From contig JAPPDF010000009.1 of NCBI GenBank assembly GCA_028875575.1, positions 1 through 64,000 of the forward strand: a stretch of DNA of 64,000 nt, read 5' to 3'. Positions 1-64,000 of this stretch are shown one piece after another; within the stretch, counting starts at the first letter, position 1; every line of letters begins with the position of its first letter. Below the pieces are notes generated by a model, which saw only the letters and a list, made by a program, of their open reading frames with translations, was not told where the DNA came from and ran no database searches. The position numbers and the translations under genes were made by a program. The stretch is from Acidobacteriota bacterium (GTDB lineage: Bacteria; Acidobacteriota; Terriglobia; Versatilivoradales; Versatilivoraceae).

Positions 1-113
1 TGAGGGGGAGTCGCAGAAGCCGAGCCGCAGGCGAAGGCTGATGCGGAGGGGGGCATACGCGACGCCGCAAAGCTGCGGCTTCCTGAGTTACGGCGTTTGT
101 TTCAGGTAAGCCG
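1..113. other. Intergenic left edge of window
   Basis: No gene is visible in these 113 bases. A short stem, GCCGCA-AAGC-TGCGGC, lies at about 63-78, downstream of the SDR gene on the minus strand. It has no T-run and so is not called a terminator. Confidence 0.4.
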
Positions 114-890
114 TCAGGCGCAATAGCCGCCGTCCAGCACGATGTTTTGCCCGGTGATGTAACGGGACGCCTCGGAGGCCAGGAAGAGCGCCACGCCCTT
201 GATATCGTCGAATTCCGCCATTCTTCCCAGAAAGACGCGACGGTTGTACTGCGACAGAAAGGGTTCGTGAGCCACCTCCGGGTTGTAACCGCCTGGGGAA
301 ATGGCATTCACTCGAACACCGTGGGGCCCGGCCCAAGCCGCCAGGTACTTGGTGAGCCCGACGAGGCCGTGCTTGTGAAACTGGTAGTCGGGCGGGGTGG
401 TCATGTTGGTGCCGGCATAGTTGCTGAAGTCCGGGGCGACCACTCCCTGAACGGACCCGATGTTGATGATGGTCCCCTTTTTTCTCTTCATCATGGGATC
501 CATAAAGGCGCGGGAGATGGCAAAGAGTCCCGTGCCATTGACCTCCATCGACTGCCTCCAGTCGTCCAGTGGAGCTGCATAACTCCGCATGGAGCGTCCC
601 ACTGAGTTGTTGACCAGAATGTCGACTGAGCCCTGTTGTTCCAGCACTCGCTCACTAAAGGCCAGGATCGATTCCTCGCTTCCTTGGTCGTAACTTTCGC
701 CGCTGGCCTTCAGTCCCCGGTCCACCAGGCTGGCCGCCCATTCCAGGCAGCGGGACTTGTTGCGAGAAGCGATGATCACGTGAGCTCCGGCTTCGGCCAA
801 GGCTTCCGACATGGGAGTTCCATAGAGTCCGGTGCCCCCGGTGACGATGGCCGTGCAATCGGAAAGATCGAACAACTCGCGAACGTGCAT
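114..890 (-). CDS. SDR family oxidoreductase
   Basis: 258-residue classical short-chain dehydrogenase/reductase, predicted to be an NAD(P)-dependent alcohol/keto oxidoreductase in the cytoplasm. The nucleotide-binding TGGTGLYG is at residues 17-24, an NNS variant of the NNAG motif at about 94-96, Ser146 in the GSV segment, and the catalytic pair Tyr169/Lys173 in YQFHK. The stretch before the Tyr (NYAGTNMTTPPDYQ) is longer than in typical SDRs and resembles members found in polysaccharide gene clusters; the substrate cannot be read from this. The start is supported by AGGAGA about 6 bases upstream of the ATG. It is the last gene of the minus-strand train and lies 114 bases behind the AEC permease. 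Confidence 0.93.
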   Translation of the reverse strand: MHVRELFDLSDCTAIVTGGTGLYGTPMSEALAEAGAHVIIASRNKSRCLEWAASLVDRGLKASGESYDQGSEESILAFSERVLEQQGSVDILVNNSVGRSMRSYAAPLDDWRQSMEVNGTGLFAISRAFMDPMMKRKKGTIINIGSVQGVVAPDFSNYAGTNMTTPPDYQFHKHGLVGLTKYLAAWAGPHGVRVNAISPGGYNPEVAHEPFLSQYNRRVFLGRMAEFDDIKGVALFLASEASRYITGQNIVLDGGYCA

Positions 891-1004
891 GGTATTTCTC
901 CTGGGGGATGAGATTGCGTGACGGTGAAACCGGGTCGTTCGAGGATGATGCGCCCGGGACGACAGCTATCATACTCCTGTAGTCGCTTCCTTAACCCGCA
1001 TTTC

Positions 1005-1928
1005 TCAGCGGACCAGCACCAGCACCAGGGAAAGGGTCAGGATGCTGGACAGCGTGGAGAAGAGTACCGCTCTTGAGACGAAAGCGACGTTACTGCCGAG
1101 TTCTCGAGCGAAAACGATCGGCATGATCGCCGTAGGCATGCTTGCCTGCAGCACCACCACCTGACCCAGCAAGCCTCCCAAGCCAACCAGGGACGCGGCC
1201 CACCAGGCCCAAAGGGGACCGACCAGTAGTCTGAGAGCGACCACGCCCCAGGTGTCGGGATGGTTGATCCGAAGCGGGATGCGGCCCACCTCCATTCCGA
1301 TGGTGATCAACAATACCGGAATTCCCGCCCTGCCTAGGATGTCGACCGGCTCGAAGACGGAGGCCGGCAGGGGGATTTCAAAGGCGCGTAGGAACAGCGC
1401 AGCCAGAATGGCGTAGGGAACCGGCATCCGGGCCAGCTTCCAAAGAGATTGCCGGGTTCCGTGCACGCCCCTGGCAGCCAGAAACAAGCCACAGGTGTTG
1501 TGCGGCAAAGAGTTGGTTGCCACCAGGACAGCGGCCAGGCGCAGTCCTTCCTCGCCGAAGGCAAACAGCACGAAGGGGAATCCCAGGGTGACGGCGTTGA
1601 AGAAGGTTGCCGCCATGACGGCGGCGCCGGTGGCGGGCCCGTCCATACGGCGAAGCCTGGCATAAATCCATCCCAGCAGAGCCATGCCCGACAGGACCAG
1701 AAATACGAACGCAACCACTTGTCCCGCCTGCGCCAGGGTGACCTCCACCTTCATGAGGGAAGAGAAGAGTAGTGCAGGCGACAGGATGTAGAGACATAAA
1801 CGGCTCAGACTGCGGAGCTCGAAGTGCAGCAGCCGGTCGGTGAGAGCTCCCAGTCCGGCAAAGAAAATGGGGGGTAGCAGGGCATCCGCGAAGGTGCGGC
1901 CCACTGCAACCAGAAACGAGGTGATCAT
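1005..1928 (-). CDS. AEC-family (auxin efflux carrier-like) permease
   Basis: About 307-residue integral membrane protein of the AEC/membrane-transport-protein family (PF03547). These export or import small organic acids such as malate or malonate in bacteria, and the substrate here is unknown. Most of the chain is hydrophobic, with helices separated by short polar loops (for example PPIFFAGLGALTDR near the N-terminus and MPTAIMPIVFARELG near the C-terminus), giving about 8-10 membrane spans. The frame stays open upstream to 2099, but that extension has no family-like sequence and would overlap the WD40 gene. The ATG at 1928 begins the first membrane helix (MITSFLVAVGR) and lies 46 bases after the upstream stop. 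Probably co-transcribed with the WD40 cytochrome. Confidence 0.88.
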   Translation of the reverse strand: MITSFLVAVGRTFADALLPPIFFAGLGALTDRLLHFELRSLSRLCLYILSPALLFSSLMKVEVTLAQAGQVVAFVFLVLSGMALLGWIYARLRRMDGPATGAAVMAATFFNAVTLGFPFVLFAFGEEGLRLAAVLVATNSLPHNTCGLFLAARGVHGTRQSLWKLARMPVPYAILAALFLRAFEIPLPASVFEPVDILGRAGIPVLLITIGMEVGRIPLRINHPDTWGVVALRLLVGPLWAWWAASLVGLGGLLGQVVVLQASMPTAIMPIVFARELGSNVAFVSRAVLFSTLSSILTLSLVLVLVR

Positions 1929-1974
1929 GGAGTCGGCGTGGAATGAAACGCAACGGAATGCCGGACCGTGCAGA

Positions 1975-3546
1975 CTACTTCCCGGAAGGGCCGTCAACGG
2001 GTTCCGCCTCCGGCTCAAGCACGAATAGCGGCTGCAGGCCGGGAGAACGCCAGACCAGCAGGCGACCGTCCTGGTCTCCCGCCACGACCGTCCGACCATC
2101 CCTGCTCACTGCCGACACGTGGACGAAGGAGGACACGCCGCCAAGCCGTCGTTCCCCCAAGCGTACGATGGGATCTCCTGAACTGATCAACAATCGGTCG
2201 CTGTCGGCAATGAAGCTCAGGGAAGTGATCTCTTTCTCGTAGCCGCCGAGGGTCTGTTTCTGTTCGCCCGTTTCAAAATCCCAAAGCTTGACGTCGCCAT
2301 CGGCGCCGCAGGTGGCCAGAATCTTGCCGTCTGCTTTCCAGGCCACGTCCAGAACATGGTGGGTGTGTCCCTCAAGGGTCTTGGCCAATTGGCGGCTCTC
2401 GACCTCAAAGACTCTGGCAAATCGGTCGGTGGAGGCGGTAGCCAGATAGCGGCCGTCCGGTGAGAACTCGATTCCGAGGATGGTGTCGATGTGCGCATCG
2501 GGAACCTCTCCCGCGAGTTCCCCATTCTCCGCGCGCCAGATCTTGAGTTCGCCGCTTCTGGACGGGTCTCCACTTCCGGTTGCCAGCAGTTGGCCATCGG
2601 GACTGAAGGCCAATGCCGTTACCCTTCCCATGGGCCCGGATGAATCTTGCGCCGATCCGACCACCCGCTCCAAGACCCAGGACAATTCCTGTTTGTTCTG
2701 GCTTGGTTCGGTCGGGCTTGGAACCGGACCTGACATCTGCAAACGCCAGAATTTCAAGGTCCTGTAGCCTCCAGAAACCAGGAGATCACCCTTGGGACTG
2801 AAGGCCAGCGAGTGAACCATGTCCAGGTGGCTGACCCCCGGCTCCGCATAGAGGCTGCCCGGGTTCAATGAGGGGTCGGTGAGTCGTGCCGCCAGTCGGC
2901 CAGAGGCCAGGTGGTAAACGAGAATCCTGTTGGAGCGTCCGCAGGCGGCGTAGTTGCCATCAGGACTGATGGCGGCGCTGTAGACAGGATTCAAGGTTGC
3001 CGGAATGACCTTCCAATTCAATTGGGGCAAGAGGCTGGTCGGGTCGCCTGCCCGGGCACCCTGATCGATCCAGAGTTTAAGGAGCCCAAGCTCTTCGGAG
3101 GTGAGGGGCGCAGCCTCGGCGGCATTCCCCTCAGGCGGCATAAAGGGTTGGCGGATATGAGCGGCCACCTGGAGCAGCAGACTGTCGGCGCCGTTGCCTG
3201 GAACGACCAGCGGTTCTGCTCGATCGCCGGAGAGAATCAGCTGCCTGTCTTCCAGAACCACTTTTCCGAGAGCCAGGCTCTTGCTGTGACAGGCCAGGCA
3301 TTTGGCCTGAAAAATCGGAAGGAGATCCCTGTTGAAGCTGACAGGTTCCTGCCTGTCCGGGACCGAAATGGGAATGGATCCGTCCCGAGCCCCATCCTTG
3401 TCCTGGTCGAGTTGAGCCCGGACAGGGGCGGCCGCGACGGTCGCCAGCAAAGTCAGCCAAAGAATCACCGGATGTCCCGGCGCCGGCAGTTCGGGCCGGC
3501 GTCTGGCCCGGCGGCCGGAATGGAGGGTCTTGAGGAACCGCTTCAT
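1975..3546 (-). CDS. Planctomycete-type cytochrome c domain + WD40 repeat protein
   Basis: 523 residues. The N-terminal signal segment (about residues 25-44, ending VRAQ) is followed by a PSCyt1-like cytochrome c domain. One heme-attachment motif, CLACH, is at residues 83-87, and a likely axial Met lies in RQPFMPPEG. The rest, about residue 185 onward, is a WD40 beta-propeller with repeats such as LAFSPDGQLLATGSGD, IEFSPDGRYLATAST and VAWKADGKILATCGADGDVKLWD. Predicted exported redox or scaffold protein; this domain pairing is common in Planctomycetes and some Acidobacteria but its function is not established. The ATG overlaps the stop of the upstream PPC-domain gene by 4 bases (ATGA), so translation is probably coupled. 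Confidence 0.9.
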   Translation of the reverse strand: MKRFLKTLHSGRRARRRPELPAPGHPVILWLTLLATVAAAPVRAQLDQDKDGARDGSIPISVPDRQEPVSFNRDLLPIFQAKCLACHSKSLALGKVVLEDRQLILSGDRAEPLVVPGNGADSLLLQVAAHIRQPFMPPEGNAAEAAPLTSEELGLLKLWIDQGARAGDPTSLLPQLNWKVIPATLNPVYSAAISPDGNYAACGRSNRILVYHLASGRLAARLTDPSLNPGSLYAEPGVSHLDMVHSLAFSPKGDLLVSGGYRTLKFWRLQMSGPVPSPTEPSQNKQELSWVLERVVGSAQDSSGPMGRVTALAFSPDGQLLATGSGDPSRSGELKIWRAENGELAGEVPDAHIDTILGIEFSPDGRYLATASTDRFARVFEVESRQLAKTLEGHTHHVLDVAWKADGKILATCGADGDVKLWDFETGEQKQTLGGYEKEITSLSFIADSDRLLISSGDPIVRLGERRLGGVSSFVHVSAVSRDGRTVVAGDQDGRLLVWRSPGLQPLFVLEPEAEPVDGPSGK

Positions 3547-6341
3547 GGACGGTGTCTGAGAGAGGTCTCCTGCAGGACGGGTTGCACCCGGATCGTCAGC
3601 GGCTCTTCCACCTGAATTTCCTGCTCGTTCAGTTGAAGCGTTGCTTGGAGCTTGAGCGGATAATCGCCGGGATCCAGATCGGCAGCCAGCCGGACAAGCA
3701 GGGCGGAGGTCGTCTCGCCTTTCGGAATGGTTACCGACTCGGCCTCGATCCCGACGATGTGGATGGGAACTTTGAGACCGATCTCAACCGGGTCGGCGTA
3801 GTTGAACAGGCGCTTGATGGAAAGGGGCAATTCCAGGTTGGTCCCGGCTTGAGAGTGCCACAGCCTCTCCTTTCCAGTCAGGAGAATGGGAGACGGATGG
3901 ATGGTCAAATCCAGAGCTCTGGAATGAGCAGCCATCCTGACTTTTCGAGGGGATGCCTTGGCAATCGCCTCTTGCAAGCGCTTCTCGGCCGCCCTGCGCG
4001 CCCGCTCGGCCTCCTTGGCTTGGGCGGCCGCATCCGCCTCGGATTGGGGAGTTGTCTTCCCGGTGCTTCTTCCCGCCACAACCGTTTTCCGTTCGGACAG
4101 TTGTTGTAACCTCATCGTTTCCCGACGGGCATGAGCCACCCCTTCGGGTTGGTTGCGATAGGTGACCTGTCCCACTGCCACCGTCGAAAAAGTGTACTTT
4201 CCGGGCTTGAACTCGTTCCCCCGCTTGGTGACCTTGTAGACGAGCGTTCCCTCGCTGCTCTCATCGTCCACAACCAGCTTGGTGGTGCCCTCCCTCAGTC
4301 CGTCAAGCGTTCCCAGGCGCAGCTTCAACTCGCCCGGCAGAAGGGGGCGGCGAGCGAGCTGAAAGGGGATTTTCAGATTGCCTTCCAGAGGGACGTCCCA
4401 CGCCTGCTTTTGGATCCGGAACTCTGGAAGCTGAGGGGCCAACTCGTTTCGGCTCACGGCCAGGGTCCGATTCCGCACCAGCCGGGATTGCGCGCCTGCC
4501 CGTCTCAGCGAGCCGGAGTTCCAGACCAGGGTAGCGTGGCGCGCCTGACGCTCAACCGCCCGGCCATCGATCCTTGCCCTGCCGATCACCTCCACGGCCC
4601 CGGTCCAACCCGCCGCCTCGGGAGACGCCTCGAAGTACAGGTAGGTTCCGTTGCTCTTTTCCAGGATGGTTGCTCCCGGGAAGCTGATCCCGGGGGGCAA
4701 CCCCTTGACCTCGAGATCGATCCTGCCCTCGAATCCGTCGCGCCGGATGGCCATGACGTTCATGCGGGTCTTCCCTCCCAGCCGCACCAGGGGTTCCCAG
4801 ATGATGCCGTCGTCGTTGGAGCCTCCGGGATCGTCGGTAGCCACCAACAGGCGGAAATCGGGATCGGAATGGCGAATCGACAGCCGGTAGAGTTGGGAGG
4901 GGCGGCTCTCCCGTGTGGCCGCCAAATCGTGAATCTTGAGCCGGTAGGCGCCGTCGTGCTCGGCCTTGAATCGAAAGACCGGGTCGCGGCTTCCGGTGTT
5001 ATAGCGCTCGTCTCCGAGAAAAGTGTTGTCATCGTCCAATCGCGCCACCAACTCCGGCTGCTCCAAGCCATTGCCATCGACGGACAACCTCTGCAGCACC
5101 ACTACGGGATCGGTGGGCAGACCCAGCCGATGTGAGAACACTTCAATCCAGTAGCTGGCGCCCTTCTCGGCTTCAAAGACAAACCAGTCCTGGTCTGCCT
5201 GGGGGAAGAACTGCCCCTGGATCTCGCAGGGCAGCGAAACCCTCTGGGCCGAATGGGGCTGATTGTTGGGTTCCAGTTCGCTGACCAGGGGAGCCGTGGC
5301 AAAACCAAGGCTGGCGGAGTTCGAGACTCCTTCGGGCGAGTTCAATCGGAAGTCGATGCCTCCCGCCACAACCTGTCTCGGTTCCAGGAAGGAGTTGACA
5401 GGCAGGAGATGAGCATCCTGGGGAAGAGTGATTTCGACGGTTTTCTCCTCCAGGGGCACCCCTTGGGGGTTGAGCACGGAGGAGGTTTTGCCGCCCGGGA
5501 GATTTTGCCCGTAAACCACGTAGGATTGACGACTCCCCGGCCGGCCGGCCGGCGGAAAGATGTATGCGATATGCGGTTGGGTTCCCACCGAGAGGCGATA
5601 GGCATATTCGGGACCGCCTCGATAGAGGTAGTCGTAAATCTTGACGACGTACTCTCCGGCAGCAGGGGCCGTGAAGTCCAGGAACGGGTCGAGGCGGTAG
5701 GTGTCCCGATCGCTCATGAGCTCTCTACCGGAGGCGTCGCAGAGCACCAGGGTCGCATCCATCTTGGAGTCTAATCGCTGGGCCAGCACTTTCAGCACGA
5801 TGCGCTGTCCCTGCTCGGCTTCGAATGTGAAATAGTCGGCTACGCCTTCGTTGCTACGGCCGTTTACGGTCACACCCAAAGGAATCCGCCGGGACTTTGG
5901 CAGCGTGTGGTTGTCGTCCTCCGAGAGCACCTCTTCCTGATCTCCGACCATAAAGGCTCGAGCGTTGGAAATCCCGAAGTGCCCGGCCAGGCGCAACTCG
6001 TAGACTCCCGGGGGCACGTCGGGGGCAATGGTGACCTTGAACTTGCCGGGAACGGGCCGTGGAGTCGGCTCGAGCCAGGTGCTCTCTCTCATCAGCGGGG
6101 AGCCGGTAATTCCCGGGTGGGAAAAGAGGAGGCGGTCGACGCCGTCCATGTTGCTGCCGGAGACGGTGACCTCAACGGTCGAGGCCTGTTTCCCACCGGA
6201 AGGGAAAGCCGTCATAAGCCGCAGAAACGGCATTTGGCCCCAAGCGGGGATGCCCGCCAACTGCCAGAGTCCGGCGGCTCCCAGCAACACCAACGCCACC
6301 GACCGCAGCTTCGCAGCAGTGTTTGAAGTCCTGTGTTTCAT
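3543..6341 (-). CDS. Pre-peptidase C-terminal (PPC) domain protein, secreted
   Basis: About 932 residues. The chosen ATG at 6341 is preceded by a GGAGGGGGAGA-type ribosome binding site and starts a good signal peptide (hydrophobic core SVALVLLGAAGLWQLAG, cleavage near PAWGQ). Two or more PPC-like beta-sandwich domains are recognisable by segments such as DYFTFEAEQGQRIVLKVLAQ with YDYLYRGGPEYAYRLSV, and DWFVFEAEKGASYWIEVFSH. An Ala/Lys/Glu-rich coiled-coil stretch (AAQAKEAERARRAAEKRLQEA) lies around residue 750. In DUF1501/DUF1549 clusters such proteins are regular partners of unknown role, probably binding a substrate or the cell surface. The frame is open 30 codons further upstream, but that extension has no signal-like features. 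Confidence 0.88.
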   Translation of the reverse strand: MKHRTSNTAAKLRSVALVLLGAAGLWQLAGIPAWGQMPFLRLMTAFPSGGKQASTVEVTVSGSNMDGVDRLLFSHPGITGSPLMRESTWLEPTPRPVPGKFKVTIAPDVPPGVYELRLAGHFGISNARAFMVGDQEEVLSEDDNHTLPKSRRIPLGVTVNGRSNEGVADYFTFEAEQGQRIVLKVLAQRLDSKMDATLVLCDASGRELMSDRDTYRLDPFLDFTAPAAGEYVVKIYDYLYRGGPEYAYRLSVGTQPHIAYIFPPAGRPGSRQSYVVYGQNLPGGKTSSVLNPQGVPLEEKTVEITLPQDAHLLPVNSFLEPRQVVAGGIDFRLNSPEGVSNSASLGFATAPLVSELEPNNQPHSAQRVSLPCEIQGQFFPQADQDWFVFEAEKGASYWIEVFSHRLGLPTDPVVVLQRLSVDGNGLEQPELVARLDDDNTFLGDERYNTGSRDPVFRFKAEHDGAYRLKIHDLAATRESRPSQLYRLSIRHSDPDFRLLVATDDPGGSNDDGIIWEPLVRLGGKTRMNVMAIRRDGFEGRIDLEVKGLPPGISFPGATILEKSNGTYLYFEASPEAAGWTGAVEVIGRARIDGRAVERQARHATLVWNSGSLRRAGAQSRLVRNRTLAVSRNELAPQLPEFRIQKQAWDVPLEGNLKIPFQLARRPLLPGELKLRLGTLDGLREGTTKLVVDDESSEGTLVYKVTKRGNEFKPGKYTFSTVAVGQVTYRNQPEGVAHARRETMRLQQLSERKTVVAGRSTGKTTPQSEADAAAQAKEAERARRAAEKRLQEAIAKASPRKVRMAAHSRALDLTIHPSPILLTGKERLWHSQAGTNLELPLSIKRLFNYADPVEIGLKVPIHIVGIEAESVTIPKGETTSALLVRLAADLDPGDYPLKLQATLQLNEQEIQVEEPLTIRVQPVLQETSLRHRP

Positions 6342-6489
6342 GGAGATTTCTCCCCCTCCGGGTGCGAGTGGCTCGCTCCTCCACCGGAACCGGTCACATC
6401 GGGAACCCTCCCGCGGATTGGATGCTCCCACCCCAAGTCAACCGGTTCGGCAACCTCCTCAGCCGCTCGGGTGCGAACTCGGCTAGTGG

Positions 6490-9048
6490 TCAATGGTTGA
6501 AAAGGAACTCTTTGGTGTTGAGCAGAGCCCAGAGGGTGTCCTGATAGGCCTCTTGCAACCGGCTCCGCGAGGCAGCGGCAGCGTCCGACACTTGAGTCTT
6601 TTTCCGTATGTAGCCCAATGCGAGCTCCATTTCCGGCTCTTCTGGCAAGCGCGACAGGGCCCACAGATAGAGTTCCCGTATCTTTTCTTCGTCGGTCAGG
6701 CTGGAATCGTTGGCCAGGCGGATGGCCCGTCCCCGCGGGTCGCTGACCCTCTCGTGGATCTTGCGAGAATTCAACAGGTGGAGGCTCTGGGCCAGGTTGG
6801 CGTCATGGGTTCGCTCGGACTCGGAGGCGCTGGCATTGTTGGGTCGGCCGAACAGCGTCAGGAAATAGGAGTCGGCGTTGAAGCTGTCGTCGGGTAGCTG
6901 CACGGCCCGCGTCCCGATGGGCTGACCGGGGAATTGGGTCGGCACGTCGGTCACCTGGTCGATTGCGTCCAGCAGGACCTCGGCCGTCAACCGCTTGGGG
7001 TAGTACCTGGAGAAGTTCTGACTGTCATCCGCGTTTCGCCCATTGGGATGGGAACTGCGCTGATAGGTCCGGGATTGACAGATCGTCCGGATCAGCTCCT
7101 TCAGGTCGAAGCCGCTTTGGATGAAATGGCCGGCCAGAGCGTCCAGCAAGTCCGGATTGGTGGCGGGGTTGGTGCCTCTCATGTCGTCTTCCGGTTCGAC
7201 CAGGCCCCGTCCCATGAAATGCTTCCAGTAACGGTTCACCAGCATGCGGGCAAAGAAGGGATTGTCCTTGTCGGCCATCCAGTCGGCCAGAACCTGCCGA
7301 GGGTCCTGCTCTGGGGAAATGTCGAAGGCGCTCGTACCCAGTCCCGTGGGCATCACCGGCAGCTTGGTCTTGGGATTGATGGCGGCTGCCGTTCCGCGGT
7401 CATGGAAAATGACTTCCTCCCCGGCCTGAGTTCCCGGCTTTCGCGCCAGACGAGAGAAGAAAGCGGCAAATCCGTAGTAGTCCTGCTGGCTCCATTGTTC
7501 GTAGGGATGGTGATGGCAGCGGGCGCACTGCAGCCGAACGCCCAGATAGATCTGGGCCGCGTCCTGAACCTGGTCTTCGATGCTCTTGACTTCCCGGAAC
7601 CAGGTCACGGCCGGATTGCGGCCAATCTCCCCGGTAGCCGTAACGATCTCTCGCATCCACTGGTCGTAGGGCTTGTTTTCCAGGAGGCTCCGGCGGATCC
7701 AGGCGTGGAACAGAAAATTGCCCCGGGTGGATCGCTCGTCCCGTCGTTTGTTGCGGAGAATGGCGCTCCACTTGTTGGCGAAATAGTCGGCGTAGTCCGG
7801 ACTCGCCAGCAACTGATCGACCCATTTCCGGCGCTTGTCGGGGTCCGGATCCGCCAGAAACTCTCTGGCCTGACCAGGGGTGGGCAGGCGCCCCGTGATG
7901 TCGATGGATGTGCGGCGCAGAAAGGTGGCGTCGTCGCAGGGTTTCGAAGGCGGCAGCTCCAGAGTCCGGAGTTTGCTGAGCACCCAACGGTCGATAAAAC
8001 TTTCTGGCGGCTCCCCTTCCAGCACCCGACCGCCGTAGGGGACCGTCACTCGAAAGACCGCCACCTGGTCCTGGAATCGGACCATGACTGCCGATTGACC
8101 GGCCCGTTCCCCGACCCGCACCAGGCCCGAAGGGCTTACCTCTGCCAGCTCTTTCTGGTTGGACTCATACTGGCAAAGGCGGGTCACATCTTTGCTGGAA
8201 CCGTCCGAATAGGTTGCCGTTACCAGGAGCTGCTGCTCCTGTCGGCGAGACATCAGTCGATGGGCCGGGAGAACCTGGATTCCCACCACGCCGGCGTCAT
8301 TGGGCCCCCCGTAAGGCATGCCTTGCCTGATCCAGCGCGAGAGCAGGTCGAAGGCCGGAGAGTTCCGCTCAACCCGAAGCCCGCCGCCGTGAGGGACCGA
8401 CCCCGTTGCCTTGAGCAGGAGCAGGCTCCGCTCCGGTGCGGCTGGAAACAGGCGGCGTCCCCGTCCCTCAATCACCAGAAACTCGAAGTCTTCCTGGGGT
8501 TCGAAGCCGAACAGCGACAATCTGAAGCCGTTTTGACCCGAGGCCTTGCCGTGGCAACCGCCGCTGTTGCATCCCGATTTGGTAAAGATGGGAACAATCT
8601 CGTTGGGGAAATTGACACGTCTCGAATGCCCGATCTCTCGAACGGAAAGGCGGGTGACGGCACTGGGTCCCTGGTTGACCCCGGCCGTTACCCGAACCGA
8701 TCCGTTGGCCAAGGGCGTTACAAATCCGGTCGTGTCGATGGAGACGATTCCGGCGGGTCGGGACTCGTAATGGACTTGGCGGGTGTAGTCCACCAGTTGC
8801 CCATCACTCAGGCGGCCCGTCACCAGGAGCTGCTGTCTTGCCTCCGATCCGCGCAGCCATGCCACCGCGTCGGGATCGGTCGAACCGGGCCGACCGGTCT
8901 CCAGGGTCAAGGCTACCAGCGGGTTGGCATCGGAAGCAGGGGTGGACTGAGGGGACTGGCTCCGTGCGGGAACAACCAGGAGAAGCAGAACCGATGCCAA
9001 GCTCAGGCTGGTGACCCGGGGAAGGCTCGACCGAGGAATGGTCACCAT
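6490..9048 (-). CDS. DUF1549/DUF1553 cytochrome with Big2-type Ig domains
   Basis: 852 residues. Signal peptide at about 10-31 (SLASVLLLLVVPARSQ), an Ig-like Big2 domain at about 45-135, a cytochrome-like segment with C160-x4-C165-H166 (CNSGGCH), a second Big2 domain at about 255-335, then DUF1549 (from about 350) and DUF1553 (to the end). DUF1549 holds a canonical heme-type CARCH at 508-512 followed by HHPYEQW, and DUF1553 holds the family hallmark NPFFARMLVNRYWKHFMGRG. Predicted exported multidomain redox protein. The first motif has four residues between the cysteines rather than two, so heme attachment there is not assured. Start ATG at 9048 follows AAAGGTGGG; 19 bases separate it from the DUF1501 stop. 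Confidence 0.92.
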   Translation of the reverse strand: MVTIPRSSLPRVTSLSLASVLLLLVVPARSQSPQSTPASDANPLVALTLETGRPGSTDPDAVAWLRGSEARQQLLVTGRLSDGQLVDYTRQVHYESRPAGIVSIDTTGFVTPLANGSVRVTAGVNQGPSAVTRLSVREIGHSRRVNFPNEIVPIFTKSGCNSGGCHGKASGQNGFRLSLFGFEPQEDFEFLVIEGRGRRLFPAAPERSLLLLKATGSVPHGGGLRVERNSPAFDLLSRWIRQGMPYGGPNDAGVVGIQVLPAHRLMSRRQEQQLLVTATYSDGSSKDVTRLCQYESNQKELAEVSPSGLVRVGERAGQSAVMVRFQDQVAVFRVTVPYGGRVLEGEPPESFIDRWVLSKLRTLELPPSKPCDDATFLRRTSIDITGRLPTPGQAREFLADPDPDKRRKWVDQLLASPDYADYFANKWSAILRNKRRDERSTRGNFLFHAWIRRSLLENKPYDQWMREIVTATGEIGRNPAVTWFREVKSIEDQVQDAAQIYLGVRLQCARCHHHPYEQWSQQDYYGFAAFFSRLARKPGTQAGEEVIFHDRGTAAAINPKTKLPVMPTGLGTSAFDISPEQDPRQVLADWMADKDNPFFARMLVNRYWKHFMGRGLVEPEDDMRGTNPATNPDLLDALAGHFIQSGFDLKELIRTICQSRTYQRSSHPNGRNADDSQNFSRYYPKRLTAEVLLDAIDQVTDVPTQFPGQPIGTRAVQLPDDSFNADSYFLTLFGRPNNASASESERTHDANLAQSLHLLNSRKIHERVSDPRGRAIRLANDSSLTDEEKIRELYLWALSRLPEEPEMELALGYIRKKTQVSDAAAASRSRLQEAYQDTLWALLNTKEFLFNH

Positions 9049-9067
9049 TGCTAACCCACCTTTGTAG

Positions 9068-10408
9068 TCAGATCAGTTCCGGCATGGGCATATGGCCGTC
9101 GACCAGGTAGTGTGGCCGATCGTTCAGATCGGTGAGATGGGTCCTGGCGGCGTCAATGCCCAGATTGTGGTAGAGCGTGGCAAAGATTTCCTGAACGTGG
9201 ACCGGTCTTTCCTTGGGTTCCTCACCCAGTCGATTGGTGGAGCCGATGGCTTGGCCGGCCCGCATCCCACCGCCGGCCATCAGGGCACAGGAGTTGCGCG
9301 GCCAGTGGTCGCGGCCGGCATCCTTGTTGATCTTGGGAGTTCGGCCGAACTCGCCCCAGGCGATGACCGAGACATCCTTGTCGAGTCCGCGCTGGTGCAG
9401 GTCTTCCACCAGGGCGCTGACTCCCTGGTCGAAGGCCGGAAGGTAGTAGCGCCCGTTCTTGAAGTTGGTGCTGTGCCAATCCCAGTAGCCAAAGCTCACC
9501 GTCACGCAGCGGACACCCGCCTCCACCAGTCGGCGAGCCACCACGAACTGGTCCATGTGCATGGGAGCGGCGTCTCGTTCCAGTCTCGGAGAACCTCTGC
9601 CGTAGCGGTCGCGGAGCTTGGAACTCTCCTGCTCCACATCCAGCGCCTTCAGCAGCCGGCTGGAGGTCAGGACATCGAAGGCCTGCTCCTGGAAGCTGTC
9701 CAGACCCTCCATCAAGCCGGTCCGGTCCACGTCGCGCCGGAAGCGGTCGAAGCTCTGCAGCAACTGCCTGCGGTCCGAAAGACGTTCCAGGCTGATCCCG
9801 TTCAGGGTCATGTCGTTTCTGATGTCCCCCTGCGGCTTGAAGGGAGTGTGGGCCACACCCAGAAAACTGGGTCGGCCGAAGTTGTATTCGCTGTGGCGGG
9901 ACTTGTGGGACAGGTTGACGTAGGGCGGAATGGCGGGATCGGTGGGGCCCTTCAGCTTGGAAAGTACCGATCCCAGTTCCGGCCAGCCTCCCGGGGGAGG
10001 GTTGCCCCGGCGGCCGCTGATACGCCCGGTCATGCATTGATAGGAGGAGTGTGAATTCTCGGCTCCAACCACGGTCCTCACCAGCACCAGCTTGTCCATG
10101 GTCTTGGCCAGGTTAGGCAGGTGCTCGCAGATGTGGATTCCCGGGACGTTGGTCTTGATGGCCTGAAACTCGCCGCGGATCTCGGAGGGAGCATCGGGCT
10201 TGAGTTCGTACATGTCCTGGTGCGGGGGCCCGCCCGGCATGTAAATCATGATGATGGCCTTGTCGGACCTGCCCAGGCCGGACTGCTTTTCCGCCTGGAG
10301 CAGCTGGGGCATGGTCAGCCCACCCATTCCCAGCGCGCCGATCTGGATGAAGTTTCGCCGCGACATGCCGTCGCACATCCGGTGGCCTTTCCCGTAGATG
10401 GTCAACAT
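9068..10408 (-). CDS. DUF1501 domain-containing protein (copy 1)
   Basis: 446 residues. The N-terminus (MLTIYGKGHRMCDGMSRRNF) is the usual extended DUF1501 start, in which a Tat-type SRRNF motif at about 16-20 is followed by [17 protein letters not shown]. The body is alkaline-phosphatase-superfamily-like (sulfatase-related fold): [18 protein letters not shown] near the N-terminus, SFGYWDWHS in the middle, and [21 protein letters not shown] near the C-terminus. These match the metal-site segments seen across DUF1501, although the reaction is not established. It is first in the minus-strand train and is followed 19 bases later by the DUF1549 gene. Closely related to the gene at 13687-15018 and more distantly to the partial gene at 62629. 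Confidence 0.93.
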   Translation of the reverse strand: MLTIYGKGHRMCDGMSRRNFIQIGALGMGGLTMPQLLQAEKQSGLGRSDKAIIMIYMPGGPPHQDMYELKPDAPSEIRGEFQAIKTNVPGIHICEHLPNLAKTMDKLVLVRTVVGAENSHSSYQCMTGRISGRRGNPPPGGWPELGSVLSKLKGPTDPAIPPYVNLSHKSRHSEYNFGRPSFLGVAHTPFKPQGDIRNDMTLNGISLERLSDRRQLLQSFDRFRRDVDRTGLMEGLDSFQEQAFDVLTSSRLLKALDVEQESSKLRDRYGRGSPRLERDAAPMHMDQFVVARRLVEAGVRCVTVSFGYWDWHSTNFKNGRYYLPAFDQGVSALVEDLHQRGLDKDVSVIAWGEFGRTPKINKDAGRDHWPRNSCALMAGGGMRAGQAIGSTNRLGEEPKERPVHVQEIFATLYHNLGIDAARTHLTDLNDRPHYLVDGHMPMPELI

Positions 10409-10556
10409 TGCTCTCAGCCTCCTCCAGACGATTGCCTGATCCGAGCCATTGAATGCGGTGCCCGTTAATGTACCACTTCCGAGTCTGAAGTGTAAAGACG
10501 CTATCGCCGCAGAAGGGAACAGGCCTCATTGATGAGTTGCTTCCGCACACTACGTG

Positions 10557-10906
10557 AAACAACAGAAAAAAAGAGTGATCCACGAAGTTACACGAAGGGG
10601 TTGGAGAAGGCTCGAGAGGAATGCGCCAAAGGTTGGCAAGGGGGTCAACGAAGGATACAAGGGACAAAAGGGATCTGTCCGCGAAGGGACTGCAAGGACC
10701 GCGACCGAGCCAGTGGGGGGGCAGTTCCCACCGCATCGTGATTTGCAGGGGTTATTAACATCGATGCACAGGATGCACAGGATTTTTTTCAGGAAACGGC
10801 TGGCCTTCAATGCCGGAAATCCGCAAATCCGCATCGGATAGTCGCCCGATCTGCCTTCTGGTGCAGGAAACTCTCGTCCTGTTAATCCTGTGCATCGATG
10901 TTAATT
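10557..10906. repeat. Composite intergenic repeat A, copy 1
   Basis: About 350 bases. The first half has scattered CACGAAG-type heptamers, with shared blocks such as CAAGGGGGTCAA. The second half begins and ends with the outward-facing motif ACATCGATGCACAGGAT and its complement ATCCTGTGCATCGATGT. An inverted copy with about the same block order lies at 22378-22857; by eye most blocks match with scattered differences. It does not encode a recognisable protein. Confidence 0.75.
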
Positions 10907-11100
10907 GAGCCTTTCGCAAAATTCGGCAGCGGGACGTTTGCCGGAAATGGCCACAAAAGGCACAAAAACACAACTTGTGACTTTTGTGCTTTTTGTGGTC
11001 AGACAGCATTTTTAGCCAAGTCGCACCCGATATCGAAAAAGGCAGAACCTGGGGTTTGGCGGCAAGATGACCTGCCCGCTGCGAACTTTGCAAGAAGCTC
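10907..11100. repeat. Dispersed repeat B, copy 1
   Basis: 194-base element with imperfect inverted ends: it starts GAGCCTTTCGCAAAATTCGG and ends with the complement of GAGCTTCTTGCAAAGTTCGC. An internal A/T-rich hairpin at about 10951-10998 has arms CCACAAAA and TTTTTGTGG. Related copies lie at 26137-26330 (also 194 bases) and, inverted and truncated, at 27755-27918. Confidence 0.75.
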
Positions 11101-11116
11101 TATTGAAATTAAGTTC

Positions 11117-11150
11117 TTGACATAGACTAGTCTGAATAACAGACTAATAA
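11117..11150 (+). promoter_or_regulatory. Candidate promoter/operator for the membrane protein-HTH_34 pair
   Basis: TTGACA at 11117-11122 matches a -35 box. It is followed by a perfect 10-base palindrome AGACTAGTCT (11124-11133) that overlaps an inverted repeat AGTCTG-N5-CAGACT (11129-11145), and then TAATAA (11145-11150). The spacing from TTGACA to TAATAA (22 bases) is too long for a standard sigma-70 promoter, so the exact -10 is unsure. The dyad is a good candidate operator for the regulator encoded second in this transcription unit. Confidence 0.45.
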
Positions 11151-11203
11151 CATGTATCAACGAGAGCAAAGCTGTCGATAGCAGGGATTAGGAGGGAGCA
11201 GTG

Positions 11204-11830
11204 ATGAACACCGAAATCGCTAGTAACGATTTGATGTATATCCGGGAGGTGTTGGAGCGCACGCACCGTAGCATCGACCAGAGTGCATGGCCATTTGTCT
11301 TGTGGGGAACAATTGTTCTCTTCTGGTATCCGATCCACAATTTGATGTTTCTGAACGTACTTCCGAACTGGTGGCGGCAACTCCTGATCGTCGCTTTGGT
11401 TGTAGGCTTTGCTGGCATGATTTTGATTGCGCGATGTATGAAGCGGCGACCGGGTTACGTCGTAGGGGAGAAGACGTTTGTTGGCCAGCAAATTACGAAG
11501 ATCTGCTCGTGGTATGTCGGGGCGGCCGTACTGCTAAGTGTCCTTGGGCCGAGTTCGGGGATCATCCCGGGCCCGCAGGTCCCGGTTGTTTGGGGATTTG
11601 CTTACGCTCACATGGTCTTTGGTGTCGGTGTGTCCACTGATTCGCGCCAGTATCTGGTAAGTGCGGCTGCGATATTTGCAGGTTCGTTGTTGGCCATGGC
11701 ATTTACCCAGTTCAATGGTCTTATCCTGGGTCCGTGTATGGGGCTTGGCATGTTGGTTCCCGGCGTCACTTCCATGCGTCGCGCGAAAAGACGGATGTTG
11801 GCGGAAGAGAATAGTGGTGACAAAGCCTGA
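11204..11830 (+). CDS. Hypothetical membrane protein paired with HTH_34 regulator
   Basis: 208 residues with about six hydrophobic segments: SAWPFVLWGTIVLFWYPIHN, QLLIVALVVGFAGMILIA, SWYVGAAVLLSVLG, VVWGFAYAHMVFGVGV, SAAAIFAGSLLAMAF and GLILGPCMGLGMLVPGV. The protein is therefore an integral membrane protein. A strong AGGAGGG (11190-11196) sits 7 bases before the ATG at 11204; a GTG three bases earlier is also in frame. No catalytic motif is visible. It overlaps the downstream winged-helix gene by about 14 bases. Such pairs, a small membrane protein followed by an HTH_34 regulator, are common in Acidobacteria and some other phyla; the function is not known. Confidence 0.85.
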   Translation: MNTEIASNDLMYIREVLERTHRSIDQSAWPFVLWGTIVLFWYPIHNLMFLNVLPNWWRQLLIVALVVGFAGMILIARCMKRRPGYVVGEKTFVGQQITKICSWYVGAAVLLSVLGPSSGIIPGPQVPVVWGFAYAHMVFGVGVSTDSRQYLVSAAAIFAGSLLAMAFTQFNGLILGPCMGLGMLVPGVTSMRRAKRRMLAEENSGDKA

Positions 11831-12113
11831 ATTCGACCCTGCCTTTCTTTCTCAGGCGCGACTGGGGATCATCTCCGTTCTGATCACGGTCGAGGAAGCC
11901 ACCTTCCCGGAGCTCAAGGGCCTGTTGAGGCTGACCCAGGGAAACCTCGGGGCTCACTTGCGCTGGCTGGAGGAAGCGCGATACGTGTCCGTGCGCAAGG
12001 AGTTTGTCGGGCGCAAGCCACGCACCACCGCATCCCTGACGGAAGCGGGCCGCGCCGCCTTCAAAAGACACATCGCAACATTGGAAGCCATCCTGAGGAA
12101 CGGAGAGAGGTAG
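11817..12113 (+). CDS. Winged-helix transcriptional regulator (HTH_34 type)
   Basis: 98 residues, the length usual for the short HTH_34/winged-helix family related to MarR/ArsR proteins. The sequence reads as helix-turn-helix (TFPELKGLLRLTQGNLGAHLRWLEEA) followed by a wing (YVSVRKEFVGRKPRTTASLTEAGRAAF). Cytoplasmic DNA-binding protein, probably a local repressor of its own operon, with the palindrome at 11124-11145 as the likely target (inference). The start is a GTG at 11817 (another GTG lies at 11814), inside the end of the membrane-protein gene. A longer open frame reaching back to 11661 is not used, because it overlaps the upstream gene and has no family match. Ends with TAG. Confidence 0.87.
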   Translation: MTKPEFDPAFLSQARLGIISVLITVEEATFPELKGLLRLTQGNLGAHLRWLEEARYVSVRKEFVGRKPRTTASLTEAGRAAFKRHIATLEAILRNGER

Positions 12114-12763
12114 ACCCTGAACCCTAGCCCGCAATTCTCACCAGGCCGCTGAGCATACGGTAGAAGGATGTTCGTCCTTGACATCTTGCAGCACTTTGTT
12201 TGGGGTCTTCAGTGTACAGACGGTGCTGGGAGCGCCCTGGCTTGTCCTTTTCCCCTCAGCGCATCCATGCTCGCTCGACCGTAGTGACCGCTACGCTCTT
12301 CGCTCCCGAGCACGCGCTGAGGGGAAAATGCCTGCGCCATGACCACGCCCCCTGGTGAGAATTGCGGGCTAGCGGCCAGGCCGGGTTCTGTTCCTGCCAG
12401 GCTCTTCCTTCGGGGCATGCTTTGATCCAGCTAAATGCCCCGTCCAGGGTTGACGCGGTTGCCGGAATCGGTCAGAATCCGTTCATATCGTTTCAACATC
12501 CGTTCAGGCTTTACGTCATGCCGCCCCGCATGGGGGCGGTTGCAGGCTCTCGGACTTGGCCCGCATTGTCTCGGCGGCGCGCTGGCGATGGAGGGAAGTA
12601 GCTTGTTTTCAGTATTTTGCCAGCATTATTGTCCCGCCAGGGTGTCTTCAAGGGTTCGCATGCCGGGACAGCCCATGCAGCCTGCAGGCCCGTCGGTCTC
12701 ACCTTGTACGCCTCATGGAACCGGTAGAGGCTCATCCCCAGTCGTTATGGAAGGAGTTGACCA
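12114..12763. other. Intergenic region with hairpin mini-element
   Basis: About 650 bases without a gene. The left part holds the inverted-repeat element at 12128-12368. The right part holds a short GC hairpin (CCGCCCC-loop-GGGGCGG, near 12522-12540) and the ribosome binding site of the lipoprotein gene (GGAAGGAG). Nothing else is recognised. Confidence 0.5.
12128..12368. mobile_element. MITE-like inverted-repeat element flanked by CTAG
   Basis: 241 bases with perfect 18-base terminal inverted repeats: CCCGCAATTCTCACCAGG at 12128-12145 and its complement at 12351-12368. CTAG lies directly outside both ends (12124-12127 and 12369-12372), which fits a 4-base target duplication. A second perfect 15-base inverted pair, TTTTCCCCTCAGCGC (12248-12262) and its complement (12314-12328), lies inside. 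No coding capacity, so it would be a non-autonomous element or a remnant. Confidence 0.65.
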
Positions 12764-13663
12764 ATGAGAGTTCCTACGTCTTTCCACCCGTGCCTCAGTG
12801 CCAGTCTGATTGCAATCGTCTGTCTGGCGGCCGCCGGCTGCAGCCAGGAGCCTCAGGTCGACCGGAACACCCCGGAGTATCTTTTTTCCGAGGTGAATAG
12901 GGCCGTGGCGGACGGGCGTTTCGAAAAGGCGCTCAGTTCCTCGGGCGCTCTGCAGGCGAAGTTTCCCAAGAGTGAACAGGCCGCCAAAGCCCGGCTTCTG
13001 AACATCGTCCTGCTGGTGGGCCAAAGCGACGGGTACCGCAGCATTGCGGATGCCTACCTGGCCGGCATGGAAGCGGACCCCAAGCAATACGGCACGCTGC
13101 GCTCCACGGCCTTCAACTATCTCCGCAAGCGAAAGAGCGTGGCGCTGGTCCTGTATCAGGCCTGCGACCGCTTTCTCAAGAGGCATTCGCCGGAATCCAC
13201 CTATGCCCTGGAGTCCTCCTGGCCGGTGGACGAGTCCGAGCAGGGGCCTGACCAGTTGGAGGAGGTGAGGAGCGGCAATTTGCTTGATTCGGAGCAGCAG
13301 GAGGAGGTCGAGGTCGTCGAGCTTCCCAAGGGAGTCGCCCGAACCTTGGCCAGGTTTGTGGGGTCGGAGCAGGACCTGGCCCAGGCCCGGACGACCCTGG
13401 AGCAGGGATCGGTGGACCTGGTTCCGAGCGGGGTGCTAGTGACGTTGACACAGTGTCTGCTGGACAACCAGAAGTTGTTTGGCCGGGAGGGACTGAGCGA
13501 GCACAAGAACTATGCGCTATTCGTGGTAAAAGCGGCGGAGTCGCTCAAACTGGCGCTCAAAACTTTGCAGGACAGCCCCGATGAGGCCATTCAGGCCAAG
13601 GCGGATGAGCTGCAGGCCCAGATCGATGCGCTGTATGGAAGGAAAACCGGCGACAAGAGCTGA
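12764..13663 (+). CDS. Hypothetical lipoprotein
   Basis: 299 residues. Lipoprotein signal: hydrophobic core LIAIVCLAAA followed by AAGC, with the lipidated Cys at about residue 28. The mature part is rich in Ala, Leu and Glu and looks mostly alpha-helical: YLFSEVNRAVADGRFEKALSS..LQAKFPKSEQAAKARLL resembles TPR-like helical hairpins. An acidic linker (DSEQQEEVEVVE) lies in the middle and a helical tail (EAIQAKADELQAQIDALYGRK) follows. No specific family was recognised. Start supported by GGAAGGAG 8 bases upstream. It is convergent with the second DUF1501 gene. Confidence 0.8.
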   Translation: MRVPTSFHPCLSASLIAIVCLAAAGCSQEPQVDRNTPEYLFSEVNRAVADGRFEKALSSSGALQAKFPKSEQAAKARLLNIVLLVGQSDGYRSIADAYLAGMEADPKQYGTLRSTAFNYLRKRKSVALVLYQACDRFLKRHSPESTYALESSWPVDESEQGPDQLEEVRSGNLLDSEQQEEVEVVELPKGVARTLARFVGSEQDLAQARTTLEQGSVDLVPSGVLVTLTQCLLDNQKLFGREGLSEHKNYALFVVKAAESLKLALKTLQDSPDEAIQAKADELQAQIDALYGRKTGDKS

Positions 13664-13686
13664 ACTACGGTCGATCGCCGAGTGTG

Positions 13687-15018
13687 TCAGATGACTTCCG
13701 GCAAGGGGCGATAGCCGTCGACCAGGTAGTGCGGCCGGTCGTTCAGATCGGTGACCTGGGTCCTGGCGGCGTCGATGCCCAGGTTGTGGTAGAGGGTGGC
13801 GAAGACTTCCTGAAAGTGAATCGGCCGCTCCTTGGGTTCTTCTCCCAGTCGATTGGTGGTCCCGATCGCCTGTCCGGTGCGCATGCCCCCGCCCGCCATC
13901 AGCGCGCAGGATACCCGCGGCCAGTGGTCCCGCCCCCCATCCTTGTTGATTTTGGGAGTGCGGCCGAACTCGCCCCAGGCAATCACGGTGACGTCCTTGT
14001 CCAGCCCGCGTTGATGCAGATCCTCCACCAGGGCGCTGACCCCCTGGTCGAAGGGTGGCAGGTTGTCCCGGCCCCTCTTGAAATTGCCGCCGTGCCAATC
14101 CCAAAAGCTGAAGCTGACGGTGACGCAGCGAACTCCGGCCTCCACCAGCCTGCGCGCCAGGAGGAACTGCCCCATCAGTCGCGGGGCGGCGTCCCCCTGA
14201 TGCTGCGGGGTCCCCTCTCCGTAGCGTTCGCGGATGCGTGGATCTTCCTTCTCCAGATCCAGGGCTTCCAGGAGCCGGCTGGAGGTTAGAACGTCGAAGG
14301 CCTGCTGGTTGAAGGCATCCAGGCCTTCCATCCCACCGCTCCGGTCGGTATCCCGCCGGAAGCGGTCGAAGCTTTGAAGCAACGCCCGGCGGTCCGACAG
14401 CCGTTCCAGGCTGATCCCTTGAAGGGTCATGTCGCTGAGGGTATCGCCCTCGGGGCGGAATGGCGTGTGTGCCACTCCCAGGAAGCTGGGGTGTCCGAAA
14501 TTGTAGGGCTTGTGCCTCATCTTGGGGGTGAGATTCACGTAGGGAGGCACGGCCGGATGGGTGGACCCCTCCAGCTTGGAGATGACCGAACCGATCTCGG
14601 GCCACCCGCCGGGGGGCGGGTCGTCCTTCAGGCGTCCGGTCATGCACTGATGGGACGAGTGGCGGTTCTTGGCCCCCACGATGGTTCGCAGGAGCGCCAG
14701 CTTGTCGGTCATCTTGGCCAGGCGGGGAAGATGCTCGCAGATCTGAATTCCGGAAACGTTGGTGGGGATGGGCTTGAACTCCCCGCGAATCTCCGAGGGT
14801 GCCTCCATTTTGAGCTCGAACATGTCCTGGTGCGGCGGGCCGCCGGGGAGATAGATCATGATGATGGCTTTGCTGGATTTGCCGACACCGGCGTGGCGCT
14901 CGGCGCGCAACAGTTGCGGCATGGAGAGTCCTCCCATGCCCAAGGCCCCGATCTTGATGAAGTTGCGTCGGTGGATACCGTCGCAAAGCCGCTGCTTTTG
15001 TCCATGGATGGTGAGCAT
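13687..15018 (-). CDS. DUF1501 domain-containing protein (copy 2)
   Basis: 443 residues, co-linear with the protein at 9068-10408: [30 protein letters not shown] leader, [31 protein letters not shown], and [21 protein letters not shown]. The Tat-like Arg pair is HRRNF. The start at ATG 15018 matches the family and the paralogue; the frame is open for 125 more codons upstream without any family-like sequence. Unlike copy 1 it has no DUF1549 partner beside it. It is divergent from the Asp-box propeller gene (244-base gap), so the two may share a control region. Confidence 0.93.
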
Positions 15019-15262
15019 TGTCCGTTGCCCCCGTTCCCCGAGTTGCGATGCAGCCAGGGTGAGTGGTTCTCCAAGTGTGGCCTGGAGATCAATTGCCGAT
15101 GATTTAGGGAAATTTACCACTTGCACTGAGAATTTGTAAAGGATTTGCGAATATTCGCAGGTTCCTTGTCGGCCAGTCTCCGAGGTAGCGTGAACCTGCC
15201 AATCCGATCGCCGGGATGTTGTACAATGCGGCCCGAAGGAATGATGAATGATGAGTGGATGA

Positions 15263-17239
15263 ATGATGAATCGTTTTAGTTTCCGGTGTTTCGGCGTTTT
15301 CACACTCGTGACCAGTATGGCCGTCAGTTCGTCTGCCTCTGAGGCGGCGACCGAGCCTTCGGCGCCTCGGGGGCCCTTTGGCGCCAACGTCACCTGTCTG
15401 GCTGTCGATCCGGAAGATTCCCGGAGGCTCTACCTGGGGACCGCTCGAGGAAGCCTGTTCACCAGCAGCGACGGGGGCCAAAGCTGGGAACGCGGCGCCA
15501 GTGGGTTGACCGGGAGTGGGGTCGAGGCTCTGGTGGTGGCTCCTTCGAATCCTCGAATTCTCTACATCGGAACCGCGTCCGGAGCGGTTTTCAGGAGTTC
15601 GGACCGGGGTGTCTCCTGGACCGCCCGATTTCACGGGTTGCCCGGTCGGGCTGTCAAGGCTCTGCTGGTCCATCCCCGCAAGGGCTCCATCGCCTACGCG
15701 GGCACTTTCGGCGGGGGTGTGTTCAAGACGAGCAACGGCGGGAGAACCTGGAAGGCAAGCAACCGGGGACTGGCCGGAAGTCAGGTGGAAGTCCTGGCCA
15801 TGGATCCGCGGGAGCCCCGGACCCTTTACGCCGGCACCCACCGCAAGGGCCTCTTCAAGAGCCTGGACGGAGGAAAAACCTGGAACAGCAGTGGATTGAA
15901 CGATCGTTGGATTACGGCGGCGGTGGTGGATCGTGACGATCCGGCGGTCCTCTATGTCAGCACCGACGACAACCTGGGCGGCATGGTCTACCGGAGTCCG
16001 GATGGCGGGGAAAACTGGAGGCTGGTCAAGAAAGGCGCTGTTGTCCTCGACCTGGCCCTGATCGGATCGGGTCCGGCAGCCCCATTTGCCGGCACCCTGA
16101 ACGAGGGATTGCTGAAGACGGCTGACGGGGGCGAGAAGTGGAAGAAGATCCACGGGGGGCTGCCCGATCTTTTTCCGGTGACGGCCCTGGCCGCCCTTGC
16201 TGACGACGGCTCCACCCTGCTGGCGGGTACGGCGGGCGGGGGTGTTTTCCTGAGCACTGACGGAGGCAACGATTGGAAGGCCTCGAATCAAGGGCTGACC
16301 GATGTCCTGGTGCAAGCCCTGGCGTTCGATCCCGCCAATCCCGACCAGGTCTACGCGGGCACGCTGGATTCCGGCATTTTCAAGAGTTCCGACGGTGGCC
16401 TCAAATGGGAACCCGGTAACCAGGGTCTCACAGAGTCCCGGGTGGAGACCCTCCTGATCCATCCCTCCGACGCCGGCCACGTCTACGCCGGCACTTTTGG
16501 CGGCGGGGTCTTCAAGAGCATCAACGGGGGAACCAGTTGGACCGCGGCCAACCGAGGATTGCCGCCGCTGAGCCTGGTTCGGTCGCTGCTGGCGGATCCT
16601 GCCAGGTCTTCCGTGCTTTATGCCGCGGTCGATGGGGAGGGCGTTTTCAAAACCGAGGATGCCGCCTCTTCCTGGGAGTCGGTCAACCGAGGACTTACGG
16701 AAAAGAGTGTACGGGCTCTTGCCATGGACCCGGTTGCGGCCAGCACCCTTTACGCGGCCACCGACGGCTCTGGAGTGTTCAAATCGGTCGACGGTGGAGA
16801 GACCTGGAAGGGTGATGCCCAGGGGTTGCCCGGCCTCATGATCGATGCTCTGGCAGTCGGTCCGCCCCCTTCCCGCATCCTGTACGCAGGCTCTTACGGG
16901 GATGGGGTGTTCATGAGCAGCGACGAAGGGGAGACCTGGTCGCCCGCCAACCGGGGATTGCCGCCATTTCCGGTGGTGCGGGCCCTGCTCGTCGATCCTT
17001 CGAAGCCGTCCATTCTCTACGCGGCCCTGCGCCGCGGTCTCTTCAGGAGTCTGGACGGTGGCTCGAACTGGGAGGTGCTGGAATCGGTCCGGCACGGTCG
17101 GGGAGTGACCGGCTTCACTGCAGGCCGGCTCCACACCCTGGTCCTGGCCGGATCCGGGCCGGTCCGTCTCTTTGCCGGGACCTCGATGGGAGTGCTGCAA
17201 ATGACACCAGGGATCCAACCGCAAGGTGGTCCCGACTAA
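15263..17239 (+). CDS. Secreted Asp-box (BNR-like) beta-propeller protein
   Basis: 658 residues: signal peptide at about 2-28, then some 13 tandem repeats of about 45 residues, each with an Asp-box ([104 protein letters not shown]) and a following LYAGT strand. This resembles sortilin/VPS10-type or xyloglucanase-type propellers rather than true sialidases; no sialidase Arg triad is visible. Probably an exported binding or glycan-processing protein. The start lies in a run of ATGA-like repeats (15241-15270), and ATG 15263 or 15266 are equally possible. Confidence 0.85.
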
Positions 17240-17259
17240 CCTGATCAAGGGAGGCTCTC

Positions 17260-18279
17260 GTGAAGCCATTTTTGGATTCCACGGGCATTGTTGGCGATGC
17301 ATCCGAACTGAGACGGCGAATGGATCGGGATGGCTATCTGTACGTCAGGGGGCTGTTGCCGCACGGGCTGCTGGAGGAACTGCGCCTGAAGTGGCTCGGG
17401 GTCCTGGAGGAAGTCGGTTGGCTGGAGGACGGGGCCGGGGAGGGAGGCATTGCCAACCTGGAGGCCTTCTGCGTGGAGCCCGAACGGCCCTACATGGAAG
17501 TCATGACCCGGGTGTTGTCGATCATGGAATTCCAGTCCATCCAGCACCATCCCGACCTGCTGGCGGTCGTGGAGCGGCTGGTGGGAGGTAAGGTCCTGCC
17601 CCATCCACGATTGATCGGTCGGACCATCTTTCCCCAAAAAATCGAGTACACCACCCCGCCGCATCAGGACTGGGTCCCCATCCAGGGGACGGCGGAGACC
17701 TACACGGCCTGGTTCCCGGTGAGCGACCTGGCAGGGGAGATGGGGGGCTTGCAGCTCTCTTCCGGTTCTCATCGGGGCGGAGTCTACGAATTCCGCCCTG
17801 CGCTGGGGGCCGGTGGCATGGAGGTGACGGATAAGCTGCCGGGAGAGTGGGTTCACAACCCGGTGGAGCAGGGCGACGTGCTTTTCTTTCACAGCCTGAT
17901 GGTTCACAAGGGCGTCGCCAACCGAAGCAAACGGCTGCGCCTCTCCATGGACGCCCGGTTCCAGAGAGTCGACCAACCCATCGCTCCCGGAAGCCTGGAA
18001 CCCCACGGAAAGGAAGTTCGCAACTGGGAGCAGGTCTATGCCGATTGGCCCCCTGACAGCCCGTTAAAATATTATTGGCGGAAACTTCCACTCAAGATTC
18101 AACCCTTCGATCCCAGCTATTTCGAGAAGCGGGACCGGTTGGGCCTGGAGTTGGGTGCAGCCGGGGATCCCCGGGCCCGCTCGGTCCTGCAACGCATCGT
18201 CGCCCGGGACACCGACCCGGCGAAACGCGCCAGGGCCGCCAGCCTGCTGGCCCAACTGGCGCAACAGGCCGGTAGCTGA
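17260..18279 (+). CDS. Phytanoyl-CoA dioxygenase family protein (PhyH-like)
   Basis: 339 residues, Fe(II)/2-oxoglutarate-dependent oxygenase of the PhyH family (PF05721), cytoplasmic. The facial triad is H135-Q-D137 (in TPPHQDW) and H216 (SLMVHKG). The Arg in NRSKRLRLSMDAR, 9-11 residues later, is the likely 2-oxoglutarate carboxylate ligand. The C-terminal 60 residues form a helical tail (LGAAGDPRARSVLQRIVARD) not needed for catalysis. The substrate is unknown; PhyH proteins hydroxylate varied small molecules. GTG start 5 bases after AAGGGAGG and 20 bases after the propeller stop, so probably co-transcribed with it. Confidence 0.88.
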   Translation: MKPFLDSTGIVGDASELRRRMDRDGYLYVRGLLPHGLLEELRLKWLGVLEEVGWLEDGAGEGGIANLEAFCVEPERPYMEVMTRVLSIMEFQSIQHHPDLLAVVERLVGGKVLPHPRLIGRTIFPQKIEYTTPPHQDWVPIQGTAETYTAWFPVSDLAGEMGGLQLSSGSHRGGVYEFRPALGAGGMEVTDKLPGEWVHNPVEQGDVLFFHSLMVHKGVANRSKRLRLSMDARFQRVDQPIAPGSLEPHGKEVRNWEQVYADWPPDSPLKYYWRKLPLKIQPFDPSYFEKRDRLGLELGAAGDPRARSVLQRIVARDTDPAKRARAASLLAQLAQQAGS

Positions 18280-18447
18280 TCCACATTTCCGGCCAATGGT
18301 TATGATAGGCTGTCTTAAACGCCGGGGGGCGGTGCGGCAAAGGCAGCCGTGAAGGCGCTTCCTCCGGCATTGGAGATAGTTGCCAAAAGGTCTCGGTCAG
18401 TGGGGAACCACTTCCGGGCCTGGGGCTGACGAGGAACCGGATCCGCC

Positions 18448-18648
18448 ATGTATAGCCTGTTACACTCCCTCCCTCTTTCCCGAATCGCATTGGAACAGCT
18501 TCCCGCTGCAGCGGGCGCCCTGATCGTGGCTGAAAGCTTCTACAAGTTTGGAAGTTTCAGCCTCGAGTGCCTGGCTTTTCTAGCCACCTGGTACGCATTC
18601 GATCTGGTTCTTTCCCTGTTTCGCAGAAGGCGCCGGGGATCGATCTGA
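18448..18648 (+). CDS. Small membrane protein
   Basis: 66 residues. One or two hydrophobic segments (LEQLPAAAGALIVAESF and ECLAFLATWYAFDLVLSLF) end in a basic tail RRRRRGS, which suggests an N-out/C-in inner-membrane peptide. The segment FYKFGSFSLECLAFLATWY looks like a conserved small-protein core rather than random translation. GAGGAA lies about 13 bases upstream of the ATG, a little far. Function unknown. Confidence 0.55.
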   Translation: MYSLLHSLPLSRIALEQLPAAAGALIVAESFYKFGSFSLECLAFLATWYAFDLVLSLFRRRRRGSI

Positions 18649-18958
18649 CCAGGGTTGCCAGTGGCCGCTGCCCGGCTTCCGCCCCCAACCGCATCAGCCT
18701 TCAACTGGCGGCTCGGCTTCTGCAACTCCCCCTCAGGGTGAGCGTAATTCCTTTTTCCTGGTCCTTCGTGTCCCTTCGCGGATCACTCTCTTGTGACCCG
18801 TCCCTGACCGTGGCAGATCGCTTCGTGGGTCACTCTTTTCGGGTGCTGCCGGGCTGAAGCCGAGGAAACCTTCTCCGGGATCTATCTTTTCCGACGGCGA
18901 CTTGCTATCATTTCGGGATCCATATCAGCAAAAAGCGACATCGCCGGGGAGAACCAGG
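18649..18958. repeat. Intergenic region with a CACGAAG-type repeat fragment
   Basis: Non-coding. At about 18750-18842 a block reads as the complement of repeat A heptamers (CCTTCGTG TCCCTTCGCG and later CTTCGTGGGTCACTC). Similar blocks lie at 10575, 22800, 24390 and 54830. No other structure is seen. Confidence 0.5.
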
Positions 18959-20689
18959 ATGCAACCGATCACCAGACGAAGTTTCATGATTGTAGGAGCC
19001 GGTGGATTGGCTCAGTTGCTGCATGCCGGCCCCAGGCCCAAGCGGGCCGGAGCAGTCGGCAAGAAGCGGCGGCTTCTGTTCAATTGGGACGGGTCCATGA
19101 TTCACTGCTGGGGCCGAACCGCATTGCCCCATTCCTATGGTCCCCTCACGCGGGAGCAGTTTACCTCTCTGGTATTCGACCCCATCGAGAACACGGGCGT
19201 GGACACCCTCATGTTCAGTTTCGGTAGCGGCAACGTGGCCGAATATCAGAGCAACGTGCTGGAGTGGCCGGGCGAGGCCGACCGGTTCAAGTTTCCGGAG
19301 AGCAAGACCTGGCACGGCGGGACGGAGGTCGATCCCAAGGACCAGTATCTCAACCCCAAGAGCCTGGCGGACGCCGGCCACAATCCTCCCAAGGTGATCG
19401 TGGAGGAGTGCCGCAAGCGCGGCCTGGATGCTTTCGTCTCCCTCAGGATGAATGACATCCATGACGGCCAGCACGCCAGAGGCGCCTTGCCCAACCCGGA
19501 ACTGCCCACCTTCAAGCGAATCAACCCCGACTGGTTGGTGGATGATCTCGACTGGTGGACGGCGCTGAACTTCGCCCATCCCAGAGTCCGGGCCCTGAAG
19601 CTCAAGGTCGCCGAGGAGTTCTTCGATCGCTGGGATTTCGATGGCATCGAGTTGGACTGGTTGCGGCACACGCTCTACTTCCAACGGGGTACCGAGCGAG
19701 AAAACGGGAAGTACCTGACCGAGTTCATGCGCACCATCCGCAAGAGCCTTAACGAGAAGGCCAAGCGCCGGGGCCGGCCCATCGAGATTGCCATCCGCAT
19801 CCCGGAGAAGCTGGAGTGGTGCGCACTGGGCGGTTTCGAAATCGAAAAGTGGATCGAAGAGGATCTGGCGGATATGCTGATCCTGGGTCAGGGCCTGACC
19901 GAGCTGCCGACTCTTAGCGAGTTTCGAGGCCTGATGAAGGCTCGCCAACTTCCCATCTATCCCAGCCTCTACAGTTACGGGAACAGCTACCGCGTCAGCC
20001 CGGACGAGGTTATTCGAGGGAGCGCCTCCAATCTGTGGCGGGACGGCGCCGACGGCCTTTACACCTTCAACTGGTTCATGTATGGCAGTTGGCGGAAACA
20101 CCTGCTGAACGAGATCGGCGATCCCAAGCGCATGAGGAAAAAGGACAAGCACTACACGGCCGTTCAGCGGTTCGAGGCCAGCCCCCGAGCCCCGGGCGCC
20201 GACTACGTGCGCTACAACACGGTTTCCAAGGGAGCCCCAGTCCCCTTCAACTTGAACGTGGCCGACGGCGCCAAATCGCTTTACATGCCGGTTGCCGACG
20301 ACTTCAAGACCAGCAAGCCCAAGACGGCCGAGCTGTGGATGGCGCTGGACTATTCCAAGCCGGGGGACCGTCTGACGGTTTCGGTGGGTGACACCGTGCT
20401 GGAGCCCGCCGGAGTGGATGTGGCCTCCAGCTGGCAGGACGTGGGTTACCGAATCGCCCCCTTGCCCGGCAACGGCATGATCGGATTTCCTGCCGACAAA
20501 CCCTTCGACATGCATTTCAAGGCCTTGAAGTTTCAGGTTCCCATCGCGGCCCTCAAGAGTGGCCGCAACCCGGTGTCCATTCGGCTCAACTACCGGGGGC
20601 CCGGTTCGGACAAGCCCCTGAGGATCAGGCGAGTCGAGCTGGTCACCCGAATGTCCGAGACCCGCACCATCAGCCGCGCTGCGGTGTAG
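18959..20689 (+). CDS. Tat-exported GH-like TIM-barrel protein (paralogue 1)
   Basis: 576 residues. The Tat leader is MQPITRRSFMIVGAGGLAQLLHAG. The body is probably a (beta/alpha)8 glycoside-hydrolase-like domain of the GHL10/COG1649 type, with DGIELDW (D228, E231, D233) on a core strand, IAIRIPEKLEW later, and a window-wide signature GADGLYTFNW near the end of the barrel. The C-terminal 150 residues look like a beta-sandwich carbohydrate-binding domain (ELWMALDYSKPGDRLTVSV ... NPVSIRLNYRG). Four paralogues lie on the minus strand at 24457-34657. No biochemical function can be assigned. ATG 18959 is preceded by GGGGAGAACCAGG; a longer frame from 18902 would put residues ahead of the Tat motif. 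Confidence 0.82.
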   Translation: MQPITRRSFMIVGAGGLAQLLHAGPRPKRAGAVGKKRRLLFNWDGSMIHCWGRTALPHSYGPLTREQFTSLVFDPIENTGVDTLMFSFGSGNVAEYQSNVLEWPGEADRFKFPESKTWHGGTEVDPKDQYLNPKSLADAGHNPPKVIVEECRKRGLDAFVSLRMNDIHDGQHARGALPNPELPTFKRINPDWLVDDLDWWTALNFAHPRVRALKLKVAEEFFDRWDFDGIELDWLRHTLYFQRGTERENGKYLTEFMRTIRKSLNEKAKRRGRPIEIAIRIPEKLEWCALGGFEIEKWIEEDLADMLILGQGLTELPTLSEFRGLMKARQLPIYPSLYSYGNSYRVSPDEVIRGSASNLWRDGADGLYTFNWFMYGSWRKHLLNEIGDPKRMRKKDKHYTAVQRFEASPRAPGADYVRYNTVSKGAPVPFNLNVADGAKSLYMPVADDFKTSKPKTAELWMALDYSKPGDRLTVSVGDTVLEPAGVDVASSWQDVGYRIAPLPGNGMIGFPADKPFDMHFKALKFQVPIAALKSGRNPVSIRLNYRGPGSDKPLRIRRVELVTRMSETRTISRAAV

Positions 20690-20742
20690 CCCATATCTGA
20701 TTTGGGGCTCCTGTCTCGCCCTCCCGTTCGACGACGGTGGGT

Positions 20743-20764
20743 GGCCGCTCCGCCCGGAGCGGCC
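20743..20764 (+). terminator. Possible terminator hairpin
   Basis: Perfect 9-base stem GGCCGCTCC (20743-20751) and GGAGCGGCC (20756-20764) with a 4-base loop, 54 bases after the GH-like gene stop. There is no T-run, so termination strength is doubtful. Confidence 0.35.
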
Positions 20765-20853
20765 GGTTGGGGTCTCGTCCGTCAGCAGTACCCCTTTTAC
20801 AACTCATTCACGTTATTGCGGTTTCAGTACAGGTGTACAGTCAGGTCAAGGCA

Positions 20854-22101
20854 ATGGCGGAAGAATCGGATGTCCTGGTGATTGGTGGCGGGGCGGTGGG
20901 GGTCTGCACGGCCTACTTCCTGGCCCAGAGGGGTTGCCGGGTTACCTTGATCGAGAAGGGGGAGATCTGTTCCGGCTGCTCTTACGGCAACGCCTGCATG
21001 ATCGTGCCCAGTCACGCCATGCCGGTCCCGGCGCCGGGCGTCATCGGCAAGTCCCTGAAGTGGATGTTCAGGGAAGACAGCCCGCTGTTGATCAGGCCCC
21101 GGGTCGACTGGCAGCTCTATTCCTGGCTGCTGCAGTTCGCCGCCTCCTGCCGCCGCCGGCCCATGGAACGAGCCATCCCCGTTTTGCGGGACATGGGCCG
21201 CACAAGCCTGCTCCTGTTTCGGGAGTTGGCTGCCACCGAAGAGCTCAGCTTCGACTTCGAGCAGCGGGGGCTGATGAGCGTCTACACCACGGCGGCCGGA
21301 ATGGAGGAGGGCAGGGAGGAGGCCGAGATCATGGCCAGGCACGGCATGGATCTCAAGGTCCTGTCAGGGGACCAGGCCCGGGAACTGGAGCCCGCGCTCA
21401 ACCGGAGGGTGGTAGGCGCTCTCTATTCCGCCGAGGACGCCCATGGCAATTCCCATCGGTTTGTCACCGGCCTGGGAGAAACCCTCGGCAGGCATGGGGT
21501 GGCCGTCAGGACGGGGACCCAAGTAACCGGCTGGTTGCGTGAGGGAGGACGGCCTGCCGGAGTCCGAACGGAGCAGGGAGATTTCCGCGCCCGTGAAATC
21601 GTTTTGGCCATGGGGTCCTGGACACCCTTGCTGGCCCGGGAACTGGGAGTCCGGGTCCCGGTTCAGGCCGGAAAGGGGTACAGCCTGACCATGGACCGGC
21701 CGGCGCTCAGCCCGAAGATTCCCCTCATCCACGCGGAAAGAAAAGTAGCGGTGACTCCCATCGGCAGTCGCCTGCGATTCGCGGGAACCATGGAGTTTGC
21801 CGGGATCGATCTGAGCTTGAACCCGACCCGTACCGATGCCATCCGGCGGGGGGCTCTGGAGGTGCTCTCAGGGGCCGAAAATCCCGCCAACGTGGAGCGC
21901 TGGTGCGGCTTGCGCCCCTGCACCCCGGACGGGCTGCCCATCATCGACCGGCTTCCCCGCCATCCCCACGTCTACCTCTCCACCGGCCATGCCATGCTGG
22001 GGTATACCCACGGCCCCGTCAGCGGCAAGCTGATGGCCGAGATGGTCTGCGGGGAACCACTCTCCCTTCCCTTGGAACCCCTCAGCCTTGGGCGGTTCTG
22101 A
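20854..22101 (+). CDS. FAD-dependent amino-acid/amine oxidoreductase (DadA-like)
   Basis: 415 residues of the DAO family (PF01266). The Rossmann FAD motif GGGAVG is at 11-16 in VLVIGGGAVGVCTAYFLAQ. The family-typical GYSLTMDRP and the C-terminal RPCTPDGLPIIDRLPRHPHVYLSTGHAMLGYTHGPVSGKLMAE (second FAD-contact segment) resemble DadA-type D-amino-acid dehydrogenases. Likely substrates are D-amino acids or N-substituted amino acids. The frame is open back to 20737, but ATG 20854 begins immediately before the FAD strand and is preceded by AAGG. It follows the GH-like gene with a hairpin in between. Confidence 0.9.
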   Translation: MAEESDVLVIGGGAVGVCTAYFLAQRGCRVTLIEKGEICSGCSYGNACMIVPSHAMPVPAPGVIGKSLKWMFREDSPLLIRPRVDWQLYSWLLQFAASCRRRPMERAIPVLRDMGRTSLLLFRELAATEELSFDFEQRGLMSVYTTAAGMEEGREEAEIMARHGMDLKVLSGDQARELEPALNRRVVGALYSAEDAHGNSHRFVTGLGETLGRHGVAVRTGTQVTGWLREGGRPAGVRTEQGDFRAREIVLAMGSWTPLLARELGVRVPVQAGKGYSLTMDRPALSPKIPLIHAERKVAVTPIGSRLRFAGTMEFAGIDLSLNPTRTDAIRRGALEVLSGAENPANVERWCGLRPCTPDGLPIIDRLPRHPHVYLSTGHAMLGYTHGPVSGKLMAEMVCGEPLSLPLEPLSLGRF

Positions 22102-22171
22102 CCGCTGTCTGAAACACCCCGGTTTCACCCTGTTTCAGCCTCCCCGACGTATGGGACGGCGGTGCGCCTGG

Positions 22172-22214
22172 GTGAATAGTGAATAGTGAATAGTGGAGAG
22201 TGAAGAGTGAAGAG
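22172..22214. repeat. Heptamer tandem array (GTGAATA/GTGAAGA)
   Basis: Consecutive 7-base units GTGAATA x3, GTGGAGA, GTGAAGA, GTGAAGA. The complementary type (TCTCCAC, TATTCAC, TCTTCAC, TCCCCAC) lies at about 22910-22937, so the two arrays face each other across the repeat A copy. Confidence 0.6.
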
Positions 22215-22377
22215 CTGTTTGATCGACACGCAAAGCAACTGGTCGGTGGCGGCGCAGTCCTTCAAATAAGTCCCGCCCCCCGCCCTGCCGGGCGGATCAT
22301 ACGAGAGTGAAACTACGAATCTTCATAGCCTGTCGGGAACAAGGATCATGTTCCGTTAGAACGGTGTTCTACCTATT

Positions 22378-22857
22378 GAACATCGATGCACAGGATGCAC
22401 AGGATTAACAGGACGAGATCTTCCTGCACCAGAAGCCGGCTCGGGCGATGATCCGGTGCGGATTTGCGGATTCCCGGCATTAGAAGCTAGTGTCCTGTCC
22501 CATTAATTCGGTGAATTATTTGAGACGTTAACTCATTGAATTCATTCTAATTTCTAGCCGAAACACTGCAATTGAACTTCTGAGACAGGACACTAGCCGT
22601 TTCCTGAAAAAATCCTGTGCATCCTGTGCATCGATGTTAATCATCCTTGTAAGTCACGATGTGGTGGGAAGCGCCCACTACCGGCTTCGCCGCGGTTCTT
22701 GTTGCCCCTTCACGGAAAATCCTTTTGTCCCTGGTGCCCTTCATTGACCCCCTTGCCGACCCTTGGCGCATCCCTCTCAAGCCTGCTCCAACCTCTTGGT
22801 GGCCATTCGTAGTCCTTCGTGTCACTTCGTGGGTCACTCATTTTTCTGTTGTTTCAA
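22378..22857. repeat. Composite intergenic repeat A, copy 2 (inverted)
   Basis: Inverted relative to 10557-10906 with the same order of blocks, both ends of the ACATCGATGCACAGGAT segment, and the CACGAAG-type part. It is longer only because a 102-base element is inserted at 22491-22592. This pair therefore gives an empty-site comparison for that insertion. Confidence 0.75.
22491..22592. mobile_element. 102-base MITE-like insertion with CTAG target duplication
   Basis: Element with terminal inverted repeats TGTCCTGTC (22491-22499) and GACAGGACA (22584-22592), extending to 10 of 11 matches. It is directly flanked by CTAG on both sides (22487-22490 and 22593-22596). The copy of repeat A at 10557-10906 has no such insert: there the corresponding sequence runs straight through, with GCCAG (10811-10815 region, reverse orientation) in place of the duplicated CTAG. 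It is too short to encode a transposase, so it would need an enzyme from elsewhere in the genome. Confidence 0.7.
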
Positions 22858-22936
22858 GTAAGGCAAGTCATCGGGCGCTTGCCCGTTCCCGAACCCCGCG
22901 GCTGTTCACTCTCCACTATTCACTCTTCACTCCCCA

Positions 22937-24316
22937 CTACGACCCGCTCGTCCAGACGGGACCGGCCTCGGTTCGTTTCCACATCCTTTCGAACTCGGCC
23001 GTGCCCACTTCGTCCCAGAAGTCAGTCTCCACCGGATTGGCATAGCCCGGGACAGGTCCCGGGACGTGGGGGCCGTGTCCGGAGTACCGCCGCCCGAATC
23101 CCGGCGGACTCAGAAACTTGATGTTGGCGCCCTCGGCATCGGGATCGAAGCGGAAATAGAGGTGCGGCCCCGGACGGTAGCGCACCCTGACCAGGAACCG
23201 TGTCTGTTTGGGGCGGGGCGCCCGGGCCAGCCGCTCCAGCTTTTTCCTGTCGATCCTCACCCCGAGACCAGGTCCCTGCGGAACCGCCACGCTGCCGCCC
23301 ACCACCGGCATGGACTCGACGGTCACGTCTTCCGCCCAGAGATTGCAAAGGGCTACATGGTCCAGAGAGGCCATGGGATAGACGGCCGCCTGGTGGGCCA
23401 GGAAGGCCTGGTTGATGGTCCCCCCGGCCATCTGCAGCAGGAAGGGGGTGTTGGTGCTCTCCGCCATGGCCGCCAGCTTCCTGGCTGAGCCGATACCGGC
23501 ATGGCTGGACATGAACCCGTCAGAGAGCCCCCTGCGCATAAAGACCTCGGCCGGGCCATGGTGGATCAGGATCGGGATGGCGCACTTTTCGCGAAGCAGG
23601 CGATAGCCGTCCTGGTCGATGGATCGGATGGGATCTTCGATCCGCCCGGCAATGGGAAATCGTTCCAGCTCCTTGAGGACCGGATAGACGGCTTCGAAGC
23701 TGGAATCCTCGTTGAAGTCGTACTGGACTCGAAATCCCCGGGGGGCCGCCTCCTGCATGGCGGCAGTCTGGTCGACCACGTTCTGCAGGACGTCCACGTG
23801 GTATTTCATCCAGCGGTAACCGCGTTTCGACAATTGCCTCACTTCTTCGGCCATCTGCCGGGGAGGTTGCGACATCGTCCAGGCGGCGATGGGGACCCAG
23901 GACCGCACCCGAGGCCCGATCAGTTTCCAGGCCGGCAGACCCAGCGCCTTGCCCATCAGGTCGTAGACGGCCATGTTCATGGGCAGGTTCCGAGGGTCGT
24001 TGATCCAATCGAAGGGACTGGTGCCCAGATAGTCCTTGAAGTCGCTCCAGGGAGATCCCCAATTCTCCCCGTAGCCCTCGATCCCAGCATCGGTCTTGAC
24101 GATGTAGATGGTCCGCAACCGGCTGTGCAGCCCCTGGTAGCGAAACAGCCACTCGGCATGGTAGTCGTGGTAGGGAGGAAGCACCTCGTGCGCTTCGATT
24201 TCGGTTATCTTAATCTTCCGGGCCAGTTGCGAGAACAGCGACGACGACCAGAAGGGCAGGCCGGCCGCGGCCAGCCCGGATTGACGAAGAAAACCGCGCC
24301 GGTGAATGAGAGCCAT
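22937..24316 (-). CDS. Mandelate racemase/muconate lactonizing enzyme family protein (copy 1)
   Basis: 459 residues, enolase superfamily, with a Tat-like leader MALIHRRGFLRQSGLAAAGLP at the N-terminus that is unusual for this cytoplasmic family. N-terminal capping domain to about 130, then a TIM barrel with the catalytic-type Lys171 (WMKYH), metal ligands D200 (YDFN) and E227 (RIEDP). The third acidic ligand expected after the next strand is not seen: the strand reads IPILIHHGPAE, with H252/H253. Predicted sugar-acid dehydratase or epimerase-like enzyme, specificity unknown. ATG 24316 follows GGGAGG; a 48-codon upstream extension falls in repeat DNA. Paralogue of 26362-27741. Confidence 0.87.
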   Translation of the reverse strand: MALIHRRGFLRQSGLAAAGLPFWSSSLFSQLARKIKITEIEAHEVLPPYHDYHAEWLFRYQGLHSRLRTIYIVKTDAGIEGYGENWGSPWSDFKDYLGTSPFDWINDPRNLPMNMAVYDLMGKALGLPAWKLIGPRVRSWVPIAAWTMSQPPRQMAEEVRQLSKRGYRWMKYHVDVLQNVVDQTAAMQEAAPRGFRVQYDFNEDSSFEAVYPVLKELERFPIAGRIEDPIRSIDQDGYRLLREKCAIPILIHHGPAEVFMRRGLSDGFMSSHAGIGSARKLAAMAESTNTPFLLQMAGGTINQAFLAHQAAVYPMASLDHVALCNLWAEDVTVESMPVVGGSVAVPQGPGLGVRIDRKKLERLARAPRPKQTRFLVRVRYRPGPHLYFRFDPDAEGANIKFLSPPGFGRRYSGHGPHVPGPVPGYANPVETDFWDEVGTAEFERMWKRTEAGPVWTSGS

Positions 24317-24387
24317 GGTGCCTCCCGGGGAGGGGAAGAAGATATTTTGAGGGCCACGCCCGCTGCAGCTTGATGGCGAAGAAACTT

Positions 24388-24458
24388 GTTTTTCCAGTCT
24401 TTCTACCTGTGTCTTCGTGGTCCTTCGTGTCCCTTCGTGGATAACTCTTTTTTCTTTC
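24388..24458. repeat. CACGAAG-type repeat fragment
   Basis: Short block, TCTTCGTGGTCCTTCGTGTC followed by CCTTCGTGGATAACTC, in the 140-base gap between the GH-like gene and the MR/MLE gene. It matches the heptamer part of repeat A. Confidence 0.55.
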
Positions 24459-26124
24459 AACCGGACTTGTAGTTCACCGACGCCTCCACCAGGCCCAGTC
24501 TCAGGGGGGTGGTCAGTTTGGGGGTGCGTTTCACCAGTCGAACCTGGATGACGTTGATTCCCTGCTTCAGGGGCGGGGTGGCGACGTCGTATTCCAGGGT
24601 CCCCGTCAGATACTCTCCTTGGTAGGGACCGCGCCTCCTGTTCCAGTAGGAGACCAGGTCGAAGGAGGGGGACTGCTTGTCGGGCAGGCGCTCCCCGTTG
24701 AGATGGACCTCGATCTGGTCTTCTAGGGTGCGGTTCTCGAACAGGAGGCGCAGCTTGACACTGTCCAGGGTGCCATTGCGCGTGGCCGATTCCAGGTCAT
24801 CGGAAATCCTGAGTCGCAGGCGGGGGCCGCCTCCGGGCGGCGTCTCGGTGAGGTCCACCGGGAGCTGCACCGCCGGCACCGCCGATGAAAAGGCTGCGCC
24901 GTGGTTGTTCCATGCGCCGGGGAACCAGCGTCGCTTGTCCATCTGGTAGCGTTTGTCCAGGGTGGCCAGCCGCTCGGGGTCGCCGATTTCCCGGAAAAAC
25001 TGCCGCTTCCAATCCGTTTCCTGGGCGAAGTAGTTGAACAGCTGCAGTCCGTCGGCCCCGCCCTGCCAGAAGCGCATGGCGATGGCTCGGTTGACGTCCA
25101 GGTCGGCAGTGGGTCCGCTCATGTAGCGGAGCAGCTCCAGTCCGCCCAGCACCCGGCAATCGGTGCCGCGGGCCGCCTCCACGAACGATTCGAAGGGCAT
25201 GTCGAAGGGAATGAAGCCCCCTCCCGCAATGAGCAGGTCCACCAGGCCCTCCCGGATCCAGGTGCGCACGTCCAGACCCACCCGCAGGGCGTCGGCGAAG
25301 GTGGGCGGGACCCGCATGGCCAGTTCGATCTTGCGGCCGGTCTCCCGGCTTACCTGGTCCCGGCGGCGCTTGATTTGCCGCAGCATGTCGGTCATGTGGT
25401 GGTGATTCTCCACCGCCTCGTGCAACTTGAAAAAGGCCGGGTGCCGCATGAAGTCCAGCTCCACGCCGTCCACCTGAAATCGGGTGAAGACCTCGGTGAT
25501 GGTGGCCGCCATGTGCTCGCGGACTTCCGGGATGGCATAGTTCAAGCCCATGCGGATCCCCCATTCCTTGCTCTCCTTGGAATAGCCGGCGGGGTGCCCG
25601 ATCAGCCATTGGGGGTGTTTGAGCCGAAACTCGCTGTGGTTGGGGGAGCTGGGATCCACGCCGTAGTGGCTGTTCATGCGAAAGGAGCCGAACAGGCCCA
25701 TGCCTTCCTCCCGGCACACCTCGGCAAAGGTCGCCAGGGGCCCCTTGCCCGATTCAATGAGTCGCCGGACATTTTCGTAGACGCGCCATTCCCAGTCGCT
25801 TTTGAAGGTTCCGTGCCGGCGGCCGAAAACCTCGGCGACCTCGCTCTCATAGTGGTAGACCTCGCGGTCGCCCAGACAGAAGCAGATGGTATCGACCGGG
25901 GTTCCCTGGTAGGTCCGGACCACCTGGCGGAAGTGCTCGGCGGTCAGCGGAGGATCGCTCCCCATGATGGCGCCGTCGTGGTTGGACAGCATGCGGCGGC
26001 CCTTGTTACCGGCAGGAACGGGGCGGCCCCAGCCCGGATTCACAAGGGGCGAGGTCAAGCCTCCCAACCAGGGGCCGGCCAGCAAGCCGCCGCCGACTGT
26101 CTTGAGGAACCGTCTTCGTCTCAT
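24457..26124 (-). CDS. Tat-exported GH-like TIM-barrel protein (paralogue 2)
   Basis: 555 residues. Tat leader MRRRRFLKTVGGGLLAG. The barrel core motif VDGVELDFMRH carries D219, E222, D224, the arrangement closest to paralogue 1 (both ELD). LAMRVPPTFADALRVGLDVRTWI and GGADGLQLFNYFA are other shared segments. The C-terminal part has a beta-sandwich with EDQIEVHLNGERLPD and GINVIQVRLVKRTP, also found in the other paralogues. ATG 26124 is preceded by AAGGAGGTGTC, an excellent ribosome binding site. It lies between the two MR/MLE genes, which suggests a joint pathway. Confidence 0.84.
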   Translation of the reverse strand: MRRRRFLKTVGGGLLAGPWLGGLTSPLVNPGWGRPVPAGNKGRRMLSNHDGAIMGSDPPLTAEHFRQVVRTYQGTPVDTICFCLGDREVYHYESEVAEVFGRRHGTFKSDWEWRVYENVRRLIESGKGPLATFAEVCREEGMGLFGSFRMNSHYGVDPSSPNHSEFRLKHPQWLIGHPAGYSKESKEWGIRMGLNYAIPEVREHMAATITEVFTRFQVDGVELDFMRHPAFFKLHEAVENHHHMTDMLRQIKRRRDQVSRETGRKIELAMRVPPTFADALRVGLDVRTWIREGLVDLLIAGGGFIPFDMPFESFVEAARGTDCRVLGGLELLRYMSGPTADLDVNRAIAMRFWQGGADGLQLFNYFAQETDWKRQFFREIGDPERLATLDKRYQMDKRRWFPGAWNNHGAAFSSAVPAVQLPVDLTETPPGGGPRLRLRISDDLESATRNGTLDSVKLRLLFENRTLEDQIEVHLNGERLPDKQSPSFDLVSYWNRRRGPYQGEYLTGTLEYDVATPPLKQGINVIQVRLVKRTPKLTTPLRLGLVEASVNYKSG

Positions 26125-26136
26125 GACACCTCCTTG

Positions 26137-26330
26137 GGGCTCTTGCAAATTTCGGCAGGGGGACCATTACCGGAAATGGCCACAAAAGGCACAAAAACAC
26201 AATTTGTGACCCTTGTGCTTTTTGTGGTTAGACAGGCCTTATCACCAGGTCGCACCCGATAATGACAATGGCAGAACCTCAGGTTTGCCGGCAAGATGAC
26301 CTGCCCCGCCACGAATTTTGCAAAAAGCTC
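26137..26330. repeat. Dispersed repeat B, copy 2
   Basis: 194 bases, same length as copy 1. It begins GGCTCTTGCAAATTTCGGC and ends with the complement of GAGCTTTTTGCAAAATTCG. The internal hairpin has arms CCACAAAAGGCACAAAA and TTTTTGTGG. It fills nearly the whole gap between the second MR/MLE gene and the GH-like gene. Confidence 0.75.
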
Positions 26331-26361
26331 CCTTTACAATTGAATCCACTGGCCGCATCGG

Positions 26362-27741
26362 TCAGGGCTTGCCGGATTGCTCCCACACCGGACCTTCCGC
26401 CGTGCGTTCCCACATGGCCTCGAATTCCGCAGAACCGGTCTCGTCCCAGAAGTCGCTGACTACCGGATTGGCATAGCCCGGAACCGGCCCGGGGACGTCG
26501 GGCCCGAAGCCGGAGTATCTTTGCCCGAATCCGGGGGGATTGAGGAACCTCACGTTGGCCCCGGGAAGATCGGGGTCGAACCGGAAATAAATGCTGAGGC
26601 CGTCTTCATAGCGGGTCCGCACCAGGAAACGGGTTTGCCTGGGCCGCGGGGCCTGGGCCAGCCGCTTCAGCTTCTCCCGGTCGAGGCTGATCCCCAGCCC
26701 GGGTCCTTCCGGGAGCGCGACGCTTCCTCCCACCACGGGCATGTCCTCGCGCGTCACCTGCTCCTTCCAGAGATGGCACCCGTTGACATGGTCCAGGACG
26801 GCCATGGGAAACACGGCCACTTCATGGGCCAGGAAGGCCTGGTTGATGATGCCGCCCGTCTGTTGGAGCATGAAGGGCGTATTGGTCGACTCCGCCATGG
26901 CCGACAGCTTCATGGCGTGGCCTACGGGAGCGTGGCCGCCCATGAAGCCGTCGCAGAGGCCGTCTCTCATGAAGACGTCGTGGGGGCCGTGGTGAATGAG
27001 GATGGGGATGGAGCACTTCTCCCGCAGCAGGCGATAGCCGCCGCGATCTTCGGAACGGAAAGGGTCTTCGATCCGTCCGGCGACGGGAAACTTTTCCAAC
27101 TCCCGCAGCACCGGGTAGACGGCTTCGAAAGTGGAGTCCTCATTGAAGTCGTAGTGAATCTTGAAGCCGGGGGGAGCGACCTTCTGCATGGCCTCGGTCT
27201 GATCGATGGCGTTCTGCAGGACATCCACGTGGTACTTGAGCCAGTGGTAGCCACGCCGGGATACGTCAAGCACTTCCTCCGCCATTTCTTCAGGCGGCCG
27301 CGAGACGGTCCAGGCCGCCACCGGTATCCAGGAGCGCACCTTGGGTCCCAGGAGCTTCCAGGCGGGCAGACCCAGAAATTTCCCCATGAGGTCGTAAACC
27401 GCCATGTTCATGGGCAGGTTGCCGGTATCGGCCATCCAGTCGAACGGGTCGCTGCCCAGGTAGTCCTTGAACCGCCCCTTCCGCAGAGGGCCGCCGCTCT
27501 CTCCGTAACCCTCCAGTCCCGTGTCCGTCTTGACCACGTAGATGATGCGTCTCTGCAGGGAGAGTCCGTGATATCGGAAGAGCGTCTCGGCATTGTAGTC
27601 TTGAAAGGGGGCGACCACTTCGTGCTCCTCGATCTCGACGATTTTCATCCTCGCCCGGGCTTCGGACAAGAGGGAAAGGTGAAAAGGAGCCAGCCCCGCT
27701 CCCAGGGCGGCGGTCTTCAATAGACGGCGGCGATGGATCAT
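26362..27741 (-). CDS. Mandelate racemase/muconate lactonizing enzyme family protein (copy 2)
   Basis: 459 residues, same length as copy 1 and co-linear with it. Tat-like leader MIHRRRLLKTAALGAGLAPF. Lys169 (WLKYH), metal ligands D198 (YDFN) and E225 (RIEDP), and again a strand IPILIHHGP with H250/H251 where an acidic third ligand is expected. Shared C-terminal block RFDPDLPGANVRFLNPPGFG and GPDVPGPVPGYANPV is diagnostic of this subgroup. The start at ATG 27741 begins the Tat motif; the ribosome binding site is weak. The pair probably arose by duplication together with neighbouring GH-like genes. Confidence 0.87.
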   Translation of the reverse strand: MIHRRRLLKTAALGAGLAPFHLSLLSEARARMKIVEIEEHEVVAPFQDYNAETLFRYHGLSLQRRIIYVVKTDTGLEGYGESGGPLRKGRFKDYLGSDPFDWMADTGNLPMNMAVYDLMGKFLGLPAWKLLGPKVRSWIPVAAWTVSRPPEEMAEEVLDVSRRGYHWLKYHVDVLQNAIDQTEAMQKVAPPGFKIHYDFNEDSTFEAVYPVLRELEKFPVAGRIEDPFRSEDRGGYRLLREKCSIPILIHHGPHDVFMRDGLCDGFMGGHAPVGHAMKLSAMAESTNTPFMLQQTGGIINQAFLAHEVAVFPMAVLDHVNGCHLWKEQVTREDMPVVGGSVALPEGPGLGISLDREKLKRLAQAPRPRQTRFLVRTRYEDGLSIYFRFDPDLPGANVRFLNPPGFGQRYSGFGPDVPGPVPGYANPVVSDFWDETGSAEFEAMWERTAEGPVWEQSGKP

Positions 27742-27754
27742 GGGTCTGTCCGTT

Positions 27755-27918
27755 GAGCTATTTGCAATATTCGCGGCGGGGCAGGTCATTGTCCCGGCGA
27801 ACCTGAGGTTCTGCCTATTTCAATTTCGGGTGCGACCTGGCGACCAAGGCTGTCTAACCCCAAAAGGCACAAATGTCACAAGTTGTGTTTCTGTGCCTAT
27901 TGTGGCCATTGCCGTAAG
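27755..27918. repeat. Dispersed repeat B, copy 3 (inverted, truncated)
   Basis: Begins GAGCTATTTGCAATATTCGC at 27755 and continues through the complement of the internal hairpin (CCTATTGTGGCCATTG near 27897-27912). Opposite orientation to copies 1 and 2 and shorter by about 30 bases at the far end. Confidence 0.65.
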
Positions 27919-27944
27919 CCCATGGATACAGAGTCGGAAGGCCT

Positions 27945-28673
27945 TCAGGGCCGGCGCCAGAGGTAGGCCAGGTCGTCCTTGGGCTTGAAGCCCAGCACCC
28001 GCCTGGTCTTTTCGTTGAGAAATTTCCCCTGGGGCATGTCCGCGCAGATGAAGAAGATTTCGCAGCGGGAAGGCAGCCGGTCCAGTTCGATCTCCAGGCC
28101 GAGCCGGAAGGCCTCACCGGCGTCGTCCCAGGAGACGATGAAGGGCACTCCTCCCGAGCCCCGCTTCACCTGCTTGGGATCGCGAAAGTTGTAGAACAGG
28201 TAGTCCAGGACGTAGACGTCGTGGTGTTGGCTGAACACCCGGCAGATCTCCTGGCCCAGGGACTTGGTCAGGGCGTAGAGGATGGTGCTGGGGTGGGGAG
28301 GGACGTCGGGCGTGATGCCGTGGTCGATGCCCTCGTAGAGGGGACCGGTGATGGTGAAGTGGGGTCCGGTGTTGATGACCCGGCGAATCCCATGGTCCAC
28401 GGCCGCCTGCATGATGTTGTAGCAGCCCAGGGCGTTCACGTCGAAGGCGATCCGCCGGTGCTCCCTCAGCACCGAAAGGTTGAGGATGGCGTCCATCCCC
28501 TCGGCGGCACGCTGCACCTGCTCCATGGAGCTGACATCCACCCTCCGGAAGGGATGGGGCGTGTCCTCCTTGGGGGGCTTTATATCGGTGAGCAGGAGTT
28601 GGTGGTGGTCCTCTAGCGCCTTGACCACGTGAGGTCCCAGGTAGCCGGTGGCGCCGATGATGAGCACTTTCAT
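27945..28673 (-). CDS. NAD-dependent epimerase/dehydratase family protein
   Basis: 242 residues, extended-SDR type. Rossmann motif GATGYLG at 7-13, Asp30 at the end of beta-2 (TDIKPP, favouring NAD), and the catalytic pair Y133-x-x-x-K137 in YALTK. There is no export signal, so it acts in the cytoplasm. At 242 residues it is shorter than standard sugar-nucleotide epimerases (about 310), consistent with uronate- or aldose-type dehydrogenases; the substrate is not identifiable. It follows the degenerate epimerase-like gene by 21 bases, and the pair probably derives from one duplication. Confidence 0.88.
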   Translation of the reverse strand: MKVLIIGATGYLGPHVVKALEDHHQLLLTDIKPPKEDTPHPFRRVDVSSMEQVQRAAEGMDAILNLSVLREHRRIAFDVNALGCYNIMQAAVDHGIRRVINTGPHFTITGPLYEGIDHGITPDVPPHPSTILYALTKSLGQEICRVFSQHHDVYVLDYLFYNFRDPKQVKRGSGGVPFIVSWDDAGEAFRLGLEIELDRLPSRCEIFFICADMPQGKFLNEKTRRVLGFKPKDDLAYLWRRP

Positions 28674-28694
28674 GGACTTGACCTGATATTCTCC

Positions 28695-29492
28695 TCAGGG
28701 CCTGAACGAGGGCCGGTAGCCCAATGCCCCCTTGGCGTTGGCGACCGGAAAGCGGGAGCCGGGGAACTCCGACTGCACGTGGAAGATTCTCCAGCGGCCT
28801 ACTCCCTGGGCGTGGTCGGAGAGCTTGGCGTCCAGGGCGCCGGCGACTGCCTGTGCCACTTCCCGTTCCTCCACCCACAGGGGGTCGGCGGCTTGTCCCT
28901 TGACGGCCGCGGCCTTTATCACCTTGCCGAGTCGAAGCACGATCACCTGCAGCTTTTGTTCCCGGGCGAACTCCCGGCAGGTGTACTCGCCCAGGTGCTT
29001 GGCCAGCACGGACGGCCGGGTGGTGGGAAGCGGCCGCCAGCGTTCGCTGACCAGGAAGTCCTCCTCGTAGCCCGTCATCAGCTCCAGTGTGCTGAGAAAG
29101 AGAAGACGGTCGACCCCGGCGTCCACGGCGGCCCTGGCCAGGTTGTAGGTCCTGCGGGTCAGGTGGTCGATCTGTTCCCGCTCGTCCGCGCCCGCAGGCG
29201 GCTCGGCCACGTGGACGATGGCCTCCACCCCCTGCACCAGCTCGTCGGTGGCCGAGTCGTGATCCAGTTGGCAGGCAGTGAAGGGGAAACGGCTGGGGAC
29301 AGCCGTCAGACCGGTGAGCCGAACACCGCGGTCGCGGCTGAGGTGGTCGGCAATGACCTGGGCCAGCTCCGTCTCACCGCTGGTGATCAGGACCCGGCGC
29401 TCGCTTTGGGAGGAAGCCCGAGCTTCCCGGTCGAGACTGCTGCCGCCCGTCAAGAGAATTCCAGCTCCCTGCAAGAAGTGACGTCGATTCAT
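28695..29492 (-). CDS. Exported degenerate epimerase-like protein (probable pseudo-enzyme)
   Basis: 265 residues. It starts with a Tat-like leader MNRRHFLQGAGILLTGG, then aligns with the extended-SDR fold of its neighbour. Key residues are lost: the GATGYLG loop reads SGETELA (39-44 region), and the catalytic YxxxK reads S161-V-L-A-K165, so the Tyr is missing while the Lys is kept. An intact full-length frame and a 4-base ATGA overlap with the upstream GH-like gene argue for a maintained function, possibly binding or regulation rather than catalysis. Function unknown. Confidence 0.82.
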   Translation of the reverse strand: MNRRHFLQGAGILLTGGSSLDREARASSQSERRVLITSGETELAQVIADHLSRDRGVRLTGLTAVPSRFPFTACQLDHDSATDELVQGVEAIVHVAEPPAGADEREQIDHLTRRTYNLARAAVDAGVDRLLFLSTLELMTGYEEDFLVSERWRPLPTTRPSVLAKHLGEYTCREFAREQKLQVIVLRLGKVIKAAAVKGQAADPLWVEEREVAQAVAGALDAKLSDHAQGVGRWRIFHVQSEFPGSRFPVANAKGALGYRPSFRP

Positions 29493-31183
29493 GCCTTCCC
29501 ATGCCGATCGTTGAGACTTTCCCGCTCGCCCAGATCGGTCTCCGAGTCCCGCCGCATGTTCTTCCCCAGCAGGTACTTGATCTCCACTTCCAGGTTGCTC
29601 ACCGCGATCTGAGGCGTGACCTCCGGGTCCCGCTGCTTCAGTTCCACCTCCAGGCGGTTCAGGCCCCTGGCCGGCCAGTGGTCCGCGTCCAGCTTGTAAA
29701 CATACCAGTAACCGAACTGGAAGAAGCGCGGGATCTTGAGCTTAAACATTTCGTTGATCTTGCGCAACCTCGAATCGGGAAGCGGCTTCCCGTTCAGCCG
29801 GAAGACGATGCGGTCCAGCTCGGTGGTGTTGGACATCCGGACCCGCAACAGGACCTGGTGAACCCGCCCCGTCCTGGCCCAACGCGTCAGCTCGTCGCTG
29901 ATCCTGAATTCCAGGCTCACCGGCCGGTCGACTTCCAGCTCCGCCGGGAGATGCCGCCCGCCCCGGTCGGGGTAGCGTCCCGTGGTCGTCTGCAGGAAAT
30001 AGTATTTGTCCCGGGGAGCCATGACATCGGGATGGGGCAGCTCCCTTAGCCGCTCGTAAAAGGAGCTCCGGTAGGGCCAGGTGCTGAACCACTGGGCCAC
30101 GTAGAGCCCGTCCACCCCCTGGTCCCACAGATTACAGGCGGCGGCCCGGGTGACGGGGAGGGTGGACTCCATCAGGCGATCGGAATCCACCGTGCTGGGG
30201 AGGTAGCCGTGAACGCGGCAAGAGGATCCACGCGCGGCCGACAGCATCGGCCCCAGGTCCAGCATCGGATCGAAACGGCCGGGCCCCTGCGGGACGAGCA
30301 CGTCCACGATGCCTTGCCGCAGCCATTCCCGGATGTCCATGCCCACCGATTCGCACTGCTCCAGGCTGGCCGGCACTCGCAGCACCAGTTCGCGCCCCTC
30401 CCCGCTCCGCTTCACCGCCCGGTATACCCGCCGGATCCACTCGGTCATGATCCGGCGCCCGGGCTCGACCTCGTCGGGGCGGAAGTAGTAGGGCATGTAG
30501 TTGAGCTGCAGCTCGAAGCCGTCCACCGGGTAGCGCTGCAGCGTTTCCTCGATCAGGGCGAACCGCTCCCGGCGCACTGCCTCGTGCTTGAAGTCCAGAC
30601 CGTGGAAACCGGGGAAGGACGGATCCACTCCGCCCCCGGCGCCGAATTCCAGGTGGCGGTGGTTCAGGCGGAACTCAGAGGCGCGGGTGTCCTCCCCGCG
30701 CTTTCCGGTCCCCTGCTGGACCAGCAGCACCGGGTAGATCAGCATTCCCCGGCTCCGGGCCCGGTCGCAGACGACGCGGAGCGGGTCCTGGCCGGCCCGG
30801 ATCAGGCCCTTGGCGTTCTGGTAGGCGCGGCGGAAGATGAGGTGGGGCCATTTGCTGTTCCTGAGGTGGTCTCCCCAGAGCTCGCCCACCCGGGTGTCGT
30901 GCAGCACGGTGCGGCCGTCACCCATGGTGAACATCAGGGCTTCCACCGGGGTCCCCAGCAATTCGTCCACGGCCGACTCGAACTGCTCCTTTCGCATGGG
31001 GGGCTCGTACATGTAGATGAGGGGATGACGGCCGTCGTGGTAGAACATGATGCGGGGCTTGCGGTCTGCCCCGCCGTCAGCCGAAGCGGAGGCTTGCACC
31101 GCCCGCGCGTGCGGGGAAGGGGAGGCCGCCCCGCCGGCGAGGCCGGCTGCGGCAGCTGTCTGGAAGAAGCGGCGCCGTTTCAT
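29489..31183 (-). CDS. Tat-exported GH-like TIM-barrel protein (paralogue 3)
   Basis: 564 residues. Tat leader MKRRRFFQTAAAAGLAGGAA. Very similar to paralogue 4 (31233-32933): RIMFYHDGRHPLIYMYEPPM, MFTMGDGRTVLHDTRVGELWG, and the barrel motif VDGFELQLNY. In that motif the third carboxylate of paralogues 1 and 2 is Gln226, while D221 and E224 remain. C-terminal beta-sandwich domain with TELDRIVFRLNGKPLPDS. ATG 31183 is preferred because it begins the Tat motif; a GTG 15 bases upstream (31198) is also in frame. Its stop overlaps the start of the degenerate epimerase gene by 4 bases, so the two are probably translationally coupled. Confidence 0.84.
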   Translation of the reverse strand: MKRRRFFQTAAAAGLAGGAASPSPHARAVQASASADGGADRKPRIMFYHDGRHPLIYMYEPPMRKEQFESAVDELLGTPVEALMFTMGDGRTVLHDTRVGELWGDHLRNSKWPHLIFRRAYQNAKGLIRAGQDPLRVVCDRARSRGMLIYPVLLVQQGTGKRGEDTRASEFRLNHRHLEFGAGGGVDPSFPGFHGLDFKHEAVRRERFALIEETLQRYPVDGFELQLNYMPYYFRPDEVEPGRRIMTEWIRRVYRAVKRSGEGRELVLRVPASLEQCESVGMDIREWLRQGIVDVLVPQGPGRFDPMLDLGPMLSAARGSSCRVHGYLPSTVDSDRLMESTLPVTRAAACNLWDQGVDGLYVAQWFSTWPYRSSFYERLRELPHPDVMAPRDKYYFLQTTTGRYPDRGGRHLPAELEVDRPVSLEFRISDELTRWARTGRVHQVLLRVRMSNTTELDRIVFRLNGKPLPDSRLRKINEMFKLKIPRFFQFGYWYVYKLDADHWPARGLNRLEVELKQRDPEVTPQIAVSNLEVEIKYLLGKNMRRDSETDLGERESLNDRHGKA

Positions 31184-31232
31184 GGGTTGCTTCACCACCC
31201 CGGGGCGTCAGGATCCCCAGGGGTTGCAGACC

Positions 31233-32933
31233 TCAGTCTGTCAGGGACTGCACTTCACCCAGGTCGGGGTCCTGTCCCCGGTGAAAGTTCTTGCCCATCA
31301 GGTACTTGATGTCCAGCTCCAGGTCTCTCAGGAAGATCTGGGGAGTGATGTCGGGATCTCTTTGGGCCAGGGTGATCTCCACCGTGTTGCTGCCCTTGCG
31401 CGGCCAGTGGCTGCGGTCCAGCCGGTAGATGTGCCAGTAGCAGTTGTTGACCCGGTAGCGCGGCGCCACCATGCGGTAGAGCTGATTGATCTTGCGCAAG
31501 CCGGACACGGGAAGGGCCTTCCCGTTCAGGCGAAAGCTGAACCGGTCCAGCTCGGTGGAATTGATCACTCTGGCCCGCAGCAGGACTTCATGGACGCGGC
31601 CGTCCTTGTGCCAGCGGAGCAGATCGTCGCTGACGGTCATCTCCACCTTGACCGGCCGGTTGACCTTCAGATCGGCCGGCAACTGCATGGAGAGTCCGGG
31701 CTCGGTGGAAGGACTGGGGTAACGGCCGGTCATGGTGGTCACGAAGTAGGTCTTGTCCTTGGGGGCCATTACCTCGGGATAGGGGAGCTCGCGCAGCTTT
31801 TCGTAGAAGTCTCCCTCGTAGGGCCAGTTGCTGAACCAATGGGCCAGGTAGAGCCCGTCGACGCCCTGGTCCCAGTAGTTGCAGGCCGCGGCCCGTATCA
31901 TCTTGACGGTGGCCTCGCCCAGCCGATCGGAGTCGACGTGGCTGTGGATGGCCGCGTGGACTCGGCACGGGGATCCCTTGGCGGCCGCCACCAGGGGGCG
32001 GAAGTCGGCGTTCTGGTCCACCAGCTCGGGACCCGAGAAGTTTTGGCCGATGAGCACGTCCACGATTCCCTGGCGGATCCATTCCCGGACGTCGAGCCCC
32101 ACCGAGTAGCAACCCTCGATGCTGGTGGGAATGCGGATGGCCAGCTCGCGCTGGGCGCCGCTCTGCTTGACGGCGCGGTGCACCCGGGCGACCCACTCCG
32201 TCATGATGGGGCGCCCCGCATCCACCTCGTCCGGCCGGAAATAGTAGGGCATGTAGTCGAGCTGAAGCTCGAAGCCGTCCACCGGGTAGCGGTTCAGGGT
32301 TTCCTCGACCAGGGCGAACCGCTCGTTCCGCACTTCGTCGTGCTTGAAGTCCAGGCCGTGGAATCCCGGAAACTCGGGATCCACCCCGCCGCCGGCCCCA
32401 ATCTCCAGGTGAGTGTTGTCGAATCGAAAATCCGAGCCACGGGTGTCTGTTCCCCGCTTGCCGGTGCCCTGCTGAACCAGCAGCACCGGGTAGATCAGGA
32501 TCCCCTTGGCCCTGGCCCGGTCGCAAACGACGCGCAGCGGATCGTGTCCGGCGTCGATGAGCCCCCGGGCGTTCTGGTGGGCCCGCCGGAAGATCAGGTG
32601 TGGCCATTTCTTGACGTTGTGCCCCCACAGTTCGCCCACTTGGGTGTCGTGCAGCACCGTCCGGCCGTCTCCCATGGTGAACATGATGGCTTCGATGGGG
32701 GTCCCCAGCAGCTCGTCCACGGCCGTTTCGAACTCTTCCTTCTGCATGGGAGGTTCGTACATGTAGATCAGCGGGTGCCGCCCGTCGTGGTAGAACATCA
32801 TGGTGGGCTTTCGACCGGACGAATCGGTGGGTGCCGGTTTCGGGCCCGGTTGAGCCGCAGCCTTCTTGGCCCCCAACAGGCCGAGTGAGGCGGCGCCGGC
32901 CAAGGTTCTCGAGAGGAAGCTTCTTCGTCGCAT
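31233..32933 (-). CDS. Tat-exported GH-like TIM-barrel protein (paralogue 4)
   Basis: 566 residues. Tat leader MRRRSFLSRTLAGAASLGLLG. Sister of paralogue 3, matching over nearly the full length. Barrel motif VDGFELQLDY with D219, E222 and Gln224 in place of the second Asp. Other shared segments: LLVQQGTGKRG (149-160) and GGGVDPEFPGFHGLDFKH. The start is supported by AAGGAG 9 bases upstream. Forms a tandem with paralogue 3 after a 49-base gap and follows paralogue 5. Function unknown; probably binds or cleaves a polysaccharide. Confidence 0.85.
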   Translation of the reverse strand: MRRRSFLSRTLAGAASLGLLGAKKAAAQPGPKPAPTDSSGRKPTMMFYHDGRHPLIYMYEPPMQKEEFETAVDELLGTPIEAIMFTMGDGRTVLHDTQVGELWGHNVKKWPHLIFRRAHQNARGLIDAGHDPLRVVCDRARAKGILIYPVLLVQQGTGKRGTDTRGSDFRFDNTHLEIGAGGGVDPEFPGFHGLDFKHDEVRNERFALVEETLNRYPVDGFELQLDYMPYYFRPDEVDAGRPIMTEWVARVHRAVKQSGAQRELAIRIPTSIEGCYSVGLDVREWIRQGIVDVLIGQNFSGPELVDQNADFRPLVAAAKGSPCRVHAAIHSHVDSDRLGEATVKMIRAAACNYWDQGVDGLYLAHWFSNWPYEGDFYEKLRELPYPEVMAPKDKTYFVTTMTGRYPSPSTEPGLSMQLPADLKVNRPVKVEMTVSDDLLRWHKDGRVHEVLLRARVINSTELDRFSFRLNGKALPVSGLRKINQLYRMVAPRYRVNNCYWHIYRLDRSHWPRKGSNTVEITLAQRDPDITPQIFLRDLELDIKYLMGKNFHRGQDPDLGEVQSLTD

Positions 32934-33082
32934 CGTGGTTCACTCCTTCTGACAAAAAAGGATTGCAGGGTTTCCATCGGCTGGCGCCAACGGATGAATC
33001 CGGACACCGCTTTGGGGGTTCACTCAAACTGCCGGGACAACATCGCCCGGGAGGGAGGGCGCCCCGCCCGCATCCGGTCCGT

Positions 33083-34657
33083 CTACAGCATGTCGGGTCT
33101 GTCGGAAATGGACCGGGGACCCTCGTACTCGACCAGGATTTCCATCCGGTCAATGGTGACCCCTCCGCCCAGCCCCTCGGGACGGGAGGCCAGCCGGGCC
33201 GACAGCACATTCTCCCCGGGGCGAGGCAGCGCTTTGCGGAGGGTGTACTCCAGCCACTGGAAATCGTAGCGGTGGCTGGTGCGCCGCATGGATTCTCCCC
33301 CCAGCGAGCTCCCGTTGAGGCTCAACTCCAGGTTGTCGGCGGCCACCAGGTTCCGCACTCTCAGCAGCAACCGAGTCCGACCCACCCGGTCCGACCGGCA
33401 GTCGTCGGCGACATAAAAGGGGACGGATGAGCTCTTCGGGCTCTTCCCCTCCAACTGCAACGGGAGCGGGTGGTCGTAGCCCAGGGCGGCCGCATCCTCC
33501 ACGCGCGGGGAGACGAAGTAGTGCTTGGTCCGTTCCTTGACGGCTTCGGGGTCGCCGATGTCGGTCAGCAGCGCCCGCTCTTCCTCCCGGAAGGGCCAGG
33601 GGAACCAGGGGGCCACGATCAGTCCGTCCGCCCCCTTGGCCCAGTAGTTGGCGATGGCCGCGCGCAGCATGGCCGGGCTGGCATGCTTCTCGTGCTGCAT
33701 GAAGTAGGGCTGCAGAACAGGGTAGACCTCGGCCCCGGCCGGCCGGGCCAGTTCGACCAGCGGCTCGAAGGGCAGATTGGGGTCCAGCAGGAAGTAACCG
33801 TAGTAGAGGGGCGCCAGGTAGTCGACCAGCTTCTCCTCCACCCAGGTCCTTACGTCCAGTCCCAGCGAACGATTCATGGCCTCGGTCGGAAAGACCCGGG
33901 CCCCCACGATCCGGTTCTCTCCCTTGCTTCGAATCATCTCCGAGAGCCGGCGCACGTAGGCGGTCATCAGGGGCGTGTGGCCTTCGACCTCGCTCGGCTT
34001 GAAATAGTAGGGAGTGAAGGCGAAATCGTACTCGATGCCTTCGGCCGGGTAGCTTGCCAGTTCCTCCATCCAGGAGAACTGCGTGTCCCTGACCCAGGGA
34101 TGGGCGAAGTCCATGTTGTTCTCCAGGCGGCCTCCGCCTCCGGCGGCCGGTCCCGAGGTGCCGATGACATAGCGAGGGTCCCTGGGTGCTCCGCCCATGC
34201 GCATGCTGATGATGAAGTCCAGATGGCGTTGGTGCGCCCGATCGATCAGCACCTGCAAGGGGTCCAGCCCCCGATCGATCAGGCTCTGCATGTTGTACCA
34301 GGCCCGCCAGTAATAGGAGCTGTCGAAGGGGAGCGCCTGCGACATGGCCCGCCGGCCCACCTTGGTGTCGCTGAACAGCCCGCCTCCGGTTTCCACCCCG
34401 TAGATCAGCGTATCTACCGAGGTCTCCACCAGTTCGTCCACCGGACGCCAGGCGTCCTCCATGGTCATGGGCGGTTCGAAGGCGTAGAGGTAGTAGTGGC
34501 GGGCGTCGTTGAAGTACATGGTGCGCCGCGGCCTGGATCCCCGCTTTGGCTTGGATTGCGGCCCGGCTGCCGAAGCAGCTCCGCTTGGGGCCAGAAGGCC
34601 CGGGGCCGCCAGGGCGGCTCCGCCCAGAAATTGCCGGCGATTCAGAGCAGGTTTCAC
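33083..34657 (-). CDS. Tat-exported GH-like TIM-barrel protein (paralogue 5)
   Basis: 524 residues, the most divergent of the minus-strand set. Tat leader MKPALNRRQFLGGAALAAPGLL. The barrel motif reads AEGIEYDFAF: the first Asp is Glu206, E209 is conserved, and the following acidic residue is D211. PPMTMEDAWRPVDELVETSVDTLIYGVETGGG and KGADGLIVAPWFPWPF mark the family. GTG start at 34657, which overlaps the stop of the Gfo/Idh/MocA gene by 4 bases (GTGA), so the two are probably coupled. The C-terminal domain has NLELSLNGSSLGG, a beta-sandwich signature like the others. Confidence 0.83.
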   Translation of the reverse strand: MKPALNRRQFLGGAALAAPGLLAPSGAASAAGPQSKPKRGSRPRRTMYFNDARHYYLYAFEPPMTMEDAWRPVDELVETSVDTLIYGVETGGGLFSDTKVGRRAMSQALPFDSSYYWRAWYNMQSLIDRGLDPLQVLIDRAHQRHLDFIISMRMGGAPRDPRYVIGTSGPAAGGGGRLENNMDFAHPWVRDTQFSWMEELASYPAEGIEYDFAFTPYYFKPSEVEGHTPLMTAYVRRLSEMIRSKGENRIVGARVFPTEAMNRSLGLDVRTWVEEKLVDYLAPLYYGYFLLDPNLPFEPLVELARPAGAEVYPVLQPYFMQHEKHASPAMLRAAIANYWAKGADGLIVAPWFPWPFREEERALLTDIGDPEAVKERTKHYFVSPRVEDAAALGYDHPLPLQLEGKSPKSSSVPFYVADDCRSDRVGRTRLLLRVRNLVAADNLELSLNGSSLGGESMRRTSHRYDFQWLEYTLRKALPRPGENVLSARLASRPEGLGGGVTIDRMEILVEYEGPRSISDRPDML

Positions 34658-35859
34658 AGGATCCCCCCTGCCGCGTCGTCAGTCGATTGCGGGTTCTCGG
34701 TGGCGTCTCCTCCCAGCCAGCGGTAGGGCCTCGGATACAACGCCAGCGCTCGGTCCTTCAGAGGGAGCTGGACAGGACGATTGCCTTGCAGGGCCGAAAG
34801 CTTGCAGGCAATGGCCACCTCGAGAGCCTGTCTCAGGTCGTGGCCCGAGATCCACAGTTCGCTCCCGCTTCTGACGGCATCCACGAAGGAACGGATGGAG
34901 GCCACCAGGTAGTCGTCGCCCTTTCGCAGGCCGGGAACCTGGTCCAGGATACGGCGCCAGGAGAAGAGGCGATAGCCGGGATCGATGAGACGGCGGGAAC
35001 CGCCGCTGCCGGTCCCCTGGTAGATTTCGGGTTTCGCCCATTTCCAGCGGACGAGGGCGTCCTCGCTCCACACGTCCACCCCGCTGAGCTGTCGGGTCCC
35101 GTAGGGTTGGGTGAGCCCGAAGACCTGGCAATCGGGCCCGCGGCTCATTCGGAACAGGGCATTGACGTTGAGCCCCTTGTCATCCTTTTGCTTGAGGGCC
35201 TCCGGAGGCCCGGCCCATGCCATGACCTCTTCGACCTCGGCGCCGGCAAAGAGGCGCAGCACGGAAATGTGTTGGCAACCTCCGCCGGAGATCTCGCCTC
35301 CGAATCCGTGCACGGCCATTCCCAGAGGCTGACCGTATTTACCCGCGTTCAAGCGTTGGCCGGCTTCCTGAACTTCGGGCATGGCACGCTGCAGATTGCC
35401 ACCCGCAAAAACGACTCCCCGTTTCCGACAGGCTTCCACCATGGCATCGGCATCAGCCAGCCTGGCGGCCATGGGTTTGTCGGTGGACACACCCTTGACC
35501 CCGGCTTCGGCACAGGCGATAACGGCTTCCTTCATGTATTTGCTGGGCGTGATGACAGCCGCCAAGTCGGGAACGACTTCCTTCAGCATGGCGTTGACAT
35601 CCTTGAAGAGCGCCTTGACTCCGAAGCGTTCTCCCACGATCTTGCGCCGTTCCGGATTCCACTCGGCAATGGCGACCAGTTCGGTGTCGGGCAGAGCCCG
35701 ATAGACCTCGGCGAAGTACTGTCCCATGCGACCGCAACCGATGATGCCGACACGATATTTCTCTTTGGAGGGGCGGCCGCCGGCCAGGGAAGGCAGTGTG
35801 GCCAGGCCGGCGGAAGCTGCCATCGACTGACTCAGAAATTTCCTGCGGTTGATTTTCAT
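34654..35859 (-). CDS. Gfo/Idh/MocA family oxidoreductase with Tat leader
   Basis: 401 residues. Tat motif NRRKFLSQSMAASAGLA, then the NAD(P)-binding GCGRMG at 41-46 and the family Lys in TDKPMA (K128, usually EKP). The C-terminal Gfo/Idh domain includes HGFGGEISGGGCQHIS, with His in the expected catalytic region. Predicted to oxidise or reduce a sugar-type substrate in the periplasm. Exported members with Tat leaders exist in Planctomycetes/Acidobacteria, and the cofactor is thought to be loaded before export. It is first in the minus-strand train. Confidence 0.9.
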   Translation of the reverse strand: MKINRRKFLSQSMAASAGLATLPSLAGGRPSKEKYRVGIIGCGRMGQYFAEVYRALPDTELVAIAEWNPERRKIVGERFGVKALFKDVNAMLKEVVPDLAAVITPSKYMKEAVIACAEAGVKGVSTDKPMAARLADADAMVEACRKRGVVFAGGNLQRAMPEVQEAGQRLNAGKYGQPLGMAVHGFGGEISGGGCQHISVLRLFAGAEVEEVMAWAGPPEALKQKDDKGLNVNALFRMSRGPDCQVFGLTQPYGTRQLSGVDVWSEDALVRWKWAKPEIYQGTGSGGSRRLIDPGYRLFSWRRILDQVPGLRKGDDYLVASIRSFVDAVRSGSELWISGHDLRQALEVAIACKLSALQGNRPVQLPLKDRALALYPRPYRWLGGDATENPQSTDDAAGGIL

Positions 35860-36288
35860 GCTCTAGGTTTCTCTTGCTTGAGGCAATCCAGGCGGGAAAA
35901 GGCCGCCGGCCGGCCTCCAAACCTCGAGGTCCCACCTGCCAGCGCGAATCGGAACGAAGACGCGGCCTGTTCACGGAATGTCCGGGACAGGAGCCTATGA
36001 CAAAGCTTCTGCCGGGTCAAGGTACAAACTCCGATCCGCGGGAGCCGATCAGGGGTCGATGGCTCGCCGGTGTCGCCAGGGGCGAAGACGCCCCGGCCGA
36101 ATGTTGCCTTGGGTGCGTCTGGTGGTTGCAGGGAAAACAGTGGATGCGAAGAAGACGGTTCCTGCAGGCAGGAATCTCTCCTCTGGCGGTGTCGCCGCCG
36201 CACCGGCTCTGTTTTGGACCGGGGAAAACGTTTTGTTGCTGGCGGTGCGGTCTTGGGGTATGTTCACCCAAAGGAGGCGAAAGAGAAT
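35860..36288. other. Divergent intergenic region
   Basis: About 430 bases between divergently read Gfo/Idh and HpcH/HpaI genes, so both promoters should lie here. A TTGCTG-17-TATGTT pair at 36236-36264 was considered for the plus strand, but it would start transcription on the ribosome binding site. No repeat or other feature is seen. Confidence 0.4.
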
Positions 36289-37044
36289 ATGCGAGGGAAT
36301 CGAGTCAAGGAAAAGCTCAACAAGGGAGAGGTGGCCATTGCCGTCGGAGGACACAGCCATACCAGCGACACCATCGACTTTCTGGGTCCACTCGGCTTTG
36401 ACGGGATCTGGCTGGAGGGGGAGCACGGTTCGGTGAGCTGGGGGGGGATCGGCGATCTCTCCAGGGCGTGCGACCTGTGGGGAATGGCTTCGGTCGCCCG
36501 CCTGCACCAGAACGATCCCGGAGTGATCACGCGCGTTCTGGACCTGGGTGTCAACGGCATCGTGGTCCCTCACGTCAGCAGAAGGGCCGAGGCGGAACGG
36601 GTTGTGGAATCGGCCTTTTTTGCGCCGGCGGGCAGGCGGGGCATCTTCTCAGGCAGGAGATCCTACGGCACCTCCGACTTTCATGAGCGGGCCAACCTGG
36701 AGACTCTGGTCATCGTCCTGATCGAGGAGATGCAGGCGGTGGAGAATCTGGAGGATATCCTTTCGGTCGACCACATCGACGTCTTTTTCGTGGCGCCCGG
36801 GGATCTGGCCCAGACCATGGGGATGGTCGGCAAGCACAGGGACCCCAAGGTGGAAGCGGTGGTGGAGGAGGCGATTCGACAGATCGTGGCCTCGGGGAGG
36901 ACGCCAGGCGCGCTGGGGTACGAGGACAAACTGCAGCACTACTACGATTTGGGGGTACGGTTCTTCCTGACCAACTACAATGCCTGGCTCGAGGAGGCCG
37001 GACGCGCCTACCTGGACAGGGTCGCCGCGGTCAGGCCGGGATAG
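36289..37044 (+). CDS. HpcH/HpaI aldolase/citrate lyase family protein
   Basis: 251 residues, class II (metal-dependent) pyruvate-type aldolase. WLEGEHG (41-47) carries the catalytic His46, followed by Arg71 in VARLH. The metal ligands are Glu146/147 (VLIEEMQ) and Asp172 (VAPGDLAQ). Cytoplasmic, expected to cleave 2-keto-3-deoxy sugar acids or hydroxy-diacids to pyruvate and an aldehyde, which fits the sugar-acid enzymes nearby. ATG 36289 follows AAGGAGG (36271-36277). The frame is open further upstream to 36070, but that extension crosses the ribosome binding site and has no family sequence. Confidence 0.9.
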   Translation: MRGNRVKEKLNKGEVAIAVGGHSHTSDTIDFLGPLGFDGIWLEGEHGSVSWGGIGDLSRACDLWGMASVARLHQNDPGVITRVLDLGVNGIVVPHVSRRAEAERVVESAFFAPAGRRGIFSGRRSYGTSDFHERANLETLVIVLIEEMQAVENLEDILSVDHIDVFFVAPGDLAQTMGMVGKHRDPKVEAVVEEAIRQIVASGRTPGALGYEDKLQHYYDLGVRFFLTNYNAWLEEAGRAYLDRVAAVRPG

Positions 37045-37056
37045 ACGAACCGCCGC

Positions 37057-38235
37057 TCACACGTAGTCCAGCATCCAGATGTGGAAGCCGAAGGGGAAGG
37101 CCCGATCCAGGCCCTCGGCGGCTTCCTGCGCAAGGTCGAGGATCTGGGACGGCTTTTCGGGTCCGAAGACCAGCCGCGCAGCCTGGCGAAGAGAAAGCTC
37201 CTGCCCGCCGTCCTGAGGGCTGGAGCTTCGGCCTCCGCCGACCTCCAGATCGGTCCCGTCCCACCTCAGGTCCACGCGCTCTCCCGTTTCACGGACCGAC
37301 AGGCTCACCTGGCCGGCGCATCCCGTCAGGCGACTCTTCAGACAGGGAGAGAGCTGCTGCAGCAGATTCCCCAGAGAAAGAATCCTCACCATCTTCAGGC
37401 CGCAGCCGTCGGCTATCTCCATGGGGATGCGGGTTCGGCAGCCGCGACCGGTCAACAGCTCGGTCATGGGATTGTCGGGGAGGGGCACGAACACCTGCAT
37501 CCGTTCGCCTGCCGGCTCGGGCAGCACCCGGGCCAGCAGCGAGGACAGGGCCCCTGAGGTCCCCCCCCACTCCACCACCCCCGACTTGTTGTAAGCCCGG
37601 GCAACCACCAGGTAGCCTTCCACCCGTCCCTTCTCCTCCGCCACCCAGACTTCCGACTTGGGAAGGCTGAGCAGCGTCAGGTATTCGGCCTGAGTCCGGG
37701 TCAACCGGCGCGGTTGGCCCTCGTGAATCTCGATGATCCTGTCCAAGTCAGTCCCGCCTTGAAACGGGCGAACGGGCAGAAGCTGCTCGAACCGGCCGGC
37801 CAGTTGGGGTTCCACCTGGTAGGCCCAGCCGTTGGACCCCACCACCTCCCAGCCCAGGCGCCGGTAAAAGTCCCGGGCGGGTCCGGTCCACAGCAGCCCG
37901 AAGGCGTCGCCCCGGGCGGCCATGGCCTCGACGGCGTCCTCCATGATCCTGCTGGCGGCTCCGCGCCGCCGGCGTTCCGGATCGGTGGCCACGGCGCAGA
38001 TCATGCTGACGGGAAGGGCGCAGCCGTGCTCCCGCAACTCCCGGCGCGCCATGGCCGCATGGCTGAAGATGTTGCCGCCCTCCGACACCACCCGAAGGTT
38101 GTCCAGGTTGCCCGGGGTGAAAACCAGGGGGTAATCGGTGGACATGTCCTGGCCGACGCCGGTCCTGAAGACCTTGTTCACCAGGGACAGGGTCTGGTCC
38201 AGTTCCTCCGGCCGGACGGGGCGGGCTTCTTCCAT
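37057..38235 (-). CDS. GNAT family N-acetyltransferase (large, Eis-like architecture)
   Basis: 392 residues. N-terminal GNAT domain with the acetyl-CoA motif A AVATDPERRRRGAASRIM at about 85-102, plus LGWEVVGSNGWAY. A second GNAT-like region follows (PLPDNPMTELLTGRG), and the C-terminus has an SCP2-like segment (LRQAARLVFGPEKPSQI), the order seen in Eis/enhanced-survival-type acetyltransferases. Likely acetylates an amine on a small molecule; the substrate is unknown. GGAGTC precedes the ATG. Convergent with the HpcH/HpaI gene (12 bases apart). Confidence 0.82.
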   Translation of the reverse strand: MEEARPVRPEELDQTLSLVNKVFRTGVGQDMSTDYPLVFTPGNLDNLRVVSEGGNIFSHAAMARRELREHGCALPVSMICAVATDPERRRRGAASRIMEDAVEAMAARGDAFGLLWTGPARDFYRRLGWEVVGSNGWAYQVEPQLAGRFEQLLPVRPFQGGTDLDRIIEIHEGQPRRLTRTQAEYLTLLSLPKSEVWVAEEKGRVEGYLVVARAYNKSGVVEWGGTSGALSSLLARVLPEPAGERMQVFVPLPDNPMTELLTGRGCRTRIPMEIADGCGLKMVRILSLGNLLQQLSPCLKSRLTGCAGQVSLSVRETGERVDLRWDGTDLEVGGGRSSSPQDGGQELSLRQAARLVFGPEKPSQILDLAQEAAEGLDRAFPFGFHIWMLDYV

Positions 38236-38458
38236 GGGAAGACTCCTGACGGCGCTGTTGCCGTTGACAAGGGATGGGTGCTTCTTGACCGGGGATTCTA
38301 GTCGGCCCCTCGAACGGGAGTCAAGGAGGGTAGGGAGTCAAGAAACCCTATTGACAAAAGGGCGGGCTTGCTTCTGAATGACGGGGACCGGTACTTCGAG
38401 AAATTTGTGGAGACGATGGTCGGCAAGGCCTGCCCGGTCTCCGGCAGGGAGTGAGCTC

Positions 38459-41311
38459 ATGGCTGCAACACCAGGCAGAATGATGATCTCGGGTCTTGCG
38501 GCGGTCTGTGTCCTGTTGGCGTGGGGCGGGTCTCAATACCGATCTCAAGATTCAATTGCCTCCAAGCGCTGGACCGTCTCCAGCTTTCTGGAGTTCAATC
38601 GGGGAACCCTGGGCGACGCCGGCGCCAACACCTACGTCACCGCCGCCGGGGAGGTGAAGCTCATCAACCTCTGGGACCTCAACCGGGACGGTTTCATCGA
38701 CATCGTCCTCCCCAACACCCATGACAACAACGAGCAGATCGATCTCTTCATCTACTGGGGCGTGGACGAGAACCATGTCGGGCGCCGCACCCGTCTTCCC
38801 AGTGGCGGCGGAACCGGCCAGGCCCTGGGCGATCTCAATGGGGATGGCTTCACCGACCTGGTGGTGGTCAACGGGCGCAACGGAATCAAGAGCAACCTGG
38901 ACAGCTTCATCTACTGGGGCGGCGCCCAGGGCTTTGACGCCGGGCGCAGAACCGAGTTGCCGACCCTGGGAGGCATGGCGGCTGCCGTCGCCGACCTCAA
39001 TGGGGACGGCTCTCCCGAGATCGTCTTCGCCAACAGCGCCTGGACCGGCGGCCGGCCTTCCGGCCCCGAGAACGCCTCCTTCCTCTATTGGGGTTCGAAG
39101 GAGGGGTTTTCCGTCGAGCGGCGCCAGTCCCTGCCCACCGCCGCGGCCACCGACGTGGCTGTCTCGGACCTCGACCGGGACGGCTTTCCCGAGATCGTCT
39201 TCGCCAACGAGGGAAGCGGCGCCGATCTCGGCGGCGCCATGATCTATTGGGGCGGCGCCGGAGGGAAATACTCGGCCGACCGCCGCACAGTGTTGCCCGG
39301 GGAGCGCAGCTCGGCCGTGGCCCTGGCCGATCTCAACGGAGACCGGGTCCCCGAGATCGTTCTGGCCAACCGCTACCGTCCGCTCATGCGCGAGCCCGAC
39401 GACCGCAGCGAGTGGGATACCGACGTCGACAGCGAATCCATCCGTTCCTTCGTCTACTGGGGATCGAGCCGGGGCTACAGCGCCGAGAGCCGCCTGGAGC
39501 TGCCGACCGTGGCGGCCAGCGGCGTGGCGGCGGCGGATCTCGACAAGGATGGGCTGCCGGACCTGGTTTTCGCCAACGGACCCCAGAAGTCCGGCCATGC
39601 CGCGCCCGGGCCGGGGAGCGGCTCGCCCATTTTCTGGAACAGCGCCGACGGATTCGAGCCTCGCCGCCGAACCGTCCTGCCCACCCTGAATCCGACCGAC
39701 TGCCTCATCGAGGACCTGAACCGGGACGGTTACCCCGACCTGGTCTTCAGCAACGAGCACAACGCCCGTTCCCACCGGGCGCCCTCCTACGTCTACTGGG
39801 GCGGTCCGGCGGGGTTCGACACCACTCGACGGCTGGAGTTGACCACCCTGGGGGCAGCCGCCGCCGGCAGCGCCGATTTCGATCGGGACGGCAAGTCCGA
39901 CCTGGTCTTTGTGAACCGCATCGACGGTTCAGCGGGCGACCCGGTGCCGGCCTATATCTACTGGGGCAATGAAGAGGGCAAGTACAGCGTGGATCAGCGC
40001 CTGGATCTCTACCACCCCTTCGGTTCCCCCGGGGAGGGGTACTCCTCCGCCGATATCGACAACGACGGCTGGGTGGACATCTACATGGGAGGTCCGGAAT
40101 CGGCGATCTACTGGGGTTCGCCCCGGGGCTTCAGCTCAACCCGCAAGACCGTGGTCTCCTCCGAGATGGCTTTCTCGGCCCGGGCAGCCGACTTCAATCG
40201 AGACGGCTACCTGGACCTGGTCCTCAGCGAGTATGCCGCCAGGCATGGGACCGACCTCTATTGGGGCGGCCCCATGGGATTTGCCCGCAACCATCGCTTC
40301 ACCTTTCAGGTGGAGGGCGTCCGCTGCCAGAGCATTGCCGACCTGAACGGGGACGGCTGGCTGGACGTGGTTTTCCCAACGGTCAATCGCGAGCTGGTGA
40401 TCTTCTGGAACGGCCCCGACGGCTTCGACAACGCCAACAGGAAGACCCTGCCGGCGGGCCTGGCAGTTGCCACCGAGATCGCCGACCTCAACGGAGACGG
40501 TTGGCTGGAACTGCTGGCGACCAACCTGATGTCGGCCGAAGGGGGGCGGGAGAGCGACGTTCTGGTCTACTGGGGAGCGGCCGCGGGCTACCAGGCGGAG
40601 CGGGTGACGCGGCTGCCCGCCATGGGGCCGGAGGGGGTGGCCGTGGCCGACCTCAACGCGGACGGCCTCCTGGATATCGTGGCTACCAGCTACCATGCGG
40701 GCGAGACCCGCTCCCACCCCTCCTACATCTACTGGAACGCCGATGGCAGGTTCGACGCCTCCCGCGTCACCCACATCCCCACCCACTCGGGTTCGGGCGT
40801 GATGGCCGCCGATTTCAACAACGACGGCGTCACCGACCTGCTGTTTGCCTGCCACAAGCTGAAGAGCGCCCACCGCAACCTGTCCTTTCTCTACGAGGGG
40901 ACTCCCCAGGGCTTCTCTCCCGAAAGGCGCCAGCTTCTTCCGGGACTCGGCCCCCATTTCCTGGCCGGGGTGGACGTGGGGCACGTCTCCGATCGGGGAG
41001 ACCGCTACGATTACGTTTCAGAAGTCTTCGACGCCGGGAGCCCGGTGCGCTTCCAGACCCTCGCTTGGGAAGGCGAAACGCCCTTTGCCTCGGCCGTCGA
41101 GTTCCAGGTGAGAGGAGCAGACAGTATCGAAGCCCTCCGCCAGGCTGCCTGGAGCGGGCCCGACGGCGAAGGCAGCCTCTACGCCGGCCGCCGCGTTTCG
41201 CTGAAGGGACTGGAGACCCCGACCCGCTACCTGCAGTTCAAAGCGACGCTGGTCGGCCCCAACGGGACCGGAGCCCCGGTCCTGCGTTCCGTATCCATCG
41301 ATTACCGCTGA
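38459..41311 (+). CDS. Large FG-GAP/VCBS repeat protein, secreted
   Basis: About 950 residues. The signal-like N-terminus (MMISGLAAVCVLLAWGG) is followed by at least 14 repeats of about 55 residues of the type DLNGDGxxDLVxxN...YWG (DLNGDGFTDLVVVN, DLDRDGFPEIVFAN, DFDRDGKSDLVFVN, DLNADGLLDIVATS). This is the Ca-binding FG-GAP/integrin-like beta-propeller pattern. The last 100 residues (YVSEVFDAGSPVRFQTLAWE..RYLQFKATLVGPNG) form a separate C-terminal domain, not assigned. It is probably cell-surface or secreted. ATG 38459 follows AGGGAG; a start at MMISG a few codons later is also possible. Confidence 0.85.
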   Translation: MAATPGRMMISGLAAVCVLLAWGGSQYRSQDSIASKRWTVSSFLEFNRGTLGDAGANTYVTAAGEVKLINLWDLNRDGFIDIVLPNTHDNNEQIDLFIYWGVDENHVGRRTRLPSGGGTGQALGDLNGDGFTDLVVVNGRNGIKSNLDSFIYWGGAQGFDAGRRTELPTLGGMAAAVADLNGDGSPEIVFANSAWTGGRPSGPENASFLYWGSKEGFSVERRQSLPTAAATDVAVSDLDRDGFPEIVFANEGSGADLGGAMIYWGGAGGKYSADRRTVLPGERSSAVALADLNGDRVPEIVLANRYRPLMREPDDRSEWDTDVDSESIRSFVYWGSSRGYSAESRLELPTVAASGVAAADLDKDGLPDLVFANGPQKSGHAAPGPGSGSPIFWNSADGFEPRRRTVLPTLNPTDCLIEDLNRDGYPDLVFSNEHNARSHRAPSYVYWGGPAGFDTTRRLELTTLGAAAAGSADFDRDGKSDLVFVNRIDGSAGDPVPAYIYWGNEEGKYSVDQRLDLYHPFGSPGEGYSSADIDNDGWVDIYMGGPESAIYWGSPRGFSSTRKTVVSSEMAFSARAADFNRDGYLDLVLSEYAARHGTDLYWGGPMGFARNHRFTFQVEGVRCQSIADLNGDGWLDVVFPTVNRELVIFWNGPDGFDNANRKTLPAGLAVATEIADLNGDGWLELLATNLMSAEGGRESDVLVYWGAAAGYQAERVTRLPAMGPEGVAVADLNADGLLDIVATSYHAGETRSHPSYIYWNADGRFDASRVTHIPTHSGSGVMAADFNNDGVTDLLFACHKLKSAHRNLSFLYEGTPQGFSPERRQLLPGLGPHFLAGVDVGHVSDRGDRYDYVSEVFDAGSPVRFQTLAWEGETPFASAVEFQVRGADSIEALRQAAWSGPDGEGSLYAGRRVSLKGLETPTRYLQFKATLVGPNGTGAPVLRSVSIDYR

Positions 41312-41348
41312 GCCACGCGGAAACAGCGCATCAGGAGGTGACTCGCCC

Positions 41349-42245
41349 ATGAAGGAACTCAAGGGAATCTATCCGGCCATCATGACCCCGTTCGACGCCC
41401 ATGGCGCCGTCAGCGAGGCCGGTCTGCGCAAATTGGTGCGGCATGCCCTGGAGGTCGGCGTAAACGGCTTTTACGTCTGCGGGGGAGGGGGTGAAGGCCT
41501 GCTGCTGACGGTGCCGGAGCGTCAGCAGGTGCTCGAAATCGTGCTGGATGCCGTCCAGGGCAGGGTCCCGGTGATTGCACACGTGGGGGCCTTCCAGAAT
41601 CCCGACGCGGTGAGCCTGGCCCGTCATGCCGGTCGGGCGGGAGCCGATGCGGTGGCCAGCATGCCCCCTGCCTATTTTTATCAGCCCGACCTGGACGGAC
41701 TGGTCGAGTTCTATCGGCAGGTGGCCGAGGCGGCCGAGCGTCCGGTGCTGGCCTACAACATTCCCGGCCGCATTGCCCTCAACCTGGACACCCGCATCTT
41801 CGAGCGGCTCATCCGCATTCCGGGCGTGGTGGGCCTCAAGGATTCCAGCGGCAATCTGACCCAGATAACCCTGACGGCCGCCATCGACGACGGCAGGATT
41901 ACCGTGTTCAACGGCGAGGACCAGGTGCTCTGGTACGGGTTGATGGCCGGCTGCGTGGGAGGGATCGGTTCCACCTATCCGGTGATGCTGAAGGTGTTCG
42001 TGAACCTCTACCGCGCCTTCCTGGACCGTGACTGGGAGCGGGGCCTGGAACTGCAGAGGGGAATCAACCGGACGGTGCGAGTGCTGGCGGGCTTCAACGT
42101 CCTGGCCGCCATGAAGCAGATTCTCAAGTGGCTGGATCTGGATTGCGGAGACCCCCGGCCTCCCAACCCTCCCCTTGCCGCCGACGATGCCCGCCAGCTC
42201 AAGTTGGGCTTGGAGAAGATCGGCTTTTTCGAATGGAGGCGCTGA
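41349..42245 (+). CDS. Dihydrodipicolinate synthase/N-acetylneuraminate lyase family protein
   Basis: 298 residues, class I aldolase of the DapA/NanA family. Schiff-base Lys164 in GLKDSSG, partner Tyr136 in YNIPG, and GGGGEG at 45-50 in place of the usual GSTGE keto-acid-binding loop. It lacks the Tat leader of the other two family members in this window, so it is probably a working cytoplasmic aldolase or lyase. YNIP and GLKDSSGNL are compatible with NanA-like or other keto-sugar-acid lyase activity, but the loop variant makes a firm assignment impossible. Start at the ATG after AGGAGGTGA (8 bases). Located 37 bases after the FG-GAP gene. Confidence 0.9.
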   Translation: MKELKGIYPAIMTPFDAHGAVSEAGLRKLVRHALEVGVNGFYVCGGGGEGLLLTVPERQQVLEIVLDAVQGRVPVIAHVGAFQNPDAVSLARHAGRAGADAVASMPPAYFYQPDLDGLVEFYRQVAEAAERPVLAYNIPGRIALNLDTRIFERLIRIPGVVGLKDSSGNLTQITLTAAIDDGRITVFNGEDQVLWYGLMAGCVGGIGSTYPVMLKVFVNLYRAFLDRDWERGLELQRGINRTVRVLAGFNVLAAMKQILKWLDLDCGDPRPPNPPLAADDARQLKLGLEKIGFFEWRR

Positions 42246-42311
42246 TCGGCTGCGGGGTCATTGGCCGATCAGTCGTTTCCGGGCAGGTCCCTGAACCGTG
42301 CAGCAGAACTC

Positions 42312-45300
42312 CTACTCCCGCGCCGGCACATAGGCCCCGTCGCCGCTACGGTGGCCCGGAGCGCCTCCGTCGTTGACGACCCCGTAGGCCAGGAAGGGGT
42401 TGTTTCCGGAGGTCTTCCGGATGCGGACGTAGCCCTGGGTGGTTGCCGGGGCGTGGTTGGCCAGGATGGAGTTGAACTGGCGCCAGTACCGCGAGCGGAG
42501 CGGTCGCGTTGTGATCGTCCTGACCAGCCTGCCGGTGTCTCCGTCATAGATGTCGAGATCGAAGACGCTGGCGCTGTCATCGACTTCTCCGGTATTGACC
42601 AGGGCCAGGTTGCTCCGGTTCTCCGTGTCCTGCTGAAGCCCGTCAACCCAGGCGTGGCCGGTTAATGCCGCACCGTCGGGCACTGCATGGTAGAAAAGTC
42701 CGTATTGGCCGCCGCGACCATCGGGCGTACCGGTGCGGGCCCCGATCACGATCCCGTTCATGTCGCCACCGTCAAGCGTGGCGAACAGAGCTCCGGCCAG
42801 TCCGCCCTTCGACGGCCTCAGGCCTTCGATGCCCTTCCGGCGCATTTCGGTGTCGATGACGTCGGGGATGATACGTTGCTGGCCGGGTTCCAGCGTCAGG
42901 CTGAAGCGGGCCGTGCGGTCGGGAGTGGTGAGCCCCTCCGCCACAAAGCTGAAGTGGAGAGTTCTGGTCTGTCCGGAGATGTTGGTCACCGTTAATTCGC
43001 TGGTAAAATTGTTTGTCTCTACGATAACCGGAAGGGTCTGACGCAGGCTGCCTTCAAGCGAGCCGACCGTGACCGGAAAGACGAACGAGCCGTCCGAGTT
43101 GGCTTGGTCGTTGATGACGCCGTATGCATAGAAGGGGGCGGTTCCGTCGACCCGCTCCACCTTGACGTAACCGTTGGTGGTGGTCCCCAAAACTCCCGAA
43201 TACTGATGGAAGCCTCCCGGCGCCAGGGTCACATCCTCCAGGACGTGGACAGTTACATCGCTTGCGTCAGCTGAAAAAACCGTGGTCCTCAATGTAACCG
43301 GGCCATCTTCTGTGGAACCCATATTCTGGAAGGCCACATTGGAGCGGTCGAGAGAATTCTGGCGCAAGCCGCACAAGTAGACCGGCGCGTGGAATCCTGA
43401 CTGCGCCGCAATGCCCGGATAGGCCAGACCTGCGCGACCGTCTGGAACGATCGTAGTAGTCCGGACCAGGACGCGCACTCGGGAAGAGCCCGTAACCGTA
43501 ATCCCCAAGGTTCCAAGCCAGTCACCGACCTCGGGGATAGGGACACCCAGACTCCGTAGATAGCCGATGGCATCGGGCTCGATCTTCTGCTGTCCAGGTG
43601 CAAGAACGTCGGAGGCTGTGCCGCTTCCGCTTCCAATAGCGGCGCTGTAGGTGTAGTCGAGCCGAGCCTCAACGGAACCCCGGTTGGTCAGGGTTAGCTC
43701 CGAAGTGAAAAAAGAGTCGTTAAGACCCGGGGCCGTCAGGACTACCGGAATGAAGGACCGCGAACTCAGGTGGGGAATCAGGACTTCAATCGGTCCCGAA
43801 TCGGCCACGCGTTCATTGTTGGTCTCACTGCTCTCGACGACCCGATCCAGATCGTCCACGATGGCGCCCAAGTAGTAGCGGCCGGGACGGACCCGGGGAG
43901 GGATGGGAAACGAACGACTGCAGGTTTCAGATTTGCCGGCCGGTAGGCCCGACTCGTATGAGCAGTCGGCAAACCAGGTGTCTTCAGTGGTAATGGTTGG
44001 ATCGGCAGAAAGATAGAACCCCAATCGGAAAGGACCGGCATCGGTTTTTCCTTGATTGCGTATCCCTGAGGAAATTGAGACTTCACCACCGATCGTTGCC
44101 GTCGGGGGAGCCACGAGTGAATTTGTAATCAGATCGGGGTTGTCGTCGACCAGCGGTTCGAAGACGGCCGTGACGTTTGCGTTCGCGTTGATCTCGACCA
44201 GACACCGATTTTCAGAGGGCGCATCGCATCCCCGCCAACGGGCAAAGCGGAAGCCGGGATTGGATTGGGCCGTCAGAGTCAATTGGGTGCCGGCGGCATA
44301 GGCCATCGGCGGGATCACCGCGTCAAGGGCAGCGTCCACCTGGATACGGGGCTTGACCAGGTCGTTTCTGGAGTCGGCGACAGGGGTGCCGGTCATTTTC
44401 AACGCTCCCAGCAACTGTTCTACCAAGGCATCAGGAGCCTTGGACTTGAGCAGCGCCCAAGCACCGGTGACGTGAGGGACCGAAAGAGAGGTGCCACTGT
44501 ATCGGTTATAGCCTCCCCCCGGGATGGATGTGGTGATCCGCCGCCCCGGCGCCAAAAGATCCAACCAGCGGTAACTGTTGGAACTTCTCGAAACAGAATC
44601 GGGGCTTGTGGCAGTGCCGATTCCGTTGACCGATCCGACACTGATGGCGCTGGAGATGCAGGCAGGATAGTTTATGCTCACGTCGGAACCGTCGTTCCCG
44701 GAGGCCGCAACGGGTGCAATGTTTACCCCTCGAAGGTTGTCCAACGCCGCTTTTGTGGCCGGGAATTCGTCGTCGCATTCTTCGGAGAAGATCTCGCCGC
44801 CAAAACTCATGTTGACGGCCGCGATGTCGAAATCGTCGCTCAGTTCCAGGACCCGTTCCAGTCCGGCAATAATGTCGCTCGAAGAGGCCTCGACGCAATC
44901 ATCGCCGCATTTCGAAAATACTTGGACCGCAATGATCCCGGCGTCGGGAGCCATTCCCGCGAAATCAATGCCGCTACCGGCAGCTACCCCGGCCATTGCC
45001 GTTCCGTGAAAGCAATCGCTGAGGGTACAAGGTCTCGCCGACCCGGGCTCGGTCGACTCCTTGGCGCCACCGGGACAAAACGATTCCTGCTGTTCGCCGG
45101 AACCCGAAAAGCAAGCCTCGGACACCACCCTGCCCTGGAGGAAGGGGTGACTCTTGTCCACTCCTGTGTCCAGGATGACGACGGTTTGACCCGCACCAGT
45201 GTATCCTTGACTCCAGGCATGGGGGGCACCCACCAGCGCCGTGCTTTCATCCACCATAACCTGGACGACGATGTCTTCTTCGATGCTGACGACTTCCGGG

Positions 45301-46241
45301 TCTAAAGCAAGGGTCTGCAGAGTCGGTCCGTCCACCTCCATTGCTATATAGGGAATGAATTTGAACCGCCGGACCGAGGAGAGGTCGTGGCTACCAAGTC
45401 GAACCAGAAGAGAGTGTTGGACCCGGGCTACCCCGGCTGTGCGAGCCTCTGCCTGTTTCAAGCTGATGGTCGCCGAGGAAAAAGGGCGATCATCGTTCCT
45501 CAATCCCACAATAACTCTTGCCCTGCCTTCTGATCGTACTCTTTCCCTCAAAGAGACAAAGTTGCTGGTTCGTTGAGCTTCAACCAGGGGCTCTCCGGCG
45601 ATGCCGAGTTCCGTGCTCAAGTCCTCGCTGGCGGGTGAGAGAGTGCTGATGCTAACTGTGGCGCCGGCGCAATTGGGATCCTGACTCCGAATCAGAACAC
45701 CGGAACCACGAGGCGTTACCCGCGTAACCAGCGATCCACAGGCACCGCCAACGAAAATCGTCTTGGTGTAATCGTTGTCGGATTCGTTGCTCTCAGCTAC
45801 GGTATCACCGGCATCGGCAACGATTCGAACCGTGTGCGTGCCGATACCCAGGCGCCCGATTGGAAAGTCCTCCCGAAATCGATAAACCTTGGGTTCCAGC
45901 GGTGCCGGAACCTGAAAGCTCTCCCACAATTGACCGTTGACCAACAGGTTGATTTGGAAAGATTCGGTGACGGGAGAATCGCCGCTGTTGATCACGGCGA
46001 AGTCCACAAAAACATTGTCGGAAGCTGTCAGGGAGCTATCGACCCGCGTTCTTTGCCGCCTGGAAACCACGATGCTGTCCGACCAACCCTTTGGTTGAGC
46101 GGGCGTGAGATTGGGCAGCGCGTTTTGGGAACGGTAGGAGTCTTGCGATACTACGAGAAACAGGATTGCTACGAAACCTAACCCTGTCCTTGAAATCGCT
46201 TTACCGCGCATCGGTCTTTCTATGTTTTGCTTGGATGGCAT
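42312..46241 (-). CDS. S8 family (subtilisin-like) serine peptidase with CARDB and repeat domains
   Basis: About 1309 residues. Signal segment near the N-terminus; CARDB-like domain about 80-165; an inhibitor-I9-like propeptide about 240-330; peptidase domain with catalytic Asp360 (ILDTGVD), His414 (FHGTAMAG), Asn518 (ASGNDG) and Ser587 (YSGTSLSVPHVTG). It is followed by a short beta domain (LTAQSNPGFRFARWRGC), a second CARDB-like domain, and two C-terminal copies of an acidobacterial-type surface repeat (FTSELTLTNRG and FTSELTVTNIS). Residue numbers count from a TTG two codons before the chosen ATG 46241. Other candidates are that TTG at 46247, which overlaps the upstream LRR stop, and ATG 46211 directly before the hydrophobic core. 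Confidence 0.9.
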   Translation of the reverse strand: MPSKQNIERPMRGKAISRTGLGFVAILFLVVSQDSYRSQNALPNLTPAQPKGWSDSIVVSRRQRTRVDSSLTASDNVFVDFAVINSGDSPVTESFQINLLVNGQLWESFQVPAPLEPKVYRFREDFPIGRLGIGTHTVRIVADAGDTVAESNESDNDYTKTIFVGGACGSLVTRVTPRGSGVLIRSQDPNCAGATVSISTLSPASEDLSTELGIAGEPLVEAQRTSNFVSLRERVRSEGRARVIVGLRNDDRPFSSATISLKQAEARTAGVARVQHSLLVRLGSHDLSSVRRFKFIPYIAMEVDGPTLQTLALDPEVVSIEEDIVVQVMVDESTALVGAPHAWSQGYTGAGQTVVILDTGVDKSHPFLQGRVVSEACFSGSGEQQESFCPGGAKESTEPGSARPCTLSDCFHGTAMAGVAAGSGIDFAGMAPDAGIIAVQVFSKCGDDCVEASSSDIIAGLERVLELSDDFDIAAVNMSFGGEIFSEECDDEFPATKAALDNLRGVNIAPVAASGNDGSDVSINYPACISSAISVGSVNGIGTATSPDSVSRSSNSYRWLDLLAPGRRITTSIPGGGYNRYSGTSLSVPHVTGAWALLKSKAPDALVEQLLGALKMTGTPVADSRNDLVKPRIQVDAALDAVIPPMAYAAGTQLTLTAQSNPGFRFARWRGCDAPSENRCLVEINANANVTAVFEPLVDDNPDLITNSLVAPPTATIGGEVSISSGIRNQGKTDAGPFRLGFYLSADPTITTEDTWFADCSYESGLPAGKSETCSRSFPIPPRVRPGRYYLGAIVDDLDRVVESSETNNERVADSGPIEVLIPHLSSRSFIPVVLTAPGLNDSFFTSELTLTNRGSVEARLDYTYSAAIGSGSGTASDVLAPGQQKIEPDAIGYLRSLGVPIPEVGDWLGTLGITVTGSSRVRVLVRTTTIVPDGRAGLAYPGIAAQSGFHAPVYLCGLRQNSLDRSNVAFQNMGSTEDGPVTLRTTVFSADASDVTVHVLEDVTLAPGGFHQYSGVLGTTTNGYVKVERVDGTAPFYAYGVINDQANSDGSFVFPVTVGSLEGSLRQTLPVIVETNNFTSELTVTNISGQTRTLHFSFVAEGLTTPDRTARFSLTLEPGQQRIIPDVIDTEMRRKGIEGLRPSKGGLAGALFATLDGGDMNGIVIGARTGTPDGRGGQYGLFYHAVPDGAALTGHAWVDGLQQDTENRSNLALVNTGEVDDSASVFDLDIYDGDTGRLVRTITTRPLRSRYWRQFNSILANHAPATTQGYVRIRKTSGNNPFLAYGVVNDGGAPGHRSGDGAYVPARE

Positions 46242-46243
46242 CC

Positions 46244-49200
46244 TCAAGGATCTGGACCGGTGTCTTCTGGTTCAGGTTCATGGCGGAAACTCTCAGTCGC
46301 ATATTGAATATTGGCGGCCCCGGACTTGGATCCAATTGGCGCTATTGCCAGCTTGAATTGGCTGTCGCTGGGGGCATCCAGGCACATCTGAATGATTGTG
46401 GGTCGGTCGAATTCCCAGGACGTCTTTATTTGGGGGTTCCATTCGATGTCGAGGCTTGTCTGACGACCGACAAACTTGCCCTTTAGATCGAAGGCGTGGA
46501 AACGAAGTGCAGTTCCGGGCGGAGCCACGTGTTCCGGTTGGGAGTTCGCCGAGGCGAGCAGGACATTACGTCCATTTCCGAAAATACCAGTCAATCTGCG
46601 GCACTCACCAGGCCTCAACCAATCTTTAGCGGACTGGCCGGGCATCGAAAACAACTCCTCGAATCCTTCTTCAATCCCATCATCGATCAAATAACGCGCC
46701 TGAACCTGCAACGAGTCGGCGCCGCAAGGGGACCGGGCGAACACATACAGGGCGCCGACTGCCAACTCCTCAGCATCGGGAGCCCCAAGGGTCAGGATCT
46801 CGGCTCCTCCCTTGGGCACTGTGACTTGAATGAGGTTTTTTTCATGGAATCGGCCGTTGAAGGTGACCGCAGGAGCAGAAGGGATTCCTGCGTGAAACAG
46901 CAACCCTATCTCGCAGTCGACGGGCTGCGGATCCATATTGGTGATGACGACTTCGGTTTCGGCCGGATTCTCACCCATAGGACCGGCGAAAACACCGGGC
47001 AGGATGGATACGGTGGAGCAGGGTGCTCCGCCCCATAGAGAAAGACAGTAGGGCGTTTGCTGCTGCGAATCGGAGCCTGGGACGGTAACGGTGTGGTTGA
47101 CACCGTCAGGCGGACGCAATACCAGTGTGTCGGTTTCCAGGTAAGGAGCGTCCTCACCTTTGCCGTCGGACCGGCGCAGTCCGATCTTGGAGAGCGCATC
47201 CAGGGACAGCGTCACGTTACTCTCGGATCGGGAATCGGCATCGTTGATCAGGCGGAACGAGATTTCCTGGTGGGTTTCTCCAGCCCGGAACATCACCCCG
47301 CTTTCCGGTGCAGGAGAGAGTCCTCTCAAGCTGGCCGACGGCGCATTTACTCCCACCGAGTAGGGAACCCGCACCGCAACCGGCAGGGTCCGACTCAAGA
47401 CCAGGGGCACTTTGACGTCGGAACCTGGGGAAACTGTCTGCGCCGTCGAAGCGAATCCAAGAGAGGCTGTGAAACCGCGATCAATCAACAAACTGCTGAG
47501 AGTAGCGAGTGAGTCGTCGAAGACACCGGCGGGTAAAACAGTTAAACGGTTGCCAACTAACCACAGCGTGCCCAGGGATCTGAGCCCGCTAAAGATCCCA
47601 CCGGGCAGTGAGGTTAGTGAGTTTTCGTGAAGAAGCAGTGATTCCAGCTTATTGACATCCTGGAAGATTCCCTCGGGCAAGGTTCTTAGTAGGTTGTGGT
47701 CCAGCCATAGATCCTGCACGTTGCTTAGTCCGTCGAAAATCCCTTCGGGAATTGAGATCAGGGAGTTCTCGGAAATAATAAGACTCCGCAGATTTGTCAG
47801 GCCCGAAAAGATCCCGGCCGGCAATTCTCTCAAGAAGTTTCCGCCCATCCAGAGGCTGTCGATCTTGGTCAGGCCACGAAAGACACCTTCAGGCAGTTCC
47901 CTGAGTAAGTTGCCGGAGATAAAGAGGTCGTCCAAGCTTGTCAGTCCCTGGAAAATTCCCTCCGGCAAAGTAGTCAGTGTGTTGTCGGTCAACCCCAACG
48001 TTTCCAGGTTGGTCAGCCCTTGGAAAACGTCCACCGGCAAGGTGGGAAGGAAGGTGAAGTTGAGAGAAATTTCCTTGAGATTGGTGAGGCCCTGAAATAC
48101 CCGATCAGGCAGTGTTTCGAAGGAGTTCGTGTTAATCCACAGCGTTTCCAGGTTGGTGAGGCCGTCAAATGCGTCCTCGCGCAGGGTGGTCAGATAGTTG
48201 CCGCGCAAGTCCAACCACTTGAGGTTTTTCAGTCCAGCAAATATTCCCTCGGGTAGAGTGTGCAACGCGTTTCCCGGAATCTCCAGGCGTTCCAGCTTCC
48301 CTAAGCCCGCAAATATTTCCGCGGGAAGGATAGTCAGGTGGTTCTCCCACAAACTCAAGTCGGTCAGGGAATTCAGTCCGCTGAAGTCATCGGGCTGAAG
48401 GGTACTGATGCCGGCCTCGCGAAGATTCAGCGTCGTCACTCTGGACAGTTGTTCCCGCGTAACGTTAGAACATGCCGTTTCCCCACTGAGTGTTACCAAT
48501 GTATCCCTGACTTGGGGAGTGCGATCACAGATTCCGCCCAGGTCGGAGTCTGGAAAACCATTGAATATCGAGACAACCTGAGTGGCAGCCTCCGGAATAG
48601 GCGTCACCAAAGACTCACTCTTCAAGAATGGAGCGTCCGGTCCAGTTCCATCCGCCCGACGCAGGCCAATTTCGGAGGCTTGGCCCAAGGTCAACACAAC
48701 AGTCTTGCCCAGCAGGTCTGCGGCTTCGGGAAGCGTGAAGGTAATGTCCTTGCGGGTTTCCCCCGCAAGAAACAGCACTCCTTCCTCAGGAGTTGGCGAC
48801 AATCCAATTGGGTTATCAGCAGTAGCGCTACCGCCAACCGTGTAAGGCACGCGCACGGCTACAGGCAGGACGCGGTGCAGCGTCACCGTAGCTTTAACGG
48901 TTTGCCCCGGGGCTGCCCTTTGCGTATCCGGGGCGAAGGTCAACCTGGCCTTCAAGTAGGAACGCACTTCGAGTCCTTCGTTGTCGGGATTGCTTCCCAA
49001 GGTAGCGAGTGCATCGTCGAAGATACCTGGGGGGAAGACGGTGAGATTGCCGTTGCGGTCAAGATTCAGCTCTTGCAAGTTGTTCAGTCCGTCGAAGATC
49101 CCTTCGGGAAGTTGCCTGAGCAGGGTTGTATCCAACATAAGCCGTTGCAGGTTACCGGTCTCCTCGAAGACTGATTGCGGTAGAGCCTTCAGGGGATTCC

Positions 49201-49741
49201 AATTGAGTTGCAAGTCGATCAGGCTGTTTAATCCCTTAAGTATTTCCTCCGGCAGTTCTCGCAATCGATTTACCCTAAGGTTCAACTGTTGCAAGTTTCG
49301 GAGGCCGCTGAAGACCCCTTCCGGCAAGCTTCTGAGCTCGTTCCAATCGAGTTGCAGATCAACCAGGCTGTCCAATCCAGCAAAAGCATCTTCGGGTAGT
49401 TCTCTCAGGGAGTTTGAAGTTAAGACGAGCTGTTCGAGGTTGACCAGACCACGGAAGTCATGGCTTTGAATGGATTCAATCCTGCTTTCTCTCACGTTCA
49501 AAGTCGTCACACCAGCCAGATGTGCCACTGCAACCTCGGAACAGTCCGATACCCCGGTGACCTCCACGAGCTTGTCCCGCACCTGGGGCGTCCGGTCGCA
49601 GACGCCTTGGGCAGACAGGTCGCCAGGTGAAGTTGCCAGAAGACAGGCGATCCAGCAAAGGACGAGACAACCGTTATCGGATCGGGTTGTCCCTTTGGGA
49701 CGGAAAATCGTCCGATTCCATTCCGTCATCGTGCTGGTCAT
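46244..49741 (-). CDS. Secreted leucine-rich repeat protein
   Basis: 1165 residues. N-terminal hydrophobic segment (CLVLCWIACLLATSPG), then two LRR blocks, each introduced by CDRTPQVRDxLV and a Cys-containing cap. The first block has 7 repeats and the second 13, all 24 residues long (LTNLETLGLTDNTLTTLPEGIF type). Calx-beta-like or Ig-like domains lie after each block, and a Cys-containing C-terminal domain follows. The 24-residue LPxGIFxGLxxLxxL pattern is close to extracellular animal LRRs such as lamprey VLRs. Co-directional with the S8 peptidase. Probable cell-surface binding protein; function unknown. Confidence 0.88.
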   Translation of the reverse strand: MTSTMTEWNRTIFRPKGTTRSDNGCLVLCWIACLLATSPGDLSAQGVCDRTPQVRDKLVEVTGVSDCSEVAVAHLAGVTTLNVRESRIESIQSHDFRGLVNLEQLVLTSNSLRELPEDAFAGLDSLVDLQLDWNELRSLPEGVFSGLRNLQQLNLRVNRLRELPEEILKGLNSLIDLQLNWNPLKALPQSVFEETGNLQRLMLDTTLLRQLPEGIFDGLNNLQELNLDRNGNLTVFPPGIFDDALATLGSNPDNEGLEVRSYLKARLTFAPDTQRAAPGQTVKATVTLHRVLPVAVRVPYTVGGSATADNPIGLSPTPEEGVLFLAGETRKDITFTLPEAADLLGKTVVLTLGQASEIGLRRADGTGPDAPFLKSESLVTPIPEAATQVVSIFNGFPDSDLGGICDRTPQVRDTLVTLSGETACSNVTREQLSRVTTLNLREAGISTLQPDDFSGLNSLTDLSLWENHLTILPAEIFAGLGKLERLEIPGNALHTLPEGIFAGLKNLKWLDLRGNYLTTLREDAFDGLTNLETLWINTNSFETLPDRVFQGLTNLKEISLNFTFLPTLPVDVFQGLTNLETLGLTDNTLTTLPEGIFQGLTSLDDLFISGNLLRELPEGVFRGLTKIDSLWMGGNFLRELPAGIFSGLTNLRSLIISENSLISIPEGIFDGLSNVQDLWLDHNLLRTLPEGIFQDVNKLESLLLHENSLTSLPGGIFSGLRSLGTLWLVGNRLTVLPAGVFDDSLATLSSLLIDRGFTASLGFASTAQTVSPGSDVKVPLVLSRTLPVAVRVPYSVGVNAPSASLRGLSPAPESGVMFRAGETHQEISFRLINDADSRSESNVTLSLDALSKIGLRRSDGKGEDAPYLETDTLVLRPPDGVNHTVTVPGSDSQQQTPYCLSLWGGAPCSTVSILPGVFAGPMGENPAETEVVITNMDPQPVDCEIGLLFHAGIPSAPAVTFNGRFHEKNLIQVTVPKGGAEILTLGAPDAEELAVGALYVFARSPCGADSLQVQARYLIDDGIEEGFEELFSMPGQSAKDWLRPGECRRLTGIFGNGRNVLLASANSQPEHVAPPGTALRFHAFDLKGKFVGRQTSLDIEWNPQIKTSWEFDRPTIIQMCLDAPSDSQFKLAIAPIGSKSGAANIQYATESFRHEPEPEDTGPDP

Positions 49742-50408
49742 GTGCGAGAGGATGGTTCTGGATGATTCGCTGTTGACGCGGGAAGAAAGGCGAGACCACT
49801 GTTAGCGGTAAGCATACCCTAGATTCAGCTTCGTTCCACGGCGCAAACGGTGCATTTCTGTTCACTTCGGTTTGAATGGACAGGAGGCCGGCCATCCGCC
49901 TCGAAGCACTTGGCCACTGCCATTGGCCGCCCCAACATTCGCGGATATCCCGAGCCGGTACCCTCAGGTGAGGCGCCCGGGCTGATTGTCCCACCCAACC
50001 CTGAGACAACTCTTTGACGTGTTCTATGGATAATTACGTCTTTATATCTAAATATATAGTTTTTAACATGTTGGTCGAGGGTTCCTTCACGGTGGTTCGA
50101 GCAGTGCCGCGGCAGCCCTGCAGCACCGGTGCCGTACCTTGCGAAAAGCGAGGCAACTTATGGGGAACGCGTCACCAATGACGCAAGCTGCCTACGAATC
50201 CGCTTGGCGCGGGATTGCGCCGGGGGCTGTGGTTTCCAATCAGCAAGTACCGATCCCAAGGCTTCGAGTTCAACGTGGCCAAGACGCCTGCGCGGGATTG
50301 AGGCAGGATGAGTCCAGTTGCGGTTGCGGCGGGGGAACTGGCCTTGGGTTCGACAAGCTCCAACTTTGAGAAAATGACTTTTTGAGATAGCCGCTACAGT
50401 CGGATGGT
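49742..50408. other. Intergenic region with an AT-rich island
   Basis: About 670 bases without a supported gene. At 50010-50070 there is a strikingly AT-rich stretch (ATATCTAAATATATAGTTTT) in otherwise GC-rich DNA, with TTGACG at 50014. It might hold promoters or a remnant of a mobile element. A small frame at 50139-50369 is not supported. Confidence 0.4.
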
Positions 50409-51839
50409 TCAACCGGCGCCGGTTGAACAGATCGGCGGCCGGCGCTTCCAGAAGCCGGTGGCCTGCTCGTAGGCGTGAGCCAGTTGCAGCACCCCCAGAT
50501 CGTCCTGGTGGCGGCCCACGATCTGGATACCCACCGGGAGCCCCTCCGGGGTGAAGCCGGCCGGCACCGAGATGGCCGGCAGGCCCAGCACCGAGATGGT
50601 CCAGCAGGACCGCATCCAGTCGATATAGGTCTTCATCCTGACGCCGTTGATCTCCTCCACGTAGGGCTGCCTGACGTCGAATGGGGGGACCTGGTTGACG
50701 GGACAGACCAGGAACTCACGGGTCTCCATGAATTCCCGGACCCGATGGTAGAGTTGGGTCCTCCGGAGCTCGGCCCTGGAGAGATCGATTCCGCTCAGCT
50801 TCCTGGCGGCCTCGATCTCCTCCTTCAGGGTGTCCTTGAGTTGAGATTGCTGCTCGAGGTTCAGGGCCGATAGCGTCAGCTCGAAGCGCCAGGCCCGCCA
50901 GGCCCGGAACACGGCCTCGGCCTCCTTGAGGTCGGGCGTGGCTTCCTCGACCCGGCATCCCAGGGATTCGAAGATCTGCCGCTGGCCTTCCAGGATCTGC
51001 GTGACCCTCGGATCGACCGGCAGCCCGCCCAGGGTGGGACTCCAGGCAATGCGGCACTCCCGGAAATCGCGCCCGAGGGGGGCGGCGAAGCGGCTGCCCG
51101 GTTCGGCGATGGAGATGGGCGAGCGCCGGTCGGGACCCGCGATGGCGCTGAGCATTAGGGCGGTGTCCCGGACGGTCCGGGCCATGGGGCCTTGAACGCC
51201 GATGGTGTACCAGCCCACCTGGCTGGGCCATATCGGAACCCGGCCCGGCGACGGACGCAGTCCCACCACGTTGCAGAAGTTGGCCGGGTTGCGGAGCGAT
51301 CCGCCGGTGTCGCTCCCGTCGGCCAGGGGTTGCATGCCGCAGGCCAGGGCCACCGCGGCGCCGCCGCTGCTGCCGCCGCATGTTTTTGAGGTGTCGTAGG
51401 GGTTGCGGGTCTCCCCGAAGACCGGGTTGAAGGTCTGGGATCCGGCACCGAATTCGGGGGTATTGGTCTTGCCGATGGTGACGGCCCCGGCCTGTTTGAG
51501 GCGTTCCACGATGAGCGCGTCCCGGGTGGGTACGAAATCCCTGCAGGCCAGAGTGCCGAAGGTGGTGCGGATCCCCCGGGTCCACACCAGGTCCTTGTGG
51601 GCGATGGGAAGGCCGTGGAGGGGACCGACTTCATTCCCGGCCGCCAGAGTCCGGTCGGCGGCGCGTGCCTGTTCCCTGGCCCGGTCCGCCACCAGGGTCA
51701 CGATGGCGTTGACCTTGGGATTGAGTCGGTCGATCTGGTCGAGATGGACCTCCAGCACCTCGCCGGAGGATACTTTCCGGGCCCGGATAAGGCGGCTCAG
51801 CTCGGTCGCGGTCAGGAAACAGATTTCTCTATCGGGCAT
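50409..51839 (-). CDS. Amidase signature family protein
   Basis: 476 residues, Ser-Ser-Lys amidase. Catalytic Lys82 (AHKD), cis-Ser157 in GGSSGG and the nucleophile Ser181 in SDTGGS; the spacing of 24 residues between the two Ser matches the family. Probably hydrolyses a small aliphatic, aromatic or peptide-like amide in the cytoplasm; the substrate is unknown. The ATG follows AAGGAAG. It is followed at 75 bases by the RraA-type gene, together with two DapA-like genes on the same strand. Confidence 0.94.
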   Translation of the reverse strand: MPDREICFLTATELSRLIRARKVSSGEVLEVHLDQIDRLNPKVNAIVTLVADRAREQARAADRTLAAGNEVGPLHGLPIAHKDLVWTRGIRTTFGTLACRDFVPTRDALIVERLKQAGAVTIGKTNTPEFGAGSQTFNPVFGETRNPYDTSKTCGGSSGGAAVALACGMQPLADGSDTGGSLRNPANFCNVVGLRPSPGRVPIWPSQVGWYTIGVQGPMARTVRDTALMLSAIAGPDRRSPISIAEPGSRFAAPLGRDFRECRIAWSPTLGGLPVDPRVTQILEGQRQIFESLGCRVEEATPDLKEAEAVFRAWRAWRFELTLSALNLEQQSQLKDTLKEEIEAARKLSGIDLSRAELRRTQLYHRVREFMETREFLVCPVNQVPPFDVRQPYVEEINGVRMKTYIDWMRSCWTISVLGLPAISVPAGFTPEGLPVGIQIVGRHQDDLGVLQLAHAYEQATGFWKRRPPICSTGAG

Positions 51840-51914
51840 CGAAACACTTCCTTGGAGCCATAGTGATGGTGAGAGCCGGGGATTGCCACGGAAACGTCCG
51901 GGCTTCAGGGCTTC

Positions 51915-52577
51915 TCAAGGCATCGGGCCTGCACGGCGAAGGACCTCCTGGTAGTCGGCCCCGTCGCTCGAGGCCTGGTGGGCTCGCTGCTCCCACTCCT
52001 TGATGGCTTCGGCCTTGGCGATCACCGCTTCCAGTTCGTCGGGCCGGATGACGATCACGCCGTCGTTGTCGGCGGCGATGATGTCCTCCTGGTGAATGGT
52101 GCGCCCTCCGACCTGAACCGGCCGGCCAGCAGCGGCCACCCTGGATTTGCCCACGATGTAGCCGGGTGCCACCGTCCGCGACCAGGCCGGGAACTCCATC
52201 CGGGCCAGATCGGGCGTGTCCCGAACCGCTCCCTCGATCAAGGCCCCGGCGAAGCCGTGTCTTCTCGCCAGGGTGGCGGCCCCTTCTCCGAAGATGCCGT
52301 GACCGTGCAGCTCCCGGGGGATCTGAATGACGATGATGGAGCCCGGACAGCTCTGGGCCTGGTAGGCATCCAGCAGCGGGGTCAGGTCGGCCGCGGCCTC
52401 GTCTTCGACCGTCTCCAGCTCCGCGGTGACGGCCGTCCCGAACATGGCGGTGAAGGGGACCACCGGACGGATGCCGGGGTCGAGGTGGCTCTCGGGAAGC
52501 TTCAGCCGGACTCGGGCGTCCGCCAGAAGGGCCGTAGAGAGGTTTGCCAGGCGCTGGCTCTGTTCCGGGCTGAGCAT
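51915..52577 (-). CDS. RraA family protein
   Basis: 220 residues. The segment FGEGAATLARRHGFAGALIEGAVRD is the RraA/HMG-aldolase signature, with the phosphate/pyruvate-binding loop GEGAATLA and Arg-Asp at the end of the following strand. Family members are either 4-hydroxy-4-methyl-2-oxoglutarate/oxaloacetate aldolases or RNase E inhibitors. Beside an amidase and DapA-like genes an aldolase or decarboxylase role is more likely (inference). GGAGACACC precedes the ATG. Confidence 0.9.
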   Translation of the reverse strand: MLSPEQSQRLANLSTALLADARVRLKLPESHLDPGIRPVVPFTAMFGTAVTAELETVEDEAAADLTPLLDAYQAQSCPGSIIVIQIPRELHGHGIFGEGAATLARRHGFAGALIEGAVRDTPDLARMEFPAWSRTVAPGYIVGKSRVAAAGRPVQVGGRTIHQEDIIAADNDGVIVIRPDELEAVIAKAEAIKEWEQRAHQASSDGADYQEVLRRAGPMP

Positions 52578-52641
52578 GGTGTCTCCTTGTGTGTCGGACC
52601 GCGGTGGGGTCCGGTTTGGAACGCTTCCCGCGGGGCGTTCC

Positions 52642-53661
52642 TCAGGTCTCCGCGTGGCGTCGGACGACGGCCTCGATCCGGGGGCGGTCCTCGGCCGCCA
52701 CCTGGCCCATGGGCGGCCGGGTGGGACCCCCGGCTCTTCCCATGGTCTCCAGGGCCACCTTGATGCCGGCGGCGCTGTAGCCGGGCCGCAGGCTGCGCAC
52801 GGCGGCCATGGGAGCGATCCGTTGCTCCAGGATCCGGTTCATCTCCGCCAGGTTGCCGGCCGTGCCGTTTTCCCAGAAGGCTCGGCAGGCCGCGGGGGCC
52901 AGGCAGGCCACCGCGGCCGTGTAGGCGCGGGCTCCGGAGGGAAGGGCCTTGACAGCGTGGCCTTCTCCGCGGGCGATCCACAGGAACCGGTCGGGGATCA
53001 GGCTTCCCAGCGAATGGCCCACCTCAACGCCGCCGCTGGAGTCCTGAAAGCCGATCACGTTGGGCAGCCTGGCAAGATCGCCGATGACCTGCGGCCAGTA
53101 GTCTTCAACCGGCACGGCGTAACCGTGCCACATGTTGACGAAGACTCCCATGCGGACGGTTGTGGCCACCCGGTGCATGTACTGGTAGACGCCCCTGGCG
53201 GTCGGACTGCCGTAAGGGGGGGCGAACAGCATGAGAGCGTCCACGCCCGCCCGCTCCGCATTGCGCGCCATCTCAAGGGTCAGTTGATAGCCACCCGCCA
53301 CACCCTGGATGACCGGCATTTTCCCCCGGGCCCCCTCCACCGCCGCCCGCCCGGCGGCCTGGTGCTCCTCCAGGTCCAGCGAGAAGAGCTCCCCCAGGTT
53401 GCAGGTCACCACGATGGCCATGTCGCGGGCATGCCGCTCGGCGTGGTAGGCGACGTTGCTGCGGAGACCCTCGACGTCCAGCGCTCCGTCGGGCAGGAAG
53501 GGGGTAGTCAGAAAGTTGTGCACCCCCCGGCAGGCCCGGGTGAGCTCCTCCATGGAGCGTCCGGGTCCGGGGCTTAGGGAACACCCTGCCGACGTGGCCA
53601 GAGTACCCCCTGCCACCAAGCCCACCGTTTTCAGGAACCGGCGTCGCTTGTTTCCCGTCAT
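52642..53661 (-). CDS. Exported DapA-family protein lacking the Schiff-base lysine
   Basis: 339 residues. The N-terminus combines a Tat motif (KRRRFLKTVGLVAGG) and a lipobox (TSAGC, Cys27), so it is predicted to be a Tat-exported lipoprotein. From about residue 45 it is a DapA/NanA-like TIM barrel: HNFLTTPFLPDG, CNLGELFSLDLEEH, and NVIGFQDSSGG. In the last, the Schiff-base Lys of the family is Gln206. The YNxP Tyr position reads FVNMWHG and has also changed. It therefore cannot use the class I aldolase mechanism and may be a binding protein. The ATG overlaps the stop of the upstream paralogue by 4 bases. Confidence 0.85.
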   Translation of the reverse strand: MTGNKRRRFLKTVGLVAGGTLATSAGCSLSPGPGRSMEELTRACRGVHNFLTTPFLPDGALDVEGLRSNVAYHAERHARDMAIVVTCNLGELFSLDLEEHQAAGRAAVEGARGKMPVIQGVAGGYQLTLEMARNAERAGVDALMLFAPPYGSPTARGVYQYMHRVATTVRMGVFVNMWHGYAVPVEDYWPQVIGDLARLPNVIGFQDSSGGVEVGHSLGSLIPDRFLWIARGEGHAVKALPSGARAYTAAVACLAPAACRAFWENGTAGNLAEMNRILEQRIAPMAAVRSLRPGYSAAGIKVALETMGRAGGPTRPPMGQVAAEDRPRIEAVVRRHAET

Positions 53662-54665
53662 GTTGAGGTCAACTCCGAGTACCGGCCCGCTATTTCGTAG
53701 ATTGCCGCCGTTGGGCCGACCTGAAGCTTGGGCGGCCGCACGCTGCCTCCCGCCCGTCCCAGCGCCTCCAGGGCCGCCTTGATGGCGGCAACCCCGAAGC
53801 CCGGGGAGCGGTCGGGAAGCGGTAGCTGGCGGCGGATGGCGGCCAGGGGAGCGATGCGCTCCCTGTAGAGATTCTCCATGCCCTTGGCATCTCCCTTGGT
53901 GCCCAACCTCCAGAATTCATGGCAGGCCCCGGGCGCCAGGGAGGCGAAGGAAGTGGCGTAGGCGGTGGCCCCGGCCGGCAGGGCTTGAAGCGCATGCTCC
54001 TCTCCGCGGGCCGTCCAGACCAGGCGCTTGCGGGCCCGGGGTCCGAGGGATCGGCCCAGGTCGATGCCGCGGCTGCCGTCCTTGAACCCCATGACGTTGG
54101 GCAGGTCGGCCAGCTCCTCCAGCAAGCTGGACCAGTCATCCCTCTGTGTCCGCGGGTAGATCAGGACTCCGATGGCGACCGATTGGGCGATCTCGGTGAA
54201 GTACCGCCGCTGGCCCTCCAGGGTCTGGGGTCCTCCGGGAGGCGGAAAGATCAGAATGGCCTCAGCGCCGGCCTCCTCGGCGTTGCGGGCCATGCGCACG
54301 GCGAACCGGTAGCCGCCGCGCACTCCCGCCACCACCGGAAGCCTGCCCGCGGCGCCCGTCGCCGCCGCGCTCACCACCTCCCGGTGCTCCTCGAAGCCAA
54401 GCGAGAACAACTCGCCCAGTCCGGCCGCCACCACCAGGCTCAGCGGTTTGATTCCGGCCTCGGCGTAAAAGGCGGCGTTTTGGAGCATCCCCTCGGGGTT
54501 GATCTCGAGATTGGCCTGAAATGGCGTCGGCAGGTAGCTGTGAACGCCCCGCAGGGACTGCCGCAGGTCGTTCAGGGAACGCCTGGAGCCAGAGCCGGCT
54601 GTTGCCCCCTGGCTCAGTCCGGTCGCCAACTGAGACAGGATCCGCCTGCGGGAGGTCTGGGCCAC
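53658..54665 (-). CDS. Exported DapA-family protein with the Schiff-base lysine
   Basis: 335 residues, paralogue of 52642-53661. Leader MAQTSRRRILSQLATGLSQG fits a Tat signal, although it is less hydrophobic than usual. The barrel keeps Lys195 (MGFKDGSRG) and a Tyr170 in LIYPRT at the expected position, so it might be active. The substrate-binding loop is AGLGELFSLGFEEH. GTG start at 54665, with no strong ribosome binding site. Its 4-base overlap with the Lys-lacking paralogue suggests coupled expression, possibly as a hetero-oligomer (inference). Confidence 0.84.
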   Translation of the reverse strand: MAQTSRRRILSQLATGLSQGATAGSGSRRSLNDLRQSLRGVHSYLPTPFQANLEINPEGMLQNAAFYAEAGIKPLSLVVAAGLGELFSLGFEEHREVVSAAATGAAGRLPVVAGVRGGYRFAVRMARNAEEAGAEAILIFPPPGGPQTLEGQRRYFTEIAQSVAIGVLIYPRTQRDDWSSLLEELADLPNVMGFKDGSRGIDLGRSLGPRARKRLVWTARGEEHALQALPAGATAYATSFASLAPGACHEFWRLGTKGDAKGMENLYRERIAPLAAIRRQLPLPDRSPGFGVAAIKAALEALGRAGGSVRPPKLQVGPTAAIYEIAGRYSELTST

Positions 54666-55077
54666 GGGAGTGCTCGCGGTGTCGGGACTCCAAAAATCCG
54701 GAGAGATGCGGGCCGGTCAACGCCGGCTTCGATTCGGGAGGGAAGCTTAGCACAGGCGAACTTCGGGCGTCTCGGATCTTGGCGGACTTGCACCTCTTGT
54801 CGGCAGGGGCTTTGAACGAAGAAATCCACGAAGACCGCGGAGGAACAAAAAAAGAGATATCCACGAAGGGCCACCAAGGACGACGAAGGGCCACGAAGGG
54901 GCTGGAGAGTGCTCGAGAGGGATCGGTCAGAGGTCGGGAAGGACGAAAGGATTCTCAGGTGGACTGCGCTGCCTTGTGATCGCCTCGGCCGGCGACCTAT
55001 AATGTCCCCTTTTCTTGCAGTTGCCGGTCCCGCGCGAGGTACGGAGCCGGGACCTCATTCGACGTCCAGTCGACGCC
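54666..55077. repeat. Intergenic region with a CACGAAG-type repeat fragment
   Basis: About 410 bases between divergent genes. At about 54826-54950 there are tandem CCACGAAGGGCCACCAAGGA-type heptamers followed by GGGGCTGGAGAGTGCTCGAG, which matches GGGGTTGGAGAAGGCTCGAG in repeat A copy 1 (about 10598). It is a partial copy of the A family. No other features were seen. Confidence 0.6.
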
Positions 55078-56550
55078 ATGAACACGCCCTCCAAGCCCAA
55101 TATCGTCCTCCTGATCAGCGACAATCAGCGGCTGGATACCCTCGGAATCCTTGGAAGGACCGCCTGTCGAACCCCCACCTGGGACCGCGTGGCCCGGGAA
55201 GGGGTCCTGATGGAGAACCTGCGGACAACCAGCCCCATCTGCTCTCCGGCCCGGGCTTCCTTCTTTACCGGTTTCCAGCCCCACCAGGCCGGCATGCCCC
55301 ATCTGCCCTACCTGGGGGCGCTTCGGGTGGGCCAGGAGGACGAGTATCCCGACATGGAGATCACCCGGCCTCCGATCTCCCACTTTTTGCGGGAGCAGGG
55401 GTACCAGTGTCTCTACGCCGGCAAATGGCATCTGGGAACCCGCAACATTCAGCGCTGGTTCGATTGGGTCAGCGCCTGCGACAACGGAGAGCGTTCCTAC
55501 TCCGAGTGGTGCCGCTGGCAGGGAGTCCCCGACGGCTTCATCTTTCACGACGACGAGCGCAGCGGACCCTATCGTTCCGCCCACTATCCGCGAATGACGG
55601 TGCCCCGGACCGGAATCCTGGACATTCCCGCCGACAAGGAGCACAACCGCTGGATCCTGGGACACGGCTTCGAGATGTTCGGCCTGCGCGACCCCGACAA
55701 GCCCTTTTTCCTGGTGATCAGCCTGGAGGGTCCCCATCCGCCCCTGGTGGTTCCCGAGCCTTGGTACCATCTCTACGATCCCGAGGACATCCCCGAACCG
55801 GAGAACTGGAATCCCGGTCCGGACGAGCCCGGATTCCTGGAGGGGAGCTACTACCGCCGCTTGAGAAACGAATGGGGCGAAGACTTTTCGGCCTGGCGCA
55901 AGTCCATCGCCGTCTACTGGGGCTATGCCACCTACATCGACTGGCTCTTCGGCCGGTTCGTGCAGCGCCTGGAAGAGTGCGATCTGCTGGACGAAACCCT
56001 GCTGGTGATGCTCTCCGACCACGCCGAGATGATGGGGCAGCACGGGCTGTGGCAGAAGTTCTGTCCTTACGAGGAGGCCATCCGGGTCCCCTGGGCCATG
56101 CGCTGGCCAGCGGCCTTCAAGCCTGGCACGCGCTGTCGGGTGGACGCCAGCCACGTGGACGTGGCCGCCACGCTGCTGGCCCTGGCCGGCGTGGAGGTCG
56201 AGTCCCTGGGCCTCGAAGGAGAGAGCCTGGTTCCCTACATGACGTGCGCCGAACCCGAGCCCCCGGCCCGCGACTGCTTCGTGCAATACAACGTGGCCCG
56301 CAACTTCGCCGGTTGGCACGGGGTGGAGAACTGGCGAGCCATGGTGCGCCGGCCCTGGAAGTACGTCCTGCACGAGAATGGGGAGACCGAGCTCTACCAC
56401 CTGGGCGATGACCCCGGCGAGTTGACCAACCTGGCGGGCCGTCCTGAAAGCTCGGAGACGGCGGCCACGCTCAGGGAGGCCTTGCTGGCCTGGTCGCGGC
56501 GCACCCGGGACCCCTTTTTGAAACATTTGGAGGCGCGGGCCGGCGGTTGA
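55078..56550 (+). CDS. Sulfatase (type I arylsulfatase family)
   Basis: 490 residues, alkaline-phosphatase superfamily. The formylglycine signature is C55-S-P-A-R (SPICSPARASFFTG), followed by the GKWHLGT motif and DHAEMMGQHG near the C-terminus. NIVLLISDNQ at the N-terminus contains the first metal-site Asp. No signal peptide is visible from this start; a frame open to 55015 adds a non-signal sequence. Removes sulfate from an unknown ester, possibly a glycan. It requires a formylglycine-generating enzyme, which is not in this window. Sits 24 bases ahead of a GNAT gene and close to two sialidase-like genes. Confidence 0.93.
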   Translation: MNTPSKPNIVLLISDNQRLDTLGILGRTACRTPTWDRVAREGVLMENLRTTSPICSPARASFFTGFQPHQAGMPHLPYLGALRVGQEDEYPDMEITRPPISHFLREQGYQCLYAGKWHLGTRNIQRWFDWVSACDNGERSYSEWCRWQGVPDGFIFHDDERSGPYRSAHYPRMTVPRTGILDIPADKEHNRWILGHGFEMFGLRDPDKPFFLVISLEGPHPPLVVPEPWYHLYDPEDIPEPENWNPGPDEPGFLEGSYYRRLRNEWGEDFSAWRKSIAVYWGYATYIDWLFGRFVQRLEECDLLDETLLVMLSDHAEMMGQHGLWQKFCPYEEAIRVPWAMRWPAAFKPGTRCRVDASHVDVAATLLALAGVEVESLGLEGESLVPYMTCAEPEPPARDCFVQYNVARNFAGWHGVENWRAMVRRPWKYVLHENGETELYHLGDDPGELTNLAGRPESSETAATLREALLAWSRRTRDPFLKHLEARAGG

Positions 56551-56574
56551 ACCGCCCCTCTTGCGAAGGTTCCA

Positions 56575-57606
56575 ATGAAAGAATCCAATGGCATCCCCCT
56601 GAAAGACGGACGCACTCTCGATATCGAGGTCCTGACCTTCCCCGTCGACTCCGCCCGGCAAAACGCGCTCATCGGCTTGTGGCGGACCGAGTGGACCGGG
56701 GGGGACTACGACTGGCTGCGGTCCATGAACGGCGACTACAGCCGGCATCTCAAAATCCAGGCGGTCCTGGGAACCGTCGAGGGCCGTCCGGCGGGAACGG
56801 CCTCGGTCTGCTACTCCTGCCGGGAACCGGAAGTCTCGGTGGTCGGATCGGTCCTGACCCACCCGGACTGCCGCCGTCTGGGAGTGGCCGAAGCCCTGAC
56901 TTCCGCCGTGGTGGACCTCTCCTTCCGAGCCGGCTGCCGGGTGTCCTACCTGGGAGCCACCCGGGATCCCAGGAACGTCTATCTGCGCTGCGGGTTCCGC
57001 TGGTGGAACGGAGGCGTCATGCGGCTGGAGCGGGAGGATTCGTCCGGGTGCGAGGAGGACTTTTACGCACCGGGCCAGGCCACCACCGTTCGCGAGGCCA
57101 ATTGGGGGGACCTGGCCGCCTTCGCCTGCTTCGTGGTTCAGCCCTGGGATACGCTGGTGCTGGATTATCCGCGAGCCCTGCTATCGGGGAAATACGTCAA
57201 GTTGCAACGGTGTGTCTCCAACTTTCCGGCGGTCCACCAAGAGGCGGCGCCGCGAGGAGGGGTGGTGGGCGTCCTGGTGGGCGAGTCGCCCCACCGGGTG
57301 CTGGGCTTCGGCTCCATCACGCCCGAGCCTGGTGAGTACCGGCGCCACAAGGCGGTCATCGACGTCTGCAGCCACGACAACTATGCCGAAGGGGCGGACT
57401 CCCTGACTCAATGGCTGATGTCGGAGGCCACCAGGCGGGGGGTCGAGCGCCTCCAGGCCTACGTGGCGGACTCGGACGCGGGCAAGCAGGAACGCTTGCG
57501 GCGATTCGGCCTGAAGCCGCTGGCCCGGCTGCCGGGGCAGATCAGGCTGGAGGGCAGGGCGGTGGATGTTTTGGTGTTGGAAGGAACGGTGGGTAGGGGG
57601 GCGTAG
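56575..57606 (+). CDS. GNAT family N-acetyltransferase
   Basis: 343 residues with two GNAT-like halves. The first has the acetyl-CoA motif VLTHPDCRRLGVAEALTSAVV at about 97-117 and GATRDPRNVYLRCGF; the second includes VADSDAGKQERLRRFGLKPL. The Q/RxxGxG/A segment is CRRLGVA. Cytoplasmic. The substrate is unknown. It might acetylate a sugar or amine in the same pathway as the sulfatase, since the gap is 24 bases and they are probably co-transcribed. Distantly related in layout to the acetyltransferase at 37057-38235. Confidence 0.84.
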   Translation: MKESNGIPLKDGRTLDIEVLTFPVDSARQNALIGLWRTEWTGGDYDWLRSMNGDYSRHLKIQAVLGTVEGRPAGTASVCYSCREPEVSVVGSVLTHPDCRRLGVAEALTSAVVDLSFRAGCRVSYLGATRDPRNVYLRCGFRWWNGGVMRLEREDSSGCEEDFYAPGQATTVREANWGDLAAFACFVVQPWDTLVLDYPRALLSGKYVKLQRCVSNFPAVHQEAAPRGGVVGVLVGESPHRVLGFGSITPEPGEYRRHKAVIDVCSHDNYAEGADSLTQWLMSEATRRGVERLQAYVADSDAGKQERLRRFGLKPLARLPGQIRLEGRAVDVLVLEGTVGRGA

Positions 57607-58064
57607 GCAGGTGACGGCGGGTGATCGTGGCGTTGGGCGGAGTTTCATTGGGGAAGCAATGCGTTCCTGAGCGGGTGCTTCCTATTCGCCGCATTCGCGG
57701 CTGGGTTGGCGCGGGACCCATTCGACCCCGGGTTGACACCTCCGTTGCCCAGAGGACTCCGCCGTCGCTGCCAAGCTCGACGCCTCCCGGGCTCCTCCTG
57801 ACTCACCCCGCAGGCGACCCTGAGCCGCAGCTACGCAGCTCTATAAGGATGGCCTGAAAGGGGCTCGTGGGGTTACCGACGCCAACCGCAGCTTCGCGGC
57901 TCTCCCCTAACCCACGACACTGCAAAGGGGAACGTGCTTTTTTATTGAAGTAGTACGCAGGGCGACAGCCCGGGGGGCGAGCCGAGCCGCGTAGGCGGCG
58001 ACAGCAGGTGGTCATGAGTGGGAGACGGGAGCGCGAGGTTAGCGTGCTCCAGAGGAGAATTTCG
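57607..58064. other. Intergenic region with a nested hairpin
   Basis: About 460 bases without a gene. At 57866-57916 an outer stem CGTGGGGTTA/TAACCCACG encloses a small inner stem (CCGC..GCGG), and a TTTTTT run follows at 57938-57943. This may be a terminator or a structured RNA. The 3' end provides the ribosome binding site of the next gene. Confidence 0.45.
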
Positions 58065-59816
58065 ATGTCGAGCGGTGAGTTATTGCCGAGAAGGGATTTC
58101 ATCAAGGGCGCTGTCGCCCTGAGCGGCTTGGGCGGTTGCGTCGGGGTCTCGCCGGAGGTGGTTTCGCTGGAGCCGCGACTCGACCCGGACCGCAGTTTCT
58201 GGACCTTCGTCGGCAGTGAGGAGTGGTCTCAGGACGGCCAGGGGGTCCTCTATTCGCCGGTCTGGAACCAGAGGAAGGCTCGCTTCAGCGATCTGCTGAA
58301 ACGGGAGGACTTTGCCTACCCCAGCCGGGAGGTTTTGGCCGATACCGACATCAGCCTGGAATTTCAGACCTTCTACTGGTCGGTGACCAACCTGTCGATT
58401 GTCTTGCGGGCGCAGGACGACCGCCGGTTCTATTGCGTCGGGTTCGACGACATGGGGCGAAAGGGCGCCAAGTACGCGGTGCGCCTCTTTGTCCAGGACG
58501 GTTCCGGTTACCGGCGCGACATTGCCAGTGGTTTCGCGCCTCATCCCGGATTGCCTGAGCGTTGGGTGCAGCGTGGACCCCGTCCCGAAGAGTGGGAAAA
58601 GGCGACGCCCGGCTGGATCAAGGCCCGGGTTCTGGCAGAGGGGGACCGGATTCAGGTCTTGGTGGACGGCCAACGGGTGCTGGAGACCCGGGACGGGACC
58701 TACCGGGCCGGTCGGGCGGGGCTGATGGTCCGGGGGCCGGTCAAGATGCGCCGGTTGTCCCTGCGGGGAAGGAGAGGCCGCCTGGACAGCCCCTGGAGTA
58801 GGTCCGGCGAGGAGCATCCCCGCTACTTTCATCCCTATCCGGACCCGGGCAAGGTCTATGGCGACAACCAGACCTATCCTGGAGTCTGCCGGACGGCCGA
58901 AGGCGACCTGCTGGTGTGGATGAGTGTCAACGGGGCCCCGCACGACTTTAACGACTTTCTGTTGGTCCGGTCTCGGGACGAGGGCAGGAACTGGGGGGAG
59001 CCGGTCCTGGTCAGCAAGTTGTCCGACGGAGGCAGGCCGGGCTTTTTCTTCGGACACAAGGACGGCCGCCTGTCCTGCCTCTACACCTACGAGTGGAACT
59101 CCGGGGTTGCCGGCCCCAAGGTGGCCTATTCGGAGGACGGTGGGCGAACCTGGACTCCGGCCCGGCCCTTGGAAGTGAGTGGGAAACCGTTGCAGGCCGC
59201 GGCCAGGGAAGGGAAGATCGGTCCCTACTCGCCTGTGACTCGATACTCGGACGGCACCCTGCTTCAGTTCTACTACCACGTGCAAACGGTGGTGGGTGGA
59301 AGCGTGGAGTCGAACGCCGAGCGGCGAGACCGCTCGCTGGCCATTCGCTCCACCGACGACGGCAGGACCTGGACGGGCCCCTACTACCTCGACCCCGAGA
59401 ACTTCGACAGCAACGAGTGCATGGGAGTGGAATGCGGCGACGGCAGCATCGTGGCCTTCGCCCGCACCCTGCGGTCTCCCTTCATGTGGATGAGCCGCTC
59501 CAGGGACAAGGGCCTCACCTGGTCCAGGCAGGTGCCCTCCGACTGCACCGGCGAGTGCCCCCAATTGCTGCGTCACAGCTCGGGGGTGCTCATCATGGGC
59601 AGCCGGGGCTCCGGCATCTTCATGAAGACCAGTATCGACGAGGGCTTGAGCTGGTCTCGGGAAACTCGCATCTCCCTTTGTTCGGGGATGATGGGGATGA
59701 CCGAGATGAAGGATGGGCGGGTGCTGGTGGTCTTCCATGAAGCCTACCGCACGCCGACCCGCATTCGCGGACACTACATGAGGGTGAGGCCCGACGGCAG
59801 CCTGACATCTGCCTGA
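58065..59816 (+). CDS. Tat-exported sialidase-like (Asp-box) protein with N-terminal lectin-like domain
   Basis: 583 residues. Tat leader with LLPRRDFIKGAVALSGLGGCVG; the Cys may be lipidated. Residues about 40-230 look like a concanavalin/LamG-type beta-sandwich (ISLEFQTFYWSVTNLSIVLRAQD...RFYCVGFDD). The C-terminal propeller has five Asp-boxes: SRDEGRNW, SEDGGRTW, STDDGRTW, SRDKGLTW, SIDEGLSW. This is the layout of exo-sialidase-like glycosidases, but the FRIP motif and Arg triad could not be located with certainty. ATG 58065 follows AGAGGAG by 7 bases; a longer frame from 58008 puts the Tat motif too far inside. Confidence 0.86.
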   Translation: MSSGELLPRRDFIKGAVALSGLGGCVGVSPEVVSLEPRLDPDRSFWTFVGSEEWSQDGQGVLYSPVWNQRKARFSDLLKREDFAYPSREVLADTDISLEFQTFYWSVTNLSIVLRAQDDRRFYCVGFDDMGRKGAKYAVRLFVQDGSGYRRDIASGFAPHPGLPERWVQRGPRPEEWEKATPGWIKARVLAEGDRIQVLVDGQRVLETRDGTYRAGRAGLMVRGPVKMRRLSLRGRRGRLDSPWSRSGEEHPRYFHPYPDPGKVYGDNQTYPGVCRTAEGDLLVWMSVNGAPHDFNDFLLVRSRDEGRNWGEPVLVSKLSDGGRPGFFFGHKDGRLSCLYTYEWNSGVAGPKVAYSEDGGRTWTPARPLEVSGKPLQAAAREGKIGPYSPVTRYSDGTLLQFYYHVQTVVGGSVESNAERRDRSLAIRSTDDGRTWTGPYYLDPENFDSNECMGVECGDGSIVAFARTLRSPFMWMSRSRDKGLTWSRQVPSDCTGECPQLLRHSSGVLIMGSRGSGIFMKTSIDEGLSWSRETRISLCSGMMGMTEMKDGRVLVVFHEAYRTPTRIRGHYMRVRPDGSLTSA

Positions 59817-59842
59817 AACACTGTGAACCGGAGGTTCCATCC

Positions 59843-60982
59843 ATGAAGGTCAACATTCTTTCCGATCGGGCGGTTTCCGCAAACCTGGCCGCGGGCGACA
59901 GCGGCAGCGCCTGCGCCTATCCGCTCTCCATCCGCCTCAAGGACGGGTCCCTCTGCTGCGTTTACCGGCAGGGATCGAGCAAGCACAGCGTCGACAGCCT
60001 GCTGCTGATGCAGACCTCCGAGGATCGGGGCGAGACCTGGTCGGCTCCGCGGGTGGTGTTTGACGGTCTCAAGCGCACCCCTCCCACCACCTTGGTCTCC
60101 CCCGGCCTGTGTCAGACCGCCGATGGGCACTTGATGGTAATTTTCGGGTCCATCGAGGGATTGAAGCCGGGGGTCTACATGTTCAGCCGGGAGGGAAGAG
60201 CCCTGCCGCATCCGCTCCTGGTGACGCGCAGCGCCGACGGCGGGCAGAGCTGGTCGGAACCGCGGCCGGTTCCCCATCCGACCTTGCCCACGGCGGGAGT
60301 CACCTCCCGGCCCTTCCCGCTGGCCGATGGCACGATATGCATACCCCTGGAGTACAAGCTGGCTCCCACCGGGCCCAACGGGTCGGCCATGATTTTCTCG
60401 CGGGACAACGGTCAGACCTTTGATCCCTCCGTCGTGGTGGCGGCCGACCACTCGGGGGAGTTGAATCTCTGCGACGCCCGTTACGACCTCCTGCCTGACG
60501 GACGGATCCTGGCGCTGATCTGGACCTTTCGAGAGGACACCGAGGAGACCATCGAGGTCCGCCGCTCTTATTCCTCGGATGGAGGACAGACCTGGACGGT
60601 GCCCGAGAACATCGAATTCGTGGGGCAGGTGACGGCGCCGGTGGTGCTTCCCGACGGCTCGGTGGTGGCGGCCACCAACTATCGTCTGCCGCCGGAGGGG
60701 ATTCGACTTTGGGGATCGCGGGACGGCGGGGAAAACTGGGCCGGATCGGGTCCCATTCAGATGTGGGATCCTGTCGCGAACCGCATGGTGGGGGAGTCGG
60801 TGGTCCCGCCGAAGGAGGCTGTTGCGGATGCAGGAGGGCTTTGGGAAGCCCTGGACCGCTTCACCTTCGGAACACCCGACCTGGTGCTGTTGAGCGACGG
60901 GAGCCTGCTGATGACCTATTACGCCACCCTGGACGGCATCACCCACGTCCGGGCTTGCCGCTTCCGGGTGGTGTGGGATTAA
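59843..60982 (+). CDS. Sialidase-like (Asp-box) protein, no leader
   Basis: 379 residues: a six-bladed propeller with about four Asp-boxes (SEDRGETW, SADGGQSW, SRDNGQTF, SSDGGQTW, SRDGGENW), and Arg-containing strands PLSIRLKDGSLCC and SRPFPLADGTICIPLEY. No signal peptide is visible, in contrast to the upstream relative, so it is likely cytoplasmic. Start supported by CCGGAGG 7 bases upstream of the ATG. Lies 26 bases after the exported relative and is probably co-transcribed. True sialidase activity is unproven; other exo-glycosidases have the same fold. Confidence 0.86.
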   Translation: MKVNILSDRAVSANLAAGDSGSACAYPLSIRLKDGSLCCVYRQGSSKHSVDSLLLMQTSEDRGETWSAPRVVFDGLKRTPPTTLVSPGLCQTADGHLMVIFGSIEGLKPGVYMFSREGRALPHPLLVTRSADGGQSWSEPRPVPHPTLPTAGVTSRPFPLADGTICIPLEYKLAPTGPNGSAMIFSRDNGQTFDPSVVVAADHSGELNLCDARYDLLPDGRILALIWTFREDTEETIEVRRSYSSDGGQTWTVPENIEFVGQVTAPVVLPDGSVVAATNYRLPPEGIRLWGSRDGGENWAGSGPIQMWDPVANRMVGESVVPPKEAVADAGGLWEALDRFTFGTPDLVLLSDGSLLMTYYATLDGITHVRACRFRVVWD

Positions 60983-60992
60983 CGGCGGCAGG

Positions 60993-61907
60993 TCAATCGA
61001 CCTCCCATTCACTCAATTCCGGGACATTCTCGCGAAGGCTGAGCCTGGTCCACATGGCCGAGTGATCGCTCCACCTCTTTTTGCGCCATTCGTGGTAGTA
61101 ACCGCAGTCCACGATCTCGAAGTGCCTTGAGACGAACGTGTGGTCGAAGCATCGTGGGTTCTTGAGCGTCCTATGGGTGACGGGCGTGGCTGTTTCGACG
61201 CCGTGACGGTCGCGATAGGCATCGCGCAGACCATGCTGGGATGCGCCCGCGAGGACTGAACGCACACCATTGACCCGCTCCATATTTGGGCGCCGGTCTT
61301 TGAACTTGGTGTGGTAGCCCCGGATGGACGTACCCTTGTCCTCGTGAATCTTCTCCCCAAAGGGAACGATCTGTCCGGACTGCCTGAATCGCTTGGGCTC
61401 ATTGAAGTCGCCGGTCAGGATGCGGGGAGAGTCATTTCCCCGGCGGAGCGCCGCCGACAGCACGTTGAAAGTGTCGATCTTTCGCCAGCCGTTGCCGGAA
61501 CCGTTGGGGATGTGGACGGTGAACAGGTCGATCTCCTGCCCGTCGGGCAAGAACACCTTGGCTCGCGCCAGTAGTTCCGGAAAGGGTGCACTACGGCGCC
61601 AGCGGCTGCCTGCGGCCGTTACCGGCCAGCGGCTTGCAATCAGGCACTGGTAGTCTTTCGGCTTCACCCTTTTCAACCTTCCGACCCGCGGCGGCTTGCG
61701 CATGGCCGTGGGCGGGACGTTCTTGCCGCTGCAGTGGGCGTGGACCAGACCAATGTCGGCGAGGCGGTGCGCTACATCGTCCGCGAGGCTCGTCTTTACC
61801 TCCTGCAAGGTCAGGATGTCCGGGCTTACGGACCGGATCGCCTCGATAACGTTTTGGAGTTGGCCGGGCAGCGATTGAAAGTGGATGTTCCAGGAGAGGA
61901 GCAGCAT
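60993..61907 (-). CDS. Endonuclease/exonuclease/phosphatase family protein
   Basis: 304 residues of the EEP fold: Asn7 in SWNIHF, metal ligand Glu36 in LQEVK, His132 (VHIPN), Asp167 and Asn169 in TGDFNEP, and the C-terminal Asp/His pairs in FDHTFV (about 254-259) and WSDHSAMW (about 279-286). Mg-dependent hydrolase of DNA, inositol phosphates or similar; the substrate is unknown. ATG 61907 follows GGAGA. A longer frame (to 61970) would overlap the divergent TAG-broken gene. Only 38 bases separate the two divergent start codons. It differs in style from the catabolic genes nearby, so may be an acquired gene. Confidence 0.86.
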   Translation of the reverse strand: MLLLSWNIHFQSLPGQLQNVIEAIRSVSPDILTLQEVKTSLADDVAHRLADIGLVHAHCSGKNVPPTAMRKPPRVGRLKRVKPKDYQCLIASRWPVTAAGSRWRRSAPFPELLARAKVFLPDGQEIDLFTVHIPNGSGNGWRKIDTFNVLSAALRRGNDSPRILTGDFNEPKRFRQSGQIVPFGEKIHEDKGTSIRGYHTKFKDRRPNMERVNGVRSVLAGASQHGLRDAYRDRHGVETATPVTHRTLKNPRCFDHTFVSRHFEIVDCGYYHEWRKKRWSDHSAMWTRLSLRENVPELSEWEVD

Positions 61908-61945
61908 GGGGCGGTCTCCATTTGTGTTGATAGGAGGAACAGCAT

Positions 61946-62215
61946 ATGGCGAACCAAAGACCCACGGCAACCGTACGGATCGGAACCGACAAAGCCGCGA
62001 TTTGGGAGAACTAGAGCAATGGCGAGCGCGCCCGCTACAACGTCAGCTTCTAGAGGCGCTACCGCGACGTGGAAGGGCAATGGAAGACGACGCAGAGCTT
62101 CGGCCGCAACGACCTGCTGGTTCTCGTCAAGGTCGCCGATCAAGTCCACTATCAGATTGTCGAGCTGGAACAGGTCGAAGACTCCAACGGCGGGGATGAC
62201 GATGAGCCGCCATAG
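61946..62215 (+). pseudogene. Small conserved gene interrupted by two in-frame TAG codons
   Basis: 90 codons in one frame: AGGAGG at 61932-61937, ATG at 61946, and a terminal TAG at 62213-62215. Codons 23 (62012-62014) and 36 (62051-62053) are TAG, and no frame change is needed. The translation, MANQRPTATVRIGTDKAAIW then EN-stop-SNGERARYNVSF-stop-RRYRD...WKTTQSFGRNDLLVLVKVADQVHY, keeps the layout of a small family seen in many bacteria and mobile DNA (AIWEN, YNVxF, SFGRxDLL, KVAD). Position 36 would fit Gln or Glu in such relatives. A perfect terminator follows at once. Probably a recent pseudogene; read-through is a less likely alternative, because TAG is a normal stop in this genome (at 12113, 20689 and 22937). 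Confidence 0.75.
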
Positions 62216-62221
62216 TTCGGC

Positions 62222-62249
62222 GGGCGGCGGGTTAATCCGCCGCCCTTTT
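62222..62249 (+). terminator. Intrinsic terminator after the TAG-broken gene
   Basis: Perfect 9-base stem GGGCGGCGG (62222-62230) and CCGCCGCCC (62237-62245), loop GTTAAT, followed at once by TTTTCTT. It sits 6 bases after the final TAG, so the small gene was a complete transcription unit. Confidence 0.85.
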
Positions 62250-62292
62250 CTTCACGCCTCGCTTCCTTTATCATTTAATTGGAGACACTCAA

Positions 62293-62511
62293 ATGACCGC
62301 ATTTGAAATAGCATCAATCCTCATAGGCGTTGGACAGATCGGCATTGTCTACTACGGGATCTCTCGCATGGTGCAGGCTAACGACAGCCGATCAAAGCTT
62401 CAGTCTGACCTCATGCAGCGACAGGAGCGGGATAGCATCCGGCGACACACCGAAACCATGACTGCCCTTCGGGAGCTGATCACCCGGACGGGCGGCAGCG
62501 GGACCGCGTGA
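62293..62511 (+). CDS. Small membrane protein (accessory)
   Basis: 72 residues: one transmembrane helix at about 5-25 (EIASILIGVGQIGIVYYGIS), followed by a charged, probably coiled-coil tail (SKLQSDLMQRQERDSIRRHTETMTALRELITR). GGAGA lies about 11 bases before the ATG. The shape resembles small phage or mobile-element membrane proteins but no family is recognised. It lies between a terminator and a strong terminator-like hairpin, so it has its own promoter or read-through transcription. Confidence 0.6.
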   Translation: MTAFEIASILIGVGQIGIVYYGISRMVQANDSRSKLQSDLMQRQERDSIRRHTETMTALRELITRTGGSGTA

Positions 62512-62565
62512 CGGCCGTTATTCGCCAGTCAGGCTCAGTGTGAAGATCAGGCTGCAGAGAACAAA

Positions 62566-62598
62566 GAAAAAGGCCAGTCAAAAACGTGACTGGCCTTT
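62566..62598 (-). terminator. Intrinsic terminator for the DUF1501 gene (bidirectional)
   Basis: 12-base perfect stem AAAGGCCAGTCA (62569-62580) and TGACTGGCCTTT (62587-62598) with a 6-base loop. On the minus strand the stem is followed by a T-rich tail (TTTTTCTTTG), fitting termination of the DUF1501 gene that ends at 62629. It also lies after the plus-strand gene ending at 62511, so it may serve both. Confidence 0.8.
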
Positions 62599-62628
62599 GT
62601 ATTGATACGATCTTCCGGGTGGAGTGGC

Positions 62629-64000
62629 TTAAGCCAAAACCTCCTTGATCTGCTTGCCGCCCAGGTCGGTCAGGCGTTTGAATCTTCCGGAGTGGTAGTA
62701 GGTTAGGCGCATGTCGTCCAGGCCCATGAGCCCCAGCATGGTGGCGTGCAGGTCGTGGGTGTGGTAGACGTCCTCGACGCACTTGATCCCCAGCTCGTCG
62801 GTTTCGCCCACCACCGTCCCGCCCTTGATGCCGGCTCCGGCCAGCCACATCACCATGGCGTTCTTGTTGTGGTCGCGCCCGGGACCGGTTCGGAAGAAGT
62901 CCATGGTGTTGTCGGCGGTCCTTCCGAATTCGCCTCCCCAGACCACCAGGGTCTGGTCGAACAGGCCCCGCTGCTTGAGGTCCTTGAGCAGGGCGGCGAT
63001 GGGCCTGTCGGTCTCCATTCCCCGCTTCTTGTGCTCTCCCGCGATGTTCTCGTGGGAATCCCAGCCGCCGCAGTAGATCTGCACGAAGCGCACGCCGCGC
63101 TCCACCAGGCGCCGGGCCATCAGGCACTTGCGCGCCATGGGCTCGGTGATCTTGTTGTCGAGGCCGTACATTTCCCGAATCTTCCGGGGCTCGCTGTTCA
63201 GGTCCAGGCTCTCGGGAACCGCTGCCTGCATGCGGAAGGCCAGCTCGTAGTTCCTCATGCGGGCCAGAAGGTTGGGGTTCCTGGGATGGACGTCCAGGTA
63301 GGGAGAATTGAGCTGGTTCAGCAGCTCCAGGTTCTTTTCCTGGCGCCGGGTGGTGACGCCCGCCGGAGGGCTCAGGTCGACAATGGGGTCCCCTTCCGAG
63401 TTGAGCAGCGTTCCCTGGGTGGCCGCCGGCAGGTAGCCGTTGGCCCAGTTGATGGGACCGCCGAAAATCCGGGTCCGGGTGTCGGGCAGCACCACGAAGG
63501 CCGGCAGGTTCTGATTCTCGGTTCCCAATCCGAAGACGGTCCAGGCCCCCACCGAGGGACTCCCCGGGATGGTGACGCCCGTGTTCATGAAGAAAGTGGC
63601 CGTGGTATGGGCTTCCGAGCTGGTGTGCATGGCCCGCACCACCGCAATGTCATCGGCGCAAGTCCCCAGCTCGTTGAACATGTCGGACATCTCCACGCCC
63701 GATTGCCCGTGCCGTTTGAAGGTGAAGGGGCTGCCCACGTACATCCGCTTTTCCAGGCTCCCATATTTGCGGAGGATGGGTTTCCCGTGGAGCTCGTTCA
63801 GCTTGGGCTTGGGATCGAAGGTGTCCATCTGGCTGGGAGCTCCCTGCATGAACATGAAGATGCAGGACTTGGCCTTGGGTGTGAAGTGGGGTTTCTTGGG
63901 GAGCAGGGGGTTCTCGGACCGGGCGGCGGCACCCAGCCGGCCGTCGCTGAAGAGCAGCGAGGAGAGGGCCAGGCTTCCCAGTCCCTTGCCGAAGCGGTAG
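62629..64000 (-). CDS. DUF1501 domain-containing protein (copy 3, partial)
   Basis: The reading frame stays open to the right edge, giving at least 456 residues, so the true start lies beyond the window. The visible 5' part reads GSLALSSLLFSDGRLG, followed by KAKSCIFMFMQGAPSQMDTFDPKPKLNELHGKP, the long-form DUF1501 pattern. The C-terminal part has IYCGGWDSHENI and VVWGGEFGRTADN...GRDHNKNAMVMWLAGAGIKGG, segments equivalent to those of the other DUF1501 proteins here. This version is more distant from the two at 9068 and 13687 than they are from each other. Function unknown. Confidence 0.92.
   Translation of the reverse strand, partial: YRFGKGLGSLALSSLLFSDGRLGAAARSENPLLPKKPHFTPKAKSCIFMFMQGAPSQMDTFDPKPKLNELHGKPILRKYGSLEKRMYVGSPFTFKRHGQSGVEMSDMFNELGTCADDIAVVRAMHTSSEAHTTATFFMNTGVTIPGSPSVGAWTVFGLGTENQNLPAFVVLPDTRTRIFGGPINWANGYLPAATQGTLLNSEGDPIVDLSPPAGVTTRRQEKNLELLNQLNSPYLDVHPRNPNLLARMRNYELAFRMQAAVPESLDLNSEPRKIREMYGLDNKITEPMARKCLMARRLVERGVRFVQIYCGGWDSHENIAGEHKKRGMETDRPIAALLKDLKQRGLFDQTLVVWGGEFGRTADNTMDFFRTGPGRDHNKNAMVMWLAGAGIKGGTVVGETDELGIKCVEDVYHTHDLHATMLGLMGLDDMRLTYYHSGRFKRLTDLGGKQIKEVLA

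Follow-up and report, generated by a model that had tools for sequence, protein, structure and literature searches.

Is a small bacterial gene whose frame is interrupted by two amber codons still expressed through them, or has it been lost? The question is raised by a 90-codon frame on the forward strand (61946..62215) of the window, by which we mean the whole 64,000-nucleotide stretch analyzed here, bases 1-64000 of contig 9 in a 4.49-Mb genome of 101 contigs. An AGGAGG motif (61932-61937) precedes the ATG at 61946, TAG stands at codon 23 (62012..62014, forward strand) and codon 36 (62051..62053, forward strand), and the genuine terminal TAG (62213..62215, forward strand) is followed by an intrinsic terminator hairpin on the same strand (62222..62245; 10 pairs, 9 of them G-C, with a T-rich tail). 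All these elements are present as the preliminary description had reported, which left the choice between a very recent gene loss and amber read-through or suppression. We favor, with a probability of about 0.92, a fragment of ~600 bp of plasmid DNA lying in the chromosome, its first gene now a pseudogene of a small plasmid-backbone protein and not read through.

The frame is more than a chance opening, as both sides of the stops, including the downstream part, match intact frames in other genomes, with E values down to 1e-37. The intact homologues (L008/L060, L009/L058, L010, L016, L002-L005) have no internal stop; those in sister species of the genus are 64-75% identical, reaching 75% in G005 and 74% in G002, which has two copies, and 65-67% in G006 and in a second G005 contig. 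Candidatus Versatilivorator (Acidobacteriota) is also among the relatives; its contig matches a G005 contig, L003 and L016 having the same gene. Farther copies occur in a Bryobacterales MAG, in Planctomycetota and in others, as well as on plasmids from planctomycetes and alphaproteobacteria (Phycisphaera, Singulisphaera, Paludisphaera, Labrenzia, Ruegeria, Tritonibacter).

The intact homologues carry sense codons at both stop sites, a comparison that the preliminary description had proposed. Codon 36 is TCG in the two nearest relatives and TCC in the next, and TAG is one C to A change from TCG. Codon 23 is AAG in G005, CAG in G002 and GAG in more distant relatives, each a single change from TAG, with the pairing slightly uncertain owing to an adjacent 3-base length difference (an additional codon follows immediately in the window). 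No other homologue match has an internal TAG, and one distant match elsewhere has a TAA. Both stops could be sequencing or assembly errors in this metagenome-derived genome, the gene itself being intact, and the sister assemblies do look metagenomic. However, two independent stop-making errors within 270 bases are unlikely, the other changes on the window branch share the pattern of the stops and the flanks are clean, which makes this explanation very improbable.

The window copy has changed at further codons as well. Across 68 codons, polarized with two outgroups, the window branch has 9 missense changes and the stop at codon 36 against 4 silent changes. The non-silent share is thus 0.71-0.73, compared with 0.72-0.76 expected under neutrality, a test of little power that rests on ~14 polarized changes. 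Several of the changes fall at well-conserved sites (V15D, A61V, A67V and S69Y in window numbering), some of them at nearly invariant family positions. Pairwise dN/dS does not set the window copy apart, being 0.48-0.58 between the window and its neighbors and 0.57 between the two intact neighbors, and the window copy retains each of the seven residues that are invariant in the family. Selection on the window copy has likely been relaxed, as judged from these sequence comparisons, which stop short of proof.

In bacteria, genes that stay under purifying selection despite an in-frame stop have been described and are recognized by conservation and a dN/dS below 1 (PMC7918605), and the small gene resembles them in keeping its full frame beyond an in-frame stop. 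This precedent, together with the intact frame, start, ribosome site and terminator and the fact that both stops are TAG, would favor amber read-through or suppression that yields a low level of full-length protein without a dedicated suppressor tRNA. In contrast with those genes, the stops here are private to one genome, absent from every homologue, and the branch is near neutral, with conserved sites altered by changes such as A61V, A67V, V15D and S69Y. The terminal TAG and hairpin of the window gene are shared by its two nearest relatives, so TAG is a stop in this small gene. Moreover, product lost at the first stop would be compounded by loss at the second.

The machinery of suppression points the same way. 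A covariance search of the genome, with anticodons assigned by ARAGORN, gave no CUA-anticodon tRNA among 44 tRNA genes, a gene in a gap between the 101 contigs being conceivable. Four matches to a pattern of CUA loop plus T-arm were discarded, as ARAGORN, drawing on other parts of each molecule, identifies them as tRNAs for Leu, Gln, Glu and Leu. Matches to pyrrolysyl-tRNA synthetase (TIGR02367) in the genome stayed far below the cut-off, at 28.6 and 21.1 bits, with similar ones in most control genomes, while RF1 is intact and above its cut-off at 517 bits. The preliminary description had also imagined suppression controlled by a nearby mobile element; no known mobile-element gene that could exert such control was found in the insert described below. 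As for the choice of codon, TAG makes up 43-48% of the single-base nonsense changes available from the nearest intact copy, so that two ambers out of two would arise by chance with a probability of ~0.18-0.23; at a chance of about 0.2, the double amber is no evidence for suppression. Taken together, read-through is as improbable as an error in the assembly. Even more so, to the point of being negligible, is the idea that TAG is a sense codon in the host genome, which has nothing in its favor besides the two codons themselves. Against it, RF1 is intact, a CUA tRNA was not found in the search above, the family of the small gene ends in TAG before its hairpin, and TAG closes 10 of the 37 long non-overlapping frames of the window, a mechanical pick in which a few may be spurious.

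The window aligns with the relatives of the small gene from 61931 onward, 15 bases before the ATG. Upstream of the small gene, a block of hundreds of bases is common to G002, G005 and G006, with G002 and G006 aligning from 325 bases before the ATG. This conserved block is absent from the window copy, whose usual upstream region has been replaced. The replaced region and the 9 further missense changes do not fit the impression in the preliminary description of a gene with no other visible decay.

The limits of homology delineate a plasmid-derived insert with a minimum extent of 61931..62511 on the forward strand, matching L058/L060 from 61931 to a last match at 62508. Besides the pseudogene and its terminator, it contains an open frame of 72 aa (62293..62511, forward strand), a shortened relative of the next gene in G002 with 45% identity. 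Compared with G003 and G004, chromosomal homology halts at 61911 and is back at 62539-62541, placing the true insert ends within 61911-61931 and 62511-62541, where visual inspection showed no clear target-site duplication. On the left, the chromosomal flank is a reverse-strand gene of the endonuclease/exonuclease/phosphatase (EEP) family (60993..61907, ATG at 61907; PF03372, E 2.6e-18), whose orthologues in G003 and G004 occupy the corresponding position. A long 5' extension of its frame to 61970, over the pseudogene, was dismissed as spurious, since homologous genes begin close to the ATG at 61907. The right flank (62629..63999, reverse strand), which we take to encode a DUF1501-type protein, is found at the same place across the genus with 97-99% amino acid identity. 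The gap between the flanking genes measures ~120 bp in G003 and G004 and ~720 bp in the window, and the surplus of ~600 bp is the part that matches the plasmid-like contigs of G002 and G005. Thus, the empty site and the origin of the surplus indicate that a piece of plasmid was inserted into a chromosomal gap. The earlier guess of an accessory island is borne out to the extent that a short stretch of mobile-element DNA lies between chromosomal genes.

The site itself shows further variation. The EEP gene (60993-61907) is accessory, too: G005 and G001 have no EEP gene at this site, and there the sialidase-like gene (59843-60982 in the window) is followed directly by the counterpart of the gene at 62629, so inserts have entered this gap on more than one occasion. 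The present insert is on the 5' side of the EEP gene, in the interval that separates the EEP ATG from the terminator of the gene before it (62569-62598), and may have displaced the EEP promoter.

In the nearest relatives, G002 and G005, a plasmid repA (PF04796, E 1.1e-8) shortly precedes the small gene, repA being upstream of the conserved upstream block, and in G002 a TraG/VirB4-type ATPase is encoded ~5 kb downstream of the small gene. Several of the distant homologues on plasmids are likewise near ParB, RepA, ArdC-like or relaxase genes. The host genome has no relative of the repA type found in G002 and G005. A phage origin of the small gene was considered and rejected, since phage records gave no match and viral contigs only three loci. 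Two side observations concern these plasmid regions. On contig C355 of G002, ~7.5 kb containing the intact small gene occurs twice (L058 and L059), 25.6 kb apart and with 99.3% identity, either a recent duplication or an assembly effect. Elsewhere in the genus, a broken relative of repA (L114, G005:C190:2047-2823) has one TGA and one TAG inside, a decayed plasmid gene.

In the sequence of events that we favor, ~600 bp from a repA-type plasmid, or from an integrated plasmid, would have been inserted into the ~120-bp chromosomal gap. The fragment would have brought the small gene together with the 15 bases ahead of its ATG, the terminator and the next small gene, arriving without repA and without the upstream region. 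Deprived of its usual upstream region and its plasmid context, the small gene would have been freed from selection and would then have gathered missense changes and two nonsense changes, such that any transcript would yield a peptide of at most 22 residues. The homology limits, the empty site, the intact relatives, the codons at the stop sites and the absence of a CUA tRNA are the data on which this account stands; promoter loss, the order of events and neutral drift are steps that we infer. The open downstream frame, the intact ribosome site and terminator and the seven invariant residues were counted against a pseudogene. The open frame at 62293-62511 and the retained hairpin would also suit a remnant with a non-coding or regulatory function, for instance one that provides the small gene downstream with a terminator and a leader. 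However, a scan limited to the sigma-70 consensus found no promoter-like site in 61800-62700, and such a role is less probable still than read-through or an assembly error.

The small gene is therefore a real but ordinary pseudogene, in line with the recent loss that the preliminary description had offered as one option: two single-step nonsense changes and no frameshift, in a mobile-element piece between chromosomal genes. It shares with other nonsense pseudogenes in horizontally acquired fragments the single-step nonsense codons, the upstream loss, the extra missense changes, the intact relatives elsewhere and the empty site in sister species. It differs from them in that its frame contains neither a frameshift nor a deletion, which gives the decay a young appearance. 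The locus is of little importance in itself, yet it illustrates clearly, on a small scale, a plasmid fragment that was captured by a chromosome and is decaying there.

The intact family holds some mild interest. Neither Pfam, NCBIfam nor PHROG gave a match of note to the small protein, and a sequence search of the PDB gave none. A predicted model of an intact relative, built from eight sequences, has a pLDDT of 89 and consists of four strands and a long helix. This order of strands followed by a helix is that of PC4-type single-strand DNA-binding proteins, and the top Foldseek row against the PDB is the PC4 homologue BPSL1147. The likeness is a lead only, drawn from a predicted model, as that match is not significant (E = 0.38, TM ~0.3), a second structural aligner gave no Z over 5.1, and the family differs from PC4-type proteins in its lack of a Pfam or PDB match by sequence. 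The repA, ParB, ArdC-like or relaxase genes in its vicinity suggest that the intact protein may serve in plasmid maintenance. This family, for which those three collections have no model (L060, L058, L003, L104-L108), recurs near genes of plasmid replication, partition or mobilization in three phyla or classes of bacteria, namely Acidobacteriota, Planctomycetota and Alphaproteobacteria.
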